From NCBI RefSeq assembly GCF_011250635.1, contig NZ_JAANNP010000001.1, forward strand, positions 590,933-654,932: a stretch of DNA of 64,000 bases, written 5' to 3'. The notes beneath the pieces were generated by a model. It did no database searches, had not been told where the DNA came from, and saw nothing but the letters and a program-made list of their open reading frames with translations. Positions 1 to 64,000 of this stretch are shown piece after piece. Each line of letters begins with the position of its first letter. Positions within the stretch are counted from its first letter, which is position 1. Both the position numbers and the translations under genes were made by a program. Origin of the DNA: Motilibacter deserti. GTDB lineage: Bacteria > Actinomycetota > Actinomycetes > Motilibacterales > Motilibacteraceae.

Positions 1-498
1 CGCGGCGAGGTCCGCGCCTCCAGGCTCGCCCGCCGCGGCAGCGGTGGCCGCGTCGGTGGCGGGCGCAGCAGCAGCGGTCTTGCGGGCCGCCGTCTTGCGC
101 GTGGCCGTCTTGGCCGGAGCCTTCTTCGCCGCGGTCTTGCGGGTGCGGGCACGAGGCGCCGGGGCCTCGGCAGCGGCGGGCGCGTCGGAGCTCGCCGCCC
201 CGTCCCCGCCGGCAGCGGCGTCCGCTCCGGCAGCGCCGTCTGGGACCCCGGTCACGCCGCCGTCGGGAGCGGGAGGCGCGGCGGGAGCGCCACCGGCAGC
301 CGCCGCGTCAGCGCCACCAGCAGCACCGGAGGCCGCCCCAACGGTGTCGGCCTCTCCCCCGGCACTGGGCGGCCCCGCGGGCCGGCTCGCGGCGCGACGT
401 CGGCGCGGTCGCGCCGTCGCCTCAGGACCGCCGGCCGCGGCGTCGCTCGAAGGGGTGGCGCCGGCCATGCCGTCGCCCGGGTTCTCTGTGTCGACCAT
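1..498 (-). CDS. rne: Ribonuclease E/G family protein, N-terminal extension (partial)
   Basis: Only the first about 166 codons are in the window; the gene continues past the left edge. The start is an ATG at 498 with an AGGAG sequence about 9 nt upstream. The visible part is low-complexity: rich in Ala, Pro and Gly, then a Lys/Arg stretch with repeats such as TRKTAARKTA. That matches the disordered, RNA-binding N-terminal extension of actinobacterial RNase E, but no S1 or catalytic domain is visible. The identification rests mainly on context: in actinomycetes rne directly follows the TIGR03960 and TIGR03936 genes, as here. It would encode the endonuclease for mRNA decay and rRNA processing. 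Confidence 0.6.
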   Translation of the reverse strand, partial: MVDTENPGDGMAGATPSSDAAAGGPEATARPRRRRAASRPAGPPSAGGEADTVGAASGAAGGADAAAAGGAPAAPPAPDGGVTGVPDGAAGADAAAGGDGAASSDAPAAAEAPAPRARTRKTAAKKAPAKTATRKTAARKTAAAAPATDAATAAAAGEPGGADLAA

Positions 499-557
499 GA
501 ACGGCCGCTCCTGTCCACCCCCGGGCGCCGTGGGGCGCCGCACAGGGGCGCGTCGTG

Positions 558-575
558 CCGCCGGCAAGCCGGCGG
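558..575. promoter_or_regulatory. Small GC hairpin in the rne leader region
   Basis: An 8-bp inverted repeat, CCGCCGGC-AA-GCCGGCGG, lies in the 129-bp spacer between the TIGR03936 gene and rne. It has no T-tract, so it is not a clear terminator. It could be a structured 5' leader or processing site for rne mRNA; that role is inference. Confidence 0.3.
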
Positions 576-627
576 AAGCCTGTTCGGACGCACGCGCGGC
601 GTCGGCTCCTCCGGCGACGGTCGTCGC

Positions 628-1488
628 TCAGGCGGTGCTCGGAATGCCGGACGCGCCGACGGCGTCCCGGTCGTGGGCGAGGGGATCACCCACGATGCCC
701 GTCGCCTCGTCCAGCGGCCCCTGCGCCAGCCGCACCGCGCGGGGCGGCTCCGGCGGCACGAGGTCGGCCACGGAACGGAGTCCAGACAGGACGTCGTCGG
801 GTCGCACAGTCGGGATTCCGTGCCGTACGACCACGTCGAGTATCGCACACGGGCCCTCGCGGCCCTCGCGCTGCGCGCCCGGCGCGTCGAGCGGGCCGCG
901 AGCGGAGTCGTCGAGCGGACCGCGAGCGGAGTCGTCGAGCGGGCCGCGGGCCGAGCCGTCGAGGACGCCGAGCCGCGCGACCGCGCCCCGGGCGTCGAAC
1001 GTACGGACCCCGTCCTTGGTCAGCCGTTCGACCTTCACCTCGGGCGCCACGAGGAACGCCTCGGCCGCCGCCTCCGCGACTCCGACGCCAACGCCCGGCA
1101 GCTCGATCCGCCAGTGCGAGGCCTCGAGCCGGTCGGCAAGCGCCCCCGGCGCCGCCTCGACGATCTCGAGGATGTCCAGGCCCGGGGCGAGCGCGGCGTC
1201 CAGCGCGGCCCGGACGGGCTCGAGCTCGACGCGCTCCTGCAGGCCGACCTCCACGTACTCCGCCTCGCTCGCGGTGCCGGTCGGCGCCGCCCCCGCGTAC
1301 GAGATCTTCGGGTGCGGCGAGAACCCGGCGGAGTACGCCACGGGCACGTTCGCGCGGCGCAGCGCCCGCTCGAACGCGCGCTGGAAGTCGCGGTGGCTGG
1401 TGAAGCGGAGCCGGCCGCGCTTGGCCCAGCGGATGCGCAGGCGCTGGACGACGGGCGGCGGCGGCGGGCCCTCGGGCGTACGCGCCAA
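628..1488 (-). CDS. TIGR03936 family radical-SAM-associated protein (DUF2344)
   Basis: A 286-residue protein starting with MARTPEG, a proline run and VQRLRIRW, then GRLRFTSHRDFQRAFERAL, which is the conserved opening of the DUF2344/TIGR03936 family. The family always travels with the TIGR03960 radical SAM enzyme; here the stop of that gene (1490-1492) and this TTG start (1486-1488) are 1 nt apart, so they are co-translated. The TTG start is chosen because the family's usual N-terminus begins exactly there, although no good ribosome binding site is visible. Residues around 178-201 contain a tandem octapeptide repeat (LDDSARGP-like). The biochemical role is unknown; an RNA or tRNA modification task with its partner has been proposed for the family. 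Confidence 0.85.
   Translation of the reverse strand: MARTPEGPPPPPVVQRLRIRWAKRGRLRFTSHRDFQRAFERALRRANVPVAYSAGFSPHPKISYAGAAPTGTASEAEYVEVGLQERVELEPVRAALDAALAPGLDILEIVEAAPGALADRLEASHWRIELPGVGVGVAEAAAEAFLVAPEVKVERLTKDGVRTFDARGAVARLGVLDGSARGPLDDSARGPLDDSARGPLDAPGAQREGREGPCAILDVVVRHGIPTVRPDDVLSGLRSVADLVPPEPPRAVRLAQGPLDEATGIVGDPLAHDRDAVGASGIPSTA
886..957 (-). repeat. In-frame 24-bp tandem repeat in the TIGR03936 gene
   Basis: Three consecutive 24-bp units (886-909, 910-933, 934-957) differ at only a few positions and encode successive LDDSARGP-type octapeptides. They sit between conserved parts of the protein. Because the unit is a multiple of 3, copy-number change would not break the frame. Confidence 0.8.
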
Positions 1489-1489
1489 C

Positions 1490-3418
1490 TCAGCGGCCCA
1501 CGGGAGTGAGCGGGAGCAGAGTGCGGCCGGTGGGGCCGATCTGGATGTCCGTGCCCATCTGCGGGCAGACGCCGCAGTCGAAGCACGGGTTCCACCGGCA
1601 GTCGTCGACCTCGACCTCGTCGACGGCGTCCTGCCAGTCGTCCCACAGCCACTCCTTGTCCAGCCCCGAGTCCAGGTGGTCCCAGGGCAGGACCTCGGCC
1701 TTGTCCCGCTCGCGGGTGGTGTACCAGGAGACGTCGACGGGCTCGTCGGCGAGCGCGGAGTCGGCGCAGGCCATCCAGCGGTCGAAGGAGAAGTGCTCGC
1801 TCCAGCCGTCGAAGCGGCCGCCGTCCTCGTAGACCGCGCGGATGACCTTGCCGACGCGGCGGTCGCCGCGCGAGAGCAGGCCCTCGACGATGCCGGGCTT
1901 GCCGTCGTGGTAGCGGAAGCCGATGGCCTTGGCGTAGTCGCGGTCCGCGCGGATCGCGTCGCGCAGCTTGGCCAGCCGGGCGTCGGTCGTCTCGTGGTCG
2001 AGCTGGGCCGCCCACTGGAACGGCGTGTGGGGCTTGGGCACGAACCCGCCGATCGAGACCGTGCAGCGGATGTCGCGCTTGCCGCTGACCTGGCGCCCGG
2101 TCTCGATGACCCGCTTGGCCACGCGTGCGATCGCGACGACGTCCTCGTCGGTCTCGGTCGGCAGGCCGCACATGAAGTAGAGCTTCACCTGCCGCCAGCC
2201 GGCGCCGTACGCCGCGGCGACCGTGCGGATGAGGTCGTCCTCGGTGACCATCTTGTTGATCACCTTGCGCATGCGGTCCGTGCCGCCTTCCGGGGCGAAC
2301 GTGAGACCGGAGCGGCGTCCGTTGCGGGTGAGCTCGTTCGCGAGGTCGATGTTGAACGCGTCGACGCGCGTGCTCGGCAGCGACAGCGAGGTGTTGGTGC
2401 CCTCGTAGCGGTCGGCCAGGCCCTTGGTGACCTCGGCGATCTCCGAGTGGTCGGCGCTCGAGAGCGAGAGCAGGCCGACCTCCTGGAAGCCGGTCGCCTT
2501 GAGCCCGGCGTCGACCATCTCGCCGATCGTCGTGATCGAGCGCTCGCGGACGGGGCGCGTGATCATGCCGGCCTGGCAGAACCGGCAGCCGCGCGTGCAG
2601 CCGCGGAAGACCTCGACGCTCATGCGCTCGTGCACGGTCTCGGCGAGCGGGACCAGCGGCTGCTTCGGGTAGGGCCACTCGTCGAGGTTCATGACGGTGT
2701 GCTTGCTGACCCGCCACGGGACGCCCGGGGTGTTCGGGACGACGCGGCGGATGCGCCCGTCCTCGAGGTATTCCACGTCGTAGTAGCGCGGGATGTAGAC
2801 GCTGCCGGTCCTGGCCAGGCGCAGCAGCAGCTCGGCGCGGCCGCCGGGGCTGCCCTCGCCCTTCCACGCGCGGATGACGTCGGTGATGAGGAGAACCGCC
2901 TCCTCCCCGTCGCCGAGGACCGCGGCGTCGATGAAGTCGGCGATCGGCTCGGGGTTGAACGCGGCGTGCCCGCCCGCGAGCACGACCGGGTGGGACTCGT
3001 CGCGGTCCTTGGCCTCGAGCGGGATCCCCGCGAGGTCCAGCGCCGCGAGCATGTTGGTGTAGCCGAGCTCGGTCGCGAAGCTCAGGCCGAACACGTCGAA
3101 CGCGCCGACGGGGCGGTGCGCGTCGACCGTGAACTGCGGCACGCCGTGCTCGCGCATCAGGCCCTCGAGGTCCGGCCAGACGCTGTACGTCCGCTCGGCG
3201 AGGGTCCCCTCCCGCTCGTTGAGGACCTCGTACAGGATCTGCAGGCCCTGGTTCGGCAGGCCGACCTCGTAGGCGTCGGGGTACATCAGCGCCCAGCGGA
3301 CGTCACACGCGTCCCAGTCCTTGACCTGCGCGTTCAGCTCGCCACCGACGTACTGCACGGGCTTCTGCACCTGGGTCAACAGGGGCTCGAGCCGTGGGAA
3401 GACGGACTCGACAGGCAT
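1490..3418 (-). CDS. TIGR03960 family B12-binding radical SAM protein
   Basis: A 642-residue protein. The N-terminal third contains a B12-binding-like region (DAYEVGLPNQGLQILYEVLN and later VFGLSFATELGYTN). The radical SAM core has the cluster motif C-x3-C-x2-C in FRGCTRGCRFCQAG. The C-terminus ends with a second cysteine group (CFDCGVCPQMG). ATG 3418 (MPVESVFPRLEPLL) is chosen over the upstream reading because a GAGG lies 8 nt before it and the family starts there. It is coupled to the DUF2344 gene downstream and lies between the shape operon and rne, the usual actinobacterial order. It probably performs a radical methylation or methylthiolation-like reaction; the substrate is not known. Confidence 0.9.
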   Translation of the reverse strand: MPVESVFPRLEPLLTQVQKPVQYVGGELNAQVKDWDACDVRWALMYPDAYEVGLPNQGLQILYEVLNEREGTLAERTYSVWPDLEGLMREHGVPQFTVDAHRPVGAFDVFGLSFATELGYTNMLAALDLAGIPLEAKDRDESHPVVLAGGHAAFNPEPIADFIDAAVLGDGEEAVLLITDVIRAWKGEGSPGGRAELLLRLARTGSVYIPRYYDVEYLEDGRIRRVVPNTPGVPWRVSKHTVMNLDEWPYPKQPLVPLAETVHERMSVEVFRGCTRGCRFCQAGMITRPVRERSITTIGEMVDAGLKATGFQEVGLLSLSSADHSEIAEVTKGLADRYEGTNTSLSLPSTRVDAFNIDLANELTRNGRRSGLTFAPEGGTDRMRKVINKMVTEDDLIRTVAAAYGAGWRQVKLYFMCGLPTETDEDVVAIARVAKRVIETGRQVSGKRDIRCTVSIGGFVPKPHTPFQWAAQLDHETTDARLAKLRDAIRADRDYAKAIGFRYHDGKPGIVEGLLSRGDRRVGKVIRAVYEDGGRFDGWSEHFSFDRWMACADSALADEPVDVSWYTTRERDKAEVLPWDHLDSGLDKEWLWDDWQDAVDEVEVDDCRWNPCFDCGVCPQMGTDIQIGPTGRTLLPLTPVGR

Positions 3419-3458
3419 GGGTGCGTACCTCGAGAGCTCGGGGGCGAATCGTCCCAGC

Positions 3459-4724
3459 CTAACCCGCGGGCAGCGGTTCGAGCCGGTCCACGGCGTCCGG
3501 CTGGCGCGGCGGCTCACCCGACCGGAGGTAGAGCGGAGCGGCCGTCGCCAGCAGCAGGCCGGCGAGCAGCAGGGCCGTCGACGTGCCCCAGCGGCCCGCG
3601 ACGGCCGGGAGCGCGAGGGTCGCCGGCAGTGCGCCGGCCCGGCTGACGAGGGAGTTCAGCGACAGCACGCTCGCCCGCACGGCCGAGTCCGCTCGAGCGT
3701 GCAGCAGCGTCTCGTGGCACGGGCCGCTCGTGCCGTGGACGAGGTAGAACGCGACGAACGCCGTCACGAGGCCCGCGGGGCCGGTCGCGTACGCGAACGC
3801 GACCACCGTGCCGCCCTGGAGCACTCGCCCCGCCATGGCGACCGGCACCACGCGGCCCCCCGCGCAACGGACCAGCAAGGGGACGAGCAGCGCCCCACCG
3901 GCGCCGACCACCCAGGCCGACGCGCCCATCACGCCGAAGAGCCAGGGATGCTCCTGCCCCGTCGCCGCCTGCACGTGGGGCTGCCAGAGCAGCTCGACCA
4001 CCGCGAGTCCCGCGCCCCAGGACAGCTCGACGGCCAGGACCAGCCGGAGCGGGCGCAGCGTCCATCCCCGCTTCGCGGCAAGGGCGACCGTGGCGGGCGC
4101 GTTCGTGACGGCGGTGCGCAGCGCCGCCCATCCGCGAGCGGGCCGGCGCTCGCGCACGAGCATGACGACCGCGGCCAGGTGCAGCGCCTCCAACACCAGG
4201 CACGCGACCACGGCGTTCGCGCGCGGCGTCCCCGCTACTGCTGGAAGCAGGGCGAGGCCGGCTGCAGCGAGCGCGCCCGTGGCGATACTGGTGTAGAGCA
4301 CGACGCTCGCCCGCGACAGGTCCCGGTGCAGCTCACGGGCGGGCTCGGCCGCAAGGGCCGCGTCGACGTACCACGCCTCCAGCGGCCCGGAGTCGAGCGC
4401 GCGGTAGGCCCCTTGCAACGCCCACGCCAGCACGAACGCCTCTGGCGAGCGCGCGACCAGCAGCACCCCGACGCTCGCGATCGCCGTCGCGGAGGCCAGC
4501 GCGAGGACGGGGCGGCGGCCCCACGCGTCCGCCAGGCCGCCCGTCGGCAGCTCGAGCAGGACGACGACCACGCCCTGCGTGGCGCTAACCAGGCCGATCT
4601 GCGCGAGCGTGAGCCCGCGGTCGAGCTGCAGCAGCACGACGGTCGGGATCAGCAGCCCCGTCGGCAGCCAGCGCAGCGCGGTCACCGTGAGGAACGCGCG
4701 GCGGGTCGCGCGCAGGTCGGTCAC
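3459..4724 (-). CDS. MFS transporter (drug-efflux type)
   Basis: A 421-residue membrane protein with about 12 hydrophobic segments. The loop between the second and third segments carries GGLADAWGRRPVL, the signature motif A of major facilitator proteins, preceded by an acidic/Gly-rich helix (LLELPTGG). This fits a proton-driven exporter in the cytoplasmic membrane. The start is a GTG at 4724 whose first bases overlap the stop of the upstream regulator (GTGA, 4721-4724), so the two are translationally coupled. That pairing suggests the regulator controls this exporter. The substrate cannot be read from sequence. The gene is absent from the usual rodA-TIGR03960 neighbourhood, so it was probably inserted. 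Confidence 0.85.
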   Translation of the reverse strand: MTDLRATRRAFLTVTALRWLPTGLLIPTVVLLQLDRGLTLAQIGLVSATQGVVVVLLELPTGGLADAWGRRPVLALASATAIASVGVLLVARSPEAFVLAWALQGAYRALDSGPLEAWYVDAALAAEPARELHRDLSRASVVLYTSIATGALAAAGLALLPAVAGTPRANAVVACLVLEALHLAAVVMLVRERRPARGWAALRTAVTNAPATVALAAKRGWTLRPLRLVLAVELSWGAGLAVVELLWQPHVQAATGQEHPWLFGVMGASAWVVGAGGALLVPLLVRCAGGRVVPVAMAGRVLQGGTVVAFAYATGPAGLVTAFVAFYLVHGTSGPCHETLLHARADSAVRASVLSLNSLVSRAGALPATLALPAVAGRWGTSTALLLAGLLLATAAPLYLRSGEPPRQPDAVDRLEPLPAG

Positions 4725-5302
4725 GGCGTCACGTCGCTGCGCGGGAAGGCCCGGAAGTACGCGACGACGCGCTCGCCGCCGGGCTCGCTCCGGCCCTCCT
4801 CCCGGTAGCGCTCGACGACGGCCTCGACCTCGTCGGCCATGGCGCGCAGCCGGTCCGGGGTGAGCCGTAGCACGTAGTCCGCCGCCTCGGACGCCTCCAC
4901 CCACTCGCGTGGCCACTCGGCCTGGCCCGCGAGCCAGCGCTGGGTCTGGCGCACCTCGTTCTCGAGCTGGCTGCGCAGCAGGAAGTCGGCCGCCTCCGCA
5001 GAGCCGGGGTCGCCCAGGAAGTCGGCCGTGCTCCACCGCGTCGACTGGTGGCTCGCCCGCCACCACCGCTCGCGCGCGGTCCCCCGGCCCTCGACCTCCT
5101 CCACGAACCCGTGCCGCGCCAGCTGACGCAGGTGGTAGCTCGTCGCGCCCGTCGTCTCGTCGAGCCTGCGGGCCAGCCCCGTTGACGTGGCCGGGCCGTC
5201 CAGACGGAGCAGGGCCAGCAGGCGGACGCGCAGCGGGTGCGCGAGCGCTTTGAGGCTGCGCGGGTCGAGCTGCTTGACGCTCTCGCTGCCGTCGGCGGGC
5301 AT
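4721..5302 (-). CDS. ArsR-like winged-helix transcriptional regulator
   Basis: A 193-residue protein. Residues 10-75 form a winged helix: LDPRSLKALAHPLRVRLLALL, then a recognition helix region (TGATSYHLRQLARHGFVEEVE) and a wing. The C-terminal half is helical and acidic and may be a dimerisation or ligand-sensing part. A metal-binding ELCVCDL motif is missing, so a small-molecule or drug sensor is more likely than a metal sensor. The ATG at 5302 lies only 3 bp from a palindrome (5306-5321) and has no Shine-Dalgarno sequence, which suggests a leaderless or near-leaderless autoregulated transcript. It overlaps the MFS gene by 4 bp. Confidence 0.85.
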   Translation of the reverse strand: MPADGSESVKQLDPRSLKALAHPLRVRLLALLRLDGPATSTGLARRLDETTGATSYHLRQLARHGFVEEVEGRGTARERWWRASHQSTRWSTADFLGDPGSAEAADFLLRSQLENEVRQTQRWLAGQAEWPREWVEASEAADYVLRLTPDRLRAMADEVEAVVERYREEGRSEPGGERVVAYFRAFPRSDVTP

Positions 5303-5305
5303 GGT

Positions 5306-5321
5306 GCAAAGTTATCTTTGC
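5306..5321 (-). promoter_or_regulatory. Palindromic operator candidate for the ArsR-like regulator
   Basis: A perfect 6-bp inverted repeat GCAAAG-TTAT-CTTTGC sits directly before the regulator's ATG, and a further direct copy of GCAAAG follows at 5320-5325. On the coding strand this reads TTGCAAAGATAACTTTGC, a low-GC island in a very GC-rich background. It is well placed to overlap the promoter and be bound by the regulator; binding is inferred. Confidence 0.55.
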
Positions 5322-5487
5322 AAAGAAGTGTCGGCAAGAGGGTGAGCCTGGGGCGGGTGCGGGTCGGGGCGGCTCGGTACGGCTCGGTGCGAGGCGGCGA
5401 GGCGGCAGCTCCGAGGTGCTCGGTACGGCACAGTCCGACGTGCGCGGTCCGGCGAGGTCCGAGGTGGCACGGCCCAGGCTTCGCAGT

Positions 5488-5545
5488 GATCACGGGCTTT
5501 GGCTGCGACATGCCGGCGTGTCTCGAGCCGAGTCCCCTGCTCGAG
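5488..5545. repeat. Palindromic intergenic repeat, copy A (degenerate)
   Basis: Starts TGATCACGGGCTTTGGCT, continues CGACATGCCGGCGTGTC, and ends with GAGCC-GAGTCCC pairing imperfectly back to the left arm. It resembles copies at 5628-5690 and 7113-7161 in arm sequence (GATCA-CGGG-CTTGGC) and in the CGACACCGGCG-like centre. Confidence 0.5.
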
Positions 5546-5627
5546 CGGACTCGGCGCCTGCGGCACTCCCCGGAGCGCGCGGACGAGCCGTCGTGTGGGC
5601 CGGACACGGAACGCAGGACGTGCCCGT

Positions 5628-5690
5628 CGTTGATCAGGGGACTTGGCTCAACGACACCGGCGCGTCGTCGGCCAAGTCCCGTGATCAACG
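5628..5690. repeat. Palindromic intergenic repeat, copy B (strongest)
   Basis: The left arm CGTTGATCA-g-GGGACTTGGC (5628-5647) pairs with the right arm GCCAAGTCCC-g-TGATCAACG (5671-5690); an inner ACGAC/GTCGT stem extends it. The centre reads CGACACCGGCGCG. It is the best-preserved of three related elements in this island. Confidence 0.75.
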
Positions 5691-5748
5691 GGCATATCGC
5701 TCGGGCCGGAGGCGGACCTGGGGGCGAACCACGCGTGCGCGCCGGAAC

Positions 5749-5826
5749 GTGAGCGGGCCGGGACGTGAGCGCGCCGGGACGTGAGCGGGCCGGGACGTGA
5801 GCGCCCGCAACATGAGCGGCCGCGAC
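5749..5826. repeat. 16-bp tandem repeat array
   Basis: Three 16-bp units of the type GTGAGCGGGCCGGGAC (5749-5764, 5765-5780, 5781-5796) are followed by two 15-bp variants (5797-5811, 5812-5826). It is noncoding and lies between the DUF559 and regulator genes. Confidence 0.8.
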
Positions 5827-5994
5827 ATGACCGGCAGAGGGCGGACAGCGGGGACCTCCTGAGCCGAGTCTGAACGAGCGCCGCGTCGTTGGGGCACGCC
5901 GTCCACCCGTCGTCGAGCGGAAGCCGCCGGACACCTTCTGGACCGACGGGTCGCGAACAGAGACCGCATGGAGCGCGAGGTGCGGGAAGTGGCG

Positions 5995-6921
5995 TCAGGC
6001 GCTCAAGGCGCGGCGCACCGTCGAGGCGACGTACGGGGGCCGGAGGGCGTCTGCCCACGTGAACCGGACGGTGTCGATACCCAGGATCGTCATCTCGTTC
6101 GACCGGTGCCGGTCCCAGCGGACGGAGCGCGCCGAGTCGTGGACAGCGCCGTCCGCCTCGCCGAGGAGGAGCCCGCCGCCCGGCCGTCTCCAGCCCAGGT
6201 CACCGATCGCGATCAGGACCCCGTGGTCGTCGCGGACAGCGAGCTGCAGGTGGTCGGGCGGCACGTTCCCGTCCACGCACGCGAGGCGTACCCGTGACTC
6301 GATCGGGCTTTCGGCCCGGCCGTCCGCGAGGCCGAGAAGCGCACGCAGCTGCACACAACCCCGTCTGCCCTGGGCCAACTGCTCGACCTCCGGCAGGCCC
6401 GTCGGCAGGATCAGGCCCTTGTGCAACGCCGAGTCCAACAGCGACAGCGCCTCGGGGCGCGACACCGACAAGCAGGCGTCAGCGAGAGTCCGCGCGACAC
6501 CCGTCACCGGCACACCGCGTACGACCTCCCACTGGCTCTGCGTCGACTGCCATTGGCGAACGCGGATGTGCAGCAGGCCCTGACGGACCGGTCGGTGCAG
6601 GGGGCGGGGCAGGACCAGCTCGATCTCGTCGTCGTCCGTCCTCAGCCCCTCGACGCCCCACCACCGGGCCGCCGACGTGCCGGCGAGGGCGGCCCCGGGG
6701 TGGGCCAGCAACGCTGCTCTCGCCTTGACCTCGAACGACAGCGACTCGTAGCGCGCGGGATCGACGAGATACAGGCCTCGCACGAGCGGCAGCCAGACAC
6801 GAGCGCTCAGCCGCGCCTTCACCTGGCCCGGCGTCATCCCGAGCTCGATCGCTCGACGCCTCGAGACGAGGCCCGAGTGCAGCTCGGCCCACGCATAGAC
6901 AGCGGCTTCAGCTTCCCGCAC
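5995..6921 (-). CDS. AbiEi-like winged-helix plus DUF559 (Vsr-like nuclease fold) protein
   Basis: The first about 75 residues match the winged-helix N-terminus of AbiEi-antitoxin-like proteins (GLVSRRRAIELGMTPGQVKARL, then a VRGLYLV-type strand). The C-terminal about 110 residues match DUF559: SPIESRVRLACVDG, IGDLGWRRPGGGLLLGEADG and a basic WDRHRSNEM segment, an endonuclease-like fold related to Vsr with acidic residues in the expected places. GTG 6921 is chosen because GGAAGG lies 8 nt upstream and gives 308 residues, the usual length; an in-frame ATG at 7062 has no such signal. Such proteins are scattered singly in actinobacterial genomes, and their function is unproven. No toxin gene is adjacent. 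Confidence 0.75.
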   Translation of the reverse strand: MREAEAAVYAWAELHSGLVSRRRAIELGMTPGQVKARLSARVWLPLVRGLYLVDPARYESLSFEVKARAALLAHPGAALAGTSAARWWGVEGLRTDDDEIELVLPRPLHRPVRQGLLHIRVRQWQSTQSQWEVVRGVPVTGVARTLADACLSVSRPEALSLLDSALHKGLILPTGLPEVEQLAQGRRGCVQLRALLGLADGRAESPIESRVRLACVDGNVPPDHLQLAVRDDHGVLIAIGDLGWRRPGGGLLLGEADGAVHDSARSVRWDRHRSNEMTILGIDTVRFTWADALRPPYVASTVRRALSA

Positions 6922-6971
6922 CGCTCGAGCCTTCCGGCGCCGCGGTACGCGTGGTGGCGGGGGGCCGTCAG

Positions 6972-7016
6972 CTGTGGACGGCCGCGACCCGGTGACCACC
7001 TGTGGACGGCCGCGAC
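6972..7016. repeat. 17-bp direct repeat upstream of the DUF559 gene
   Basis: CTGTGGACGGCCGCGAC occurs at 6972-6988 and exactly again at 7000-7016, 28 bp apart, just upstream of the preferred GTG start. It may be a regulatory site or simple duplication. The core TGTGGAC resembles part of a DnaA box but lacks the final AA. The rest of the 424-bp gap up to rodA holds palindrome copy C and a 29-bp array, and no gene. Confidence 0.6.
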
Positions 7017-7112
7017 GCTCCGGCATTACGTGACGGTCTGGCCTTCGGCCGGCCCACATCACAGGCGTCGCACCGCCCTGGCCACCCCGTCCCGCGTCGA
7101 CACCGCGCCGAG

Positions 7113-7161
7113 CACGGGTCTTGGCTCCTCGACACCGGCGTGCCCTAGGCCAAGTGCCGTG
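7113..7161. repeat. Palindromic intergenic repeat, copy C
   Basis: Arms CACGGGTCTTGGC (7113-7125) and GCCAAGTGCCGTG (7149-7161) pair with two mismatches around a CGACACCGGCGTG centre. It shares arms and centre with copies A and B. It lies about 185 bp downstream of the rodA stop. Confidence 0.65.
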
Positions 7162-7182
7162 ATCGACGCTGAAGAAGGTCGA

Positions 7183-7269
7183 GCGCCCGACCCGTCCGGC
7201 AGCCGGCCCCAGCGCCCGCCCCGTCCGGCAGCCGGGCCCGCGCCCGGCCCGTCCGGCAGCCAGACCCCA
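7183..7269. repeat. About 29-bp tandem repeat downstream of rodA
   Basis: Three units beginning GCGCCCG and containing CCCGTCCGGCAGCC start at 7183, 7212 and 7240 (29, 28 and 30 bp). A GC-only run with repeated CGGCGCGCCTGG follows up to about 7332. It is noncoding, directly downstream of the shape operon. Confidence 0.75.
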
Positions 7270-7345
7270 GCGCCTCCCTTGCCTGCCCCGCCCGCCCCGC
7301 CCGGCGCGCCTGGCGCGCCCGGCGCGCCTGGGACACGAGCCGCCC

Positions 7346-8548
7346 TCAGTCCGGCAGCAACGACCGCCTCACGTGGACGTTCTGCAGGAGCCCGATGGCG
7401 ACGAGGTTCGCGAACATCGACGACCCGCCGTAGGACACGAACGGCAACGGCACGCCAGTGACGGGCATGATCCCGAGCGTCATCCCGATGTTCTCGAACG
7501 CTTGGAACGAGAACCAGCACACGACGCCGACCGCGACGAGCCGGCCGAACAGGTCGTCGGCGTGCCAGGCGATCCGGCAGGCGCGCCACAGGATGAGCCC
7601 GAGCAGCGCGATGAGCAGGATCCCGCCGCGGAACCCGAGCTCCTCCCCTGCGGTCGTGAAGATGAAGTCGGTCTGCTGCTCGGGGACGAACCCGCCCTGG
7701 GTCTGCGGGCCGTGGAAGAGCCCGTGCCCGTCGAGGCCGCCGCCACCGATGGCGATGACGCCCTGGGAGACGTTGTACGCCGCACCGCCCGGGTCGTCGC
7801 CCGGGTTGACGAAGGCGGTCAGCCGCTTGACCTGGTAGTCGTCGAGCAGCCCGGCCTGCACCACCGCGAAGGCCACGACGGCGGCCGCGAGCAGCAGCCC
7901 CACGACCCAGCGGATCCGGGCACCCGACACCGCGATCATCCCGATGACGATCGAGGAGACGACGAGGGCCGTGCCGAGGTCGGGCTGGAGCATGATGAGC
8001 GCCAGCGGCACGGCCGCGCCGACCAGCACGAGCAGCACGTCGGTGTCGCGCGGGGAGTCCTCCGCGTCGCGCTTCTCCGACAGCAGCATCGCCAGGCCGA
8101 CGACGAGCGCGACCTTGGCGAACTCCGACGGCTGCAGCGAGAAGCCGCCCGGCAGCAGGATCCACGAGTGCGAGCCGCGGATCGTCGCGCCGAGCGGTGA
8201 GAGGACGACGAGCAGGCCGACGATCGAGAGCCCGTAGACGATAGGGGCGTACATCCGCAGCGTGCGGTAGTCGAACATCGCCGCACACACGCCGAGCCCG
8301 GTGCCGATGAAGATGTTGAGCACGTGCTTCTTGAGGTACGCCTGGGGGTCCCCGCCGGAGTCGATCGCGGCCTGCCGGGTGGCGGACCAGACGAGGAGCG
8401 AGCCGACGACGAGCAGCCCGACGACCGCGGCGAGCAGCACCCAGTCCAGCCGGCGCAGCGGGGCGTCCCGGTCGAGCGCGGCCCAGCCGATGCGACGTGG
8501 CGGGACGCGGGCCGAGCCTCCGTACGGCGTCTGCGGGTACGCGCTCAT
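7346..8548 (-). CDS. rodA: SEDS peptidoglycan glycosyltransferase RodA
   Basis: A 400-residue polytopic membrane protein of the FtsW/RodA/SpoVE (SEDS) family. After a short polar N-terminus (MSAYPQTPYGG) there are about ten membrane segments. Family signatures include FSLQPSEFAKVALV, LIMLQPDLGTALV, and the C-terminal GVPLPFVSYGGSSMFANL. SEDS proteins polymerise lipid II into glycan strands together with a class B PBP. Its ATG shares one base with the stop of the PBP gene (TGATG at 8546-8550), so PBP2 and RodA are made together. Being last in the mreBCD-mrdA-rodA order marks it as the elongation-type SEDS, not FtsW. Confidence 0.95.
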   Translation of the reverse strand: MSAYPQTPYGGSARVPPRRIGWAALDRDAPLRRLDWVLLAAVVGLLVVGSLLVWSATRQAAIDSGGDPQAYLKKHVLNIFIGTGLGVCAAMFDYRTLRMYAPIVYGLSIVGLLVVLSPLGATIRGSHSWILLPGGFSLQPSEFAKVALVVGLAMLLSEKRDAEDSPRDTDVLLVLVGAAVPLALIMLQPDLGTALVVSSIVIGMIAVSGARIRWVVGLLLAAAVVAFAVVQAGLLDDYQVKRLTAFVNPGDDPGGAAYNVSQGVIAIGGGGLDGHGLFHGPQTQGGFVPEQQTDFIFTTAGEELGFRGGILLIALLGLILWRACRIAWHADDLFGRLVAVGVVCWFSFQAFENIGMTLGIMPVTGVPLPFVSYGGSSMFANLVAIGLLQNVHVRRSLLPD

Positions 8549-10755
8549 CACCCGGTGCCCGCGGACGCGGTCGAGCGCGGGGTGCGGGCGGGGGTCTTCG
8601 GCTTCGCCGCGGCCTTGCGCGCCGCGGACGCGGGCGGCAGCACTCGTCCGTCCTCGGTGATCCGCGGCAGCCCCTTCGGCGGGGCGGCGCCCGGCTGCAG
8701 CGCGGTCGCCGGCCGCACCGTCGAGCCCGAGACGCCCAGCAGCTTCTCGTAGATCTTGCGCACCTGCGGGCCGGAGGTCCCGGAGCCGGTGCCGCCCTGG
8801 GTCACCATCATCACGATCGCGTACTGCGGCTTGTCGGCCGGTGCGTACGAGGCGAACCACGACGTCGACTGCTTGCCGAAGACCTCGGCGGTCCCGGTCT
8901 TCGAGGCCATCGGGACCTGGTCGAGCGGCCATCCGCGGAAGACGCCGGCGCCGGTACCGGTGACGCTGACCTTGGTGAGCGCGCGCTGCAGGAAGCTCAG
9001 CGTGTCCTTGCTGACCGGGAGCTTGCCGGCGCTCTTCGGGGCGAACTGCTTGACGACGGTCCCGTCCGGGCGCATCACCGACTTGGCCACCTGCGGCACC
9101 CAGAGCGTCCCGCCGTTCGCGACGGCGGCGTAGACGCGGGCCATCTGCAGCGGCGTCACGAGCACGTCGCCCTGCCCGATGGCGAAGTTCGCCTCGTCGC
9201 CGGGGCCGTAGCGCCAGCCGTCGGTGCAGTTCTCCTTCGCCAGCTGCAGCAGGAACGCGGCCCGCGCCCGGTCCTCGACCTCCGGGTAGCCCTTCTTGGC
9301 GCGGACGCACGCGGCGGCCTTCGTGGCCTTCCAGTACGCCTGCTTCCACTCCCGGCCGGGGATGCGGCCGCCGGCCTCGGCCGGCAGGTCGATGCCCGTC
9401 GCCTCGCCGAGCCCGTAGCCCTTGGCGGCCTGGACGAACGGGTCCTTGGCGTCGCTTCGCTGCTCGTAGCCACCCAGCCGGTTCCAGACGGTGTCTGCGA
9501 AGTAGTACCAGTTGGTGTCGCAGGACACCTCGATCGCGCGCTCGAAGGAGATGACGCCGTAGGCCGCGGACTCGTAGTTCTTCTTCAGGTGGTTGCCGAC
9601 GTTGTACGTGCCCGGGCAGTTGTACGACCGGTGCACCGAGAAGCCGGCGTCCACCGCCGCCGCCGTGGACACGGCCTTGAAGATCGAGCCGGGGGCGTAC
9701 TCACCCTGGGTGGCGCGGTTGAGGATCTTGTAGTTGCCGGCAGCCCCGGTGATGCCCTCGTACTCGTCCTGGCTGATCCCGCCGACCCAGATGTTCGGCC
9801 GGTAGGTCGGGTAGCTCGCCATCGCGACGACGCCGCCGGTGCGTACGTCCATGACGACCGCCGACGCCGAGTCGGCCTTGAACTTCTGCCCGCCCTTGTT
9901 GGGGTCGCCCGTCGTCCGCGCGCCCTTGACCGCCGCGGCGAGCGCGTCCTCGGTCGCCTTCTGCACGGCCGCGTCGAGGTGGGTGACGACGTAGTCGCCC
10001 GGTGTGGCGTCCGTCTCGCTGATCGTGCCGGTGACCCCGCCCTGAGAGTCGACGGAGAGGCGGCGTACGCCCGGCGTCCCGCGCAGGTAGGCGTCGTACT
10101 CCTTCTCGATCCCGGCCCGCCCGACGAGGTCGCTGCTCTGCAGCGGGCGCCCGTCGGCCTGTGCCTGGGCGACCTCGTCCTCGGTGACCGGGCCGAGGTA
10201 GCCGAGCACGTGCGCGGCGTTGGCGCCGACCCCGCCCCCCGCGTAGTCGCGGACGGACTGCTGCTCGGCGGTGACGCCGGGGAAGTCCTCGCGCCGCTCG
10301 AGGATCTGCTGGACCGCGTCCATCATGTCGTCGTCGGCGCCGTCGGCGACCGGGATCGGCTGGTAGGGCGAGCCGTTCCAGCACACGTTGCGCACGGCGC
10401 CGGGCTGCCCGCACACGGTGGTGCGCGCCTTGAGGTCGGCGTAGTCCACGTCGAGGACCTCGGCCAGCCGCGTGAGCAGGCTCTTGCCCCCGTCGCTCTG
10501 GCGCAGCAGCTCGGTCCGGCTGACCGAGACGACGAGCGCGGTGCGGTTGCGGGCGAGCGGACGGCCGCTCACGTCGACGACCAGGCCCCTCGTCGCGGGC
10601 GTGACGATGTCGCGTACGCGGTTGCTGGTCGCCGCGGCCTCGTAGGCCTCACCGCTGTGGACCTGGAGGAACCAGAGGCGCCCGCCCAGCGTCGCGATGA
10701 GCGAGAGCACCAGGACCTGCAGGACGACGAGCCGCAGGCCGGACCGCTCATTCAC
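8548..10755 (-). CDS. mrdA: Penicillin-binding protein 2, class B transpeptidase
   Basis: A 735-residue class B PBP. One N-terminal membrane helix (about residues 8-25) precedes a dimerisation domain and a C-terminal transpeptidase domain. The catalytic motifs are SIFK (in YAPGSIFKAVS), SCD (in SCDTNWYYF, replacing the usual SxN as in many PBP2 proteins) and KTG (in MASKTGTAEV). GTG 10755 is favoured over GTG 10761: the AAGGA at about 10764-10768 is 8 nt from the former and only 2 nt from the latter. It crosslinks peptidoglycan during elongation with RodA, its coupled neighbour. The tail after the transpeptidase domain is rich in Ala, Lys and Pro. Confidence 0.95.
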   Translation of the reverse strand: MNERSGLRLVVLQVLVLSLIATLGGRLWFLQVHSGEAYEAAATSNRVRDIVTPATRGLVVDVSGRPLARNRTALVVSVSRTELLRQSDGGKSLLTRLAEVLDVDYADLKARTTVCGQPGAVRNVCWNGSPYQPIPVADGADDDMMDAVQQILERREDFPGVTAEQQSVRDYAGGGVGANAAHVLGYLGPVTEDEVAQAQADGRPLQSSDLVGRAGIEKEYDAYLRGTPGVRRLSVDSQGGVTGTISETDATPGDYVVTHLDAAVQKATEDALAAAVKGARTTGDPNKGGQKFKADSASAVVMDVRTGGVVAMASYPTYRPNIWVGGISQDEYEGITGAAGNYKILNRATQGEYAPGSIFKAVSTAAAVDAGFSVHRSYNCPGTYNVGNHLKKNYESAAYGVISFERAIEVSCDTNWYYFADTVWNRLGGYEQRSDAKDPFVQAAKGYGLGEATGIDLPAEAGGRIPGREWKQAYWKATKAAACVRAKKGYPEVEDRARAAFLLQLAKENCTDGWRYGPGDEANFAIGQGDVLVTPLQMARVYAAVANGGTLWVPQVAKSVMRPDGTVVKQFAPKSAGKLPVSKDTLSFLQRALTKVSVTGTGAGVFRGWPLDQVPMASKTGTAEVFGKQSTSWFASYAPADKPQYAIVMMVTQGGTGSGTSGPQVRKIYEKLLGVSGSTVRPATALQPGAAPPKGLPRITEDGRVLPPASAARKAAAKPKTPARTPRSTASAGTG

Positions 10756-10869
10756 GGGCACATTCCTTCACTGGCTCAGAAGTCTGGGCATACGCCGATC
10801 ACGACGAGCTGCGGTGCCGGTCCGTTCCCGGGGTGGCGGGCACCACCGGAGGCTCTCGGGGAGGCAGCT

Positions 10870-11385
10870 TCAACGTCGGAAGTCTGGTTCAGGATCGATG
10901 CGTCGTGCCAGCCCCCCGACGACGGGGACGACGACCGCCGTCAGCACCACATCGTAGATGACCGAGGACGTCACGAGGCTCGGCACGCGGGCCCACTCGA
11001 CCCCGTCGTCCCCCACGAGCGAGGCGAGCGCGGCGTAGCCCAGCACCGAGGCCGCGCTGGCCAGCGTGACCGCGAAGAGCGCCACGACGGGCGTGTCGTC
11101 GGCGTCCTCGAAGACGCGCCCGACAGCGAACCCGACGAGCAGGAAGACCGCCGCCCAGCGCCCCGCCCCGCCGTCCGACGGCGGAGTCAGGTCGACCACG
11201 AGGCCGGCGGCGAACCCGACGACCGCGCCGTCCAGCGGCCCCCACCGCAGCGCGAGCGCGACCACGACGAGCAGGACGACGTCGGGCGTCGCGCCCGGCA
11301 GCCCGAGCGGGGCCAGGACGGCGAGCTCGAGCACCGCCCCGCAGAGCACGAGCAGCGCGGCGAGCCCGACGCGCGGCAGGCTCAC
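10870..11385 (-). CDS. mreD: Rod shape-determining protein MreD
   Basis: A 171-residue, almost entirely hydrophobic membrane protein with about five transmembrane segments, including RWGPLDGAVVGFAAGLVVDLTPP, a pattern typical of MreD. Its GTG start (11385) overlaps the mreC stop by 4 bp (GTGA). In the elongasome MreD links MreC, RodA and PBP2 in the membrane. A 114-bp spacer separates it from mrdA, and I see no terminator in it. Confidence 0.9.
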   Translation of the reverse strand: MSLPRVGLAALLVLCGAVLELAVLAPLGLPGATPDVVLLVVVALALRWGPLDGAVVGFAAGLVVDLTPPSDGGAGRWAAVFLLVGFAVGRVFEDADDTPVVALFAVTLASAASVLGYAALASLVGDDGVEWARVPSLVTSSVIYDVVLTAVVVPVVGGLARRIDPEPDFRR

Positions 11386-12317
11386 CGCGAGGCCCGGGCG
11401 GACGCCGACGGCGACGGCGTGCCGGCAGCCCGGCGGCGGGCGGGCGCGCTCGCGCTGGGCGTCGCGGCCGGCACCGGGCCGCGGGCCTCCCGCTCGCCCG
11501 GCAGGACGACGGCGACCGTGTCGAGCGCGGCGAAGTCGACGGCCGGGGTGACCGTGGCGCGCGTGGTCAGCGTGCCGGGGACGCGGCGTACGTCCGCCAC
11601 CCGGCCCACGAGCACGTCGGCCACCAGCGGCGCCTCGCCGACCGAGCCGACCGTGACGAGCGCGGTCCCGGGCTCGAGGGTCACCGGCTCGTAGATCGTG
11701 AGCGCCAGCGGCTTGCCCTCGCCCTGGCCCTCGACGAAGCCGGTCGTGCCGGTCGTCCCGACGCGGACGCGCGCGACGAAGTCGGGGTCGGTCGCGAGCA
11801 GCACCGTGGAGGTCGAGCGCGCGGCGCCCTTCACCCGGCCGACCAGGCCGTCGCCGTTGATCACCGTGGTGTCGTCGCGTACGCCGTCGACGCTCCCGAC
11901 GTCGATCGAGGCCGTGGTCGTGAACCCCTGCGCGCGCGAGAGCGCCGTCACGCGGGCGGCGACGTTGGCGAACCGGCGCAGGGTCGGCTGCCGGGAGAGC
12001 TCGTCGTACTCGGCCAGGCGGCGCAGGTCGTTCGCGCGCGTCGCCGCGTCCTGGCGCAGCTGCTGGTTCTCCGCCTCGAGCCGCTCGATCTGCGCGTCCT
12101 TCGACCCCAGCTCGCGCAGGTCGTCGACCAGGCCGGTCACCGGGCGGACAGCGGCGGAGACCCCCGACTGCACGGGGCCGAGCACGTCCGCGAGGACCGA
12201 ACGGACCGGCGCGAGCGGGCCGTCGCCGGACGTGCGGTCGTCCAGCATGACCAGGGTCAGCGCGGTGAGCAGGAGGAGCACGAGAACGATCCGGGTCCGC
12301 CGGGTGTCACGTCCCAT
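11382..12317 (-). CDS. mreC: Rod shape-determining protein MreC
   Basis: A 311-residue bitopic protein: a short basic N-terminus, one membrane helix (about residues 9-25), a coiled coil (about 75-100, DAQIERLEAENQQLRQDAATRA), then the beta-rich MreC core (SIDVGSVDGVRDDTTVINGDGLVGRV). The C-terminal about 35 residues are a disordered Ala/Pro/Ser tail. MreC forms filaments outside the membrane that activate PBP2. It overlaps mreD by 4 bp and lies 50 bp after mreB. Confidence 0.93.
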   Translation of the reverse strand: MGRDTRRTRIVLVLLLLTALTLVMLDDRTSGDGPLAPVRSVLADVLGPVQSGVSAAVRPVTGLVDDLRELGSKDAQIERLEAENQQLRQDAATRANDLRRLAEYDELSRQPTLRRFANVAARVTALSRAQGFTTTASIDVGSVDGVRDDTTVINGDGLVGRVKGAARSTSTVLLATDPDFVARVRVGTTGTTGFVEGQGEGKPLALTIYEPVTLEPGTALVTVGSVGEAPLVADVLVGRVADVRRVPGTLTTRATVTPAVDFAALDTVAVVLPGEREARGPVPAATPSASAPARRRAAGTPSPSASARASR

Positions 12318-12367
12318 CCGGTGCCGCCAACGGTCCTGCCCTCACGCCCGCGCGGCCGAGCGCCCCG

Positions 12368-13399
<1,032 letters not shown>

Positions 13400-13581
13400 G
13401 GAGTGTGGGGCGGCCTTCCGGGTCGCTAGGGCGTTGGTGCGCGGTCCTCGCCGTCCGCGGACGGCCCGCCCATGCTAGCCCGGTCGGGGGACACCTCCAG
13501 CGCCTCGACAGGCCGGTTGTGGACGTACGCACCACCACCGCGCCGCCTGTGGGTCAACGCCGACCGAGGCCTCGATCCCGG

Positions 13582-13622
13582 GGAAGCGGCCGCTGTCAGG
13601 CGGCGTGTCGCGGCCGCCTTCC
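13582..13622 (-). terminator. Hairpin downstream of ndk
   Basis: GGAAG-CGGCCGC (13582-13593) pairs with GCGGCCGCCTTCC (13610-13622) with one bulged base and a 16-nt loop. It lies about 70 bp after the ndk stop, a suitable place to end the ndk transcript before the mreB promoter. The rest of the 290-bp ndk-mreB gap shows nothing else I can name. Confidence 0.45.
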
Positions 13623-13689
13623 TCCGAGGTTCGCGAGCGTCGGCTCGGGGCCGCGGTGCGCCCGCGGGGACCGGGTGCCGCCGGCCGCG

Positions 13690-14124
13690 TCAGAGCGAGG
13701 GGAAGTAGATCGCGATCTCGCGCTCGGCCGACTCCGGGGAGTCCGAGCCGTGGACGATGTTCTCAATGACCTTCTTGCCCCAGTCGCGGGCCAGGTCTCC
13801 CCGGATGGACCCGGGGGCCGCGACGGTCGGGTCGGTCGCGCCGGCGATGGACCGGAAGCCCTCGATCACGCGCTGGCCCTCGACGACGGCCGCGACGATC
13901 GGGCCGGAGGTGATGAACTCGAGCAGGGGCTCGAAGAACGGCTTGCCCTCGTGCTCGGCGTAGTGCCGGCTCGCGGTCTCGCGGTCGAGCTGGCGCAGCT
14001 CGAGGGCGACGAGCCGGTAGCCCTTGGCCTCGATCCGGCGGAGCACCTCGCCGGTGAGGCCGCGGGCGACGCCGTCGGGCTTGACGAGGACGAGGGTGCG
14101 CTCGATCTGCTGGGTGTCGCTCAC
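13690..14124 (-). CDS. ndk: Nucleoside diphosphate kinase
   Basis: A 144-residue enzyme of the usual length. [16 protein letters not shown] at the N-terminus is the family's opening, and the phospho-accepting histidine is in [20 protein letters not shown] (His125). It transfers the gamma-phosphate between NTPs and NDPs through a phosphohistidine. GTG 14124 is chosen because the conserved domain begins immediately after it; the longer reading upstream has no homology. In actinomycetes ndk normally follows folC and DUF4233, as it would here without the inserted efflux operon. Confidence 0.96.
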
Positions 14125-14135
14125 GCCGCCGGAGC

Positions 14136-14489
14136 CTAGCGAGCGCCGGCCGCCCGCTCGACCCCGGCCGCGGACCGGGCCATCCGCTCGACGCGCGCCG
14201 AGAGCACGAGGAAGACGAACCACATCGCGGCGAAGAGCGTGCCCAGCAGCCACATGGCCGGCACGACCAGCCCGCTCGCGACGACCGCGACCTGCAGCAG
14301 CGAGCCCAGGACGTACGCCCAGCGGTGGCGCAGCAGCCCCACGACGAGCAGGCAGGCGATCGCGAGCGACCCGCCCATCGCCACGACGGAACCCGTCGGC
14401 AGGTCCGAGAGGTTGGCGGCTACGAGCATCGCGAAGAAGACGACGAACGCCTCGAACGTGAGGACGATCGCGGCGAGGGAACGGCGCAC
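14136..14489 (-). CDS. DUF4233 small membrane protein
   Basis: A 117-residue protein with about four hydrophobic segments ([17 protein letters not shown], then [30 protein letters not shown] and [16 protein letters not shown]). This is the DUF4233 pattern found between folC and ndk in actinobacteria. GTG 14489 ([10 protein letters not shown]) is chosen from family starts; an in-frame ATG at 14579 would add 30 residues of low-complexity sequence. Neither has a clear ribosome binding site, perhaps because the folC gene that normally overlaps it has been moved away by an insertion. Function unknown. Confidence 0.75.
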
Positions 14490-14687
14490 CCGCTGAGCGT
14501 ACGGCGCGCCCGGGCGTACGGCACGGCCACTGCCCGCCGCGGCGCCCGGCTGCTCCCAGGCTCCTCCCAGGCTGCCCACATCAGCTGCTCATCCGCCTCC
14601 CGGACAGTGCTCGCAGTCGAGCAGCCGGGGGGTTGGAGGCGTCATGCGTACGGTCCGAGCAGAGTTCCGGGATCCAAGGGTGCCGCG

Positions 14688-16358
14688 GTGAGCCGCCGCC
14701 TGCTCGTGATCAACTGCGTGCTCGCGCTGGCGCTCGTCGCCTCGGGGATCGGGGCGTACCTGCTCGTCAGCGGGCCGGCGGAGGCCGAGTCGGGGGACGT
14801 GCGCACCGCCCGGGTCGCCCGCGCGACGGTGACCTCGACGGTCTCCGCGAGTGGCAACGCGGCCTCGGTGGCCACCTCGGAGCTGAGCTTCAGCAGCAGC
14901 GGCGAGGTCACGGCGCTGCGCGTGAAGGTCGGCGACGTGGTCGACGAGGGCGAGGTCCTGGCGACGATCGACACCGCCGTCGCCGAGCAGGCCGTGGCGT
15001 CGGCCAAGGCCCAGCTGGAGTCCGCGCAGGCGCAGCTGGAGACCGTGCAGCAGGGCCAGAGCGACGCCGAGGCCACGAAGGACGCGCTGGCCGTGGAGTC
15101 GGCCCAGCTGGCGGTCGAGAGCGCGCAGTCGGCCCTCGCCCAGGCGAAGAAGCAGGCTGCGTTGGACGCGCAGCAGCAGGCACAGAACGTCGCGGCCGCG
15201 GAGAAGGCGGCCAAGGCCGCGTCCGCGTCGAGCGTGAGCCGCAGCGCGGCCCAGCCCTCCCCCTCGGCCGGCAGCGGGAGCGGCTCGTCCGGGTCGGGCA
15301 GCTCGTCCGGCACGGGCGGGTCCGGCAGCTCCAGCGGGTCCGGCTCCACGGGCTCCGGCACCTCCACCGGGACGTCCAGCGCGTCGTCCGCCGTCGATGC
15401 CGTCACCGCCGCGAAGCAGCAGCAGGCGCAGTCCGCGCTCGCGAACGAGCAGGCCGTCACCAAGGCCGAGGAGCAGCTGGAGTCCGCGCAGAACTCGCTC
15501 GCGCAGCAGAAGGCCTCCGCTGCGACGAATGCCGAGGGGCCGACCGCCGCCGAGGTGGCGTCCGCCGAGGCGGACGTGGAGTCCGCCCGGTCCCAGGTCG
15601 AGGAGGCGGAGGAGGCGCTCGAGGGGACGACCCTGCGCGCTCCGCATGCGGGGACGGTGACGCAGGTCAACGGCAAGGTCGGTGACGAGGTGTCGGCCGG
15701 GTCGACATCCTCGACGTCGGGCTCCGCGTCCGGCGGCAGCTCCGCAGCGGGCGGCACGGCCGGCGCCGGCAGCAGCACGACGTCCACGTCCTCGTCGGCC
15801 GCGTCGTCCTCCGGCGCGTTCCTCGTCGTCAGCGACCTCGCGGCGCTCGAGATCACCGCAGACGTCGCCGAGGCGGACGCCGCCTCGGTGAAGGTCGGGC
15901 AGACGGCGAGCGTGACGTTCTCGGCCACGAGCACCACCGTCGACGGCACCGTGACCGCCGTCGCCCTGGAGGGCACGACCAGCAACAACGTCGTGCAGTA
16001 CCCGGTCACGGTCCGCGTCGACGCCGCGCCGGAGGACGTCCGGCCCGGTGCGTCCGCGAGCGTGACGATCACCACCGGGAGCGCCGACGACGTGCTGGCC
16101 GTCGCCAGCAGCGCGCTCACCACGGTGGGCAACCGCTCCACCGCGACGGTCGTCCGGGACGGCCGGCAGCAGGTCGTCAGCGTGCAGACCGGCCTCGTCG
16201 GCAACACCACCACCGAGGTCACCAGCGGCCTGGCCGAAGGGGACACCCTCGTGCTGCCGACGACCACGAGCGGCACGACGGGCACCACCGGGTTCCCCGG
16301 CGCCGGCCGCGGGCTGACCGGCGTCGGCGGCGGCTTCGGGGCCGGGGGCCGGTCGTGA
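14688..16358 (+). CDS. HlyD/MacA-type efflux adaptor, membrane-anchored
   Basis: A 556-residue protein starting at GTG 14688 with AAGGG 7 nt upstream. Residues about 5-25 form a signal anchor. A half lipoyl domain (SGEVTALRVKVGDVVDEGEVLATID) comes next, then a long coiled coil (AVASAKAQLESAQAQLETV onward) interrupted by a Ser/Gly/Thr-rich linker. The second lipoyl half (TTLRAPHAGTVTQVNGKVGD) follows, a second Ser-rich linker, and a beta-barrel domain. In diderms this family bridges to an outer-membrane channel; in Gram-positive bacteria it probably handles substrate outside the membrane or in the wall. It overlaps the ATPase gene (GTGA), forming a MacAB-like operon. Substrate unknown. Confidence 0.88.
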   Translation: MSRRLLVINCVLALALVASGIGAYLLVSGPAEAESGDVRTARVARATVTSTVSASGNAASVATSELSFSSSGEVTALRVKVGDVVDEGEVLATIDTAVAEQAVASAKAQLESAQAQLETVQQGQSDAEATKDALAVESAQLAVESAQSALAQAKKQAALDAQQQAQNVAAAEKAAKAASASSVSRSAAQPSPSAGSGSGSSGSGSSSGTGGSGSSSGSGSTGSGTSTGTSSASSAVDAVTAAKQQQAQSALANEQAVTKAEEQLESAQNSLAQQKASAATNAEGPTAAEVASAEADVESARSQVEEAEEALEGTTLRAPHAGTVTQVNGKVGDEVSAGSTSSTSGSASGGSSAAGGTAGAGSSTTSTSSSAASSSGAFLVVSDLAALEITADVAEADAASVKVGQTASVTFSATSTTVDGTVTAVALEGTTSNNVVQYPVTVRVDAAPEDVRPGASASVTITTGSADDVLAVASSALTTVGNRSTATVVRDGRQQVVSVQTGLVGNTTTEVTSGLAEGDTLVLPTTTSGTTGTTGFPGAGRGLTGVGGGFGAGGRS

Positions 16359-17098
16359 GCACGCGCCCTGTGGTCGACCTGCGGGCGATCACGAAGACCT
16401 ACGGCGAGGGCGAGACGTCCGTGCACGCGGTCGCGGGCGTCGACCTCCTGGTCGAGCGCGGCGACTACGTCGCGATCATGGGCGCTTCGGGCTCCGGCAA
16501 GTCCACGCTGATGAACATCATCGGCTGCCTGGACGCGCCGTCGTCCGGCCGCTACCTGCTCGACGCCGTCGACGTGCGGCGGCTGGTCGAGCGCCAGCTC
16601 TCGATCGTGCGCAACCGCAAGATCGGCTTCATCTTCCAGTCCTTCAACCTCATCCCGCGCACCAGCGCGCTCGCCAACGTCGAGCTCCCACTGGCGTACG
16701 CGGGGGTGAAGCCGGCCGAGCGGCGGCAGCGGGCGCTGGCCGCGCTCGAGCAGGTCGGGCTCGCGGACCGGACGACCCACCTGCCGTCCGAGCTGTCCGG
16801 CGGCCAGCAGCAGCGCGTCGCGGTCGCGCGGGCGATCGTCACCGCCCCAGTCCTGCTGCTCGCGGACGAGCCGACCGGGGCGCTGGACTCGCGCTCCACC
16901 GCGGACGTCCTGGCGCTCTTCGACGAGCTCAACGTCTCCGGCCGCACCCTCGTCGTCATCACGCACGAGGACGAGGTGGCCGACCGGGCCAAGCGCGTCG
17001 TCCGGATGCGCGACGGGCTGGTCCAGTCGGACGTACGCCGTGCGCCGGTCGCCGGGCCGCCGCCCGGGCCGTCCGTGCTCGCGGCGGCCGCGTCGTGA
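16355..17098 (+). CDS. MacB/LolD-type ABC transporter ATP-binding protein
   Basis: A 247-residue ATPase with all ABC motifs: Walker A GASGSGKST, Q-loop in GFIFQSFNLIPRTSALANVELPL, signature LSGGQQQRVAVARA, Walker B LLLADEPTGALDS and the switch histidine in VVITHE. FQSFNLIPRTSA followed by NVELPLAYAGV is typical of the LolD/MacB/FtsE group. Its GTG start overlaps the adaptor stop and its own stop overlaps the permease start (GTGA each), so three subunits are translated as one coupled set. A Pro/Ala tail follows the domain. Confidence 0.95.
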   Translation: MSTRPVVDLRAITKTYGEGETSVHAVAGVDLLVERGDYVAIMGASGSGKSTLMNIIGCLDAPSSGRYLLDAVDVRRLVERQLSIVRNRKIGFIFQSFNLIPRTSALANVELPLAYAGVKPAERRQRALAALEQVGLADRTTHLPSELSGGQQQRVAVARAIVTAPVLLLADEPTGALDSRSTADVLALFDELNVSGRTLVVITHEDEVADRAKRVVRMRDGLVQSDVRRAPVAGPPPGPSVLAAAAS

Positions 17099-18393
17099 AC
17101 CTGCGCGAGAGCGCCCGCTTCGCGGTGCGCGGCGTCGCGGCGAACAAGCTGCGCTCGGCCCTCACCACGCTCGGCATCCTCATCGGCGTCGCCGCCGTGA
17201 TCATCCTGGTCGCCGTCGGGACGGGCTCGAGCAAGGCGGTGGCCGACTCGATCAGCGCCCTGGGCAGCAACGTCCTGACGGTCAGTGCGTCGGCCGGCGG
17301 TACGGGCGGGCGCGGCGGGGCGGGCGGCTTCGGCGGTGGAGGGTTCCCGGGAGCACCCGGCGGCGCCGCGGGCGGCACCGGCGTGGACTCGGGCACGCAG
17401 ACCCGCAACGCCGCACTGACGCTCGAGGACGCGCAGGCGCTCGTGGACGACGAGCTCGCGCCCAGCGTGCTGTCGGTCGCGCCGGTCGTGTCCGCGTCGT
17501 CGGTCACCGCGACGTACGAGGGCGCGACGCACACGGTCTCCACGTTCACGGGGACGTCGCCGAGCTACCTGCGGAACGACAACGACACCGTGCAGGCGGG
17601 GTCGGCCTTCTCCGACTCGGACTACTCGCAGCGCCGCCGAGTGGCCCTGCTCGGCGTGACCGTCGCGGAGGAGCTGGTGGGCGGCACCGGGCTCGATGCG
17701 GTCGGCAAGACTGTGCAGTTCAACGGCGTGGAGTTCACGGTGCTCGGGGTGCTGGCGCAGAAGGGCAGCACCGGACCACAGGACTCCGACGACCGCGTCA
17801 TCGCGCCGCTGCCGGCGGTGCAGGACACCCTCACCGGCTACGGCAGCCTGAACAGCATTTCGGTGAAGGCAACATCGGCCGACACGGTCGATGCCGCGCA
17901 GAGCGAGGTGGCGTCGATCCTCAACGGACGGCACCACGTGACCTCGGCGACCGCCGACTACACGATCCGCTCGTCGTCGTCGATCCTCTCGGCCGCGACG
18001 TCGAGCAACCAGACCTTCACGGTCCTGCTCGCGTCGGTCGCGGCCATCAGCCTGCTCGTCGGCGGGATCGGCGTCATGAACATCATGCTCGTGACCGTCA
18101 CCGAGCGGACCCGGGAGATCGGCATCCGCAAGGCCATCGGCGCCGGCAAGGGCGACATCGTGAGCCAGTTCCTGCTGGAGGCGGTGCTGCTGTCGGTCCT
18201 CGGCGGCCTGGCCGGCGTCGCCGTCGGCATCGTCGGGTCGAGGTTCGAGATCGTCGGCGTGCAGCCGGTGGTGGCGCCGTACTCCGTCGCCCTCGCCTTC
18301 GGCGTCTCCGTCGCGGTCGGCCTCTTCTTCGGCCTCTACCCCGCCAACCGCGCCGCCTCGCTGCGGCCCATCGACGCCCTCCGCTACGAGTGA
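17095..18393 (+). CDS. MacB/FtsX-type ABC transporter permease
   Basis: A 432-residue protein with MacB topology: one N-terminal membrane helix (LTTLGILIGVAAVIILVAVG), a large extracytoplasmic domain with a Gly-rich insertion (residues about 65-95), and three C-terminal helices in an FtsX domain (ISLLVGGIGVMNIMLVTVTERTREIGIRKAIGA). This class does not carry substrate through the membrane by a classical path but drives mechanotransmission to the adaptor. It is coupled to the ATPase gene. Confidence 0.93.
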   Translation: MNLRESARFAVRGVAANKLRSALTTLGILIGVAAVIILVAVGTGSSKAVADSISALGSNVLTVSASAGGTGGRGGAGGFGGGGFPGAPGGAAGGTGVDSGTQTRNAALTLEDAQALVDDELAPSVLSVAPVVSASSVTATYEGATHTVSTFTGTSPSYLRNDNDTVQAGSAFSDSDYSQRRRVALLGVTVAEELVGGTGLDAVGKTVQFNGVEFTVLGVLAQKGSTGPQDSDDRVIAPLPAVQDTLTGYGSLNSISVKATSADTVDAAQSEVASILNGRHHVTSATADYTIRSSSSILSAATSSNQTFTVLLASVAAISLLVGGIGVMNIMLVTVTERTREIGIRKAIGAGKGDIVSQFLLEAVLLSVLGGLAGVAVGIVGSRFEIVGVQPVVAPYSVALAFGVSVAVGLFFGLYPANRAASLRPIDALRYE

Positions 18394-18407
18394 CCCCGGG
18401 AAGAACG

Positions 18408-19271
18408 ATGCAGGAAACCCCTCTCGACAGGCTGCTCGGCGGCGCCGAGCCCCAGCCGGCTACGACGGACCCGACCGGAGCGACGGACCCGCCGTCCGCG
18501 ACGGATGCCGCCCACTTCACGGATCCGCCGGGCTTCACGGGCCCGCGGGTCGCGATGGGCCCGGCCGCCGCAACGACCCCCCAAGACGCCCAGACCGAGG
18601 TCATCGACACCCGGGAGATCGCTGCCCCGGTCGAGGACGACCTGAGCGAGCTGCTCGCCAGCACCGGCCGGCGCCGGCTCGCGCCGGTCACCGCGGCCCT
18701 GCTCGGCGGGCTGGTGCTCGTCGGCACGTTCACCGGCGGCGTCCTCGTGCAGAGGCACTACGGCGACGACGCGGCCGGGGCGGGGCCTGCCGGGTTCGCC
18801 GCGGCGGGCGCCGGTGGGCAGGGCGCGCGCGGCTTCGGCGGGTTCGGTGGAGCCCCGGGCGGCACCGGCACCGGGGACACCGGGGGCGGGAACGGCGCAG
18901 GGAGCGGCACGGAGGCGGGGGCCGCGGCGCCGGGTGCGGCCGCGGACGCAGCTCCGGGGGCCGGGTCGACCGGTACCGGCACCGGGGGCACCGGCACAGG
19001 GGGCACCGGCACAGGGGGCACCGGCACCGCGGCCGCCTCCGCCCCAGCCGTCGTCGGCCAGGTCGTCTCCGTGCAGGGCGACACGCTGACCGTCAAGAAC
19101 TTCGCGGGCAAGACCGTGACGGTGAAGGTGCCGGAGGGCACCGCGGTGACCAGCAGCTCGAGCGTCGACCTGTCGCAGCTCGCGGCCGGCACCTCGGTCT
19201 CGGTGACCGGTACCACCGCCGACGACGGCAGTGTGACCGCGAGCTCCGTCACCAGCCGGCCCACCGGCTGA
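18408..19271 (+). CDS. Membrane-anchored DUF5666-like protein of the efflux operon
   Basis: A 287-residue protein starting at ATG 18408, with GGGAAG about 6 nt upstream and 14 bp after the permease stop. A cytoplasmic Thr/Asp-rich segment (about 1-85) is followed by one membrane helix (VTAALLGGLVLVGTFTGGVLVQ), a Gly/Ala-rich linker with a GTGTGG repeat, and a C-terminal small beta domain (VVGQVVSVQGDTLTVKNFAGKTVTVKV) like DUF5666. Such a gene often follows MacAB-like operons in actinobacteria, so an accessory role in the efflux complex is likely; the biochemical function is unknown. Confidence 0.75.
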   Translation: MQETPLDRLLGGAEPQPATTDPTGATDPPSATDAAHFTDPPGFTGPRVAMGPAAATTPQDAQTEVIDTREIAAPVEDDLSELLASTGRRRLAPVTAALLGGLVLVGTFTGGVLVQRHYGDDAAGAGPAGFAAAGAGGQGARGFGGFGGAPGGTGTGDTGGGNGAGSGTEAGAAAPGAAADAAPGAGSTGTGTGGTGTGGTGTGGTGTAAASAPAVVGQVVSVQGDTLTVKNFAGKTVTVKVPEGTAVTSSSSVDLSQLAAGTSVSVTGTTADDGSVTASSVTSRPTG

Positions 19272-19283
19272 CCGACTCACCGG

Positions 19284-19347
19284 CCGACCCGCCGACCCGC
19301 CGACCCGCCGACCCGCCGACCCGTTGACCCGCCGACCCGCCGGTCCG
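19284..19347. repeat. 8-bp tandem array after the efflux operon
   Basis: Five perfect CCGACCCG units from 19284 to 19323 are followed by a TTGACCCG variant, another perfect unit and a CCGGTCCG variant. The array is noncoding and fills most of the gap between the DUF5666 gene and the lipoprotein gene. Confidence 0.85.
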
Positions 19348-19395
19348 CCGGTCGAGGCATCTCCCAACCCTCCTTCAGCGAACGGAAAATCTCTG

Positions 19396-19923
19396 ATGCG
19401 CACTTCGGCCCTGCTCGCCACCCGGGCGGTCGCCGCCGCGACCGTCCCGGTCTCCGTCCTCGCGCTCGCGGCGTGTGGCGGGGGCGGCTCCTCGTCCGGC
19501 ACCGATGCCGCGGCGGCGCCGGCCGCCTCCAGCGCCGCGGACGGGGCGGCCCCTCCGGACGGTGCGGGCATGCCGGGCGGCGGGCGCGGCGGCTTCGACT
19601 CCGAGCAGTTCACCCAGATCCGGGACTGCCTCACCGCCGCCGGCATCTCCGTGCCGACGCCGACGGCCCGCCCGGACTTCACCCCCGGCACCGGCTTCAC
19701 CCCGCGCCCGGACATGACGGGCCGTCCGACGGCCCGGCCGACCGACCTCCCGACCGGCGCTCCCGGGCAGGGTGGCCGCGGCTTCGGCGGGGGCATCGGC
19801 GCGGTCCTGCAGGACCCGCAGGCGCAGGCCGCGATCACCGCGTGCGGCCTCGAGGTGCCGAGCGTCGGGTCGCGGGGCGGGGCGACCGTCGCGGCGCCAC
19901 AGAGCGGGTCGTCTCAGAGCTGA
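19396..19923 (+). CDS. Secreted lipoprotein, uncharacterised
   Basis: A 175-residue protein with a classical lipoprotein signal: basic start, hydrophobic core and lipobox LALAAC with Cys27 as the lipid-modified residue. The mature part begins with a Gly/Ser/Ala linker, has two further cysteines (in IRDCLTAAGI and ITACGLEVP) that could form a disulfide, and a Pro/Thr/Arg-rich middle. I do not recognise a domain. Its position after the efflux operon suggests an accessory extracytoplasmic role. No ribosome binding site stands out before ATG 19396. Confidence 0.7.
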   Translation: MRTSALLATRAVAAATVPVSVLALAACGGGGSSSGTDAAAAPAASSAADGAAPPDGAGMPGGGRGGFDSEQFTQIRDCLTAAGISVPTPTARPDFTPGTGFTPRPDMTGRPTARPTDLPTGAPGQGGRGFGGGIGAVLQDPQAQAAITACGLEVPSVGSRGGATVAAPQSGSSQS

Positions 19924-19933
19924 CCCGGAATCG

Positions 19934-20029
19934 CCGACCCGAGCCGACGCTGACCCGAGCCGACGCTGACCCGAGCCGACGCTGACCCGAGCCGACGCGG
20001 AACCAAGCCGACGCGGAACCAAGCCGAAG
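19934..20029. repeat. 16-bp tandem array between lipoprotein gene and folC
   Basis: Six consecutive 16-bp units: CCGACCCGAGCCGACG once (19934-19949), CTGACCCGAGCCGACG three times (19950-19997), then CGGAACCAAGCCGACG and CGGAACCAAGCCGAAG (19998-20029). It occupies nearly all of the convergent intergenic space and may replace a terminator there. The CCGACCCG core recalls the array at 19284. Confidence 0.85.
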
Positions 20030-20042
20030 CACGTCGCGCAGC

Positions 20043-21413
20043 TCAGCGCCCGTCGGCCCTCAGCAGCGCCCGGGCCTGGGCGACGGTCACGATGCTCCCG
20101 GTCACCAGCACGCCGGCCCCGCCGAGCTCGCCCTGGTCCTCGGCGAGCGCCACGGCGGTGTCCAGCGCGCTGTCGAGCCGGGGCGCGACCTCGACCCGGT
20201 CGGCGCCGAAGACCTCGACGGCCAACCGGGCCAGCTCGTCGACGGGCATCGCCCGCGGCGTACGGGCCTCGGTGACCACGACCTCCGCGAGCACCGGCTC
20301 GAACGCCTCGAGAATGCCGCGTACGTCCTTGTCGGCCATCGCGGCGACGACCCCGACCAGGTGGGTGAAGGAGAACGCGTCGGGGATCGCGGCCGCGGTG
20401 GCCAGCGCGCCGGCGGGGTTGTGCGCCGCGTCGACGAGGATCGTCGGAGAGCGGCGCACGACCTCGAGCCGTCCGGGGGACCGCACGCCGGCGAAGGCCG
20501 AGCGCACGACGTCGATGTCGACGGTGTCGGCTCCCCCGCCGAAGAACGCCTCGACGGCGGCCAGCGCGACCACGGCGTTCTGCGCCTGGTGCGCGCCGAA
20601 CAGCGGCAGGAAGACGTCCTCGTAGTCGCCCCCGAGCCCGCGCAGGGAGATCAGCTGCCCGCCCACGGCCTGCGTGCGCGACAGCACCCCGAACTCGAGG
20701 CCCTCGCGCGCGACGGTGGCGCCGGCCTCGGTCGCGCGGCGCAGCAGCACCTCGGCGACCTCGACCTCCTGCTGGGCGAGGACGGCGACCGCCCCGGGCT
20801 TGATGATGCCGCTCTTCTCCGCGGCGATCTCGGGCGCGGTCGAGCCGAGGAAGCGCTCGTGGTCGACGGCGACCGGCGTGACGACGGAGACCTGCCCGTC
20901 CGCCACGTTCGTCGCGTCCCACTCCCCGCCCATGCCGACCTCGACGACCGCGACGTCCACCGGGGCGTCGGCGAAGGCGGCGTACGCCATGGCGACGAGC
21001 ACCTCGAAGAACGACAGCGTCGGCCCGCCGGACTCCTTGCTCCGCGCGTCGACGAGGTCGAGGTAGGGCGCGATGTCCTCGTAGGTCGACACGAAGCGCT
21101 CTTCGTCGATCGGCTTGCCGTCGAACGAGATGCGCTCGCGGACGCTGTGCAGGTGGGGGCTGGTGAACCGGCCCGTCCGCATCCCGAAGCCGGCGAACAG
21201 CGCCTCGACCATCCGCGCGGTCGAGGTCTTGCCGTTGGTGCCGGTGACGTGCACGACGGGGTACGCCCGCTGCGGGTCGCCGAGCAGCTCGACCACCGCG
21301 CGGATGCGGTCCAGCGACGGGACGAGGTCGTGCTCCGGCGTCCGCGCCAGGATCGCCGCCTCGACCTCGCGCATGCGGGCGGCGAGCGCCTCCCGGGCCT
21401 CACTGCTGGTCAC
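20043..21413 (-). CDS. folC: Bifunctional folylpolyglutamate synthase/dihydrofolate synthase
   Basis: A 456-residue Mur-ligase-family enzyme. The P-loop is VVHVTGTNGKTSTARMVEAL, followed by TSPHLHSVRERISFDG (folate binding), VEVGMGGEWDATNV and VAVDHERFLG. The C-terminal domain contains RLEVVRRSPTILVDAAHNPAGA, the conserved family motif. It adds glutamate to dihydropteroate and folates. The GTG start (21413) has a GGGGAGAGG stretch upstream. It normally follows valS closely and precedes DUF4233; here the downstream link is broken by the efflux operon. Confidence 0.95.
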   Translation of the reverse strand: MTSSEAREALAARMREVEAAILARTPEHDLVPSLDRIRAVVELLGDPQRAYPVVHVTGTNGKTSTARMVEALFAGFGMRTGRFTSPHLHSVRERISFDGKPIDEERFVSTYEDIAPYLDLVDARSKESGGPTLSFFEVLVAMAYAAFADAPVDVAVVEVGMGGEWDATNVADGQVSVVTPVAVDHERFLGSTAPEIAAEKSGIIKPGAVAVLAQQEVEVAEVLLRRATEAGATVAREGLEFGVLSRTQAVGGQLISLRGLGGDYEDVFLPLFGAHQAQNAVVALAAVEAFFGGGADTVDIDVVRSAFAGVRSPGRLEVVRRSPTILVDAAHNPAGALATAAAIPDAFSFTHLVGVVAAMADKDVRGILEAFEPVLAEVVVTEARTPRAMPVDELARLAVEVFGADRVEVAPRLDSALDTAVALAEDQGELGGAGVLVTGSIVTVAQARALLRADGR

Positions 21414-21439
21414 GGTGGACCGCCTCTCCCCTACCTCAA

Positions 21440-21517
21440 CCGCTGATCATGCGATGTTGGCGAGTTGTCCACAGGCCGCCCGCTGTGGACAACTCGCCAC
21501 ATGTGCATGATCAGCGG
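21440..21517. repeat. Large hairpin repeat with two DnaA-box-like motifs
   Basis: Outer arms CCGCTGATCATGC (21440-21452) and GCATGATCAGCGG (21505-21517) pair perfectly. After a 5-nt internal loop the inner arms, TGGCGAGTTGTCCACAG and its complement, pair for about 17 bp. Each inner arm contains TTGTCCACA (21465-21473 on plus, 21484-21492 on minus), the consensus DnaA box of actinobacteria. It fills the folC-valS gap. It may act as a dispersed palindromic element, a DnaA-titration site or a transcription attenuator. Confidence 0.8.
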
Positions 21518-21528
21518 GGGGGTGGGGG

Positions 21529-24150
21529 TCAGGCCGCGGGCAGCGTCGCCAGCTGGGCCTCGATGCGCTCGATGTCCGCCTCCGCCGACGCGAGCTGGGC
21601 CTTGACCTTCTCGACCACGGGCGGCGGGGCCTTGCCGAGGAACGCCTCGTTGCCCAGCTTGCCCAGCGCCTTGGACCGCTCGGTCTCGGCGGCGGCCAGG
21701 TCCTTCTCCAGCCGCGCGCGCTCCTTGGCGAAGTCGACCGAGCCGCGCAGGTCGAGCTCGACGACGACCCCGCCGATCGGCAGCGACGCGCTCGTGTCGA
21801 ACTCCTCCCCCGCGGCGGCGAGCCGCGTCAGCGAGCGCACCGCCTCCTCGTGCGCCGCGAGGGCGCCCTCGGAGAGCCCGGCGAGCCGCGCCGGGACCCG
21901 CTGGCCCGGCTTGAGCCCCTGGTCGCTGCGGAAGCGCCGGACCTCGGTGACCAGCCGCTGCAGCTCGGCGACCTCCGCCTCCGCGGTGGGGTCGCTCCAG
22001 CGCGGCTCCGCCTCCGGCCAGTCGGCGACCACGATCGACTCGCCACCGGTCAGCGCGGTCCAGAGCGCCTCCGTCACGAACGGCACCACGGGGTGGAGCA
22101 GCCGGAGCAGCCGGTCGAGGACGTGGCCGAGGACCAGCCGGGTGACCTCGGCCTCGCGCCCGCCGTGGGCCAGCGGCACCTTGGCCAGCTCGACGTACCA
22201 GTCGCAGAACTCGTCCCACGCGAAGTGGTAGAGCGCGTCGACGGCCTTGGCGAACTGGTAGTCCTCGTAGTAGCCGTCGACCTCGGCGATCGTCGCGTGC
22301 AGCCGGGACAGGATCCACCGGTCGGCGGCCGACAGCTCCTCGGCCGGCGGCAGCTCCCCGACGCGCGCGCCGTTGCGCAGCGCGAACCCGCCGGTGACCT
22401 GCCAGAGCTTGGTGCAGAAGTTGCGCGAGCCCTGGACCCACTCCTCGCCGATCGGCACGTCGGTGCCGGGGTTGGCCCCGCGGGCCAGGGTGAAGCGCAG
22501 CGCGTCCGAGCCGTACGCGTCCATCCACTCGAGCGGGTCGACGGCGTTGCCGAACGACTTGCTCATCTTCTTGCCGAACTTGTCGCGCACCATCCCGTGC
22601 AGGGCCACGGTCTTGAACGGCGCCTCGCCGTCCATCGCGTAGAGCCCGAACATCATCATCCGGACGACCCAGAAGAAGAGGATGTCGTAGCCGGTGACGA
22701 GGACCGAGTTCGGATAGAACTTCTCCAGCGCCGGGGTCTTGTCCGGCCAGCCGAGGGTCGAGAACGGCCAGAGCCCGCTGGAGAACCACGTGTCGAGGAC
22801 GTCCGGGTCCTGCGTCCAGCCGTCGCCGGGCCGCTCCTCGTCGGGGCCGACGCAGCGCACCTCGCCGGCCGGGCCGTACCAGACCGGGATGCGGTGCCCC
22901 CACCACAGCTGACGGCTGATGCACCAGTCGTGCATGTTGTCGACCCAGCCGAAGTAGCGGGACTCCAGCTCCTTGGGGTGGATCTGGACGCGGCCGTCGC
23001 GGACCGCGTCACCGGCCGCCTTCGCCAGCGGGGCGACGTTCACGAACCACTGCAGCGACAGCCGGGGCTCGACCGTGGTGCCACAGCGCGAGCAGTGGCC
23101 GACGGCGTGGACGTAGGGCCGCTTCTCGGCGACGATGCGCCCCTCGGCGCGCAGTGCCGCGACGACGGCCGGGCGCGCCTCGTAGCGGTCCATGCCCTCG
23201 AACGGCCCGTGGACCGTCACCCGCGCGCTCTCGTCCATCATCGTGAGGTTGGGCAGCCCGTGACGCTGGCCGATCTCGAAGTCGTTGGGGTCGTGGGCCG
23301 GCGTCACCTTGACCGCGCCGGTGCCGAAGGCCGGGTCGACGTGCTCGTCGGCCACGACGGGGATGCGCCGGTCGGTCAGCGGCAGCGTAACCGTCTTGCC
23401 GATGAGGTGCCGGTAGCGCTCGTCGTCCGGGTGCACCGCGACGGCCGTGTCGCCGAGCATCGTCTCCGCGCGCGTGGTGGCGACCACGATCGACTCGTCC
23501 CCGTCGCCGTAGCGGATCGAGACGAGCTCTCCGTCGTCGTCGGTGTGCTCGACCTCGATGTCGGAGAGCGCGGTGCGGCAGCGCGGGCACCAGTTGATGA
23601 TCCGCTCGGCGCGGTAGATCAGCCCGTCGTCGTAGAGCCGCTTGAAGTGCGTCTGCACGGCCTTGGACAGGCCCTCGTCCATCGTGAAGCGCTCGCGCGA
23701 CCAGTCGACCCCGTCGCCCAGGCGGCGCATCTGGCCGAGGATCTTGCCGCCGGACTCGGCCTTCCACTGCCAGACCCGCTCGACGAACGCCTCGCGGCCG
23801 AGGTCGTGGCGCGACAGCCCCTGCTTGGCCAGCTCACGCTCGACGACGTTCTGCGTGGCGATGCCGGCGTGGTCCATGCCGGGCTGCCAGAGGGCCTCGT
23901 AGCCCTGCATCCGGCGCCGGCGGACGAGCGCGTCGATGAGAGTGTGCTCGAACGCGTGCCCGAGGTGCAGGCTGCCGGTGACGTTCGGCGGCGGGATGAC
24001 GATGCAGTAGGGCGGCTTCTCGCTCGACGGGTCGGCCACGAAGTAGCCGCGCTCCACCCAGCGCTCGTAGAGGACGCCCTCGACGTCGGCGGGGACGTAC
24101 TGCGAGGGGAGCTCGGGCTGCTCGGCGGGCCGGGAGTCGATCGACGTCAC
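21529..24150 (-). CDS. valS: Valyl-tRNA synthetase
   Basis: A full-length, 873-residue class I synthetase. The HIGH signature is GSLHLGHAF (about residue 60), the KMSKS loop is [12 protein letters not shown], and an editing domain lies between ([17 protein letters not shown], with zinc-type cysteines in [12 protein letters not shown] and [10 protein letters not shown]). The C-terminus is a coiled coil ([21 protein letters not shown]) that grips the tRNA. It charges tRNA-Val and hydrolyses mischarged Thr. The start is GTG 24150. Confidence 0.97.
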
Positions 24151-24180
24151 CCCGCGAGTCTATGGAGCCGGAGCGCGTGC

Positions 24181-24217
24181 CCCCCAACCGGTTCTCGCGA
24201 GGAGAACAGGCCGGGGG
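24181..24217 (-). terminator. Terminator hairpin downstream of clpX
   Basis: On the minus-strand RNA the stem is CCCCCGGCC-U-GUUCUC with GAGAAC-C-GGUUGGGGG around a 5-nt loop: 15 pairs including two G-U wobbles. Those wobbles become A-C mismatches on the plus strand, so the structure is built for the clpX direction. It starts 10 bp after the clpX stop. Confidence 0.65.
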
Positions 24218-24227
24218 TACGCGGGCG

Positions 24228-25523
<1,296 letters not shown>

Positions 25524-25821
25524 GCGGTGCTCTCCCTCTCGTCGCCGAACCCTGCCGCTGACGCCTCCGGCGCCAGCGTTCCCGGGCTCCCCTGACCTGC
25601 TCCGGAATTCCCCGGTGTGTCCGGGAGCTTCCGGGCCGTGCATCCCGACGGTACCCCGTGCAGCCCCGCTTGTGGGCGGACCCGGGCGTAGCGGCGCGGG
25701 TCGCCCTTGGGGACAGGACCAGCACCCCTTCGGCCGGCACGCCACGAACCTGAGCCGACCGAAGCCTGCCATCTGGACAAACCGCCCACAAGCGGGTTGC
25801 CCACACCTACGGGCCGCCCGT

Positions 25822-25876
25822 ACGCGACGCGGGGGCTGCCGGCGCGACTGCCGGCAGCCCCCACGGAGCGTCGCGT
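25822..25876 (-). terminator. Nested palindrome terminating the clpP operon
   Basis: The inner arms GGGGGCTGCCGGC (25831-25843) and GCCGGCAGCCCCC (25850-25862) form 13 perfect pairs over a 6-nt loop; outer arms ACGCGACGC (25822-25830) and GCGTCGCGT (25868-25876) add nine more. It lies 27 bp after the clpP2 stop. The remainder of the 379-bp clpP2-clpX gap (25524-25821) holds no gene and should carry the clpX promoter; I see no sharp promoter match. Confidence 0.7.
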
Positions 25877-25902
25877 GCCGTCGGTGCGGCCCGTGGCCCG
25901 GC

Positions 25903-26514
25903 TCAGGCGCGGGTCGTCAGCACCTGGTCGATGAGGCCGTACTCGAGCGCCTCACCCGGGGTGAGGATCTTGTCGCGCTCGATGTCCTTGCGGATCTCCT
26001 CGATGCCACGGTTGCCGTGCTTGGCCAGCGTCTCCTCGAGCCACTCGCGCATGCGCAGGATCTCGCGCGCCTGGATCTCGATGTCCGAGCCCTGGCCACC
26101 GCCCTCGCTGTAGGGCTGGTGGATCAGGATGCGGCTGTTGGCCAGCGCATAGCGCTTGCCGGGCGCGCCGGCCGCGAGCAGCACGGCCGCGGCGCTGGCG
26201 GCCTGCCCGAGGCAGGTGGTCTGCACGTCCGGCTTGATGAAGGTCATCGTGTCGTAGATGGCCGTCAGCGCCGTGAAGGAGCCGCCCGGGGAGTTGATGT
26301 AGATCATGATGTCGCGGTCGGGGTCGGCCGACTCGAGCACCAGGAGCTGGCTCATCACGTCGTTGGCGACGGTGTCGTCGATCGCCTGCCCGAGGAAGAT
26401 GATGCGCTCCTCGAACAGCTTGGTGTAGGGGTCGAGCCGCTTCCAGCCGTAGGACGTCCGCTCCTCGATCTGGGGCAGGACGTAGCGGCCGGAGGGCGCG
26501 TACAGGTCACTCAT
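25903..26514 (-). CDS. clpP2: ATP-dependent Clp protease proteolytic subunit ClpP2
   Basis: A 203-residue serine protease subunit. The triad is Ser107 (GQAASAAA), His132 (ILIHQPY) and Asp181 (DIERDKILT). The start is ATG 26514, with GAGGAAG about 8 nt upstream. Actinobacterial ClpP1 and ClpP2 form a mixed tetradecamer that degrades substrates supplied by ClpX or ClpC. It follows clpP1 by 32 bp. Confidence 0.96.
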
Positions 26515-26546
26515 GTGAGTTCTTCCTCGGTCGCCGGGGTGGGGGC

Positions 26547-27254
26547 TCAGGCCGTCGGGCCGTCGTCGGTGCCCACCTGGCGGGCGTGCCGGACGACGTG
26601 GTCGACGAAGCCGTACTCCTTGGCCTCCTCCGCGGTGAACCAGCGGTCGCGGTCGGAGTCGCGCTCGATGGTCTCGACCGGCTGCCCGGTGTGGGCGGCG
26701 ATCAGCTCGGCCATCTGGCGCTTGGTGTGGAGCATCTGCTCGGCCTGGATCTTGATGTCGGACGCCGTGCCGCCGAAGCCGCCGGACGGCTGGTGCATCA
26801 TCACGCGGGCGTGCGGTGTCGCGTAGCGCTTGCCGGGCGCGCCGGCGCAGAGGAGGAACTGCCCCATCGAGGCGGCGAGGCCCATCGCCACGGTGGCCAC
26901 GTCGTTCTCGACGTACTGCATCGTGTCGTAGATCGCCATGCCGGCGGAGACCGAGCCGCCGGGCGAGTTGATGTAGAGCGTGATGTCGCTCTTGGGGTCC
27001 TCCGCCGCGAGGAGCAGCATCTGCGCCACGATCGCGTTGGCGTTGGAGTCCTCGACCACCGAGCCGAGCACGATGATGCGCTCGCGCAGGAGCCGGTCGT
27101 AGACACGGGCGTCGAGCCCGGCCTCGGGGGCGCCGGTGCTGGCGTAGGTCGAGTAGGCGTTGCCGGCGGACATCGTGGCGGGCACCAGGCCCCCACCGAT
27201 GCCGGGCACGACGAGCGGGCTGCCCTGCCCGCCCGGGGTCATAGCTGCGGTCAC
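26547..27254 (-). CDS. clpP1: ATP-dependent Clp protease proteolytic subunit ClpP1
   Basis: A 235-residue subunit with triad Ser129 (GLAASMGQF), His154 (VMMHQPSG) and Asp203 (SDRDRWF). A Gly/Pro-rich N-terminal extension of about 40 residues precedes the core and is likely processed. GTG 27254 is preferred: GAGGGAG is 5 nt upstream, while the in-frame ATG at 27242 is too distant from it. It is the first gene of the clpP1-clpP2 operon, downstream of tig as is usual in actinomycetes. Confidence 0.95.
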
Positions 27255-27454
27255 TGCGGCTCCCTCGCACTGAATTCGAACGGCTGATGCCGCCGACCGG
27301 GGATCTTCTCTACCGGCACCGACACTAACCGTGGGGGCGGTCGCGCTCGTCCCCGGCTGGGGCGTTGTTCGCCAGCGGCTTATGGAGCGCAGACCCCGCC
27401 CAGATATACCGGGCGAATCGCTCCTGCCGTCGCCCGGGGCCCGGCCGCGACGAC

Positions 27455-27487
27455 AGCGCCCCCGGCCGAAGCTCGGCCGGGGGCGCT
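27455..27487 (-). terminator. Terminator downstream of tig
   Basis: AGCGCCCCCGGCCGA (27455-27469) and TCGGCCGGGGGCGCT (27473-27487) form a perfect 15-bp stem with a 3-nt loop, 17 bp after the tig stop. It has no T-tract, as is common in actinobacteria. Confidence 0.8.
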
Positions 27488-27503
27488 CGTCGTGCTGGCG
27501 GGG

Positions 27504-28937
27504 TCAGGCGTGGTTGTGCCCGTAGTGCTCGTGGTCGGGCTCACGGCCATGCTGGTCCGGGTTCTCGCCGTCGGCGCCGCCCTGCGCCATGAAGGCGGCC
27601 AGGTCCTCGGCCGACGGCACGGTCGCCGGGCGCAGGTCCTCGAGGTCGACCGCGGCACCCTCGGTGTCGGTGATCGTGGCGGCCTCGAGCAGAACGGCGA
27701 GCGCCTTGCCGCGCACGACCTCGCTGACGAGCAGCGGCACCTGGCCGTTCTGCATCAGCTGCTGGGCGAACTGCTCGGGCGCCATGCCGTACTGCTGGGC
27801 GCGGCGGAGCAGGTGCTCGCTGAGCTCCTCCTGCGAGACGCCGATCTGGTCGCGCGTCGCGATCGCGTCGAGGACGAACTGGGCCTTGACCGCCTCGCGG
27901 GCGCGCTGCTCGACCTCGGTGTCGAAGTCGGCCTCCTCGCGCTCCTCGCTCTTGAGGAACTGCTCCTTGGTCATGCCTGCGTTCTCGAGCTGGTGCGCGA
28001 GGTCGTGCATCCGGGCGTCGACCTCGGCCTTGACCACGCTGTCGGGCAGCGGGAGCTCGACCTGCTCGAGCAGCGCCTCGAGGACCTTGTCGCGCGCCTG
28101 GACGCCCTGCTCGAGCTTCTTCGAGCGCTCGAGGCGCGTGCGCAGGTCGGCGCGGAGCTCCTCGAGGGTGTCGAACTCGCTCGCCATCTGTGCGAAGTCG
28201 TCGTCGGCCGCGGGCAGGTCGCGCTCCTTGACGGAGGCGACGGTCACCGTGACGTCGGCCTCCTCGCCGACGTGCGGGCCGCCCGCGAGCTTGGTCGTGA
28301 AGGTGCGCGACTCGCCTTCGGACAGCCCGATCACGGCCTCGTCCAGGCCCTCGAGCATGCCGCTGCCGATCTCGTAGGACTGGCCCTTGGTGGCGAGCTC
28401 GGGGACGTCCTCGCCGCCGATCGCGGCGGCCAGGTCGATCGAGACGAAGTCGCCGTCCTGGGCCGGGCGGTCCACGCCCTGCAGCGAGCCGAAGCGCGCC
28501 CGCAGGCTCGTGAGCTGCTCCTCGACCTCCTCGTCGGTGACCGCGACCGAGTCGACGGTCGCCTGCACGCCGGCGAGGTCGGGCAGCTCCACCTCGGGCC
28601 GGACGTCGACCTCGGCGGTGAACTTCAGCGGCTGGCCGTCGGCGAACTCGGTGACGTCGACCTCGGGCTGGCCCAGCGCCTGGGTGCCGCTCTCCTGCAC
28701 CGCCTGGCCGTAGAACTTCGGCAGCGCCTCGTTGACCGCCTCCTCCAGCACCATCGCGCGGCCGAAGCGCTGGTCGATGATGCGGGCGGGGATCTTGCCG
28801 CGGCGGAAGCCGGGGATCGTCACCTGGCCGGCGATCTTCTTGTACGCGGAGTCCAGGCTCGGCTTCAGCTCGTCGAAACCGACCTCGACGGTGAGCTTGA
28901 CCCGCGTCGGGCTGAGGTTCTCGACGTCGGTCTTCAC
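27504..28937 (-). CDS. tig: Trigger factor (ribosome-associated chaperone and prolyl isomerase)
   Basis: A 477-residue protein with the three trigger-factor parts: an N-terminal ribosome-binding domain with GFRRGKIP (about residues 43-50), a central FKBP-like isomerase domain (about 150-240), and a helical C-terminal domain. The tail is acidic and ends in a His-rich sequence (HGREPDHEHYGHNHA) that could bind metal, as seen in several actinobacterial homologues. It binds nascent chains at the ribosome exit. The start is GTG 28937. It precedes the clpP genes as usual. Confidence 0.96.
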   Translation of the reverse strand: MKTDVENLSPTRVKLTVEVGFDELKPSLDSAYKKIAGQVTIPGFRRGKIPARIIDQRFGRAMVLEEAVNEALPKFYGQAVQESGTQALGQPEVDVTEFADGQPLKFTAEVDVRPEVELPDLAGVQATVDSVAVTDEEVEEQLTSLRARFGSLQGVDRPAQDGDFVSIDLAAAIGGEDVPELATKGQSYEIGSGMLEGLDEAVIGLSEGESRTFTTKLAGGPHVGEEADVTVTVASVKERDLPAADDDFAQMASEFDTLEELRADLRTRLERSKKLEQGVQARDKVLEALLEQVELPLPDSVVKAEVDARMHDLAHQLENAGMTKEQFLKSEEREEADFDTEVEQRAREAVKAQFVLDAIATRDQIGVSQEELSEHLLRRAQQYGMAPEQFAQQLMQNGQVPLLVSEVVRGKALAVLLEAATITDTEGAAVDLEDLRPATVPSAEDLAAFMAQGGADGENPDQHGREPDHEHYGHNHA

Positions 28938-29045
28938 TGCTTGGCTCTCCTCGCGGGATTCGGATGACGCGGCTGGCGGTGCTCGGGCGCGGCCGAGCCG
29001 CTCCGGACGGCTCGGAGTCGATCCGAGCCGGTCGGAGCGGCGAAG

Positions 29046-29118
29046 TCGGGGCGGGGAGAGTCGAACTCCCGATCTCCTGCCCCCAAAGCAGGCGCGCTAG
29101 CCACTACGCTACGCCCCG
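29046..29118 (-). tRNA. tRNA-Pro (anticodon TGG)
   Basis: The acceptor stem CGGGGCG/CGCCCCG (29112-29118 with 29047-29053) folds with an anticodon stem CCTGC/GCAGG and loop TTTGGGG, giving anticodon TGG, and a T-arm containing GTTCGACTC. The discriminator base is A. No CCA is encoded. Confidence 0.93.
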
Positions 29119-29288
29119 CGGCGCGCATGGCAGTCTAGGGCCTCGCGCGCGCACCGATGCCGCACTCGGCGAGGGCTGCCCCCGTGGCGGCCCGCGCGAT
29201 GGGGCATGCTGTGTCGTGCCGGGCCGCGGCTCCGGGCGTGTGGACGTGGGATGCGTCGTCACTCGTCCGGGGGCGGGTGCTCGTCACT

Positions 29289-29362
<74 letters not shown>

Positions 29363-29450
29363 CTCTTCGGACTGCGGGCTCCGGACGAGCCCGTCGGAGC
29401 AGCGCCGAGCGCGGCGGGGCCGCCTGGCGAGGCAGCCGTCGGCGCACGCG

Positions 29451-29885
29451 TCAGCCGTGCTCCACATCGGTGTTCTCCGCCGCGCCCCACCCGTGCCAGC
29501 GCTCGATTCGGATGCGCGCGCTCACCCGCCCCCGGTCGCGCGTCGGGTACGCCGCTCCGGTGTAGTGCGCGCTGATGCGGTCGATGTCGGCGAGGCCGGC
29601 GTCGTCGTACGTCTCGACGACGCGGCCCTGGACGCTGACGTGGGTGTACCACCCGTCCGCGTCGAGGACGGTGAGCGAGACCCGCGGGTCGTTGCGGAGG
29701 TACTCCAGCCGCTTGCGCCCCTCGTCCATGTTGACCAGCAGCTCGGCCGCCTCCGGCCGCTCCTGCAGGACGTACCACGTCGCGACGGACACCGGCTGCC
29801 CGTCGGGGCGCAGGGTGGTGATGACCGCCGGGTTGGGCTTGCGCAGCAGCTCGAGGACGTTCGGGGGCAGCGGAGGCTTGGGCAT
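29451..29885 (-). CDS. PPOX-class (probably F420-dependent) oxidoreductase
   Basis: A 144-residue split-barrel flavin-fold protein of the pyridoxamine-5'-phosphate oxidase-like superfamily. It shows AVITTLRPDGQPVSVATWYV, then RKRLEYLRNDPRVSLTVLD and YTHVSVQGRVVE, the order seen in actinobacterial F420-dependent members. A typical homologue is a dimer using F420H2 or FMN; the substrate is unknown. The start is ATG 29885. It is alone between tRNA-Gly and the polysaccharide locus. Confidence 0.85.
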   Translation of the reverse strand: MPKPPLPPNVLELLRKPNPAVITTLRPDGQPVSVATWYVLQERPEAAELLVNMDEGRKRLEYLRNDPRVSLTVLDADGWYTHVSVQGRVVETYDDAGLADIDRISAHYTGAAYPTRDRGRVSARIRIERWHGWGAAENTDVEHG

Positions 29886-29983
29886 GGCCGGACGCTACCC
29901 GGCGACGGGTCGCCGACTCGCGACGGGCACAGGGAGGGCACGGCGAGGGCAAGGGGCGGGATGCGGACGGCTCGCGGCCGCGC

Positions 29984-31012
29984 TCACCCGGGCCACGGGT
30001 TGGACCGGATGGGCCGGGCCTTCCCGGTCATGCGGGCCGCGGCGTAGCCCGCCATCGCCGCCGCGACCGCGCGGCGCGCCTCGCCCGGCGTGCGCGCCGG
30101 GCGCAGGACGAAGGAGTTGAAGCCCTCGTAGATCACCTGGCGGCCGGTCCGGACGAGCCCGGCCTTGGCGAAGAGGTAGTACCACTCGGACCGGCGCCGG
30201 CAGTTGATGTGCGTGGGATCGACGTGGGGGTCCTCGCTCGTCGACACCAGGACGCGCCCCTCGGGCCCGGTGACCCGCGCCAGCTCGACGAGGAACGGCT
30301 CCGTCAGCGGCGGCGGCAGATGCTCGAGCACCTCCATGCACACGGTGAGGTCGAAGGCCGCGCTCGGGTAGTCGTTGGAGGTGAAGTCCCCGACCGTGAT
30401 CGCGGGCAGGTGGTAGCGGTCGACCGTGTGCGTGATCGCGAGCGGGTAGGAGATGTCCGTCCCGTAGACGTGCACCACGCCCGCGCGGCGCAGCGACTCC
30501 ATGACGTAGCCGTTGAGGCAGCCGACGTCGAGGACCCGCACGGACGAGGCGTCGTGGCCGGCAGGCAGGTGGGCGAGGATGTCCCCCGCCGTCACCTCGG
30601 CGTTGGCGAGGAAGTCGTTGTCGCCCCAGCGCGCGAGGTAGTCGTCGCCGTACTCCTCGGGGCCGGGGTCCCCCCGCTTCACCCAGAGCCCGGCGGCTCC
30701 CGCCGGCTCGAAGCCGCTCGCCGTCATGGTGCCAGCCTCGAGGGAAGGGCAGTGCACGAATCCAGCCTCGTGCGTCAGCCGGTGCAGCAGAGGACCGTCC
30801 GCGCCGTCGGCGTCCGCGAGCACGACGAGGTCGAACCGGAGCAGCGGGTCCGGCGAGGCGAGCTCGCCCGGTGTGCGCGCGGACACGAGCGACTCGGCCC
30901 CGGGCAGCGGCACCGCCGGCTCCCCCACCACGCCGAGGAGGCGCAGCCGTGCGGGCAGGACGTCGGCGAGGCCCGCGACCGGGCGCTCGGACGGCACGGC
31001 GGCGGAGCTCAT
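29984..31012 (-). CDS. SAM-dependent methyltransferase of the polysaccharide locus
   Basis: A 342-residue protein. Residues about 185-290 form a class I methyltransferase: SAM motif VLDVGCLNGYVMESL, acidic YGTDIS, then FDLTVCMEVLEHLPPP. The first about 150 residues are less conserved. Its ATG (31012) overlaps the stop of the glycosyltransferase upstream (ATGA at 31009-31012), so it is the last gene of the Wzt-glycosyltransferase operon. It probably O-methylates a sugar or caps a glycan chain; the acceptor is not evident. Confidence 0.8.
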   Translation of the reverse strand: MSSAAVPSERPVAGLADVLPARLRLLGVVGEPAVPLPGAESLVSARTPGELASPDPLLRFDLVVLADADGADGPLLHRLTHEAGFVHCPSLEAGTMTASGFEPAGAAGLWVKRGDPGPEEYGDDYLARWGDNDFLANAEVTAGDILAHLPAGHDASSVRVLDVGCLNGYVMESLRRAGVVHVYGTDISYPLAITHTVDRYHLPAITVGDFTSNDYPSAAFDLTVCMEVLEHLPPPLTEPFLVELARVTGPEGRVLVSTSEDPHVDPTHINCRRRSEWYYLFAKAGLVRTGRQVIYEGFNSFVLRPARTPGEARRAVAAAMAGYAAARMTGKARPIRSNPWPG

Positions 31013-33057
31013 CGCCCGTCCCCCTTCAACGCAGTGGTGACGCGCCCGAGATGGAAGGCCAGCGCGGCCGGGACCCGACGCGGCTCGCGGGCCAGCCGCG
31101 CGAGCTTGACGACCGGCTCGGGTGCACGGGCGCGCAGCTCGTCGCGGAGCGGCAGCCGGCGCGGGTCGGCGACGGGGACCCGCTCGACCTGCAGGTAGTC
31201 CTTGTCCACCGACGGCGTCCAGCGCGAGTAGAACAGGTCCGCCCCCGCGCGGATCGTGCGCTCCCAGAACTCGTTGCGCGCATCGTCGTAGTTGGCGATC
31301 GTGAGCGAGCGGTTCTCGACGTCCCCGAGCATCGCGTAGACCTGGTAGCCGAGCGACGTCGCGCGCATCGCGATGTCCATGTCGTCCATGTAGAACGGCG
31401 CGTAGGCCTCGTCGAGGTAGCCGTGCTCCTCGAGGAAGCTCTTGCGCAGCACGAGCGGCCCGCGCATGCAGGCGTCGACCTGGAAGAACTTGCGGCCCAG
31501 CGCGGGGTCGGTCCGCGCGTCCTGCCGCCAGTAGACCTCGACGTCGGACATGACGACCTGCCCGGGGCCGTCGAGCCCGGTGGTCCCCCGCGGGTAGAGG
31601 TTCACCCCGGCGAGGCACCCCAGAACCGCGATTCGGGGGTTCTTGTCGAGGAACGTGACGGCCTCGTAGAACAGCGACCGGTCGTAGACGTAGTTGTCGT
31701 CCTGCAGGATGACGCAGTACTTGCCGGTCGACTTGCGCAGCCCGATGTTGTTGGTGCGCACCTCGAAGATGTCGGGCGTCACCTCGAAGGTGACGGGGTA
31801 GCTGCGGCGGCCGGCGTAGAACCGGCGCACCACCTGCTCGGTCTGGTCCTTGCACCCGTCGAGGACCACGTGCAGCTCGCCGGCCGGGTAGGCCTTCAGG
31901 GCCCGGTCCAGGTAGCCGAGCAGCCCGCGGATCGTCCCCTCCTTGTTGAAGACCGGCAGCGTGACGCTCACCTTCGGGTGCAGCTCGCCGTGCAGCGCGC
32001 CGCGCACCGCCTCCTCCAGCGGCCCCTCGAACTCCTCGTGGAAACCGCGGTAGTAGTCCAGCGTCTTCGCCCGCAGCCGCGCGAGCCCGGCGGGATCGAG
32101 GCCGACGGCCTGCCGGAGGGCCTCGGCGTTGGCGGCCGAGCCGAGCCTCGGCTCCAGCCAGCCCAGGGGGCTGAAGTCGATGCCTGTCTGCGGTGTGAGC
32201 AGCGGCACGGCGCCGCGGCGCATCGCGTCGAGCACGGCGCCGGCCTGGCCCTCCTCGAGCGCGGGGGACACGACGAAGGCCGCACGTCGCAGTGCCCGGT
32301 CGTACGCCGCGGACGAGGACTCGACCCAGCCCGCCGCGGTCAGGCGGTCCCCGAGCACGTCCTGCAGGTGCGCGAGCTTCTGCTCGTGGAAGGGCGTGAC
32401 GGGCCGGCCGATGACGGTGAGCCGGGCGCTGGAGGAGACGAAGCCCTGGCTGGTGAACAGCTCGTGGACGATGTCGAAGCCCTTGCGCAGCCCGATCTCG
32501 GATGCGACGTGGACGAACTCGCTGGGCTCCGCTCCCCCTGCGGCGTCCGGCAGGCTCGGCCCCGTCCCGTAGTTGACGACCTTCACCTTCGCGGGAGGCA
32601 CGCCGTTCGCGAGGTAGGTGTTGAGGACCGTCGTGTTGCCGACGCAGATCACCGCGTCCGCGCGGGAGATCGCCGTGGACATCGCGGCCGCGTCCGGCAG
32701 GTCCCATTCGGCGAGCGCCGTCTCGGGCAGGCCCCAGTCGGCCACGGCCGCGCGCAGCGCCGCGGTGCGGTGGCGAGGGTGGGAGTTGACCGCGAGCACG
32801 ACGTTGACGCGGGCCCCGCTCGCCCGGCTGATCTCGTCGAAGCGGTCGACGATGCCGACGCAGACGTCGAACTGCTGCGCGGCAAGGGTCTCGAGCGGGA
32901 CGGTGAAGGCGTCGACGTAGATGACCTCGCCCATGCGCCCGAGGATCGCGTGGAGCGTCCGGGCCAGGATGCTCGCGGAGGACGCCCAGTGCTCGTGCTC
33001 GTCCGGAGGGCGCTCGGGGTCGAAGTGGTAGGTGCTGTAGCTGAGCAGGATCCTCAC
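31009..33057 (-). CDS. Two-domain glycosyltransferase (GT4-like plus GT2)
   Basis: A 682-residue fusion. The N-terminal half (about 1-335) looks like a GT-B enzyme: FVHVASEIGLRKGFDI, RLTVIGRPVTP, and SPALEEGQAGAVLDAMRRGAVPLL, the GT4 donor-site region. The C-terminal half (about 345-600) is a GT-A/GT2 domain: KVSVTLPVFNKEGTIRGLLGYL, then DGCKDQT in place of the usual DDGSxD, and QDDN in place of DxD. It therefore may add two different sugars. GTG 33057 overlaps the upstream ATPase stop (GTGA) and its own stop overlaps the methyltransferase start. It acts at the cytoplasmic side of the membrane. Confidence 0.82.
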   Translation of the reverse strand: MRILLSYSTYHFDPERPPDEHEHWASSASILARTLHAILGRMGEVIYVDAFTVPLETLAAQQFDVCVGIVDRFDEISRASGARVNVVLAVNSHPRHRTAALRAAVADWGLPETALAEWDLPDAAAMSTAISRADAVICVGNTTVLNTYLANGVPPAKVKVVNYGTGPSLPDAAGGAEPSEFVHVASEIGLRKGFDIVHELFTSQGFVSSSARLTVIGRPVTPFHEQKLAHLQDVLGDRLTAAGWVESSSAAYDRALRRAAFVVSPALEEGQAGAVLDAMRRGAVPLLTPQTGIDFSPLGWLEPRLGSAANAEALRQAVGLDPAGLARLRAKTLDYYRGFHEEFEGPLEEAVRGALHGELHPKVSVTLPVFNKEGTIRGLLGYLDRALKAYPAGELHVVLDGCKDQTEQVVRRFYAGRRSYPVTFEVTPDIFEVRTNNIGLRKSTGKYCVILQDDNYVYDRSLFYEAVTFLDKNPRIAVLGCLAGVNLYPRGTTGLDGPGQVVMSDVEVYWRQDARTDPALGRKFFQVDACMRGPLVLRKSFLEEHGYLDEAYAPFYMDDMDIAMRATSLGYQVYAMLGDVENRSLTIANYDDARNEFWERTIRAGADLFYSRWTPSVDKDYLQVERVPVADPRRLPLRDELRARAPEPVVKLARLAREPRRVPAALAFHLGRVTTALKGDGR

Positions 33058-34283
33058 GGAAGCTGTTCCCACGTCGAGCGCACGAGCAGCATGGACGGGA
33101 AGTTGGAGAAGACCGCTCCGTCCGCGAACGGCACGAGCGGGTCGATGAACACCTTGCCCAGCGGCGAGGAGTCGAGCACGTACGACTCGTTCGCCCACAT
33201 GCTCAGCTCGAGGACGTACTCGCCCGGAGCGATGCGCGGCAGCTCGAGGGTGAAGCGGAACTGCGCGGGCGCGTCCACGTGCATGCGGACGGCCTCGAGG
33301 TCGCTGTGGGTGAAGGCGATCAGCGACCCTTCCTGCACCGAGCGCAGCCCCAGCCCGAAGACCACCCGCTGTTGTTCCTTCGGCTCGTACGCGAGCTCGA
33401 CCCGCAGCGGCGTCCCACTGTCGAGGTGGTGCAGCAGGCCGCTGGCGCCGTTGATGCGCACCCCGTCGACGCGGCCGGAGTCGGTCACGATCGTCTCGGC
33501 GTCGTAGCTGTCCTGCATGCTGTCGTTGTAGCGGGCGATGACCTCCTCGACCGGCCCGGAGGCTACGAGCCGCCCCCGCGAGAGCAGCACTCCCCGGTCG
33601 CACAGCTGCTTCACCGACGCCATGCTGTGGCTCACGAAGAGGACGGTGCGCCCGTGCGTCGACACGTCCTTCATCTTGCCGAGGCTCTTCTTCTGGAACG
33701 CCGCGTCGCCGACCGCGAGGACCTCGTCCACGATGAGGATGTCCGGCTCGAGGTGCGCGGCGACCGCGAACGCGAGCCGGACGTACATCCCCGAGGAGTA
33801 GAACTTGACGGGGGTGTCGAGGAACTTCTCGACCTCGGAGAACGCGACGATCTCGTCGAACTTGCGCATGATCTCGCGCCGCGTCATGCCGAGCAGGGCG
33901 CCGTTGAAGAAGATGTTCTCGCGGCCGGTGAGCTCGGGGTGGAAGCCGGTGCCCACCTCGAGCAGGCTCGCGACCTTGCCCTCGAGGGTGACGCGGCCGG
34001 CCGACGGCTCGACGATCCGGGAGAGGACCTTGAGCAGCGTCGACTTGCCCGAGCCGTTGCGCCCGATGATCCCGACGACCTCGCCGGGCTCGACCGTCAG
34101 GTCGATCTCGTTGAGCGCCCAGAACTGCTCGTGCTCGGTCCGCCGGCCGGTGAACGGGTGCAGCGGCCGCCTGGCGGCGCGGGCCAGGACGTCGCGCAGG
34201 GTGTCGGCTCCGGCGGCAGCGCGCTGCTCGTGGCTGATCCGGTAGACCTTCGACAGCTTCTCGACCTCGATGGCCGGGGTCAC
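33054..34283 (-). CDS. Polysaccharide ABC exporter ATPase (Wzt-like) with C-terminal sugar-binding domain
   Basis: A 409-residue protein. The ABC ATPase occupies about residues 5-250: Walker A GRNGSGKST, a degenerate signature YSSGMYVRLAFA as in Wzt/TagH proteins, Walker B ILIVDEVLAVGD and SHSM. Residues about 260-409 form a beta-sandwich like the Wzt C-terminal carbohydrate-binding domain (LELPRIAPGEYVLELSMW), which reads the end of the chain to be exported. The matching permease lies 1.6 kb away on the opposite strand (35905). The GTG start at 34283 overlaps the stop of a short upstream frame (GTGA). Confidence 0.92.
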   Translation of the reverse strand: MTPAIEVEKLSKVYRISHEQRAAAGADTLRDVLARAARRPLHPFTGRRTEHEQFWALNEIDLTVEPGEVVGIIGRNGSGKSTLLKVLSRIVEPSAGRVTLEGKVASLLEVGTGFHPELTGRENIFFNGALLGMTRREIMRKFDEIVAFSEVEKFLDTPVKFYSSGMYVRLAFAVAAHLEPDILIVDEVLAVGDAAFQKKSLGKMKDVSTHGRTVLFVSHSMASVKQLCDRGVLLSRGRLVASGPVEEVIARYNDSMQDSYDAETIVTDSGRVDGVRINGASGLLHHLDSGTPLRVELAYEPKEQQRVVFGLGLRSVQEGSLIAFTHSDLEAVRMHVDAPAQFRFTLELPRIAPGEYVLELSMWANESYVLDSSPLGKVFIDPLVPFADGAVFSNFPSMLLVRSTWEQLP

Positions 34284-34378
34284 CGGCCGCCCCAGGCCGT
34301 GCCGGAGCCGCTCGTCCGCGCGGGACGGTCCTGCCGGCCGACGACGTCGGCGGGCAGTGCGGTCGTGCGTTGGGACAT
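34280..34378 (-). CDS. Possible 32-codon leader peptide before the Wzt-like gene
   Basis: An ATG at 34378 preceded by GGAGGGGGC opens a 32-codon frame (MSQRTTALPADVVGRQDR then a Ser/Gly-rich end) whose TGA overlaps the GTG start of the ATPase gene by 4 bp. The ATPase GTG has no separate ribosome binding site, so this short frame may be translated to deliver ribosomes to it. No family resemblance is seen. It could be chance. Confidence 0.35.
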   Translation of the reverse strand: MSQRTTALPADVVGRQDRPARTSGSGTAWGGR

Positions 34379-34480
34379 GCCCCCTCCACGAGCCTCGGCT
34401 GGGCCGATGCTATCGCCACAGATCGCACCGGACCGGGTTTTAGGCGGGGACATCCCCGAGACCGCTGACAGGATGGCGGG

Positions 34481-35005
34481 ATGAGCGGGACGCACTCCTA
34501 TGCGGTCGACGTCACGTGGACGGGCAACCTGGGAAGCGGGACCTCGGCCTATCGCGCGTACTCCCGCGACTGCGTCCTGCAGGCAGAGGGGAAGCCGCCC
34601 GTCGAGGCGTCGGCGGACGTCGCCTACCGCGGTGCGGCGGACCGCTGGAACCCCGAGGAGCTGCTGGTGGCAGCGCTCTCGCAGTGCCACCTGCTGTGGT
34701 ACCTGCACCTGTGCGCGGACGCCGGTGTGCACGTGACGGCGTACCGGGACGGCGCATCGGGGACGCTGGCGCTCACGCCGGACGGCTCCGGCGCCTTCCG
34801 CGAGGTGGTCCTGCGCCCGCACGTCGTGGTGGCCTCGCCCGACAGCGTCGTGACAGCGCGGGCGCTGCACGCCGAAGCAGGGCGGATGTGCTTCCTCGCG
34901 CGGTCCATGGCCTTCCCGGTCCGGCACGAGCCGACCGTCGTGGCGGCGGGGCCGGACGAGCAGGACGGGCAGGACGGGCCGGCACCGGCAGGCGCCGGCT
35001 CCTGA
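34481..35005 (+). CDS. OsmC family peroxiredoxin-like protein
   Basis: A 174-residue protein with the OsmC fold signs: GAADRWNPEELLVAALSQCHLLWYLHL carries the first conserved cysteine, and GRMCFLARSMAFPV carries the second. This pair reduces organic hydroperoxides in Ohr/OsmC enzymes, with dihydrolipoamide-type electron donors. The C-terminus ends in a Gln/Asp/Gly tail. It is divergently transcribed from the Wzt-like gene and has no clear functional link to the sugar genes around it. Confidence 0.85.
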   Translation: MSGTHSYAVDVTWTGNLGSGTSAYRAYSRDCVLQAEGKPPVEASADVAYRGAADRWNPEELLVAALSQCHLLWYLHLCADAGVHVTAYRDGASGTLALTPDGSGAFREVVLRPHVVVASPDSVVTARALHAEAGRMCFLARSMAFPVRHEPTVVAAGPDEQDGQDGPAPAGAGS

Positions 35006-35014
35006 GCCCCGCCC

Positions 35015-35710
35015 TCAGTCGATCGAGGCGAGCAGCATCGAGCTCGTCATGGCCACCCCGCCGCGCAGGATCTTCAACGCCTGCTTGTTCAGCCCGGGCA
35101 CCCGGCGCAGGTCCCACAGCAGGTTCGCCTGCACCCACGCCGCGTCCCGGGCCGCCTCGATCGACCAGTTGCAGACGAGGTCGAGGACGGGCGAGAGCTT
35201 GCGGTCGACCTTCAGCGCCGGGCCGTCGAGGAAGGACTGCCGGATGGGCCGCTCCTTCTCGGCCAGGAGCTCGTTGATGCGGTCGTAGTCCGCGCGCACG
35301 GCGTCGTCCTCCGGCGAGCGGCCCATCAGGCGGCACGTCTCGATGACGGCGACGGGCAGGTCGGCGTTGATGTGCGCGTTCATGCCGGCCAGCGCGAACT
35401 GGATCGGCTCGATGCCGCTCTTGTGGCGCGCCGCGAACAACGGCGCCCACGGCTTGGGCATCGACCCGACCGGCGGTCCGGCCGCGACGTGGGCCTCGAG
35501 GAACAGCCCGGCGAACACCACGTCGAGGCGCTCGGTGAACACCGGGTCCGCGAAGCTGCCGTCGCGCACCCAGTCCCGGACGGTCTTCGTCACGTCGAGG
35601 TACATCCGGCTGAAGACGTCGACCCCGTCGGTGTCGGTGAGCGTCGCGCACACGGTCTCCAGGTCGGTGACCACGTCGTCGATGGTGCGGTCGAAGGCAG
35701 CGTCGGTCAT
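35015..35710 (-). CDS. DUF5995 family protein
   Basis: A 231-residue protein starting at ATG 35710. It is mostly helical, with the conserved block HKSGIEPIQFALAGMNAHINADLPVAVIETC and a later SIEAARDAAWVQANLLWDL, which fits DUF5995. The HINxDL motif and nearby acidic residues hint at a metal-binding helical bundle, but no activity is established. It is convergent with osmC (stops 10 bp apart) and divergent from the Wzm-like gene. Confidence 0.75.
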   Translation of the reverse strand: MTDAAFDRTIDDVVTDLETVCATLTDTDGVDVFSRMYLDVTKTVRDWVRDGSFADPVFTERLDVVFAGLFLEAHVAAGPPVGSMPKPWAPLFAARHKSGIEPIQFALAGMNAHINADLPVAVIETCRLMGRSPEDDAVRADYDRINELLAEKERPIRQSFLDGPALKVDRKLSPVLDLVCNWSIEAARDAAWVQANLLWDLRRVPGLNKQALKILRGGVAMTSSMLLASID

Positions 35711-35887
35711 GACCCTCAGTCTCTCGTCGCTCGCACTGCGCCGCCCGGCATTTGCGCTCAAACGCCGAAGCGCGGCCGCGGAAGGCCCGCGGACGCTAGG
35801 GTCCGGAGCGAGCAAGCGCACCGCCCGTCCCGGCCGGCGCCGGCCCGGGCGCGCCGGGCGGGCGCGGTCGACGAGCAAGGAGCTGTT

Positions 35888-35917
35888 GTGGAGCGGGAGC
35901 TGCCGTGCGAACGGTGA
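35888..35917 (+). other. Possible 9-codon leader peptide before the Wzm-like gene
   Basis: AAGGAG at 35877-35882 lies 5 nt before GTG 35888, which opens a 9-codon frame (VERELPCER) ending in TGA 35915-35917. That stop overlaps an in-frame GTG (35914) of the permease. It mirrors the arrangement before the Wzt-like gene. It may be a translational coupler or a coincidence. Confidence 0.3.
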
Positions 35918-36726
35918 TCGAGCCGAAGCAGACGCTGCGCATCGACTGGCGCGAGCTGCACAGCTACCGCGAGCTCTTCTACTACTTCGCCTGGCGCGAC
36001 ATCAAGGTGCGCTACAAGCAGACGGTCGTCGGCGCGTCCTGGGCGGTCTTCCAGCCGTTCGTCACGATGATCGTCTTCACCGTGTTCTTCCACCACGTCG
36101 CCGGGGTCGAGTCCGGCAACGACGTCCCCTACGCGGTGTTCTCCTTCACCGGCCTGCTCTTCTGGCAGCTCTTCTCGGGAGCGCTCAGCCGCTCGAGCAA
36201 CTCCCTCACGGACAACCAGGGGGTGATCACCAAGATCTACTTCCCGCGCATCATCCCGACCGTCTCGGCGACGATCGTCTCGCTGGTCGACTTTCTCATC
36301 GCCTTCGGCTTCCTCGTCGTGCTCCTGGCGTGGTACGGCATCATGCCCGGCCTCGGCGGCATCCTCTTCTTCATCCCGGCGGTCCTGATAACGGTGGTGT
36401 CCGCGACCGGCATCGGGCTGCTCTTCGCGACCCTCAACGTGAAGTACCGCGACGTCCGCCAGGCCCTGCCGTTCTTCGTCCAGATCGGGCTCTTCCTGAC
36501 GCCGGTCATCTACCCGATCACCGCTGTCCCGGACCGCTACCAGTGGCTGCTCTACCTCAACCCGCTGGCGGGGGTCATCTCGGCGCTGCGGGCGTGGTCG
36601 TTCGAGGACAGCGGGGACGTGGACGCGTGGATGATCGGGCTCGGGCTGCTCACCACGCTCGTGCTGACGGTCATCGGCCTGTTCTACTTCAAGGCCAAGG
36701 AACGCGAGTTCGCGGACTACATATGA
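35905..36726 (+). CDS. Polysaccharide ABC exporter permease (Wzm-like, ABC-2 type)
   Basis: A 273-residue membrane protein with about six helices. The N-terminal YRELFYYFAWRDIKVRYKQTVVGASWAVFQPF is the hallmark of Wzm/TagG-type permeases, and IGLFLTPVIYPITAVPDRYQWLLYLNPLAGVI is the C-terminal signature. It moves lipid-linked polysaccharide across the cytoplasmic membrane with the Wzt-like ATPase encoded at 33054-34283. Two starts are possible: GTG 35905 (GGGAG 5 nt upstream) and GTG 35914. Its stop overlaps the fucosyltransferase ATG (ATGA). Confidence 0.92.
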   Translation: MRTVIEPKQTLRIDWRELHSYRELFYYFAWRDIKVRYKQTVVGASWAVFQPFVTMIVFTVFFHHVAGVESGNDVPYAVFSFTGLLFWQLFSGALSRSSNSLTDNQGVITKIYFPRIIPTVSATIVSLVDFLIAFGFLVVLLAWYGIMPGLGGILFFIPAVLITVVSATGIGLLFATLNVKYRDVRQALPFFVQIGLFLTPVIYPITAVPDRYQWLLYLNPLAGVISALRAWSFEDSGDVDAWMIGLGLLTTLVLTVIGLFYFKAKEREFADYI

Positions 36727-37574
36727 TCGTCACCCGGCTCATGGGCGGCCTGGGCAACCAGATGTTCCAGTACGCCGCGGGCCTGCGCCTCGCTCACCGG
36801 CGCGGCGTGCCGCTGCGGATCGACACCAGCTGGTTCGACAGCGCGGAGGGCCGGGGGTCCGCCACTCCCCGCACGTACGCCCTCGACTGCTTCGCGGTCA
36901 CCTCGCCGCGGTGGCGGCTCGCGCGGCTCCGGCACACCCGCTGGGGCCGCCGTGCCGGGCTGCTGCCACCGGTGCTGCGGGAGAAGTCCTTCGCGTTCGA
37001 CCCCGGCGTCCTCGACGCACCGGACGGGGTCGTCCTCGAGGGCTACTGGCAGAGCGAGGACTACTTCGCGGACGCGGCGCAGATCGTGCGGCGCGAGCTC
37101 ACGTTCTGCACTCCCCCGTCCTCCCGCACGCGCGAGCTGCTCGAGGAGGTCCGGTCCCGGGAGTCGGTCTCGCTGCACGTGCGGCGGGGTGACTACGTCA
37201 CCAGCCGGGCGACGAACGACTTCCACGGCACCTGCTCCCCCGACTACTACGCGGCCGCCGTCGCCCGGGTCGCCTCGGCTGTGCCCGACCCGCACTACTA
37301 CGTGTTCTCCGACGACCCCCAGTGGTGCAAGGACAACCTCGTCCTCGACGCGCCGACGACGTACGTCGACCACAACCCGCCCGAGCGCGGCGCCGAGGAC
37401 CTGCGGCTGATGGCGGCGTGCCGCCACCACGTGCTCGCGAACAGCTCGTTCAGCTGGTGGGGGGCGTGGCTGGAGGACGACGCGTCGCACGTCGTGGTGG
37501 CCCCGCGCACCTGGTTCCGCGACCCCTCGATCGACACCGGCGACCTCGTCCCCGCGCGCTGGGAGCGCGTGTGA
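36723..37574 (+). CDS. Alpha-1,2-fucosyltransferase, GT11 family
   Basis: A 283-residue enzyme with the GT11 motifs in order: GGLGNQMFQYAAGLRLA at the N-terminus (GDP-fucose binding), SVSLHVRRGDYV in the middle (the HxRRxDYV motif), and ANSSFSWWGAWL near the C-terminus. It would transfer fucose from GDP-fucose to galactose in a growing surface glycan. It overlaps both neighbours by 4 bp, so permease, fucosyltransferase and GT2 form one operon. GDP-fucose synthesis genes are not in the window. Confidence 0.92.
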   Translation: MIVTRLMGGLGNQMFQYAAGLRLAHRRGVPLRIDTSWFDSAEGRGSATPRTYALDCFAVTSPRWRLARLRHTRWGRRAGLLPPVLREKSFAFDPGVLDAPDGVVLEGYWQSEDYFADAAQIVRRELTFCTPPSSRTRELLEEVRSRESVSLHVRRGDYVTSRATNDFHGTCSPDYYAAAVARVASAVPDPHYYVFSDDPQWCKDNLVLDAPTTYVDHNPPERGAEDLRLMAACRHHVLANSSFSWWGAWLEDDASHVVVAPRTWFRDPSIDTGDLVPARWERV

Positions 37575-38533
37575 CGCCGCCCGAGCCGCCGCTCGTGTCC
37601 GTCCTGCTCGCGGTCTACAACGGCGAGCGCTACGTCGCGGCCGCGGTCGAGAGCGTGCTGGCGCAGACCTACGGCAGGCTCGAGCTGATCGTGATCGACG
37701 ACGGGTCCACCGATGGCACGCTCGCGATCCTCAAGGGCTTCGAGGACCCGCGGGTCCGGCTCGTCTCGCGGGAGAACCGCGGGCTCGTCACGACCCTCGC
37801 CGAGGCGGCCTCGCTGGCGCGGGGGACGTACCTCGCCCGCATGGACGCGGACGACCTGTCGCGCCGGGACCGCCTCGCGCGGCAGGTGCAGTTCCTGGAG
37901 TCGCACCCCGACGTGGTGCTCGTCGGCAGCGACTACACCCTGATCGACGAGCACGGGAGCCCGGTCCACGTGACCTCGTTCCTGGCACATCCGCATGACC
38001 TCAAGACCGCGCAGGTGGTCGGCAACCAGTTCGGCCATGGGTGCGTGCTGATGCGCGCCGACGCCTACGCGGCCGTCGGGGGCTACGACACCGGCCTCCC
38101 GCAGGCCGAGGACATGGACCTCTGGAGCCGGCTGTCGCACGTGGGCGAGGTGGCGAACCTGCCCGAGCCGTTGTACGCCTACCGCGACAACCCCGACGGC
38201 ATCAGCAGCACCCAGACCGACGAGCAGCGGGCCTACGCGCTCGCCCTGCGCGACAGGGCCTTCGCGCACTTCCTCGCCCACCGGCGCAGCTACCGCGTCC
38301 TCGGCTACCACCCCGGGTCCACACGCGGCAGCCTGCGCGACTACCACGAGCGCCGCGCGATGGTCCTGCGCGACCTCGCCTGGCTGCACCTGCGGGCGGG
38401 ACGCCGGGTCGCCGGCACCGGGCTCCTGCTGGCGGCCGCGGCCTTCGCTCCCTGGGCCTCGAAGACCTACCGCTGCTTCGCCGGGGTGGCGAGCCCGCGG
38501 CTACGCCGGCGTTGGGCGTACGAGCACCTCTAG
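37571..38533 (+). CDS. Glycosyltransferase family 2
   Basis: A 320-residue enzyme. The GT-A domain covers about residues 8-215: PLVSVLLAVYNGERYVAAAVESVL, then VIDDGSTDGTLAIL and the metal-binding YLARMDADDLS, followed by an acceptor-side motif AEDMDLWSRLS. The C-terminal about 100 residues are basic and end in a hydrophobic segment (LLLAAAAFAPWASKTY) that may lie on the membrane. GTG 37571 overlaps the fucosyltransferase stop. Its own TAG stop overlaps the TAG stop of the gene on the opposite strand (CTAG, 38530-38533). Confidence 0.9.
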   Translation: MTPPEPPLVSVLLAVYNGERYVAAAVESVLAQTYGRLELIVIDDGSTDGTLAILKGFEDPRVRLVSRENRGLVTTLAEAASLARGTYLARMDADDLSRRDRLARQVQFLESHPDVVLVGSDYTLIDEHGSPVHVTSFLAHPHDLKTAQVVGNQFGHGCVLMRADAYAAVGGYDTGLPQAEDMDLWSRLSHVGEVANLPEPLYAYRDNPDGISSTQTDEQRAYALALRDRAFAHFLAHRRSYRVLGYHPGSTRGSLRDYHERRAMVLRDLAWLHLRAGRRVAGTGLLLAAAAFAPWASKTYRCFAGVASPRLRRRWAYEHL

Positions 38534-40116
38534 GCCGGCTTGAAGGCGCGCACCGCGACGGTCACGGGGTACTGCGGGTCGACCCGGTCGAGCTCTTGGG
38601 GGCGCAGCTCCTGCGCGGACAGCCCCTCGACGAACGCGACCGCCGACAGCACGTTGCCCCACTGCCGCACCTCCACGAGGTCGGGCTCGAACGCCTCCTC
38701 GAAGAGCAGCCGCGCCGACAGCGGGGTCAGCGACCAGTACCACGTCTCGGCCCACCGGTCCGCGCTCACCGGGCTGATGCCGGGCACCGTCGCGAGCACC
38801 GTGCCGCCGGGGCGCAGGATCCGGTGCAGGGTGCGCACGGCGGCGGCCATGTCGTAGACGAGGTGCAGCGTCTGGGTCAGGACGACGCAGTCGAAGGCCT
38901 CCGACGGGAGCTCCGGCGCGTCCGCGAGGTCGGCGGCGAACGTGGTCCCCGGCATCGCAGCATCGACGTTGAGCACGTCCGCGCGGGTGACGCGGTCGCC
39001 GCCGAACCGGAGCGTGTAGGAGGAGTCCCCCACCTCGAGGACGCGGCCGCCGACGTTCTCGGCGTTCTCCGCGAGGAACCCCTCGATGTAGTAGCGGTCG
39101 ACGGGCAGGCCGCGGTCGAAGCCGAAGAAGCGGCTGACCGGCTCGGTGGACGCGAGCGAGCCGAGGCGTACGAGCCCGGGCCGACGCGGGCGCGCGACCC
39201 GCCGCAGCTGCCGCTGCACCTGGGGCGGGACCCGGTGCGCGGCCGCTCTCGCGAGCGCGCCCGCCGACGCCAGCCGCCGGGGGGCCGGGGTGGCCACAGC
39301 GAGCGCCGCGTCCACCGCGTCACGCAGCACGCGGTCCTCCCGGTGCCTGCCCGCGTCGATGTAGGACGAAAGCCATTGCAGGAACTGCAGACGTGCTGTT
39401 GCCTCGATCTGCGCCGCCTGCGGGTTGGCGGTGGTGGTGTGCGAGGCCGCGTGCTGGCGGTAGCGGGACGTCCGCTGCCCGCTGATGACCGCGGGTACCT
39501 CGAGCTCGAGCTTGGACAGGAGCACCTGGTCCTCATACGCCCCGCGGAACCTGTCCTCCGAGCCCCCCACCGCTCGCAGCGCCTCGGCGCGGACGAGCAG
39601 GTTGCAGATCGGCGTGCTGACCGCCCCCCACCGCAGGACGCTGCGCAGCAGCTGCGGGGGCGGCACGACCGTGCCCGGGGCGAACGGGAGCGGGGACAGG
39701 AAGTCGTCCACGGGTGCGTCGTCCCAGCCGGACCAGTGCAAGGTGCGCCCGCACACCATGCCGGCCTCCGGGTGCGCCTGCAGGAGCGCGACGTCGCCGG
39801 CGAGGTGGCCCGGCTCCCAGACGTCGTCGGCGTCGAGGAAGGCCACCAGCTCGCCCCGCGCCTGGGAGATCCCGAGGTTGCGCGAGGCGCTCATGCCGAG
39901 GTTCGCGTGGCCGGGGTGCTCGAGCAGGCGGACCCGGTCGGGGTACTGCTCCGCGAACGCCTGGGCCGCCTTCGGGCTCTCGTCGGTGCTGCCGTCGTCG
40001 ACGAGGACCAGCTCGACGCGCGGGTGGGTCTGCCCGAGCACGCTGAGCACGGCCTCCTCGAAGAACCTCCCGGGGTTCAGGAAGATCATCACGACAGAGA
40101 CGAGCGGGACGTTCAC
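38530..40116 (-). CDS. GT2-methyltransferase fusion protein, copy 1
   Basis: A 528-residue protein. Residues about 1-230 are a GT2 domain (VSVVMIFLNPGRFFEEAVLSVL, VDDGSTDES, VAFLDADDVWEPGHL). After a basic linker, residues about 330-525 form a SAM methyltransferase (GRVLEVGDSSYTLRFGGD, EAFDCVVLTQTLHLVYD, ILRPGGTVLATVPGI). Copy 2 at 40844-42493 has the same domain order and a very similar C-terminal half. It likely adds a sugar and methylates it or the chain end. GTG 40116 overlaps the deacetylase stop. It is last in a four-gene operon. Confidence 0.85.
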   Translation of the reverse strand: MNVPLVSVVMIFLNPGRFFEEAVLSVLGQTHPRVELVLVDDGSTDESPKAAQAFAEQYPDRVRLLEHPGHANLGMSASRNLGISQARGELVAFLDADDVWEPGHLAGDVALLQAHPEAGMVCGRTLHWSGWDDAPVDDFLSPLPFAPGTVVPPPQLLRSVLRWGAVSTPICNLLVRAEALRAVGGSEDRFRGAYEDQVLLSKLELEVPAVISGQRTSRYRQHAASHTTTANPQAAQIEATARLQFLQWLSSYIDAGRHREDRVLRDAVDAALAVATPAPRRLASAGALARAAAHRVPPQVQRQLRRVARPRRPGLVRLGSLASTEPVSRFFGFDRGLPVDRYYIEGFLAENAENVGGRVLEVGDSSYTLRFGGDRVTRADVLNVDAAMPGTTFAADLADAPELPSEAFDCVVLTQTLHLVYDMAAAVRTLHRILRPGGTVLATVPGISPVSADRWAETWYWSLTPLSARLLFEEAFEPDLVEVRQWGNVLSAVAFVEGLSAQELRPQELDRVDPQYPVTVAVRAFKPA

Positions 40117-40847
40117 GCGGACAGCCTCACCAGGGTCAGCCCCGCGGAGCGGAGCGAGCGGACGATCTCGGGCAGAGCGGCGATGGTGGCCGACCGGTCG
40201 AGCACCTCCGGCGCCTCCGGCTGCTCGACCCAGTCGTGCAGGAGCACGACGTCGCCCGACCGGGCGGAGGACGCGACCGCCGCGACGTGCGCCGAGCTCG
40301 TGCCGGGCGCCCAGTCGCGCGGATCGACCGTCCAGAGCCACGGGCTCATCCGGCGGGCGCGCAGGAGCAGCGCGCTCGCGGGCGTGAGCCGTCCGTGCGG
40401 CGGGCGGAAGACCGGCACCGGTGCTCCCAGCGCCTGCTCGACCTGCGAGCGCCCGGCGAGGTAGTCCTCGGCCAGGGCACGCGCGCCGATGTCCTGCGGG
40501 GTCGGATGCGTGCGGCTGTGCGAGCCGACGGTGTGGCCCTCCGCAGCGATCCGCCGGACGAGGCTGGGATGCGCCTGCGCGTTGGCCCCGGTGCAGAAGA
40601 ACGTCGCCTGCACGCCCAGCTCGCCGAGGACGTCCAGCACGCGGTCGGTGGACCCGGGCTGCGGCCCGTCGTCGAAGGTGAGCGCCACGCAGCCGTCCGG
40701 CGCGCGCCAGCGGGCGCGGGCGTAGACCTGCTCGGCGGCGGTCAGCCCGACGAAGGCCCGGTGCTTGGCCGCGCGCGCGGCGCGGGCCGCCGCGGCAGCC
40801 CTGTCCCGGGCAGCGGCCGACGGGGCAGGGCGGGAGGTGGAGCTCAC
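40113..40847 (-). CDS. Polysaccharide deacetylase (NodB homology domain)
   Basis: A 244-residue carbohydrate esterase family 4 protein. Conserved motifs are TFDDGP (residues 57-62), HSRTH (110-114, metal ligands), RPPHG (148-152), and LLHD (202-205). An Arg/Ala-rich N-terminal stretch of about 35 residues precedes the domain and lacks a hydrophobic core, so no signal peptide is apparent. It may act on lipid-linked sugars inside the cell, which is unusual for this family. It overlaps the GT2-methyltransferase genes on both sides by 4 bp, so all three are made together. Confidence 0.88.
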   Translation of the reverse strand: MSSTSRPAPSAAARDRAAAAARAARAAKHRAFVGLTAAEQVYARARWRAPDGCVALTFDDGPQPGSTDRVLDVLGELGVQATFFCTGANAQAHPSLVRRIAAEGHTVGSHSRTHPTPQDIGARALAEDYLAGRSQVEQALGAPVPVFRPPHGRLTPASALLLRARRMSPWLWTVDPRDWAPGTSSAHVAAVASSARSGDVVLLHDWVEQPEAPEVLDRSATIAALPEIVRSLRSAGLTLVRLSA

Positions 40848-42493
40848 GCGGCCGGCCCCGCGGCCTTGAACGCGCGCACGCCGACGATCACGGGGTACTG
40901 CGGGTCGACGTGGTCGATCTGCTCCGGGCGCAGCTCCGACGCCGCCATCCCCTCGATCCCCGCCACCGCCGTGAGCACGTTGCCCCACGAGCGGACCTCG
41001 ACGAGCCCGGGCCCGAACTCGTCCCCGAACAGCCGGCGCGCCGCGAGCGGGGTGAGCGACCAGCACCAGTCCTGCGCCCAGCGGTCCGCCGCGAGCGGGG
41101 TGATGCCCGGGACCGTCAGCAGCAGCGTGCCGCCCGGCGCGAGGACCCGGTGCAGGGTGCGTACGGCCGCGCGCATGTCGTAGATCAGGTGCAGCGTCTG
41201 GGTCAGCACGACGCAGTCGAACGCGCCGGTCGGCAGCTCCGGCGCGTCGGTCAGGTCCGCGACGAACGTCGCCTCGGGGTTGCCTGCCTCCACGTGCAGG
41301 ACGTCGGCGCGCTGGACGCGCTCGCCGCCGAAGCGCCGGGTGTAGGACGAGTCGCCCACCTCGAGGACGCGGCCGCGGACGTCCAGTGCGGACTCCTCCA
41401 GGAAGCGCTCGATGTAGACCCGGTCGACCGGCTGGCCCGGTGCCCCGGCCCGCCCGCGGTCGTAGCCGAACCAGCGGCTGAGCGGCTCGGTCGAGCGCAG
41501 CGACCCCAGCCGCACCAGCCCCGGTCGGCGGGGCCGCACGACGCGGCGGGCCTGCTCGCGCACCGGCGCCGGCACCCGCTGGCGCACGACCTGCCGGGCG
41601 CGCACCGCGGGCGGCACCGGCAGAGCGGCTGCCTCGACCGGGGCCAGCGCCGCCGCGACCGCGTCGGCCAGCTCGCCGGGGCCGCACTCGTCCGCGACGC
41701 GCCGCTGCAGCCAGCGCAGGAACCGGGCGCGCGCCGTGCCCGGGCGCAGCTCGTAGTCCCCGGCGGCCGCTCCGGCCGACGTCGCGGAGGCCGCGTGCCG
41801 ACGGTAGCGCGCCGTCAGCCCGCCGCTGACGACTGCGGCGTAGCGCAGCTGGAGCTTGGCCAGCAGGACCTGGTCCTCGAACATGCCGCGGAACTCCGGC
41901 TCCGAGCCTCCGACCGCACGGAAGGCCTCGGTGCGGACGAGCAGGCTGCAGATCGGCGTCCGCACCTCCGGACGGCGCAGGACGGCGGCCAGCAGCCGCG
42001 GCGGGGCGACGACGGTCCCCGGGGCGAACGGCAGCGGCGTCGGGACGTCCGCCGACGGCACCTGCCCGCGCAGCTGCGTCCCCGGTCCGGCCGAGCGCCA
42101 CGAGTGCCACAGCAGCGCGCGCCCGCACACCATGTCCGCGCCGGGCGACGCGGCCAGCAGCGCCACCTCGGCCTCGAGGTGCCCGGGGTCCCAGACGTCG
42201 TCGGCGTCGAGGAAGGCCAGCAGCTCCCCGCGCGCGGCCGCCGCCCCCGCGTTGCGCGAGGCGCTCATGCCGAGGTTGGCCCGCCCGGCGTGCTCGACGA
42301 GCCGCACCCGCCCCGGGTGGCGCTCGACGTAGCTGCGCGCGGTCTGCGGGCTGGTGTCGGAGCTGCCATCGTCGACGAGCACCAGCTCCAGGTCTGCGAG
42401 GGTCTGGTCCAGCACGCTCTCGATCGCGGCAGCGAAGTACGGCCCGGGATCGTGGAAGATCATCACGACCGAGACCAGCGGGACGGTGCTCAC
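40844..42493 (-). CDS. GT2-methyltransferase fusion protein, copy 2
   Basis: A 549-residue paralogue of the protein at 38530-40116. The GT2 domain shows VSVVMIFHDPGPYFAAAIESVL, VDDGSSDTS and LAFLDADDVWDPGHL; the methyltransferase domain shows GRVLEVGDSSYTRRFGGE and FDCVVLTQTLHLIYD. The linker before the methyltransferase (RRPGLVRLGSLRSTEPLSRWFG) is also shared. The GT2 halves differ more than the methyltransferase halves, which suggests a different sugar or acceptor with the same methylation step. GTG 42493 overlaps the upstream GT2 stop. Confidence 0.85.
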   Translation of the reverse strand: MSTVPLVSVVMIFHDPGPYFAAAIESVLDQTLADLELVLVDDGSSDTSPQTARSYVERHPGRVRLVEHAGRANLGMSASRNAGAAAARGELLAFLDADDVWDPGHLEAEVALLAASPGADMVCGRALLWHSWRSAGPGTQLRGQVPSADVPTPLPFAPGTVVAPPRLLAAVLRRPEVRTPICSLLVRTEAFRAVGGSEPEFRGMFEDQVLLAKLQLRYAAVVSGGLTARYRRHAASATSAGAAAGDYELRPGTARARFLRWLQRRVADECGPGELADAVAAALAPVEAAALPVPPAVRARQVVRQRVPAPVREQARRVVRPRRPGLVRLGSLRSTEPLSRWFGYDRGRAGAPGQPVDRVYIERFLEESALDVRGRVLEVGDSSYTRRFGGERVQRADVLHVEAGNPEATFVADLTDAPELPTGAFDCVVLTQTLHLIYDMRAAVRTLHRVLAPGGTLLLTVPGITPLAADRWAQDWCWSLTPLAARRLFGDEFGPGLVEVRSWGNVLTAVAGIEGMAASELRPEQIDHVDPQYPVIVGVRAFKAAGPAA

Positions 42494-43590
42494 GACCCGT
42501 CGACAGCTACCGGCGCGGGGGACGGCGCCGTGCTCCGCCGCTGCAGCGGGACCAGCCAGGTCGACGCGGCGGCCGCGTAGTCGGGGTCGGTGTGCACCTG
42601 CTCACGGCGCTCCCAGCGCCGGCGCCGGAAGCCCGGCGCCACGATCCCGAGCACCGTGCTGGGGAGCATGTGCCGCAGCGGCACGATGCCGGCGAGCAGC
42701 AGCTGCGCGTGGAGCAGCGCCGCGTCGCGCCGGCGGCCGGCGCGCACCTGCTGGCGCAGCATCCATTGCAGGAGGTGGTCCTCGTCGATGTCGACGCGCA
42801 CCCCGACGGTGTCCCCGATCTCGTGCAGCTTCGGCCGGAGCACCTCGAGCTCGCTGAGCAGCCGGAGCCGGTGGTGGGACATGCCTTCGGAGTGGTCCAC
42901 GTAGGTCACGAGCGGGGCATCGACGACGGCGATCGGCGCAGCCATCGCCAGCCGGCACCACATGTGCCAGTCGGCGAAGATCGACAGCTCCTCGTCGAAG
43001 CCGCCGAGGTCGAGGACGAGCTGGCGGTCGGCGAGGACGCCGCTCCCTCCTCCCGTCACGTAGTTGCGCCGCAGCAGCGTGGGGCCGAGGCCCGCCGTCG
43101 GCGGGCAGGGCTGGGTGTAGAGGATCTGGAAGGCGCTGTCGACGATCACCGCACCGCCGTTGCACCAGCGCGCGCCCGGCGTCGCCTGCACCGCGGCGAG
43201 CTGCAGGCGCAGCTTCTCCGGCGCCCAGAAGTCGTCGTCGTCGAGCCAGGCGACCCAGCGGCCGCGGGCGTAGGCGGTGCCGTCGTTGCGAGCGCGCGAG
43301 ACCCCGGTGGCGTGGTCGTGACGCAGCACCCGCAGCCGGGGGTCGCCGAGGGCGGCGAGCACCTGCGGCGTATCGTCGGTGGAGCCGTCGTCCACGACGA
43401 CGATCTCCAGGCTGCCCGGGTCCTCCAGCTCCTGTTCCAGGATCGTCGCGAGCGCCCTGGGCAGCATGCGGGCCCGGTTGCGGGTGGGGATCACCACGCT
43501 GACGAGCGGCACGGGGGCGGCGGAGTCGCCGCGCCGGCTGCGCGGCGCAGGTGAGCGAGTCAGCGTGCGTACGTCGTGCCCGTCGCTCAT
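42490..43590 (-). CDS. Glycosyltransferase family 2 (first gene of the operon)
   Basis: A 366-residue enzyme. After a polar N-terminus of about 25 residues, the GT-A domain reads PLVSVVIPTRNRARMLPRAL, VVVDDGSTDDTPQVL and WVAWLDDDDFWAPEKL, with an acceptor region IFADWHMWCRLAMA. The C-terminal region is basic and has one hydrophobic stretch (LLLAGIVPLRHMLPSTVLGIV). ATG 43590 starts a run of four genes joined by 4-bp overlaps to 38530. The upstream gap (43591-43776) is noticeably poorer in GC and should hold the operon promoter. Confidence 0.88.
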   Translation of the reverse strand: MSDGHDVRTLTRSPAPRSRRGDSAAPVPLVSVVIPTRNRARMLPRALATILEQELEDPGSLEIVVVDDGSTDDTPQVLAALGDPRLRVLRHDHATGVSRARNDGTAYARGRWVAWLDDDDFWAPEKLRLQLAAVQATPGARWCNGGAVIVDSAFQILYTQPCPPTAGLGPTLLRRNYVTGGGSGVLADRQLVLDLGGFDEELSIFADWHMWCRLAMAAPIAVVDAPLVTYVDHSEGMSHHRLRLLSELEVLRPKLHEIGDTVGVRVDIDEDHLLQWMLRQQVRAGRRRDAALLHAQLLLAGIVPLRHMLPSTVLGIVAPGFRRRRWERREQVHTDPDYAAAASTWLVPLQRRSTAPSPAPVAVDGS

Positions 43591-43776
43591 GGCGTCCCGT
43601 CTGCTCGTCCGACGACGTCCCCGCCTGGTGTCTTAGGCGGCTTTCAGGCTGTGCGTCCGAGCAGGCTAGGGCGACGGATGTTCGTTCGGTAGGCCGAATG
43701 CGGAGAACGGCGGCCAAATTTCACGTGCGGGCGCGGGCGACGGCTCCGCGCACGACCTTCAACTGCGCACAGTAAG

Positions 43777-43812
43777 AAAAGGGACACACTCCGTCAGGAG
43801 TGTGTCCCTTTT
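43777..43812. terminator. Strong Rho-independent terminator after rpiB
   Basis: AAAAGGGACACACTCC (43777-43792) and GGAGTGTGTCCCTTTT (43797-43812) form a perfect 16-bp stem with a 4-nt loop. Read on the minus strand it ends in a T-tract, 11 bp after the rpiB stop. It is the only classical T-tract terminator I see in the window. Confidence 0.9.
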
Positions 43813-43823
43813 GGGGCTACCAG

Positions 43824-44291
43824 TCAGGCCGGAAGCGGCGGCAGCCCCTCGCCGCGCTCGTAGGCGCTGATCATCGCCAGGCGACGTGCGTGCCGGTCGC
43901 CCTCGAAGTCGGTCGACAGGAAGATCTCGACGAGCCGGAGCGCCTCCTGCTCGGTCGTCTTGCGACCGGCGAGGGACAGCACGTTGGCGTCGTTGTGCCG
44001 TCGCGCGAGCGCGGCCGTGTCCTCGTCCCAGGCCAGCGCGGCACGTACGCCCTGGACCTTGTTGGCGGCGATCTGCTCGCCATTGCCGCTGCCCCCGAGC
44101 ACGACGGCGACGCTGCCGGGCTCGTTGACGACGCCCTCGGCGGCCCGCAGGACGAACGGCGGGTAGTCGTCCTGCGGGTCGTAGGTGAGGGGGCCGTGGT
44201 CGACGACGTCGTGTCCCTGCTCGCGCAGCCAGGCGGCGATGGCCGCCTTCCGCTCGTAGCCGGCGTGGTCGCTGCCGAGGTGGACGCGCAT
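43824..44291 (-). CDS. rpiB: Ribose-5-phosphate isomerase B
   Basis: A 155-residue RpiB/LacAB-family enzyme: VHLGSDHAGYERKAAI at the start, DVVDHGP, and the active-site block VLGGSGNGEQIAANKVQGVRAALAW, with a Ser where E. coli RpiB has Cys, as in the mycobacterial enzyme. It interconverts ribose-5-phosphate and ribulose-5-phosphate. ATG 44291 starts directly at the conserved MRVHLGSDHAG. The rpiB - DsbA nitroreductase - pepN order matches Rv2465c-Rv2466c-Rv2467 of M. tuberculosis. Confidence 0.95.
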   Translation of the reverse strand: MRVHLGSDHAGYERKAAIAAWLREQGHDVVDHGPLTYDPQDDYPPFVLRAAEGVVNEPGSVAVVLGGSGNGEQIAANKVQGVRAALAWDEDTAALARRHNDANVLSLAGRKTTEQEALRLVEIFLSTDFEGDRHARRLAMISAYERGEGLPPLPA

Positions 44292-44356
44292 GGCGTTAGT
44301 CAACCAGGCGGCCGTGCGCCGGTGCCCACGGGTGCCCTCGGGCCCCCTGCAGGCGC

Positions 44357-44995
44357 CTAGTCGAACTGCGGGTCGCGGGTGCGGGTGCGCTTGAGCTCGA
44401 AGAACCCGTCGGTGCCCGCGACGAGCAGCACGCCGTCCCAGAGCTTGCCGGCGGCATCGCCCTTCGGCGCCGGGGAGACGACCGGGCCGAAGAAGGCGAC
44501 GCCATCGACGCTGATCACCGGCGTGCCGACCTCCATGCCCACCTGGTCCATGCCGGCGTGGTGGCTGGCCTTGAGCGCCTCGTCGTAGTCCGTGGACCCG
44601 GCGGCGTCCGCGAGGTCCGCGGGCAGCCCGACCTCCTCGAGCGCCTCGGCGATGATCGCCGTCAGCGCCTCCGGGTCGTTGCCGCGGCCCTCGTTGTGGA
44701 TGCGGCGGCCAAGCGCCTCGTACAACGGCAGCACGACCTCCTGGCCGGCCTTCTCGCGCGCGGCGATCACCACGCGGACCGGGCCCCATGCCCGCTTCAT
44801 GAGCTCGACGTACTCCTCGGGGAGCTCGCGGCCCTCGTTGAGGTACGCCAGCGACATCACGTGCCACTCGACCTGCACGTCGCGGACCTGCTCCACCTCG
44901 CGCACCCAACGCGACGTCATCCAGGCCCAGGGGCAGAGCGGGTCGAACCAGAACCCGGCCTGCGCGGGGCTCGAGGCGTCGGCAGGAGAAGCCAC
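44357..44995 (-). CDS. DsbA-family mycothiol-dependent nitroreductase-like protein
   Basis: A 212-residue thioredoxin-fold protein with a helical insertion. [16 protein letters not shown], then [15 protein letters not shown] and [16 protein letters not shown] resemble Rv2466c, a mycothiol-dependent nitroreductase. The active site reads CPWA, so the second (resolving) cysteine of the CPWC motif is replaced by Ala, which points to monothiol chemistry using mycothiol. GTG 44995 has AAGGA 8 nt upstream. It is divergent from pepN and codirectional with rpiB (65 bp apart). It acts in the cytoplasm; no signal peptide is present. Confidence 0.88.
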
Positions 44996-45079
44996 GGGAG
45001 AGATCCTTTCGTCGGCTGACGCGGTCAACAGCACGCCACGGCGAACTATGCCCAGGAGGGCCGTGCGAGGATTCGGCCC

Positions 45080-47641
45080 ATGCCGGGGATGAACCTCACG
45101 CGCGACGAGGCGGCCGCCAGGGCCCGCCTGCTCGACGTCGCGTCCTATGACATCGAGCTCGACCTGACCGTCTCGGACCGTGTCTTCCGGTCCCGCACGA
45201 CCGCGCGGTTCACCTGCACCGAGCCCGGCGCCGCCACCTTCATCGACCTCGTCGCGCCCGCCGTCTCCTCGGTGACGCTCAACGGCGCCGAGCTCGACCC
45301 GGCCACGGTCTTCGACGGCACCCGCATCGCCCTCGAGGGGCTGGCGGCCGACAACGAGCTCGTCGTCGTGGCCGACTGCGCCTACATGAACACCGGCGAG
45401 GGCCTGCACCGCTTCGTCGACCCCGTCGACGGCGAGGTCTACCTCTACTCCCAGTTCGAGGTGGCGGACTCCCGGCGCGTCTTCGCGGTCTTCGAGCAGC
45501 CCGACCTCAAGGCGGCCTACGCCTTCACGGTCACCGCGCCCGCGCACTGGGAGGTCGTGTCTGTCTCCCCCACCCCCGAGCCCGAGCCCGTGGCGGAGGG
45601 CGTCGCGGCCTGGCGGTTCGCGCCCACGGCCCGGCTCTCCTCGTACGTCACCGCGATCGTCGCGGGCGCCTACTCCGCCGTCCGGGGCGAGATCGCGTCG
45701 CGCAAGGGGACGCTGCCCGCCGCGGTGTTCTGCCGCCGGTCCCTGGCCGAGCACCTCGACGCCGACGTCATCCTCGAGCTGACCCAGCAGGGGTTCACGT
45801 TCTTCGAGGAGCTCTTCGACCGCGAGTACCCCTTCGACAAGTACGACCAGCTCTTCGTGCCGGAGTTCAACGCCGGCGCGATGGAGAACGCGGGCTGCGT
45901 CACGATCCTCGAGGACTACGTCTTCCGCTCCCGCGTGCCCGAGGCCGCGGTCGAGCGCCGCGCCGTGACGGTGCTGCACGAGCTGGCCCACATGTGGTTC
46001 GGCGACCTGGTCACGATGCGCTGGTGGGACGACCTCTGGCTCAACGAGTCGTTCGCCGAGTACGTCAGCCACCTCGCCGCCGCCGAGGCCACGAAGTACA
46101 CCGAGGCCTGGACCACGTTCGCCAACACCGAGAAGACCTGGGCCTACCGGCAGGACCAGCTGCCCTCCACGCACCCGATCGTGGCCGACATCAAGGACCT
46201 CGAGGACGTCGAGGTCAACTTCGACGGCATCACCTACGGCAAGGGTGCGGCGGTCCTCAAGCAGCTGGTGTCCTGGGTCGGGCACGAGGAGTTCTTCGCC
46301 GGCATCCGCACCTACTTCGCCAAGCACGCCTACGCCAACACGACCCTCGCGGACCTGCTGGTCGAGCTCGAGGCGAGCAGCGGCCGGGACCTCGCGGCCT
46401 GGTCCCAGCTCTGGCTCGAGACGGCGGGCATCAACACGCTCCGCCCGGTCCTGGAGTCCGGCGACGACGGGCGCATCACCTCTCTCGCCGTCCGGCAGGA
46501 GGCCCCGGCCGACTGGCCCACGCTGCGCACCCACCGGCTGGGCATCGGGCTCTACGACCTGGCCGGCGGGTCCCTCATCCGGCGCCGCTACGTCGAGGTC
46601 GACGTCGACGGCGAGCAGACCGCTGTGCCCGAGCTGGTCGGCGAGGCCCGCCCGGACCTGCTGCTGCTCAACGACGACGACCTCGCCTACACCAAGATCC
46701 GGCTCGACGAGCGCTCGCTCGCGACCCTCGTCGGCCAGCTCTCCGCGATCAGCGAGTCGCTTCCCCGCGCCCTCTGCTGGGCCGCGGCGTGGGACATGTG
46801 CCGGGACGCGGAGATGCGCCCGCGCGCCTACCTCGACCTGGGCCTGGCCGGCGTGCGCACCGAGAGCGACAGCTCGATGGTCCGGTCGGTGCTCCGCCAG
46901 CTGGAGACGGTCGCCCGGCTCTACGTCGACCCGGCCCACCGGGAGACGGCCGCGGCCGTGCTCGCCGAGGGCACCGAGCGGCTGCTGCGCGGCGCCGCCC
47001 CCGGCAGCGACGCCCAGCTGCAGTTCGCCCGCGCGTTCGCGACCGCCGCCCGGGCCACCCCGCAGCTCGACGTCGTGCGCGCGCTCTACGACGGCACCGA
47101 GCAGATCGACGGCCTCGTCATCGACACCGACCTGCGCTGGGAGCTGCTGCACCGGCTCGTCTCGGCGGGCGCGGTGGGCGAGGAGGCCATCGACGCGGAG
47201 CTGGCGCGCGACAACACCGCGACGGGTCAGCGGCACGCGGCCGCGGCGCGTGCGTCCCGGCCGACGGCCGAGGCCAAGGCGCGGGCGTGGGCGGCGGTCG
47301 TCGACTCCGACGACCTGCCCAACGCCCTGCAGTCGGCGACGATCGGCGGCTTCGCGACCCCCGGCCAGGAGGACCTGCTCCGCCCCTTCGTCGAGCCGTA
47401 CTTCGACGCCCTGGAGCAGGTGTGGGCGACGCGGACCAACGAGACCGCGCAGAACATCGTCCTCGGGCTCTACCCGACGTTGCTCGCGGACGAGGAGCTG
47501 CTGGCCCGCACCGACGCCTGGCTGGACAAGGCCGCGTCCGCCCCGCCGGCGCTGCGCCGGCTCGTGCTGGAGTCCCGTGACGGCGTCGCGCGTGCGCTGC
47601 GGGCGCAGGCCCGCGACCGGCAGGACGACCCGACCGGCTGA
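45080..47641 (+). CDS. pepN: Aminopeptidase N (M1 family)
   Basis: A full-length, 853-residue zinc aminopeptidase. The exopeptidase motif is GAMENAG and the zinc site is [12 protein letters not shown] (His300, Glu301, His304), followed by the third ligand in [10 protein letters not shown] beta-sandwich N-terminal domain and a large helical ERAP1-like C-terminal domain complete it. It removes N-terminal residues from peptides in the cytoplasm. The ATG at 45080 begins [20 protein letters not shown], a typical actinobacterial PepN start. Confidence 0.96.
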
Positions 47642-47739
47642 CCGGGCCCCCAACCACCGCCGGCCGCCCCGTGCTGCCCGACGGCATGCAGGTGGTGGCC
47701 GGGCCGGGGCTGCGACGCCCCTGAGGCCCGGCCGCCGCA

Positions 47740-48219
47740 CTACCCCGCGAGCACCTCGTCGAGCTTCTCGTAGCCCTCGCGCACGCCGTACTCCATCCCG
47801 CTGGCGACGAACGCATCCCGGGTCTCGAACGAGTCGGCCAGCGAGGTGGACACCAGCCGGCTGCGGCCGTCGCCCAGGTCGGTGAAGACGATGCGCTCGA
47901 GGGCGACGCTGTCGGGCGCCCCGTCGAACGCGAACGTCTGCACGATCAGCTCGCCGTCGCGTACCTCGTGGAAGCTGCCCCAGAATCCGTAGTCGCCGTC
48001 GGCGTCGCTCTGCACGTAGCGGTAGGCGCCACCGGTCCGGGCGTCGAAGTGGTCGATGCGCGTCGCGATGTCGCGCGGGCCGAGCCAGCGCTTCAGCAGC
48101 TCCGGCTCGACGTGCGCCCGGAAGACCTTCGCGGCCGGGGCCGCGAACTCGCGGGTGATGTGCACGGCCGGGACCTTCTGGTCGACCTCGATGCGGGTCT
48201 CGAGCGCAGTGGTGGACAT
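47740..48219 (-). CDS. SRPBCC (AHSA1-like) domain protein
   Basis: A 159-residue START-like protein with the Activator of Hsp90 ATPase homology 1 pattern: [49 protein letters not shown] and [17 protein letters not shown], ending [10 protein letters not shown]. The fold forms a hydrophobic pocket for a small ligand. It starts at ATG 48219, 14 bp after the ArsR-type regulator stop, in the same operon. In many actinobacteria this pair is joined; the ligand is unknown. Confidence 0.9.
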
Positions 48220-48233
48220 CCGTGCCTCCTGGG

Positions 48234-48572
48234 TCAGGTGGGGGTGGGCTCGTCGGGCATGTCGCGCAGGACCTCGTCCAGGCGCCGGTAGCGCGCCTCG
48301 GCCTGCCGGCGGTAGCGCTCGATCCACTTCGTCATCAGGTCGAACACCTCCGCCTCGAGGTGCACCGGGCGGCGCTGGGCCTGCCGGCTGCGGCTGACCA
48401 GGCCGGCGTCCTCGAGCACCTTCAGGTGCTTGGACACGGCCTGCACCGTCACGGCATAGGGCTCGGCCAGCTCGTTGACCGTCGCGTCGGCGGTCGCCAG
48501 CCGCGCCACGATGTCGCGTCGGGTCGGGTCGGCCAGGGCGGCGAAGACGCGGGAGAGCTGGTCGGGGGCCAT
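48234..48572 (-). CDS. ArsR-family transcriptional regulator
   Basis: A 112-residue winged-helix protein: [20 protein letters not shown], then [31 protein letters not shown] (recognition helix and wing). It lacks the metal-binding ELCVCDL, as do members paired with SRPBCC proteins. ATG 48572 is chosen because the domain starts at once. A 7-bp inverted repeat 17 bp upstream (48589-48604) is a likely autoregulatory operator controlling both genes. Confidence 0.9.
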
Positions 48573-48588
48573 GCGGGGACTTCTTTCC

Positions 48589-48604
48589 TCAACCGTGCGG
48601 TTGA
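48589..48604 (-). promoter_or_regulatory. Palindromic operator of the ArsR/SRPBCC pair
   Basis: TCAACCG-TG-CGGTTGA is a perfect 7-bp inverted repeat with a 2-bp spacer, immediately upstream of the regulator. ArsR-type repressors bind such palindromes over their own promoter; binding here is inferred. Confidence 0.6.
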
Positions 48605-48715
48605 AGACAATGTAGCCCGGGTGGCACGCGTGGTCAACCAGGAAGTTGAGCAAAGGCGCCAGGGCCCCGAGCCGGGCCGCCGGGTGCTGGACCACGTCCC
48701 CGTGTCCGAGAGAGA

Positions 48716-50596
48716 GTGAGCACCGCCAGTCCGTCCGTCTTTGCCCGCTTCCGTCGCGATCCGAGGGCAGCGGTGCAGCGAGGAGTCCCCGTGAGGCTTG
48801 CTCCACATCCGAGGCGACGCGCCGCCGGCGTGCTCACCGCCACCGCCCTGGCCGTCCCGCTCCTGGTGGCCGCACCGGGCGCCGCCGAGGCGAAAGCACC
48901 GCGTGGCGGCGACCCCGCCGCCCGGTGGGCGACCGAGACGCTGCGCTCGATGAGCATCGAGGACAAGGTGGGCCAGCTGTTCGTCCTGCACGTCTACGGC
49001 GAGCAGGCCGAGGCCGTGAGCGCGGCCGACGCCGCCGCCAACCAGGCCTACGTCGGCGTCCCCACCCCCGCCGAAGCGGTCGCGAAGTTCCGTCCCGGCG
49101 GCGTCATCTACTTCGCCTGGGCGAACAACACGAAGAACCCGCAGCAGATCGCCCGGCTCTCGAACGGGATCCAGCGGGCCGCGGCAGCGACGCCCAGCGG
49201 CGTGCCGGTCATGGTGAGCGTGGACCAGGAGCACGGCATCGTCGCGCGGATCGACAAGCCCGCCACGCAGTTCCCCGGGGCCATGGCGCTCGCCGCCGGG
49301 CGGAGCACGGTCAACGCCGTCGCGGCGGGCGCGGTCGCGGGCGCGGAGCTGCGGGCGATGGGCGTGCAGCAGGACTACGCCCCGGTCGCCGACGTCAACG
49401 TCAACCCGGCCAACCCGGTGATCGGGGTCCGCTCCTTCGGCTCGGACCCGACCCTGGCCGCCACCCTGACTGCGGCCCAGGTCGTGGGCTACCAGTCGGC
49501 GGGCGAGTCGGCGACCGCGAAGCACTTCCCCGGGCACGGCGACACGGCGACCGACAGCCACACCGGCCTGCCGGTCATCACGCACACCCGGGCCGAGCTC
49601 GACCGGATCGACCTGCCGCCCTTCCGCGCCGCGATCCGGGCGGGCGTCGACTCGATCATGACTGCGCACATCGTGGTGCCCGCTCTCGACCCGTCGGGCG
49701 ACCCCGCGACGCTGTCGCGGCCGATCCTGACCGGCGTGCTGCGCGAGCGGCTGGGCTTCAAGGGCGTCGTGGTGACGGACTCGCTCGACATGGCCGGCGT
49801 CCGGCAGAAGTACGGCGACGACCGCGTCCCCGTCCTCGCCCTCAAGGCCGGCGCCGACGTGCTGCTCAACCCGCCGGTCCCGCAGGCGGCGTACGACGGG
49901 GTCCTCGCCGCCGTGCGCAGCGGGGAGGTCTCGGAGCAGCGGCTGGACCAGTCGGTGCGCCGGATCCTCGAGCTGAAGGCCCGCCGAGGCCTGGTGGCCG
50001 CGCCGTACGTCGACGAGGGGCGCGTCGCCCGCGTGGTCGGCACGCGGCTGAACGAGGCAGTGGCCCAGCGCGTCGCCGACGCGAGCGTCACGCTGCTCAA
50101 GGACGCCGCGGACGTGCTGCCCGTCCGGCCCGGCCGCTCGCTGCTGGTGACCGGCTACGACTCCGGCGGCAGCGTCGCGGGCGTGGCGGCGCGCATCACG
50201 GCCCGCGGTGTGGCAGCCGACGCGCTCGGGGCCGGGACGTCGCCCACGCAGGCCCAGGTGGACGCCGCGGCCGCCGCCGCGCGGACGCACGACGTCACCG
50301 TCGTCCTGACGAGCAACGCGTCGACGAGCCCCCGGCAGCAGGCACTCGTGACGGCCCTGCAGGCGACGGGCAAGCCGGTCGTGCAGGTGGCGCTGCGCAA
50401 CCCGTACGACATCGCCGCCTTCCCGGCCGTGCCGACGGCGCTGCTGACGTACTCCTCGAAGGACGTGTCCCTCGACGCGCTCGCACGGGTGCTCACCGGC
50501 TCGCTGCAGCCCAAGGGAAGGCTGCCGGTGGCCATCCCCGCGGCCAACGGCTCTACCTTGTTCGACTACGGAAGCGGGATTCGCTCGACCCGCTGA
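48716..50596 (+). CDS. Secreted glycoside hydrolase family 3 protein (beta-N-acetylhexosaminidase-like)
   Basis: A 626-residue protein. A long N-terminal leader includes RRRAAGVLTATALAVPLLVAA ending in APGAAEA, a Sec-type (possibly Tat-type) signal. The GH3 domain carries KHFPGHGDTATDSHTGLP, the NagZ-type acid/base motif, and GVVVTDSLDMAGV with the nucleophile Asp. A C-terminal alpha/beta domain (about residues 450-620) follows. It would cleave terminal N-acetylhexosamine, perhaps from muropeptides outside the cell. The GTG at 48716 is the longest reasonable start; an in-frame GTG near residue 25 (VRLAPHPRRR) is an alternative that would give a more compact signal peptide. Confidence 0.88.
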   Translation: MSTASPSVFARFRRDPRAAVQRGVPVRLAPHPRRRAAGVLTATALAVPLLVAAPGAAEAKAPRGGDPAARWATETLRSMSIEDKVGQLFVLHVYGEQAEAVSAADAAANQAYVGVPTPAEAVAKFRPGGVIYFAWANNTKNPQQIARLSNGIQRAAAATPSGVPVMVSVDQEHGIVARIDKPATQFPGAMALAAGRSTVNAVAAGAVAGAELRAMGVQQDYAPVADVNVNPANPVIGVRSFGSDPTLAATLTAAQVVGYQSAGESATAKHFPGHGDTATDSHTGLPVITHTRAELDRIDLPPFRAAIRAGVDSIMTAHIVVPALDPSGDPATLSRPILTGVLRERLGFKGVVVTDSLDMAGVRQKYGDDRVPVLALKAGADVLLNPPVPQAAYDGVLAAVRSGEVSEQRLDQSVRRILELKARRGLVAAPYVDEGRVARVVGTRLNEAVAQRVADASVTLLKDAADVLPVRPGRSLLVTGYDSGGSVAGVAARITARGVAADALGAGTSPTQAQVDAAAAAARTHDVTVVLTSNASTSPRQQALVTALQATGKPVVQVALRNPYDIAAFPAVPTALLTYSSKDVSLDALARVLTGSLQPKGRLPVAIPAANGSTLFDYGSGIRSTR

Positions 50597-50604
50597 CGGT
50601 CTCC

Positions 50605-50631
50605 GGGCCGGGAGCTGACGGCTCCCGGCCC
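50605..50631. terminator. Terminator between convergent GH3 and DUF4394 genes
   Basis: GGGCCGGGAGC (50605-50615) and GCTCCCGGCCC (50621-50631) form a perfect 11-bp stem with a 5-nt loop. It begins 9 bp after the GH3 stop and could serve both directions. Confidence 0.7.
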
Positions 50632-50651
50632 TGGAGGCCGCACCGCGGGAG

Positions 50652-51500
50652 TCAGCGCGGGGCCGCGGCGATGTCCACGACGGCCGCCGTCCCGCCGATG
50701 CGCGCGGTCGACGCGGCGTTGACCGCGCCGGTGGCCAGGTCCACGACCGAGAGCGTCGTCGACCCGCGGTAGCGCAGCGCGACGAGGGCGACGTTCGTCG
50801 TCCCGCTGGTCGAGATGTCGAAGCCGGACTGCGCCCAGAACGGCACCCCGAGCGGGCCCACCCGGTTGAGCACGCCGTCGTTCGGCGGGGCCTGCGTGTG
50901 CACCGCGTCCGTCGCCCCGTCGAGGTCGTAGAGCGTCGTCCCGGTGGCGGGGTCGGTGTCGTTGTTCGTGTACGCCGCGGCGACGACGCGCGGAGCGCCC
51001 GTGCCGGCCCCCGCGGCGTAGCTCAGCGCGGTGTCGAGGGTGGTGACGCCCGTCGTGACGTCGACACGGAGGTTCTCCCCTGCGTCGCTGACGATCCGCA
51101 GCCGGTCGGCGGCCGGGTTGAAGTCGATGTCGACGTTCCCGCCGGCCGGGATGACAGCGGCGCCGGCGGCCGTCCGGAGCGGGACGCCGGAAAGGATCCG
51201 CCCGCTGTCGGGGTCGAGGCGCACGACGCGGGCGCTCGCGGAGGATCCGAGCAGGGCGTAGAGGCCGCGGTCGGCCGGGCGGTAGTCGATGCCGAGGACG
51301 GTCTCGCCGCTCAAGCCGGCGATCTTGACGCTGTCGAGGATCGTCCCCGGGTCGCCCGCGTAGAACGTGAGCAGGCGGTTGTTGTTGGTCAGCGCGGTCA
51401 CCTCGATGCCCTCGTGTGCGGCGAGCGCGGGCTGTGCGGTGACCACGAGGCCGGCGGCGAGAGCCCCGGCGGCGAGGGCGGTCCTCGTTCGGTTCGGCAT
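50652..51500 (-). CDS. Secreted DUF4394 family protein
   Basis: A 282-residue protein starting at ATG 51500 (MPNRTRTALAAGALAAGLV) with a Sec signal cleaved after AQPALA. The mature part is beta-propeller-like: LTNNNRLLTFYAGDPGTI, GIDYRPADRGLYALLG, NVDIDFNPAADRLRIVSDAGENLRV and AAAYTNNDTDPATGTTLYDLD, which match DUF4394. Its function is not known. It has a clean convergent boundary with the GH3 gene and a 209-bp upstream gap. Confidence 0.88.
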   Translation of the reverse strand: MPNRTRTALAAGALAAGLVVTAQPALAAHEGIEVTALTNNNRLLTFYAGDPGTILDSVKIAGLSGETVLGIDYRPADRGLYALLGSSASARVVRLDPDSGRILSGVPLRTAAGAAVIPAGGNVDIDFNPAADRLRIVSDAGENLRVDVTTGVTTLDTALSYAAGAGTGAPRVVAAAYTNNDTDPATGTTLYDLDGATDAVHTQAPPNDGVLNRVGPLGVPFWAQSGFDISTSGTTNVALVALRYRGSTTLSVVDLATGAVNAASTARIGGTAAVVDIAAAPR

Positions 51501-51670
51501 GGCGCTGCTCCGTCCTGGCGCGGCCCTCGGTCTGGGCCGGATGCAGGTACTTCGCAGCGGTGACGGGCGAGGTTGGGTCACCTGAAGCAATCATCGCCGA
51601 AGCGAGCATCAGGTGATGACCTCGGGAAACCAGCGGCTGCCGACGATTAGGCGGCCGGCGTACCGAGGGT

Positions 51671-51702
51671 GCGTACGGGGGTGGCCGGCCACCCCCGTAC
51701 GC
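51671..51702 (-). terminator. Perfect 32-bp palindrome, likely terminator of the malQ operon
   Basis: GCGTACGGGGGTGGCC (51671-51686) is followed at once by its exact reverse complement (51687-51702), with no loop spacer. It starts 8 bp after the stop of the 51710 gene on the minus strand. It might also be a protein-binding palindrome. Confidence 0.65.
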
Positions 51703-51709
51703 GGAAGGC

Positions 51710-52018
51710 TCAGCGGTGCTTGGCCCGCGAGCGCGCCGGCTTGCGCGTAGTGCTCGGCGCGAAGGTCAGCAGCCACACGACGACGTAGATCGCCAGCGGG
51801 ATGCCGATGAAGACGCCGATCACCTCGATCGTCTCCATGCGCGGGCCGGGGTCGTCGCCGTCGCTGCGCTCGAGCGCGAACGCCGGCGCGGCCGGGACGA
51901 GGAGCAGGGTGAGCAACAGCGACGCGAGCGCCGCCAGCGCCGGGGTCCGGCGCCGCCGCGAGCGAGGGTTCGAGCTGGTCACACGGCGTACGCTACCGGC
52001 CCGCCGCCGGTCACCCAT
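51710..52018 (-). CDS. Small membrane protein downstream of malQ
   Basis: A 102-residue protein: a basic N-terminus (SNPRSRRRR), a hydrophobic segment with a possible cleavage site (LAALASLLLTLLLVPAAPAFA), a short acidic extracytoplasmic stretch, a second membrane helix (IEVIGVFIGIPLAIYVVVWLLTFA) and a basic tail (RKPARSRAKHR). ATG 52018 is chosen because GAGGGGG lies 9 nt upstream and it overlaps the malQ stop by 8 bp; GTG 51982 is an alternative without such a signal. I do not recognise a family. Coupling to malQ is positional only. Confidence 0.65.
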   Translation of the reverse strand: MGDRRRAGSVRRVTSSNPRSRRRRTPALAALASLLLTLLLVPAAPAFALERSDGDDPGPRMETIEVIGVFIGIPLAIYVVVWLLTFAPSTTRKPARSRAKHR

Positions 52019-54155
52019 CGCCCGCCACCCCCTCGGAGACGATCCGGGCGAGCGACTCGGCGCGGGCGTTGCCCGGGACGTCGTCGAGCAGGACCGGGCG
52101 CCCCTCCCCGTCGCACATCGGCAGCTTCCAGTTCGGGTACTCGCGGTAGGTCCCGGGCTGGTTGATCGCCCGCCGGTCCCCGACCGCGTCCGGCAGCGCC
52201 ACCCCGACCAGCCGGGCCGGCGTGCTGACGACGAACCTGTGCAGCGCCTCGACGACCGCCTGCTCGTCGCCGCGCGCGGACTCGGCGAGCAGCCCGCGGC
52301 GGACCAGGTCGTCGAGCCAGCTGCGCTGCTCGGCCTCGTCGGACCGGCGCTCCTCCTCGACGCTGCGGGTCAGCAGCCCGAGCTCGGAGCGGATGCGGAT
52401 GTGCTCGCCGGCCAGGTAGCCGGCGGTCGGCGGCAGGTCGTGCGTGGTGACCGAGGCGAGGGAGAGCTCGCGCCACTGCTCCGGCCGCAACGGCACCCCG
52501 GCGTCCCAGTCGCGCTCGAACCACAGGATGGAGGTGCCGAGCACGCCCCGCTCCTTGAGGAAGTCGCGCACGCCGGGCTCGACGGTGCCGAGGTCCTCGC
52601 CGACGACGACGGCACCGGAGCGGGAGGCCTCGAGGGCGAGGATGCCGACCAGCGCCTCTGGGTCGTAGCGGACGTACGCGCCCTCCGTCGGGGGCCGGCC
52701 CTGCGGGACCCACCACAGCCGGAACAGGCCCAGGATGTGGTCGACGCGGATGCCGCCCGCGTGCCGCAGCACCGTGCGGAGCATGGCCCGGTAGGGCGCG
52801 TAGCCGGTCTCGGCCAGCACGTCGGGGCGCCACGGCGGCTGCGACCAGTCCTGGCCCTGCTGGTTGTAGGCGTCCGGCGGCGCGCCGACCGTCACGCCGA
52901 GCGCGAGCGCGGACTGCAGGGCCCACGCGTCCGCGCTCGACGGGTGCACGCCGACGGCGAGGTCGTGCATGATCCCCAGCGCCATCCCCGCCGAGCGGGC
53001 CGCCTCCTGCGCGACCGAGAGCTGCTCGTCTAGCAGCCACTGCAGCCAGCAGAAGTAGTCGACCCGGGTGGCGAGCTTCTCGCGCAGCTCGGCCACGGCC
53101 GGGGAGCGCGGGTCGCGCAGCTCCTCGGGCCAGTCCTGCCACGCCGCGCGCTGCTCCTCGGAGATGGCGCACCAGGTGGCGAAGTCGACGAGGCCCTCGC
53201 CCTCCTGCTCCCGGAAGGCGGCGTACGCCGCGTCCCGCTCGGCGCTGCGCGCCACCTCGTGCAGGGCCGTGAGGGCCTCGCTCTTCGCGGCCCAGACGGC
53301 GTCCCGGTCGATGGGCTCCGGGGAGGTGTTCGCCTGCTGCTGCTCGCCGGCCAGCCGCCGCACGAGGTCCTGCACGCGCTGCGGGGCGGACGCGAGCTCG
53401 GGGACGTCCTCGACGCGCAGGTAGACCGGGTTGAAGAACCGCCGGGTGGCCGGCAGGTAGGGCGAGGGCTCCATGGGGGCGACGGGCTCGGCGGCGTGCA
53501 GCGGGTTGACCAGCACGAAGCCGGCCCCCTGCCGCCCGCTCCACGTGGCCAGCTCGCGCAGGTCGCCGAGGTCCCCCAGGCCCCAGGACGCCCGGGAGCG
53601 GGTGGCGTAGAGCTGGGACGTGAAGCCCCACGCGCGGCGGGAGCCGAGCGTGGGCGGCTCCCCCACGTACGCCGGGACGACGATGAGCGGTGCCGTGCCG
53701 TCAGCGGCACCGGCCGCGCGCAGCTCGTGGTAGCCCAGCGGGAGGTCTCCCGGGACCTCGAACGTCGCCTCCCCGACGAGCCGGCCGTCGACCTCGCGCG
53801 GGTCGACCCACACGTCGAGCTGGCGCAGCTCCTGCTCGCCACCGTCCTCGAGCACGGCCGAGACCGTCACGGGCTCGCCGTGCGGCACGTGCACCGGCAC
53901 TCGGGCCGGCCGGCCGGACCGGACGACCACGCACGGCGGCAGCGCACGGCGCCAGGGGCGCAGCCGCAGCTCCTCGAGCGCGGCGCGCGCGGACTCGGGC
54001 GTGGAGGCGTCGATGCCGAGCGCGGCGAGCACGGAGCGCAGGGTGTCGGCGGACGCGGGCTGCGGGTTGCCTTGCCAGTCGTGGAACTCGACCGAGACCG
54101 AGCAGGCCTCGGCGAGCTCCCGGAGCGCGGGGTCGAGCTGTTGGGTCTGGGTCAC
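52011..54155 (-). CDS. malQ: 4-alpha-glucanotransferase (amylomaltase, GH77)
   Basis: A 714-residue protein of the long bacterial MalQ type, with an N-terminal beta-rich extension (about 1-150) before the GH77 barrel. Motifs include WGLGDLGDLREL, EPSPYLPATRRFFNPVYL, GIRVDHILGLFRLWWVP (nucleophile Asp), VVVGEDLGTVEPGVRDFL (acid/base Glu) and TTHDLPPTAGYL. It transfers maltosyl units between glucans. The start is GTG 54155. Confidence 0.95.
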   Translation of the reverse strand: MTQTQQLDPALRELAEACSVSVEFHDWQGNPQPASADTLRSVLAALGIDASTPESARAALEELRLRPWRRALPPCVVVRSGRPARVPVHVPHGEPVTVSAVLEDGGEQELRQLDVWVDPREVDGRLVGEATFEVPGDLPLGYHELRAAGAADGTAPLIVVPAYVGEPPTLGSRRAWGFTSQLYATRSRASWGLGDLGDLRELATWSGRQGAGFVLVNPLHAAEPVAPMEPSPYLPATRRFFNPVYLRVEDVPELASAPQRVQDLVRRLAGEQQQANTSPEPIDRDAVWAAKSEALTALHEVARSAERDAAYAAFREQEGEGLVDFATWCAISEEQRAAWQDWPEELRDPRSPAVAELREKLATRVDYFCWLQWLLDEQLSVAQEAARSAGMALGIMHDLAVGVHPSSADAWALQSALALGVTVGAPPDAYNQQGQDWSQPPWRPDVLAETGYAPYRAMLRTVLRHAGGIRVDHILGLFRLWWVPQGRPPTEGAYVRYDPEALVGILALEASRSGAVVVGEDLGTVEPGVRDFLKERGVLGTSILWFERDWDAGVPLRPEQWRELSLASVTTHDLPPTAGYLAGEHIRIRSELGLLTRSVEEERRSDEAEQRSWLDDLVRRGLLAESARGDEQAVVEALHRFVVSTPARLVGVALPDAVGDRRAINQPGTYREYPNWKLPMCDGEGRPVLLDDVPGNARAESLARIVSEGVAGDG

Positions 54156-54253
54156 CGGGGTCCTTCAGGCACGGGTGCGGACGTCTCGGACAGGTGCTCC
54201 CCCGCCGCGGCTCCGGCAATCCCTCCGCGCGCCGCGCGCTCGGCCGTCGGGCG

Positions 54254-54760
54254 TCAGCCCGCGTGCGCCGGCAGCAGGAGGTAGGGCTCCCACGCCGGGT
54301 CGCGCCGCGCCCAGCCGACCAGCAGCGCCACGGTCGGCGGCGGCTCCGCTGGCTTGAACGGCAGCGCCCACCCGAGCTCGCCGAGCAGGTGGCTCCCCTT
54401 CTTGTGGTTGCACCGGCAGCACGCGGCCACCACGTTGGCCCACACGTGCTGGCCGCCCCGGGACCTCGGCACCACGTGGTCCACGGTGTCCGCGCGGCGC
54501 GAGCAGTAGGCGCAGCGGTGGGCGTCCCGCTCGAGGACGGCCCGGCGCGTCAGGGGGACGCCCTTGCGGTAGGGCACCCGCACGTAGTGGCTCAGCCGGA
54601 CCACCGAGGGGATGTCGACCGCCTGCCGCTCCGAGTGCAGCATCCCGTCCGAGCGCTCCACCACGACGGCCTTCTCGGCGAGGACCAGGACGACCGCGCG
54701 CCGCATCGGGACGACGCAGAGCGGCTCGTAGGTCGCGTTCAGGACCAGGGCATGGGCCAC
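54254..54760 (-). CDS. HNH endonuclease family protein
   Basis: A 168-residue protein, starting at GTG 54760 with GGAGG 6 nt upstream. The N-terminal half (ALVLNATYEPLCVVPMRRAVVLVLAEKAVVV) is typical of a widespread actinobacterial HNH group. The nuclease motif follows: RCAYCSRRADTVDHVVPRSRGGQHVWANVVAACCRCNHKKG, with two CxxC zinc pairs and the DH catalytic pair. Such proteins are conserved chromosomal genes, usually not phage or homing endonucleases. The cellular role is unknown. Confidence 0.88.
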   Translation of the reverse strand: MAHALVLNATYEPLCVVPMRRAVVLVLAEKAVVVERSDGMLHSERQAVDIPSVVRLSHYVRVPYRKGVPLTRRAVLERDAHRCAYCSRRADTVDHVVPRSRGGQHVWANVVAACCRCNHKKGSHLLGELGWALPFKPAEPPPTVALLVGWARRDPAWEPYLLLPAHAG

Positions 54761-54956
54761 GGCAGCCTCCACCGTTGCACGACGCGTGGCTCGCGCCGGC
54801 CTGGACCCAGTGTGGACGCAACCACCCCGGACGGCCAGCAGATAGGGCGGCTGACACGTCACGTTCACCGGACGATCACCGGGCGTGCCCTTCCCGCTGC
54901 AGCCTGCAGGCGGAGGGCCGTGCCCCGGGCCCGGCCGGGCTGCGTAGTGTGCGGGC

Positions 54957-57053
54957 ATGGATCGCCCCGGCTACCCCCCGGCCCGCCGTCTCGATCTCGT
55001 GGAGCAGCTTCCTGCAGAGCAGCCCACCTACCCGGTCGCGGACCCCTACCGCTGGCTCGAGCAGGCGGCCGAGCCCGAGGTGGAAGCCTGGTCGAGCGCG
55101 CAGGACGCCCTGTGCCGCGACCACCTGGACGGGCTGCCCGGCCGCGACGCCATCCGCGAGCGGCTGCTGACGCTGCTCGGCTCGGGCTCGATCGGCACAC
55201 CGACGCTGCGCCGCGAGCGCCGCTTCTTCATGCGCCGCAATCCCGAGCAGGAGCACGCCGTGCTCCTCGTGATCGAGCCCGACGGCACCGAGCGCGTCCT
55301 GCTGGACCCGATGGAGGTCGACCCCTCGGGCACCACGACGCTGGACTCCTGGCAGCCGAGCAAGGACGGCGCGCTGCTGGCCTACCAGCTGAGCGAGGGC
55401 GGCACCGAGGAGTCGGTGCTGCGCGTCATCGACGTCGCGACCGGCGAGCTGGTCGACGGCCCGATCGACCGTGCCCGCTACTCCCCCGTCGCCTGGCTGC
55501 CGGGCAACGAGGCCTACTACTACGTCCGCCGGGTCGACCCCGAGCTGCTGCCCGAGGACGAGCGGCAGTACCACCGGCGGGTCTGGCTGCACCGGGTCGG
55601 CACGGACCCCGCGCAGGACGTGGAGATCTTCGGCGCCGGCCGCGAGATCACGAACTACTACGGCGTCCAGGTCTCGATGGACGGCCGCTGGCTCGTCGTC
55701 AGCTCCGCGGCCGGGACCGCCCCGCGCAACGACCTGTGGATCGCCGACATCTCGGCCTCGGCCCCGGAGGCGCCCGAGCTGCGCGTCGTGCAGGAGGGCG
55801 TGGACGCCCAGGCCTGGGTGCAGGTCGGGCGCGACGGGCGGGCCTACATCTCGACCGACCGGGACGCCCCGCGCGGCCGGCTGTGCGTCGCCGACCCCGA
55901 GGACCTCGCCTACGAGTCCTGGCGCGACCTGGTGCCGGAGGACCCGGAGGCCGTGCTCGACGCGCACGCCCTGCTCGACGGCCCCGAGCTCGGCGACAGC
56001 CCCGTGCTGCTCTGCTCCTGGACGCGGCACGCGGTCTCCGAGGTCACCGTCCACGACCTGCGCAGCGGCGAGCGCACCGGCCAGATGCAGCTGCCGGGGC
56101 TGGGGTCGATCGGGGGGTTCTCCGTCCGGCACGAGGGCGGGCACGAAGCGTGGTTCGGCTATACCGACCACGTCACCCCGCACTCGATCTTCCACTACGA
56201 CGCGCGGACCGGGAAGGTCTCGCTGTACGCCTCCCCGCCCGGCTCGGTCACGGTGCCCGAGGTGTCGGTGCAGCACGTCGCGTACGAGTCCAAGGACGGC
56301 ACCACCGTCCGGATGTTCGTCATCGCCCCGACCGCGACGCCGGACGGGCCCCGCCCGTGCGTGCTGAGCGGCTACGGCGGCTTCGGCATCGCCCTCACCC
56401 CGGGCTACTCGGCGAGCTACCTGCAGTGGGTCGAGGCGGGCGGCGTCTACGCGGTGGCGTGCCTGCGCGGCGGGTCCGAGGAGGGCGAGGAGTGGCACCG
56501 GGCGGGCATGCTCGGGACCAAGCAGAACGTCTTCGACGACTTCCACGCCGCGGCCGAGAAGCTGGTCGCCGACGGCTGGACCACTCCGGCACAGCTCGGC
56601 ATCAGCGGCGGGTCGAACGGCGGCCTGCTCGTCGGCGCGGCGCTCACGCAGCGCCCGGAGCTGTTCAACGCCGTGGTCTGCTCCGCGCCGCTGCTGGACA
56701 TGGTGCGCTACGAGCAGTTCGGCCTCGGGGCGACGTGGAACGAGGAGTACGGCCGCGCCGACGACCCCGAGGAGCTCGGGTGGCTGCTGTCCTACTCGCC
56801 CTACCACCACGTCCGGGAGGGCGTGGACTACCCCGCGACGCTCTTCACCATCTTCGACGGCGACACCCGGGTCGACACCATGCACGCCCGCAAGATGGCG
56901 GCCGCCCTGCAGCACTCGACCACGGGTTCACGGCCGGTGCTCGTGCGACGGGAGAAGGGCGTCGGCCACGGCGCGCGGGCGCTGTCGAAGTCGGTCGAGC
57001 TCGGGGTGGACACGACCGCCTTCCTGGCGCACTGGACGGGCCTGGCGCTGTGA
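54957..57053 (+). CDS. Prolyl oligopeptidase family serine peptidase (S9A)
   Basis: A 698-residue enzyme. The N-terminal part (DPYRWLEQAAEPEVEAW) and a seven-bladed propeller (about 70-400) gate the C-terminal alpha/beta-hydrolase. The nucleophile is the Ser in GISGGSNGGLLVGAALTQRPE, the Asp lies in FTIFDGDTRVD and the His in KGVGHG. GGSEEGEEWHRAG is a family landmark. It cleaves short proline-containing peptides in the cytoplasm. No signal peptide is present. The start is ATG 54957. Confidence 0.94.
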   Translation: MDRPGYPPARRLDLVEQLPAEQPTYPVADPYRWLEQAAEPEVEAWSSAQDALCRDHLDGLPGRDAIRERLLTLLGSGSIGTPTLRRERRFFMRRNPEQEHAVLLVIEPDGTERVLLDPMEVDPSGTTTLDSWQPSKDGALLAYQLSEGGTEESVLRVIDVATGELVDGPIDRARYSPVAWLPGNEAYYYVRRVDPELLPEDERQYHRRVWLHRVGTDPAQDVEIFGAGREITNYYGVQVSMDGRWLVVSSAAGTAPRNDLWIADISASAPEAPELRVVQEGVDAQAWVQVGRDGRAYISTDRDAPRGRLCVADPEDLAYESWRDLVPEDPEAVLDAHALLDGPELGDSPVLLCSWTRHAVSEVTVHDLRSGERTGQMQLPGLGSIGGFSVRHEGGHEAWFGYTDHVTPHSIFHYDARTGKVSLYASPPGSVTVPEVSVQHVAYESKDGTTVRMFVIAPTATPDGPRPCVLSGYGGFGIALTPGYSASYLQWVEAGGVYAVACLRGGSEEGEEWHRAGMLGTKQNVFDDFHAAAEKLVADGWTTPAQLGISGGSNGGLLVGAALTQRPELFNAVVCSAPLLDMVRYEQFGLGATWNEEYGRADDPEELGWLLSYSPYHHVREGVDYPATLFTIFDGDTRVDTMHARKMAAALQHSTTGSRPVLVRREKGVGHGARALSKSVELGVDTTAFLAHWTGLAL

Positions 57054-57136
57054 GGACACCCACCTCGCGGTAGTCGGCACGGCGAAGATCGGCGGGTACG
57101 GTCGGGAGGACCCCGATCGGACTGCCGAGGAGGACT

Positions 57137-58186
57137 GTGCTTCCGCTCGTCACCACGCCCGCCCCGACCCCGTCGCCCTCGTCGACTCCGACGCAGGACA
57201 TCGCGGAGACCTTGCAGCGCTGCGAGGAAGGCACGGTGTGCGACAAGGTCCGGGACTGGACCGGCGAGCGGTGGCTCGGCCTGTTCGCCGACTGGCTGCT
57301 CGCGAAGCCGCTGGCGATCGCGACCATCGTGGTCGTCGCGATCCTGATCCGGATCGTGCTGCACCGGCTCATCACGAAGCTGGCGAACCAGGCCGCCGAG
57401 GGCACCGTGCCCGGCGTCATCGCCCGCGCCCGCAAGGCCTCGCCGTTCTTCGAGGGCAACCCGCTGCTGTCCGAGCGGCGCAAGCAGCGCGCTCAGACGA
57501 TGGGCTCGGTGCTGCGCAGCGTCACCACCGGCCTCGTCGCCGGCGTGGCGTTCCTCATGATCCTGTCCGAGATCGGGCTCAACATCGCGCCGCTCCTCGC
57601 CAGCGCGGGAATCGTCGGCGTGGCGCTGGGCTTCGGTGCGCAGACGCTCGTCAAGGACTTCCTGTCCGGCATCTTCCTCATCCTCGAGGACCAGTACGGC
57701 GTCGGCGACGTCGTCGACCTCGGCTCGGCCAACGGCGTCGTGGAGGCCGTCGGCCTGCGCGTGACCCGCGTGCGCGACGTCAACGGCGCGGTCTGGTACG
57801 TCCGCAACGGCGAGATCCTGCGCGTCGGCAACATGAGCCAGGGCTGGGCCCGGGCGGTGCTGGACGTGCCGGTCGCCTACGACAGCGACATCGAGCGGGT
57901 GAAGACGCTGCTGGGCGAGGTGGCCTTCGGGCTGCGCACGGACCCCGCCTTCGAGGACCTCGTCATGGAGGACCCCGAGGTGTGGGGCGTCGAGCAGCTG
58001 ACCGCGGACGCGCTCGTCGTGCGCGTGGTCATCAAGACCCAGCCGCTCAAGCAGTGGGACGTCGCGCGCGAGCTGCGCCAGCGCATCAAGGCGGCGTTCG
58101 ACAGCGAGGGCATCCTGCCTCCCGCGGCCCGCCAGATGTGGGTCGGCGCCGCCCCCGCAGGGCAGCCGCCGCAGGAGGTCAAGTGA
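57137..58186 (+). CDS. MscS-family mechanosensitive channel
   Basis: A 349-residue membrane protein. Helices occur at about residues 55-75, 128-148 and 150-180; the last is the pore-lining helix (GVALGFGAQTLVKDFLSGIFLILEDQYGVGDVV). A cytoplasmic beta domain (NGVVEAVGLRVTRVRDVNG, WYVRNGEILRVGNMS) and an alpha/beta C-terminal part follow. It releases solutes on osmotic downshock. The GTG at 57137 has GAGGAGG 5-6 nt upstream. Confidence 0.93.
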   Translation: MLPLVTTPAPTPSPSSTPTQDIAETLQRCEEGTVCDKVRDWTGERWLGLFADWLLAKPLAIATIVVVAILIRIVLHRLITKLANQAAEGTVPGVIARARKASPFFEGNPLLSERRKQRAQTMGSVLRSVTTGLVAGVAFLMILSEIGLNIAPLLASAGIVGVALGFGAQTLVKDFLSGIFLILEDQYGVGDVVDLGSANGVVEAVGLRVTRVRDVNGAVWYVRNGEILRVGNMSQGWARAVLDVPVAYDSDIERVKTLLGEVAFGLRTDPAFEDLVMEDPEVWGVEQLTADALVVRVVIKTQPLKQWDVARELRQRIKAAFDSEGILPPAARQMWVGAAPAGQPPQEVK

Positions 58187-58190
58187 CGCG

Positions 58191-58209
58191 CGCGGGTCGG
58201 CTAACGTAC
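58191..58209 (+). promoter_or_regulatory. Weak iron-box-like sequence before the DUF2470 gene
   Basis: By my count this 19-mer matches the DtxR/IdeR consensus TTAGGTTAGGCTAACCTAA at 12 of 19 positions, with an exact GGCTAAC core. It ends 5 bp before the ATG at 58215 and overlaps a TAACGT that could be a -10 element of a leaderless transcript. Speculative. Confidence 0.3.
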
Positions 58210-58214
58210 GACAC

Positions 58215-58529
58215 ATGAGCCAGGCTTCACCGAACCCGTTCTCCCACGACGTCGTCGCTGCGGTCACGCGTCACATGAACGAGGACCACACCGAGGACTC
58301 GTTGCTCATCGTCCGCCACCTCGGCGGGCAGCCCGACGCCAGCGCCGCGACGATGACGGGGCTCGACGCCGACCAGGCGGTCTTCACCGCGCGCGTCGGC
58401 GGCCAGGAGGTCGGGGTGGCGATCCCGTGGAGCCGGCAGCTGACCGAGCGCCGCCAGGTCCGCGAGGAGGTCGTGCGGATGTACGAGCAGGCGTGCGCCG
58501 CCGCGGGCATCGAGCCCCGCCCGCACTGA
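58215..58529 (+). CDS. DUF2470 protein, heme-utilisation HugZ-like C-terminal domain
   Basis: A 104-residue protein: FSHDVVAAVTRHMNEDHTEDSLLIVRHLGG, then TGLDADQAVFTARVGG and IPWSRQLTERRQVREEVVRMYEQA. This is DUF2470, the domain found at the C-terminus of HugZ-type heme-degrading proteins; the conserved HMNxDH is present. Here it stands alone without the split-barrel partner. Its position beside the heme oxygenase and heme transporter locus suggests a role in heme binding or iron use. It is convergent with the secreted protein at 58552 (22 bp apart). Confidence 0.85.
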   Translation: MSQASPNPFSHDVVAAVTRHMNEDHTEDSLLIVRHLGGQPDASAATMTGLDADQAVFTARVGGQEVGVAIPWSRQLTERRQVREEVVRMYEQACAAAGIEPRPH

Positions 58530-58551
58530 TCCTGCACGCGGCCGTGCGCGG

Positions 58552-59091
58552 CTACTTCTTCGCGAACGCCACCCGGACCCGCACGTCCTGCGACCGGTCG
58601 GCGCTTCGCGTGTGGTCCGCGCGCGTGACGACGGCGCACGTGCGCTTGCGGCAGTCGATGCTGCCGTCCACCGCCTTGAGGCGCAGCCGCACCCGGAACG
58701 TGCCGCCCTTGCTGTAGGGCTTGGCGATGCCCTTGCCGTAGGCGGGCGGGTTGGACGAGACCCAGACCGAGCTGCCGCTCTTGCCCGACATGTCGACGCC
58801 CCCGATGCACGGGCTCGGGGCCTTGCGCGGGCCGTTGTCGACGCAGAGCGCGACGTAGACCCCCTTCTTCACGTCGTAGCCACGGCCGGAGACGGTGACG
58901 GTCTCGCCGGCGGGCTTGAGGTTGCGCGTCTTGGACACCGTGAGCCGGGGCGCGGCGTCGGCAGGGGACGGGTACGCGGTGACGAGCCCCGCCGCGAGGA
59001 CGGCGAGGGCGGCGCCGACGGAGGCCGCCGCCCGGCCGCGGGCGGCACCGGGGCCGCTACGACTCCTGCCGAGGCGACGATCTCCCGCCAT
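58552..59091 (-). CDS. Secreted single-domain protein of the heme locus (neocarzinostatin-like domain)
   Basis: A 179-residue protein with a signal peptide (core AAASVGAALAVLAAGLVTA, cleaved near SPADA-A) and one domain. The domain has two cysteine pairs, C-x11-C (CVDNGPRKAPSPC) and DC-x4-C (DCRKRTC), followed by AVVTRADHTRSADRSQDV. The same pattern recurs in the proteins at 59091 and 61350. Neocarzinostatin apoproteins have comparable C-x9-C and DC-x4-C disulfides in an immunoglobulin-like fold. There is no anchor, so it is probably released and could be a hemophore-like carrier. Its ATG shares one base with the upstream stop (TGATG). Confidence 0.7.
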   Translation of the reverse strand: MAGDRRLGRSRSGPGAARGRAAASVGAALAVLAAGLVTAYPSPADAAPRLTVSKTRNLKPAGETVTVSGRGYDVKKGVYVALCVDNGPRKAPSPCIGGVDMSGKSGSSVWVSSNPPAYGKGIAKPYSKGGTFRVRLRLKAVDGSIDCRKRTCAVVTRADHTRSADRSQDVRVRVAFAKK

Positions 59092-60470
59092 CAGCCGGCG
59101 TCCCCCGCGCGGCCCAGCCGGTGCCGCCCACCGGCCGGCCGCCGCAGCGCGACCAGGACGAGCGCCGCGCCGGCCGCGAGCAGCGCGACGGCGAAGCCCG
59201 CGATAGTGCCGGAGTCCCCGGCACCGGTGGCGGCGAGGACGTCGTCACCACCCGCGGCCGCGCCGCTCTGGGCCGCCTCGTCGCTCGTCGGCGTCGGGCT
59301 CTCGTCCGGGGCCGCGGACTCCTCGACGCCGGCGCCGGCGAACGTCACCGGGATGCGGACGTCCTGCGACCGGTCGGCGGTGGCGGTGTGGTCGGCGCGC
59401 GTCACGATCGCGCACTTCACCGCTGTGCAGTCGAGCGTGCCGTCGGTCGCCTTCACGGCGAGCTCGACCGAGAAGCTGCCGCCGGGGCCGTACGGCGTGA
59501 CGAGGTCCTCGGCGTAGTCCGGCGGGTTGGACGAGACCCAGATCGTGCCCTGCCCGCTGCCGGCCGTGTCGGCGCCGCCGATGCACGGCGTCGGCTGCTT
59601 GCCGTTGCCGTTGTCCTGGCAGAGCGAGACGTAGATGCCCTTCGTCTCGTCGTAGCCCGAGCCGGTGACGGTCACCGTCTCACCAGCGGCCTTCAGGCCG
59701 GCCGCCTTGGAGGCGGTGAGCTTCTTCGAGCCGACGGTCACCGTGACGCCCGCGGGCGTGGAGGGAGCGGTGGTGGGCGTCGGGGTCGGGGACTGCGCGA
59801 CCGCGCTGCTGCTCGGGGTGGGCGTGGGGGTCGGCGTCGGAGTGGGGGTGGCGCTGGCCGTCGCCGTGGCCGTCGGCGTTGCGGACGCGGTCGGGGTGGG
59901 CGTCGGGGTCGGGGTCGCGGTCTCCGACGGCGTGGGCGATGGGGTGGGGGTCGGCGTCGGGGTGGGGGTGGGTGTCGGCGCCGTGAACGTGACGTTGATG
60001 CGCTTGTCGAAGCTGCGGTTCTCGAGGTCGCCGTGAGCGGAGAACGTGTAGACGGCGCACTGGGTCTGCAGGCAGTCGGTCGCGTTCGCGCCGGAGCCGA
60101 AGACCGCCTTGAGGCTCAGTGTGGTGGTGAAGGCGCCGTTGCCGTCGATGAAGGCGCTCGCGCCGCGCGTGCCGGCGGGAGCGACCCACTTCTGCGCCGA
60201 GAACACCCCGGTGGCGCGCCAGAACTCGCCGGTGAGGTCCGCCCGGGCGAAACCGAGGTAGATCCCCGTACCGGTGGTCGGGAGGCCCTCGCCGTGCACG
60301 GTGACCGTGGCGCCGTCAGGGCTGAGCCCCGTGCTCGGGGTCACGTCGATGGAGAAGGCGGCGCTCGCCGGAGCGGCGCTCAGCACGACGGCGGCCGGCA
60401 CCACCCCGACCGGCAGCGCGAGCGCCAGCGTGGCGACGGCGAGGTTGCGTACCCGGGGAAAACGGCTCAT
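59091..60470 (-). CDS. Cell-wall-anchored two-domain protein of the heme locus (LAATG sorting signal)
   Basis: A 459-residue surface protein starting at ATG 60470 with AGGAAGAG upstream. Order: signal peptide (to about ASAA-FS), a first neocarzinostatin-like domain (DCLQTQCAVYTFSAHGD), a long Pro-Thr-rich wall-spanning stretch, a second domain (cysteine pairs plus CAIVTRADHTATADRSQDV), and a C-terminal sorting signal LAATG, hydrophobic helix and Arg-rich tail. LAxTG is the class E sortase motif of high-GC actinobacteria. It is transcribed divergently from heme oxygenase, with iron-box-like sites between. A role as heme receptor on the wall is inferred. Confidence 0.75.
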   Translation of the reverse strand: MSRFPRVRNLAVATLALALPVGVVPAAVVLSAAPASAAFSIDVTPSTGLSPDGATVTVHGEGLPTTGTGIYLGFARADLTGEFWRATGVFSAQKWVAPAGTRGASAFIDGNGAFTTTLSLKAVFGSGANATDCLQTQCAVYTFSAHGDLENRSFDKRINVTFTAPTPTPTPTPTPTPSPTPSETATPTPTPTPTASATPTATATASATPTPTPTPTPTPSSSAVAQSPTPTPTTAPSTPAGVTVTVGSKKLTASKAAGLKAAGETVTVTGSGYDETKGIYVSLCQDNGNGKQPTPCIGGADTAGSGQGTIWVSSNPPDYAEDLVTPYGPGGSFSVELAVKATDGTLDCTAVKCAIVTRADHTATADRSQDVRIPVTFAGAGVEESAAPDESPTPTSDEAAQSGAAAGGDDVLAATGAGDSGTIAGFAVALLAAGAALVLVALRRPAGGRHRLGRAGDAG

Positions 60471-60535
60471 CCACGTCTCTTCCTGCGAAAGCGGCGCACG
60501 ACGCCGCGACACCCTCGGCGGCGTCAGTCGGCAAG

Positions 60536-60554
60536 TTAGGGCAGCCAAACCTTC
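60536..60554. promoter_or_regulatory. IdeR/DtxR iron-box candidate 1
   Basis: TTAGGGCAGCCAAACCTTC matches the 19-bp consensus TTAGGTTAGGCTAACCTAA at 13 positions by my count, including both TTAGG and AACCT ends. It lies 66 bp upstream of the wall-protein ATG in the divergent promoter region. Confidence 0.5.
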
Positions 60555-60570
60555 CCGGCAAGTACCGGGC

Positions 60571-60589
60571 CGTGGTTAGGCTGCTGCCA
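60571..60589. promoter_or_regulatory. IdeR/DtxR iron-box candidate 2
   Basis: The central GGTTAGGCT is identical to the consensus core, but the right half is poor (10 of 19 in total). It lies about 75 bp upstream of the heme oxygenase ATG. A GGTTAG half-site can be enough when paired with a neighbouring box; this is inference. Confidence 0.4.
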
Positions 60590-60663
60590 CCACCCGACGC
60601 GGTGCTGCGCTGAGCTGTCCGGGCTCGGCCGGGGCCGCCTGCGACGAGCACGACGAGGACCCC

Positions 60664-61353
60664 ATGACGGCCACCCGCCCCGAAGCTGCGTCGGCGGCTG
60701 CGCCCGACACCCCCTTCTCCACCCGGCTGCGTGAGCGCACCCGGCAGGGCCACGCCGGTGCCGAGCACTCGGGCTACATGAGCGCACTGACCTCGGGGGA
60801 GCTTCCGTTGGAGGGCTACGCCGCCCTCGCCGCCCAGCAGCACGCGGTCTACGCGGTGCTCGAGGAGGCGGGCGACGCGATGCGGGCCGACCCCGTCGCC
60901 GGGCTGTTCGTCGCCGATGAGCTGCGCCGGCTGGGCGCGCTCGAGGCCGACCTGGCGTTCCTGCTCGGCCCGGGCTGGCGGGCCCTCTCGGCGCCGACCG
61001 CAGCGACCCGCGCCTACTGCGCCCGGCTGCGCGAGGTCTGCTTCGACTGGCCCGCGGGCTTCGTCGCCCACCACTACACCCGCTACCTCGGGGACCTGTC
61101 CGGCGGGCAGATTCTCGGCACGCTCGTCGCCCGCACCTACGGCCTGGACGAGGACGGCGTCCGGTTCTACCGCTTCGAGCAGATCCCCAAGCCGAAGTCG
61201 TTCAAGGACCGCTACCGCGCCCTGCTCGACGCCGCCCCGTGGGACGGGCAGGAGCAGGAGCGCGTGATCGAGGAGGTCCTCGTCGCGTACGACCACAACA
61301 CCCGGATGCTCGCCTCCCTGGACGACGTCGCCCGGGCGCTCCTGCGCCGATGA
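60664..61353 (+). CDS. hmuO: Biliverdin-producing heme oxygenase
   Basis: A 229-residue, all-helical enzyme. The proximal heme ligand is His30 in LRERTRQGHAGAEHSGYMS, and the distal helix carries YLGDLSGGQILG, the flexible Gly-rich motif that covers heme. Both match corynebacterial HmuO. It splits heme into biliverdin, CO and Fe2+ in the cytoplasm. It is the first gene of an operon with a surface protein and the heme transporter (next start overlaps its stop as ATGA), so uptake and degradation are co-expressed. Confidence 0.95.
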   Translation: MTATRPEAASAAAPDTPFSTRLRERTRQGHAGAEHSGYMSALTSGELPLEGYAALAAQQHAVYAVLEEAGDAMRADPVAGLFVADELRRLGALEADLAFLLGPGWRALSAPTAATRAYCARLREVCFDWPAGFVAHHYTRYLGDLSGGQILGTLVARTYGLDEDGVRFYRFEQIPKPKSFKDRYRALLDAAPWDGQEQERVIEEVLVAYDHNTRMLASLDDVARALLRR

Positions 61354-62030
61354 CCGCGTCGCGCCGGGCCGCCGTGCTGGCGCTGGCGGGCGCCTGGCTC
61401 GCCGTCGCCGCTCCCGCGACAGCTGCCACCCCCGTCACGCAGCGCGGCGAGGAGGGGCAGACGTTGACCGTCTCGCAGGCCGACGGGCTCGACCCGGCCG
61501 GCCAGCAGGTGACCGTGACGGGCAACGGCTACGACGAGGAGAAGGGGGTCTACGTCGCCTTCTGCGTCGTGCCCGAGCCGGGGCTCCCGCCGTCGCCCTG
61601 CGGCGGAGGCGTCGACACCACGGGCGCCAGCGGGGCGTCGCAGTGGGTGTCGTCGGACCCCCCGGACTACGGCAAGACGCTGGCCAGGCCCTTCTCCCCC
61701 GGCGGCGCGTTCTCGGTGACGCTGACCGTGAGCAGGCAGATCAGCGAGGACGTCGACTGCACGGTCACGCGCTGCGCGGTCGTGACCCGGGCGGACCACA
61801 CCCGCAGCAGCGACCGGACCCAGGACGTCGTGGTGCCCGTCAGCTTCACCGGCAGCAGCGCCGCCCCGCCGGCCCCGACCGGCACGCCCGCTGCGGCCGA
61901 GGACGAGCCGTCCTCCGGCCCGGGCGTGAGCGTTGGGCTCGCCGCCGGCGGCGGGGTAGCCGCGGCGGCCGCAGTCGGTGCTGTGCTCGTCATGTCCCGC
62001 CGCGCCCGACGGGACGCCTCCGATGCGTGA
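61350..62030 (+). CDS. Membrane-anchored heme-locus protein (neocarzinostatin-like domain)
   Basis: A 226-residue protein. A signal peptide (RRAAVLALAGAWLAVAAPATA) precedes one domain with the same pairs, C-x11-C and DC-x4-C, followed by AVVTRADHTRSSDRTQDV. A Pro/Ala linker and a C-terminal helix (GLAAGGGVAAAAAVGAVLVM) with a basic tail anchor it to the membrane; no LPxTG-like motif is present. Position between heme oxygenase and HmuT, with overlaps of 4 and 8 bp, suggests it passes heme to HmuT. The domain differs from the known HtaA heme domain as far as I can see. Confidence 0.75.
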   Translation: MTASRRAAVLALAGAWLAVAAPATAATPVTQRGEEGQTLTVSQADGLDPAGQQVTVTGNGYDEEKGVYVAFCVVPEPGLPPSPCGGGVDTTGASGASQWVSSDPPDYGKTLARPFSPGGAFSVTLTVSRQISEDVDCTVTRCAVVTRADHTRSSDRTQDVVVPVSFTGSSAAPPAPTGTPAAAEDEPSSGPGVSVGLAAGGGVAAAAAVGAVLVMSRRARRDASDA

Positions 62031-63039
62031 ACCTCGCTTCCCCGCTGCCAGCTTCGCCCTTCTGCTCGCGTTCGGGCTGCTGGCCGGCTGCGGCGGAGGC
62101 TCGACCGGTGCGACCCCGCGCGAGGCAACGGAGTCGAGCGCCGCGGGCACGGTTCGGGGCGTCGACAGCCGGACGCTGCACCCGCTCGGCACCGTCCCCA
62201 CCCCGGAGCTGCCGGTCACCGTCGACTCCGCCGACGGCCGGAAGGTCACGGTGGAGGACGCGAGCCGCATCATCCCGCTCACCGGCTCCATCGCCGAGAT
62301 CGTCTTCTCCCTCGGCCTCGGCGACAACGTCGTGGGGCGCGACGTGGCCACGACGTTCCACGAGGCCGAAGGCCTTCCCGTGGTGACCCACGCCCATGAC
62401 GTGTCCGCGGAGGGCGTGCTGGCGCTCCGGCCGACGGTGGTGCTGGCGGACACCGACACCGGGCCGAAGGAGTCGCTCGAGCAGCTGCGCAAGGCAGGCG
62501 TGCCCATCGTCGTCCTCGACACGGCGACGAGCCTCGAGGACGTCCTCCCGCGCATCACGACGATCGCGAGCGCGCTGGGCGTCGCCAGGGCCGGGAAGCA
62601 GCTGGCCGAGCGGACGACCGCCGAGATCCGCGCCGCCCAGGCTCAGGTCCCGTCCGGTGGCACCAAGCCCCGGGTCGCCTTCCTCTACCTGCGCGGCACG
62701 GCCGGGGTCTACCTGCTCGGCGGCAAGGGCTCGGGAGCAGACTCCCTCATCGCAGCCGCGGGCGCGCAGGACGCCGGAACGGCCCTGGGGCTCGACGCCT
62801 TCACGCCGATCACGACCGAGGCCCTCGTCGCGGCGCGGCCCGACGTCATCCTCGTGATGAGCAAGGGGCTGGAGTCGGTCGGCGGCGTCGACGGCATGGT
62901 CAAGATCGCCGGCATCGCCCAGACCCCCGCCGGCCGCGACCGCCGCATCGTCTCGGTCGAGGACGGGGTTCTGCTCAACTTCGGCCCGCGCACGGCGCAG
63001 GTGCTCGCCGACCTGGTCGGCCGGCTGCACGGCTCGTGA
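62023..63039 (+). CDS. hmuT: Heme ABC transporter substrate-binding lipoprotein
   Basis: A 338-residue class III binding protein. The lipobox is LLAGC with Cys23. SRIIPLTGSIAEIVFSLGLGDNVVGRD and ALRPTVVLADTDTGP are typical of IsdE/HmuT/BtuF proteins. HmuT proteins bind heme through one His and one Tyr; candidates are the His in VVTHAHD and the Tyr in GTAGVYLLGG. It is tethered outside the membrane and hands heme to HmuU. ATG 62023 overlaps the previous gene by 8 bp and its stop overlaps the hmuU ATG (TGATG). Confidence 0.9.
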   Translation: MREPRFPAASFALLLAFGLLAGCGGGSTGATPREATESSAAGTVRGVDSRTLHPLGTVPTPELPVTVDSADGRKVTVEDASRIIPLTGSIAEIVFSLGLGDNVVGRDVATTFHEAEGLPVVTHAHDVSAEGVLALRPTVVLADTDTGPKESLEQLRKAGVPIVVLDTATSLEDVLPRITTIASALGVARAGKQLAERTTAEIRAAQAQVPSGGTKPRVAFLYLRGTAGVYLLGGKGSGADSLIAAAGAQDAGTALGLDAFTPITTEALVAARPDVILVMSKGLESVGGVDGMVKIAGIAQTPAGRDRRIVSVEDGVLLNFGPRTAQVLADLVGRLHGS

Positions 63040-64000
63040 TGCGGCCGCTCGCTCCCGCCACCGCACGCGGCCGCACGCGCGGGCCCGTGCTGCTCGCCGG
63101 CCTCGCGCTCGCCCTCGTCGCGGTGGTCCTGCTGGCCTGCGCGACCGGGGCGTACTCCGTTCCTCCCCTGCAGGTCCTCTCCTCGGTCCTGCACCGGGTG
63201 GGCGTCGACGTCGGGACGATGCCCGACCCGACCGGTGAAACTGTCTTGTGGGAAATCCGCTTCCCCCGTGTCGTCCTCGGTGCGCTGGTGGGGGCGTCGC
63301 TCGCGTGCGCCGGGGCCTTGATGCAGGGCGTCTTCGGCAACCCGCTCGCAGAGCCAGGGGTCATCGGCGTCTCGTCGGGCGCGGCGCTCGGCGCGGTCGC
63401 GGCCATCGCGCTGGGCGTCTCGGGGTTCGGCGGCTGGACGGTCACGGGAGCCGCGTTCCTCGGCGGGCTCGTGACGACGCTGGGGGTCTACGCGTTCTCC
63501 CGGTCCTCGGGCCGGGCCGAGGTCGTGACCCTGGTGCTGACCGGCATCGCCGTCAACGCCGTGACGGGCGCAGCCATCGGGCTGCTGACGTTCTTCGCCG
63601 ACGACGCGGAACTGCGCAGCATCACCTTCTGGAACCTCGGCAGCATCGGCTCGGCGACGTGGCCGGCGGTGTGGGCGGTCGCGCCGGTCGCGGCGCTGGG
63701 GCTCCTCGCCGCTCCGCGCTTCGCCCGGCGGCTCGACCTGCTCGCGCTCGGCGACCACCCGGCGCGCCACCTCGGGGTGGACGTCGAGCGGCTGCGCCTG
63801 GTGCTGATCGTCGTCGTGGCCCTGCTCACCTCCGCCGCGGTCGCCGTCGCGGGCATCATCAGCTTCGTCGGGCTCGTCGTGCCCCACGCCGTCCGGATGG
63901 TCGCCGGGCCGGGCCACCGGCTGCTGGTGCCCGCGAGCGCGCTCGCCGGCGCGGCCGTCCTCATCGCCGGGGACCTCGCCGCGCGGACGATCGCCGCGCC
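63039..64000 (+). CDS. hmuU: Heme ABC transporter permease (partial, runs off the window)
   Basis: The frame from ATG 63039 stays open to the window end, giving about 320 residues of a FecCD-family permease. Landmarks are LWEIRFPRVVLGALVGASLACAGALMQGVFGNPLAEPGVIGVSSGAALGAV (split here: RFPRVVLGALVG, NPLAEPGVIGVSSGAAL), LTGIAVNAVTGA, FWNLGSIGSATWPAV and the cytoplasmic coupling region ALGDHPARHLGV, then GIISFVGLVVPHAVRMV. It imports heme with HmuT; an HmuV ATPase is expected just beyond 64000. Confidence 0.93.
   Translation, partial: MRPLAPATARGRTRGPVLLAGLALALVAVVLLACATGAYSVPPLQVLSSVLHRVGVDVGTMPDPTGETVLWEIRFPRVVLGALVGASLACAGALMQGVFGNPLAEPGVIGVSSGAALGAVAAIALGVSGFGGWTVTGAAFLGGLVTTLGVYAFSRSSGRAEVVTLVLTGIAVNAVTGAAIGLLTFFADDAELRSITFWNLGSIGSATWPAVWAVAPVAALGLLAAPRFARRLDLLALGDHPARHLGVDVERLRLVLIVVVALLTSAAVAVAGIISFVGLVVPHAVRMVAGPGHRLLVPASALAGAAVLIAGDLAARTIAA

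Follow-up and report, generated by a model that had tools for sequence, protein, structure and literature searches.

Our results demonstrate that the palindrome between valS and folC of Motilibacter deserti is one copy of an intergenic repeat that is dispersed through the genome. The reading that we favor, with a probability of roughly 55%, is that of a REP/BIME-like repeat that provides hairpins at transcript ends and for which DnaA binding is incidental. REP-like repeats are an already known kind of element, and the unusual points of this one are a DnaA-box word inside the arm, a loop that is not conserved, and the lack of a Y1 transposase.

In the window (the whole stretch of 64,000 nucleotides that was analyzed), a scan for inverted repeats with arms of at least 16 nt gave 37 of them, and the hairpin between valS and folC is the longest among the 25 listed. 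Its arms are 35 nt each, 86% complementary, and separated by 8 nt (Table 1). It lies 11 nt past the stop codon of valS and 26 nt ahead of the start of folC, both genes being on the minus strand. The exact DnaA-box word TTGTCCACA occurs only twice in the 64 kb, once in each arm, and TGATCA is found in the hairpin at 21444 and 21508. The RNA fold of 21430 to 21530 reaches -78.1 kcal/mol (z -10.6; none of 200 shuffles was as good), and the DNA folds of 21440 to 21517 have z values of -10.6 and -10.5 on the two strands. Coordinates, folds, and NCBIfam matches thus agree with the original prediction of a hairpin at the folC/valS junction with a DnaA-box word on each arm and TGATCA near its ends. 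Neither arm of the window copy, taken singly, folds better than shuffled sequence (z 0.43 and 0.82), and no T-run terminator was found at this copy when 21300 to 21700 was scanned, a result that would still be compatible with a tail-less terminator. Membership in a known RNA family was rejected for 21300 to 21650, where nothing exceeded an Rfam gathering cutoff and the seven matches to microRNA models were all below threshold.

TABLE 1 Features of the palindrome copy in the window and of the genes on either side
Feature	Position	Strand	Evidence
Left arm of palindrome (one repeat unit)	21440..21474	+	Inverted-repeat scan, arm alignment
Loop, sequence differing between copies	21475..21482	.	Inverted-repeat scan, 25-copy comparison
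Right arm of palindrome (one repeat unit, inverted)	21483..21517	-	Inverted-repeat scan, arm alignment
GATCATGC block, left arm; common to sister-genus intergenic units	21445..21452	+	Alignment
GATCATGC block, right arm; common to sister-genus intergenic units	21505..21512	-	Alignment
TGGCGAGTT, best conserved block of the arm within the host genome	21458..21466	+	Alignment
TGGCGAGTT block, right arm	21491..21499	-	Alignment
TTGTCCACA DnaA-box word, left arm	21465..21473	+	Exact word search
TTGTCCACA DnaA-box word, right arm	21484..21492	-	Exact word search
valS stop codon (TGA, then C-rich) up to palindrome, short	21518..21531	-	Sequence
valS	21529-24150	-	NCBIfam NF004349 above cutoff
folC	20043-21413	-	TIGR01499 above cutoff

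A BLASTN search of the genome of M. deserti itself (G000; 4.99 Mb in 269 contigs) with the window element gave copies across many contigs. The family comparison covered five genomes, namely, G000, its congener (G003), a sister genus (G002), a third genus (G004), and G001. The arm pattern GATCAWGC-n5-TGGCGAGTTnnCCnCA, searched with up to 3 mismatches, matched 60 times in G000, 22 times in G003, not at all in G001 and G002, and twice in G004, both times at 3 mismatches; the reversed pattern, used as a control, gave no matches. Among 393 genomes sampled from the class, with at most 1 mismatch, the pattern was present in G000 and G003 only and in none of the other 391. The 60 arms of G000 are located at 34 sites: 25 full palindromes, 8 single arms, and 1 tandem pair. 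L040, whose right arm is degenerate, is included among the single arms and was not part of the alignment of the 25. At one place in both species, two arms flank a gene (L036:2479-3514 in G000 and L188:2477-3348 in G003), the protein of which in L036 has matches to the MTES_1575 nuclease and to AbiEi below the Pfam cutoffs; at L041, an insert is located after the arm. A transposase was rejected for the carried gene; we interpret these loci as insertions that entered the loop or landed next to it. A plasmid or phage origin was likewise rejected, with no match at an E value of 0.01 in either collection, from which near records may be absent.

The 25 full copies in G000 provide 50 arms on which conservation can be measured. 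Each arm consists of a pyrimidine tract, CGCTGATCATGC, five variable bases, and TGGCGAGTTGTCCACAG; when aligned, the arms read GATCA-w-GC, five variable bases, and then TGGCGAGTT, which leads into the DnaA word and overlaps it by two bases. Mean departure from the consensus per site is 0.009 for TGGCGAGTT, 0.040 for GATCAWGC, 0.064 for TTGTCCACA, and 0.316 for the five variable bases. TGGCGAGTT is exact in 46 of the 50 arms, and TTGTCCACA in 26, or 30 if TTCTCCACA is included. Both arms carry the exact word in only 6 of 25 copies, and at least one arm does so in 20. Among the 24 departing arms, TTGTCCCCA is found in 7, TTGCCCACA in 5, and TTCTCCACA in 4, along with eight singletons; of the nine positions of the word, three depart in 6 to 10 of the 50 arms and three more in 1 or 2. 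In the congener, TTGTCCACA is exact in 9 of 22 arms (13 with TTCTCCACA) and GGCGAGTT in 17, a count favored by the selecting pattern, since this names GGCGAGTT and leaves three positions of the word free. The DnaA words are not the best conserved part of the repeat, and the pattern of conservation does not single them out. Loop sequences differ between copies, and the gap from word to word is 10 to 11 nt in 19 of 25 copies (3 to 14 nt overall).

Pairing between the arms is only weakly supported beyond what the arm consensus itself gives: 86.1% of cells are paired, against 85.0% with shuffled partners (18 of 500 shuffles reach 86.1%), and 41 of 500 shuffles give a covariation score at least as high as that observed. 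The two arms of one copy differ by 3.40 mismatches of 29, compared to 4.01 for shuffled partners (P = 0.011). Because arms within a copy resemble each other only a little more than arms taken from different copies do, a recent fold-back origin of each copy was rejected. Matched changes on both arms are seen between some orthologues (L048/L192 and L022/L190); such changes can also arise from template switching in palindromes. Sequence is thus retained in both arms more strictly than pairing. This makes each arm look like a unit that some factor reads, or that is copied whole, with the hairpin arising when two such units pair.

The full copies stand mostly at gene 3' ends, just past stop codons. 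In G000, 12 are convergent, 10 are tandem, 1 is divergent, and 2 are at contig edges, and the background, from gaps of at least 20 bp in a 400-kb sample, is 45 convergent, 104 tandem, and 49 divergent. When the two edge copies are set aside, the probability of at least 12 convergent positions among 23 is 0.002 and that of at most 1 divergent position is 0.012 by count; by base pairs, the values are 0.016 for the convergent excess and 0.009 for the divergent deficit. When single arms are counted as well, the 49 places of G000 and G003 together comprise 21 convergent, 21 tandem, 5 divergent, and 2 edge positions. Genes at these loci were called with a simple GC-position script, by which starts and a few contexts (L032 and those scored as in-gene) are rough. 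Another strong hairpin adjoins 5 of the 25 full copies and 3 of the 12 convergent ones, a rate close to that in control convergent gaps (8 of 26), so there is no clear sign that the repeat takes the place of ordinary terminators.

Comparison with relatives provides some history. valS and folC abut or nearly abut in G001, G002, and G004, and the palindrome lies between them in G000 and in G003, where one of its DnaA words is broken. Judged by eye, the counterparts in G003 of the 34 places in G000 include 9 of the same type, 8 with a changed palindrome, 10 without a recognizable copy, and 7 that could not be resolved. The 8 changed palindromes still show recognizable CGCTGATCATGC-type termini at one end or both, often keep TCCACAG, differ in the middle, and lack TGGCGAGTT (by eye). 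Palindromes containing TCCACAG number 6 in G000, 8 in G003, 1 in G001, 3 in G002, and 0 in G004 (reversed control, 1, 0, 0, 0, and 1, respectively); that they are shared across the family was rejected, as those of G001 and G002 have unrelated flanks (by eye).

The outer part of the arm extends further. In 400-kb samples, TGATCATGC occurs 43 times in G002, 10 times in G004, 6 times in G003, and twice in G000, and the reversed word, which is a lenient control because it contains CTAG, occurs 0 times. In G002, 36 of 55 GATCATGC sites come after a pyrimidine tract, with CCCCGTGATCATGCACATCnTGGG as their common consensus. This unit is abundant and intergenic in the 400-kb sample (L292-L311), in single, tandem, and inverted copies; it has GATCATGCAC in common with the repeat, and its consensus is without the DnaA word. 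By rough gene calls, its places in G002 are 7 convergent, 8 tandem, 6 divergent, 12 in-gene, and 2 edge, and those in G004 are 5 convergent, 5 tandem, and 12 in-gene; the units of G002 are not confined to gene ends. The pattern of the G002 unit had no matches in viral_contigs. In G004, we also observed units containing GATCATGC that are arrayed in tandem with a period of 22 nt (L313 at about 17565 and 18715 and L326 at about 18754). From a homology of about 12 to 20 nt in common, without synteny, we suggest that the GATCATGCAC unit is the more ancient component, common to the family, and that the inner arm with the DnaA word belongs to this genus. TTGTCCACA itself occurs twice in the 400-kb sample of G000 and is absent from those of G002 and G004; with just two in the sample of G000, these zeros are weak alone, and it is the word-free consensus of G002 that carries the point.

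How far DnaA is involved can be judged from the words themselves. G000 has 40 exact TTGTCCACA words, against 3 for the reversed word, and 31 of the 40 fall inside arms of the repeat, which may well bind DnaA in passing. The perfect DnaA box of high-GC bacteria is TT(G/C)TCCACA, as given in an excerpt of PMC4285127, and TTCTCCACA counts as perfect. By this definition, DnaA could still bind to most full copies, and the perfect words of the genome would come mainly from the repeat. In the dnaA neighborhoods, exact TTGTCCACA is found once in G001 and not in G000, G002, G003, or G004 (the dnaA contig of G000 is short), TTGTCCCCA is found downstream of dnaA in G000, G003, G002, and G004, and TTCTCCACA occurs twice in the neighborhood of G002. 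Opposed words are present in 21 of the 393 class genomes, G000 and G003 among them. A scan of genome_contigs for opposed GAGTTGTCCACA pairs gave 89 stretches (L080-L168), mostly from Amycolatopsis and Pseudonocardia, with a gap of 12 nt in 54 and of 11 to 13 nt in 72 of the 89, many of which are the same locus in related species. Alike flanks recur in several species, some just ahead of promoter-like sequence (by eye), and these pairs are possible DnaA-controlled sites. Their inverted words, like those of the repeat, stand about one helical turn apart (11 to 13 nt there and 10 to 11 nt here), but the flanks are unrelated to the repeat. Identity of the repeat with the opposed boxes of Amycolatopsis, Pseudonocardia, and a few Burkholderiaceae was rejected on these flanks (by eye), and GATCAwGC-n5-TGGCGAGTT was absent from the 108 opposed-box loci examined.

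Could the copies be dispersed DnaA-binding palindromes, in which two opposed boxes at a spacing of about one helical turn have been selected because they titrate DnaA, reset it, or link gene ends to replication? The concentration of exact words in the repeat, the intact arm in 20 of 25 copies, the preferred gap, the perfect TTCTCCACA variant, the occurrence of the second commonest form, TTGTCCCCA (7 of 50 arms), downstream of dnaA, the opposed words at a similar gap elsewhere, and the TCCACAG retained in several changed-middle palindromes of G003 all point this way. We nevertheless consider this unlikely: few copies have both words exact, the word is less conserved than the adjoining TGGCGAGTT, the G002 unit lacks it, the exact word stands near dnaA in one of five genomes, and the copies are sited at gene 3' ends and not at promoters. 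DnaA binding is likely a side effect rather than a selected purpose. Sites with DnaA boxes outside oriC are known from datA, DARS, and the DnaA-box clusters of Streptomyces; the repeat resembles them in its opposed perfect words in intergenic DNA but is dispersed, with the word often broken and the flanking block better conserved. For DnaA titration and coupling of neighboring genes to replication, two functions suggested in the original prediction, the evidence is mixed: the share of words held by the repeat and the TTCTCCACA arms (4 of 24 departing) speak for them, and the 26 exact arms of 50 and the G002 consensus speak against. The third option, a repeat that happens to carry the word, is the best fit to a dispersed family with a better-conserved flank. 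A family without a conserved TTGTCCACA core, which had been named as evidence against the prediction, is seen in part, in that 26 of 50 arms keep the word and the sister-genus GATCATGCAC unit does not have it. The proposal that the arm is a composite AdpA/DnaA switch and the palindromes a dispersed sink at gene ends seems very improbable, even if it would tie DnaA supply to development or growth. In Streptomyces, AdpA has the consensus TGGCSNGWWY, binds oriC, and inhibits DnaA binding (PMC4285127, in excerpt). TGGCGAGTT fits 9 of these 10 positions; the last one, Y, is G in 42 of the 50 arms. Against the switch, the changed palindromes of G003 are without TGGCGAGTT (by eye).

Two further explanations concern the hairpin and its mobility. 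If the copies were bidirectional transcription terminators that are maintained only for their hairpin structure, this would account for the location at 3' ends, the very stable folds, the slightly greater likeness of arms within a copy, and the concerted two-arm changes between orthologues. Intrinsic terminators, tail-less ones included, are stable hairpins after stop codons, often between convergent genes, and the repeat is alike in this; it is unlike them in having a stem of about 35 bp of fixed sequence and no T-run, sometimes with other hairpins alongside. Strong sequence constraint on both arms with weak covariation, the existence of single arms, and the other strong hairpins of the 400-kb samples (scores of at least 14), which mostly have 14- to 21-nt arms of unrelated sequence, make structure alone an improbable account. 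A MITE or other nonautonomous transposon whose terminal inverted repeats are the arms would explain the dispersed copies, the sites in G003 without one, the presence of the valS-folC copy in the genus and its absence from relatives, and the TGACC that flanks it on both sides. We regard such an origin as rather doubtful, since the loop is not conserved among the 25 copies (in the window's second palindrome, part of the loop is kept, as judged by eye), visual inspection of the diverged flanks gives no consistent target duplication, and no candidate transposase was found when Y1_Tnp was sought. The PF01797 profile of the Y1/RAYT transposase matched none of the five family genomes and 5 of 14 control genomes, and a REPIN/RAYT origin was rejected on this basis. 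Without Y1/RAYT, conserved loops, or, at the window copy, a T-run, the repeat is not a classic REPIN, MITE, or intrinsic terminator.

We return to the REP/BIME-like reading. REP, BIME, and REPIN elements are short, multicopy, intergenic units that are single, tandem, or inverted, lie near gene 3' ends, and are palindromic when paired. The repeat is like them in its short intergenic units, their many copies, their three arrangements, and their nearness to gene 3' ends, and unlike them in the absence of Y1/RAYT from all five genomes, in the single arm of the window copy, which has no stem better than shuffled sequence, and in the DnaA word that the arm contains. We infer that conservation acts on the 35-nt arm, mostly present as an inverted pair, that such units spread, and that the DnaA word became part of the arm in this genus. 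The palindrome at the valS-folC junction would predate the split between the two species of the genus and have been inherited thereafter. Copies may have been tolerated or favored just past stop codons, where they would give the transcript a hairpin with a stem of about 35 bp. This hairpin probably serves as a transcript-end structure for pausing, 3'-end protection, or RNase processing and might insulate converging or tandem genes. No account of the valS-folC repeat was found in open-access literature (titles and beginnings of abstracts), and a literature search with the string TGATCATGCA gave no bacterial intergenic repeats among the matches listed.

A dispersed intergenic repeat can thus account for the majority of a genome's perfect DnaA words while the word is not its best conserved part, so that maps of DnaA boxes from word searches alone could mislead here. 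DnaA binding is nonetheless worth testing because most full copies could bind and because opposed words at a preferred gap exist elsewhere. The 20 of 25 full copies with an intact word on one arm or both and the 5 without, at similar gene-end positions, provide a natural contrast for DnaA titration.

TGATCA is also present, as had been noted, in a palindrome near 5.6 kb of the window, but the arm there, of the GATCACGGGACTTGGC type, belongs to a different repeat, and membership in the same family was rejected. This second palindrome family is represented in the window at 5628 to 5690, with a loop of about 23 nt, and by a single arm at about 5487 to 5504. Its loop is partly alike between copies (by eye), and more copies are found in G000 at about 232.3 kb of contig C232 (L263).
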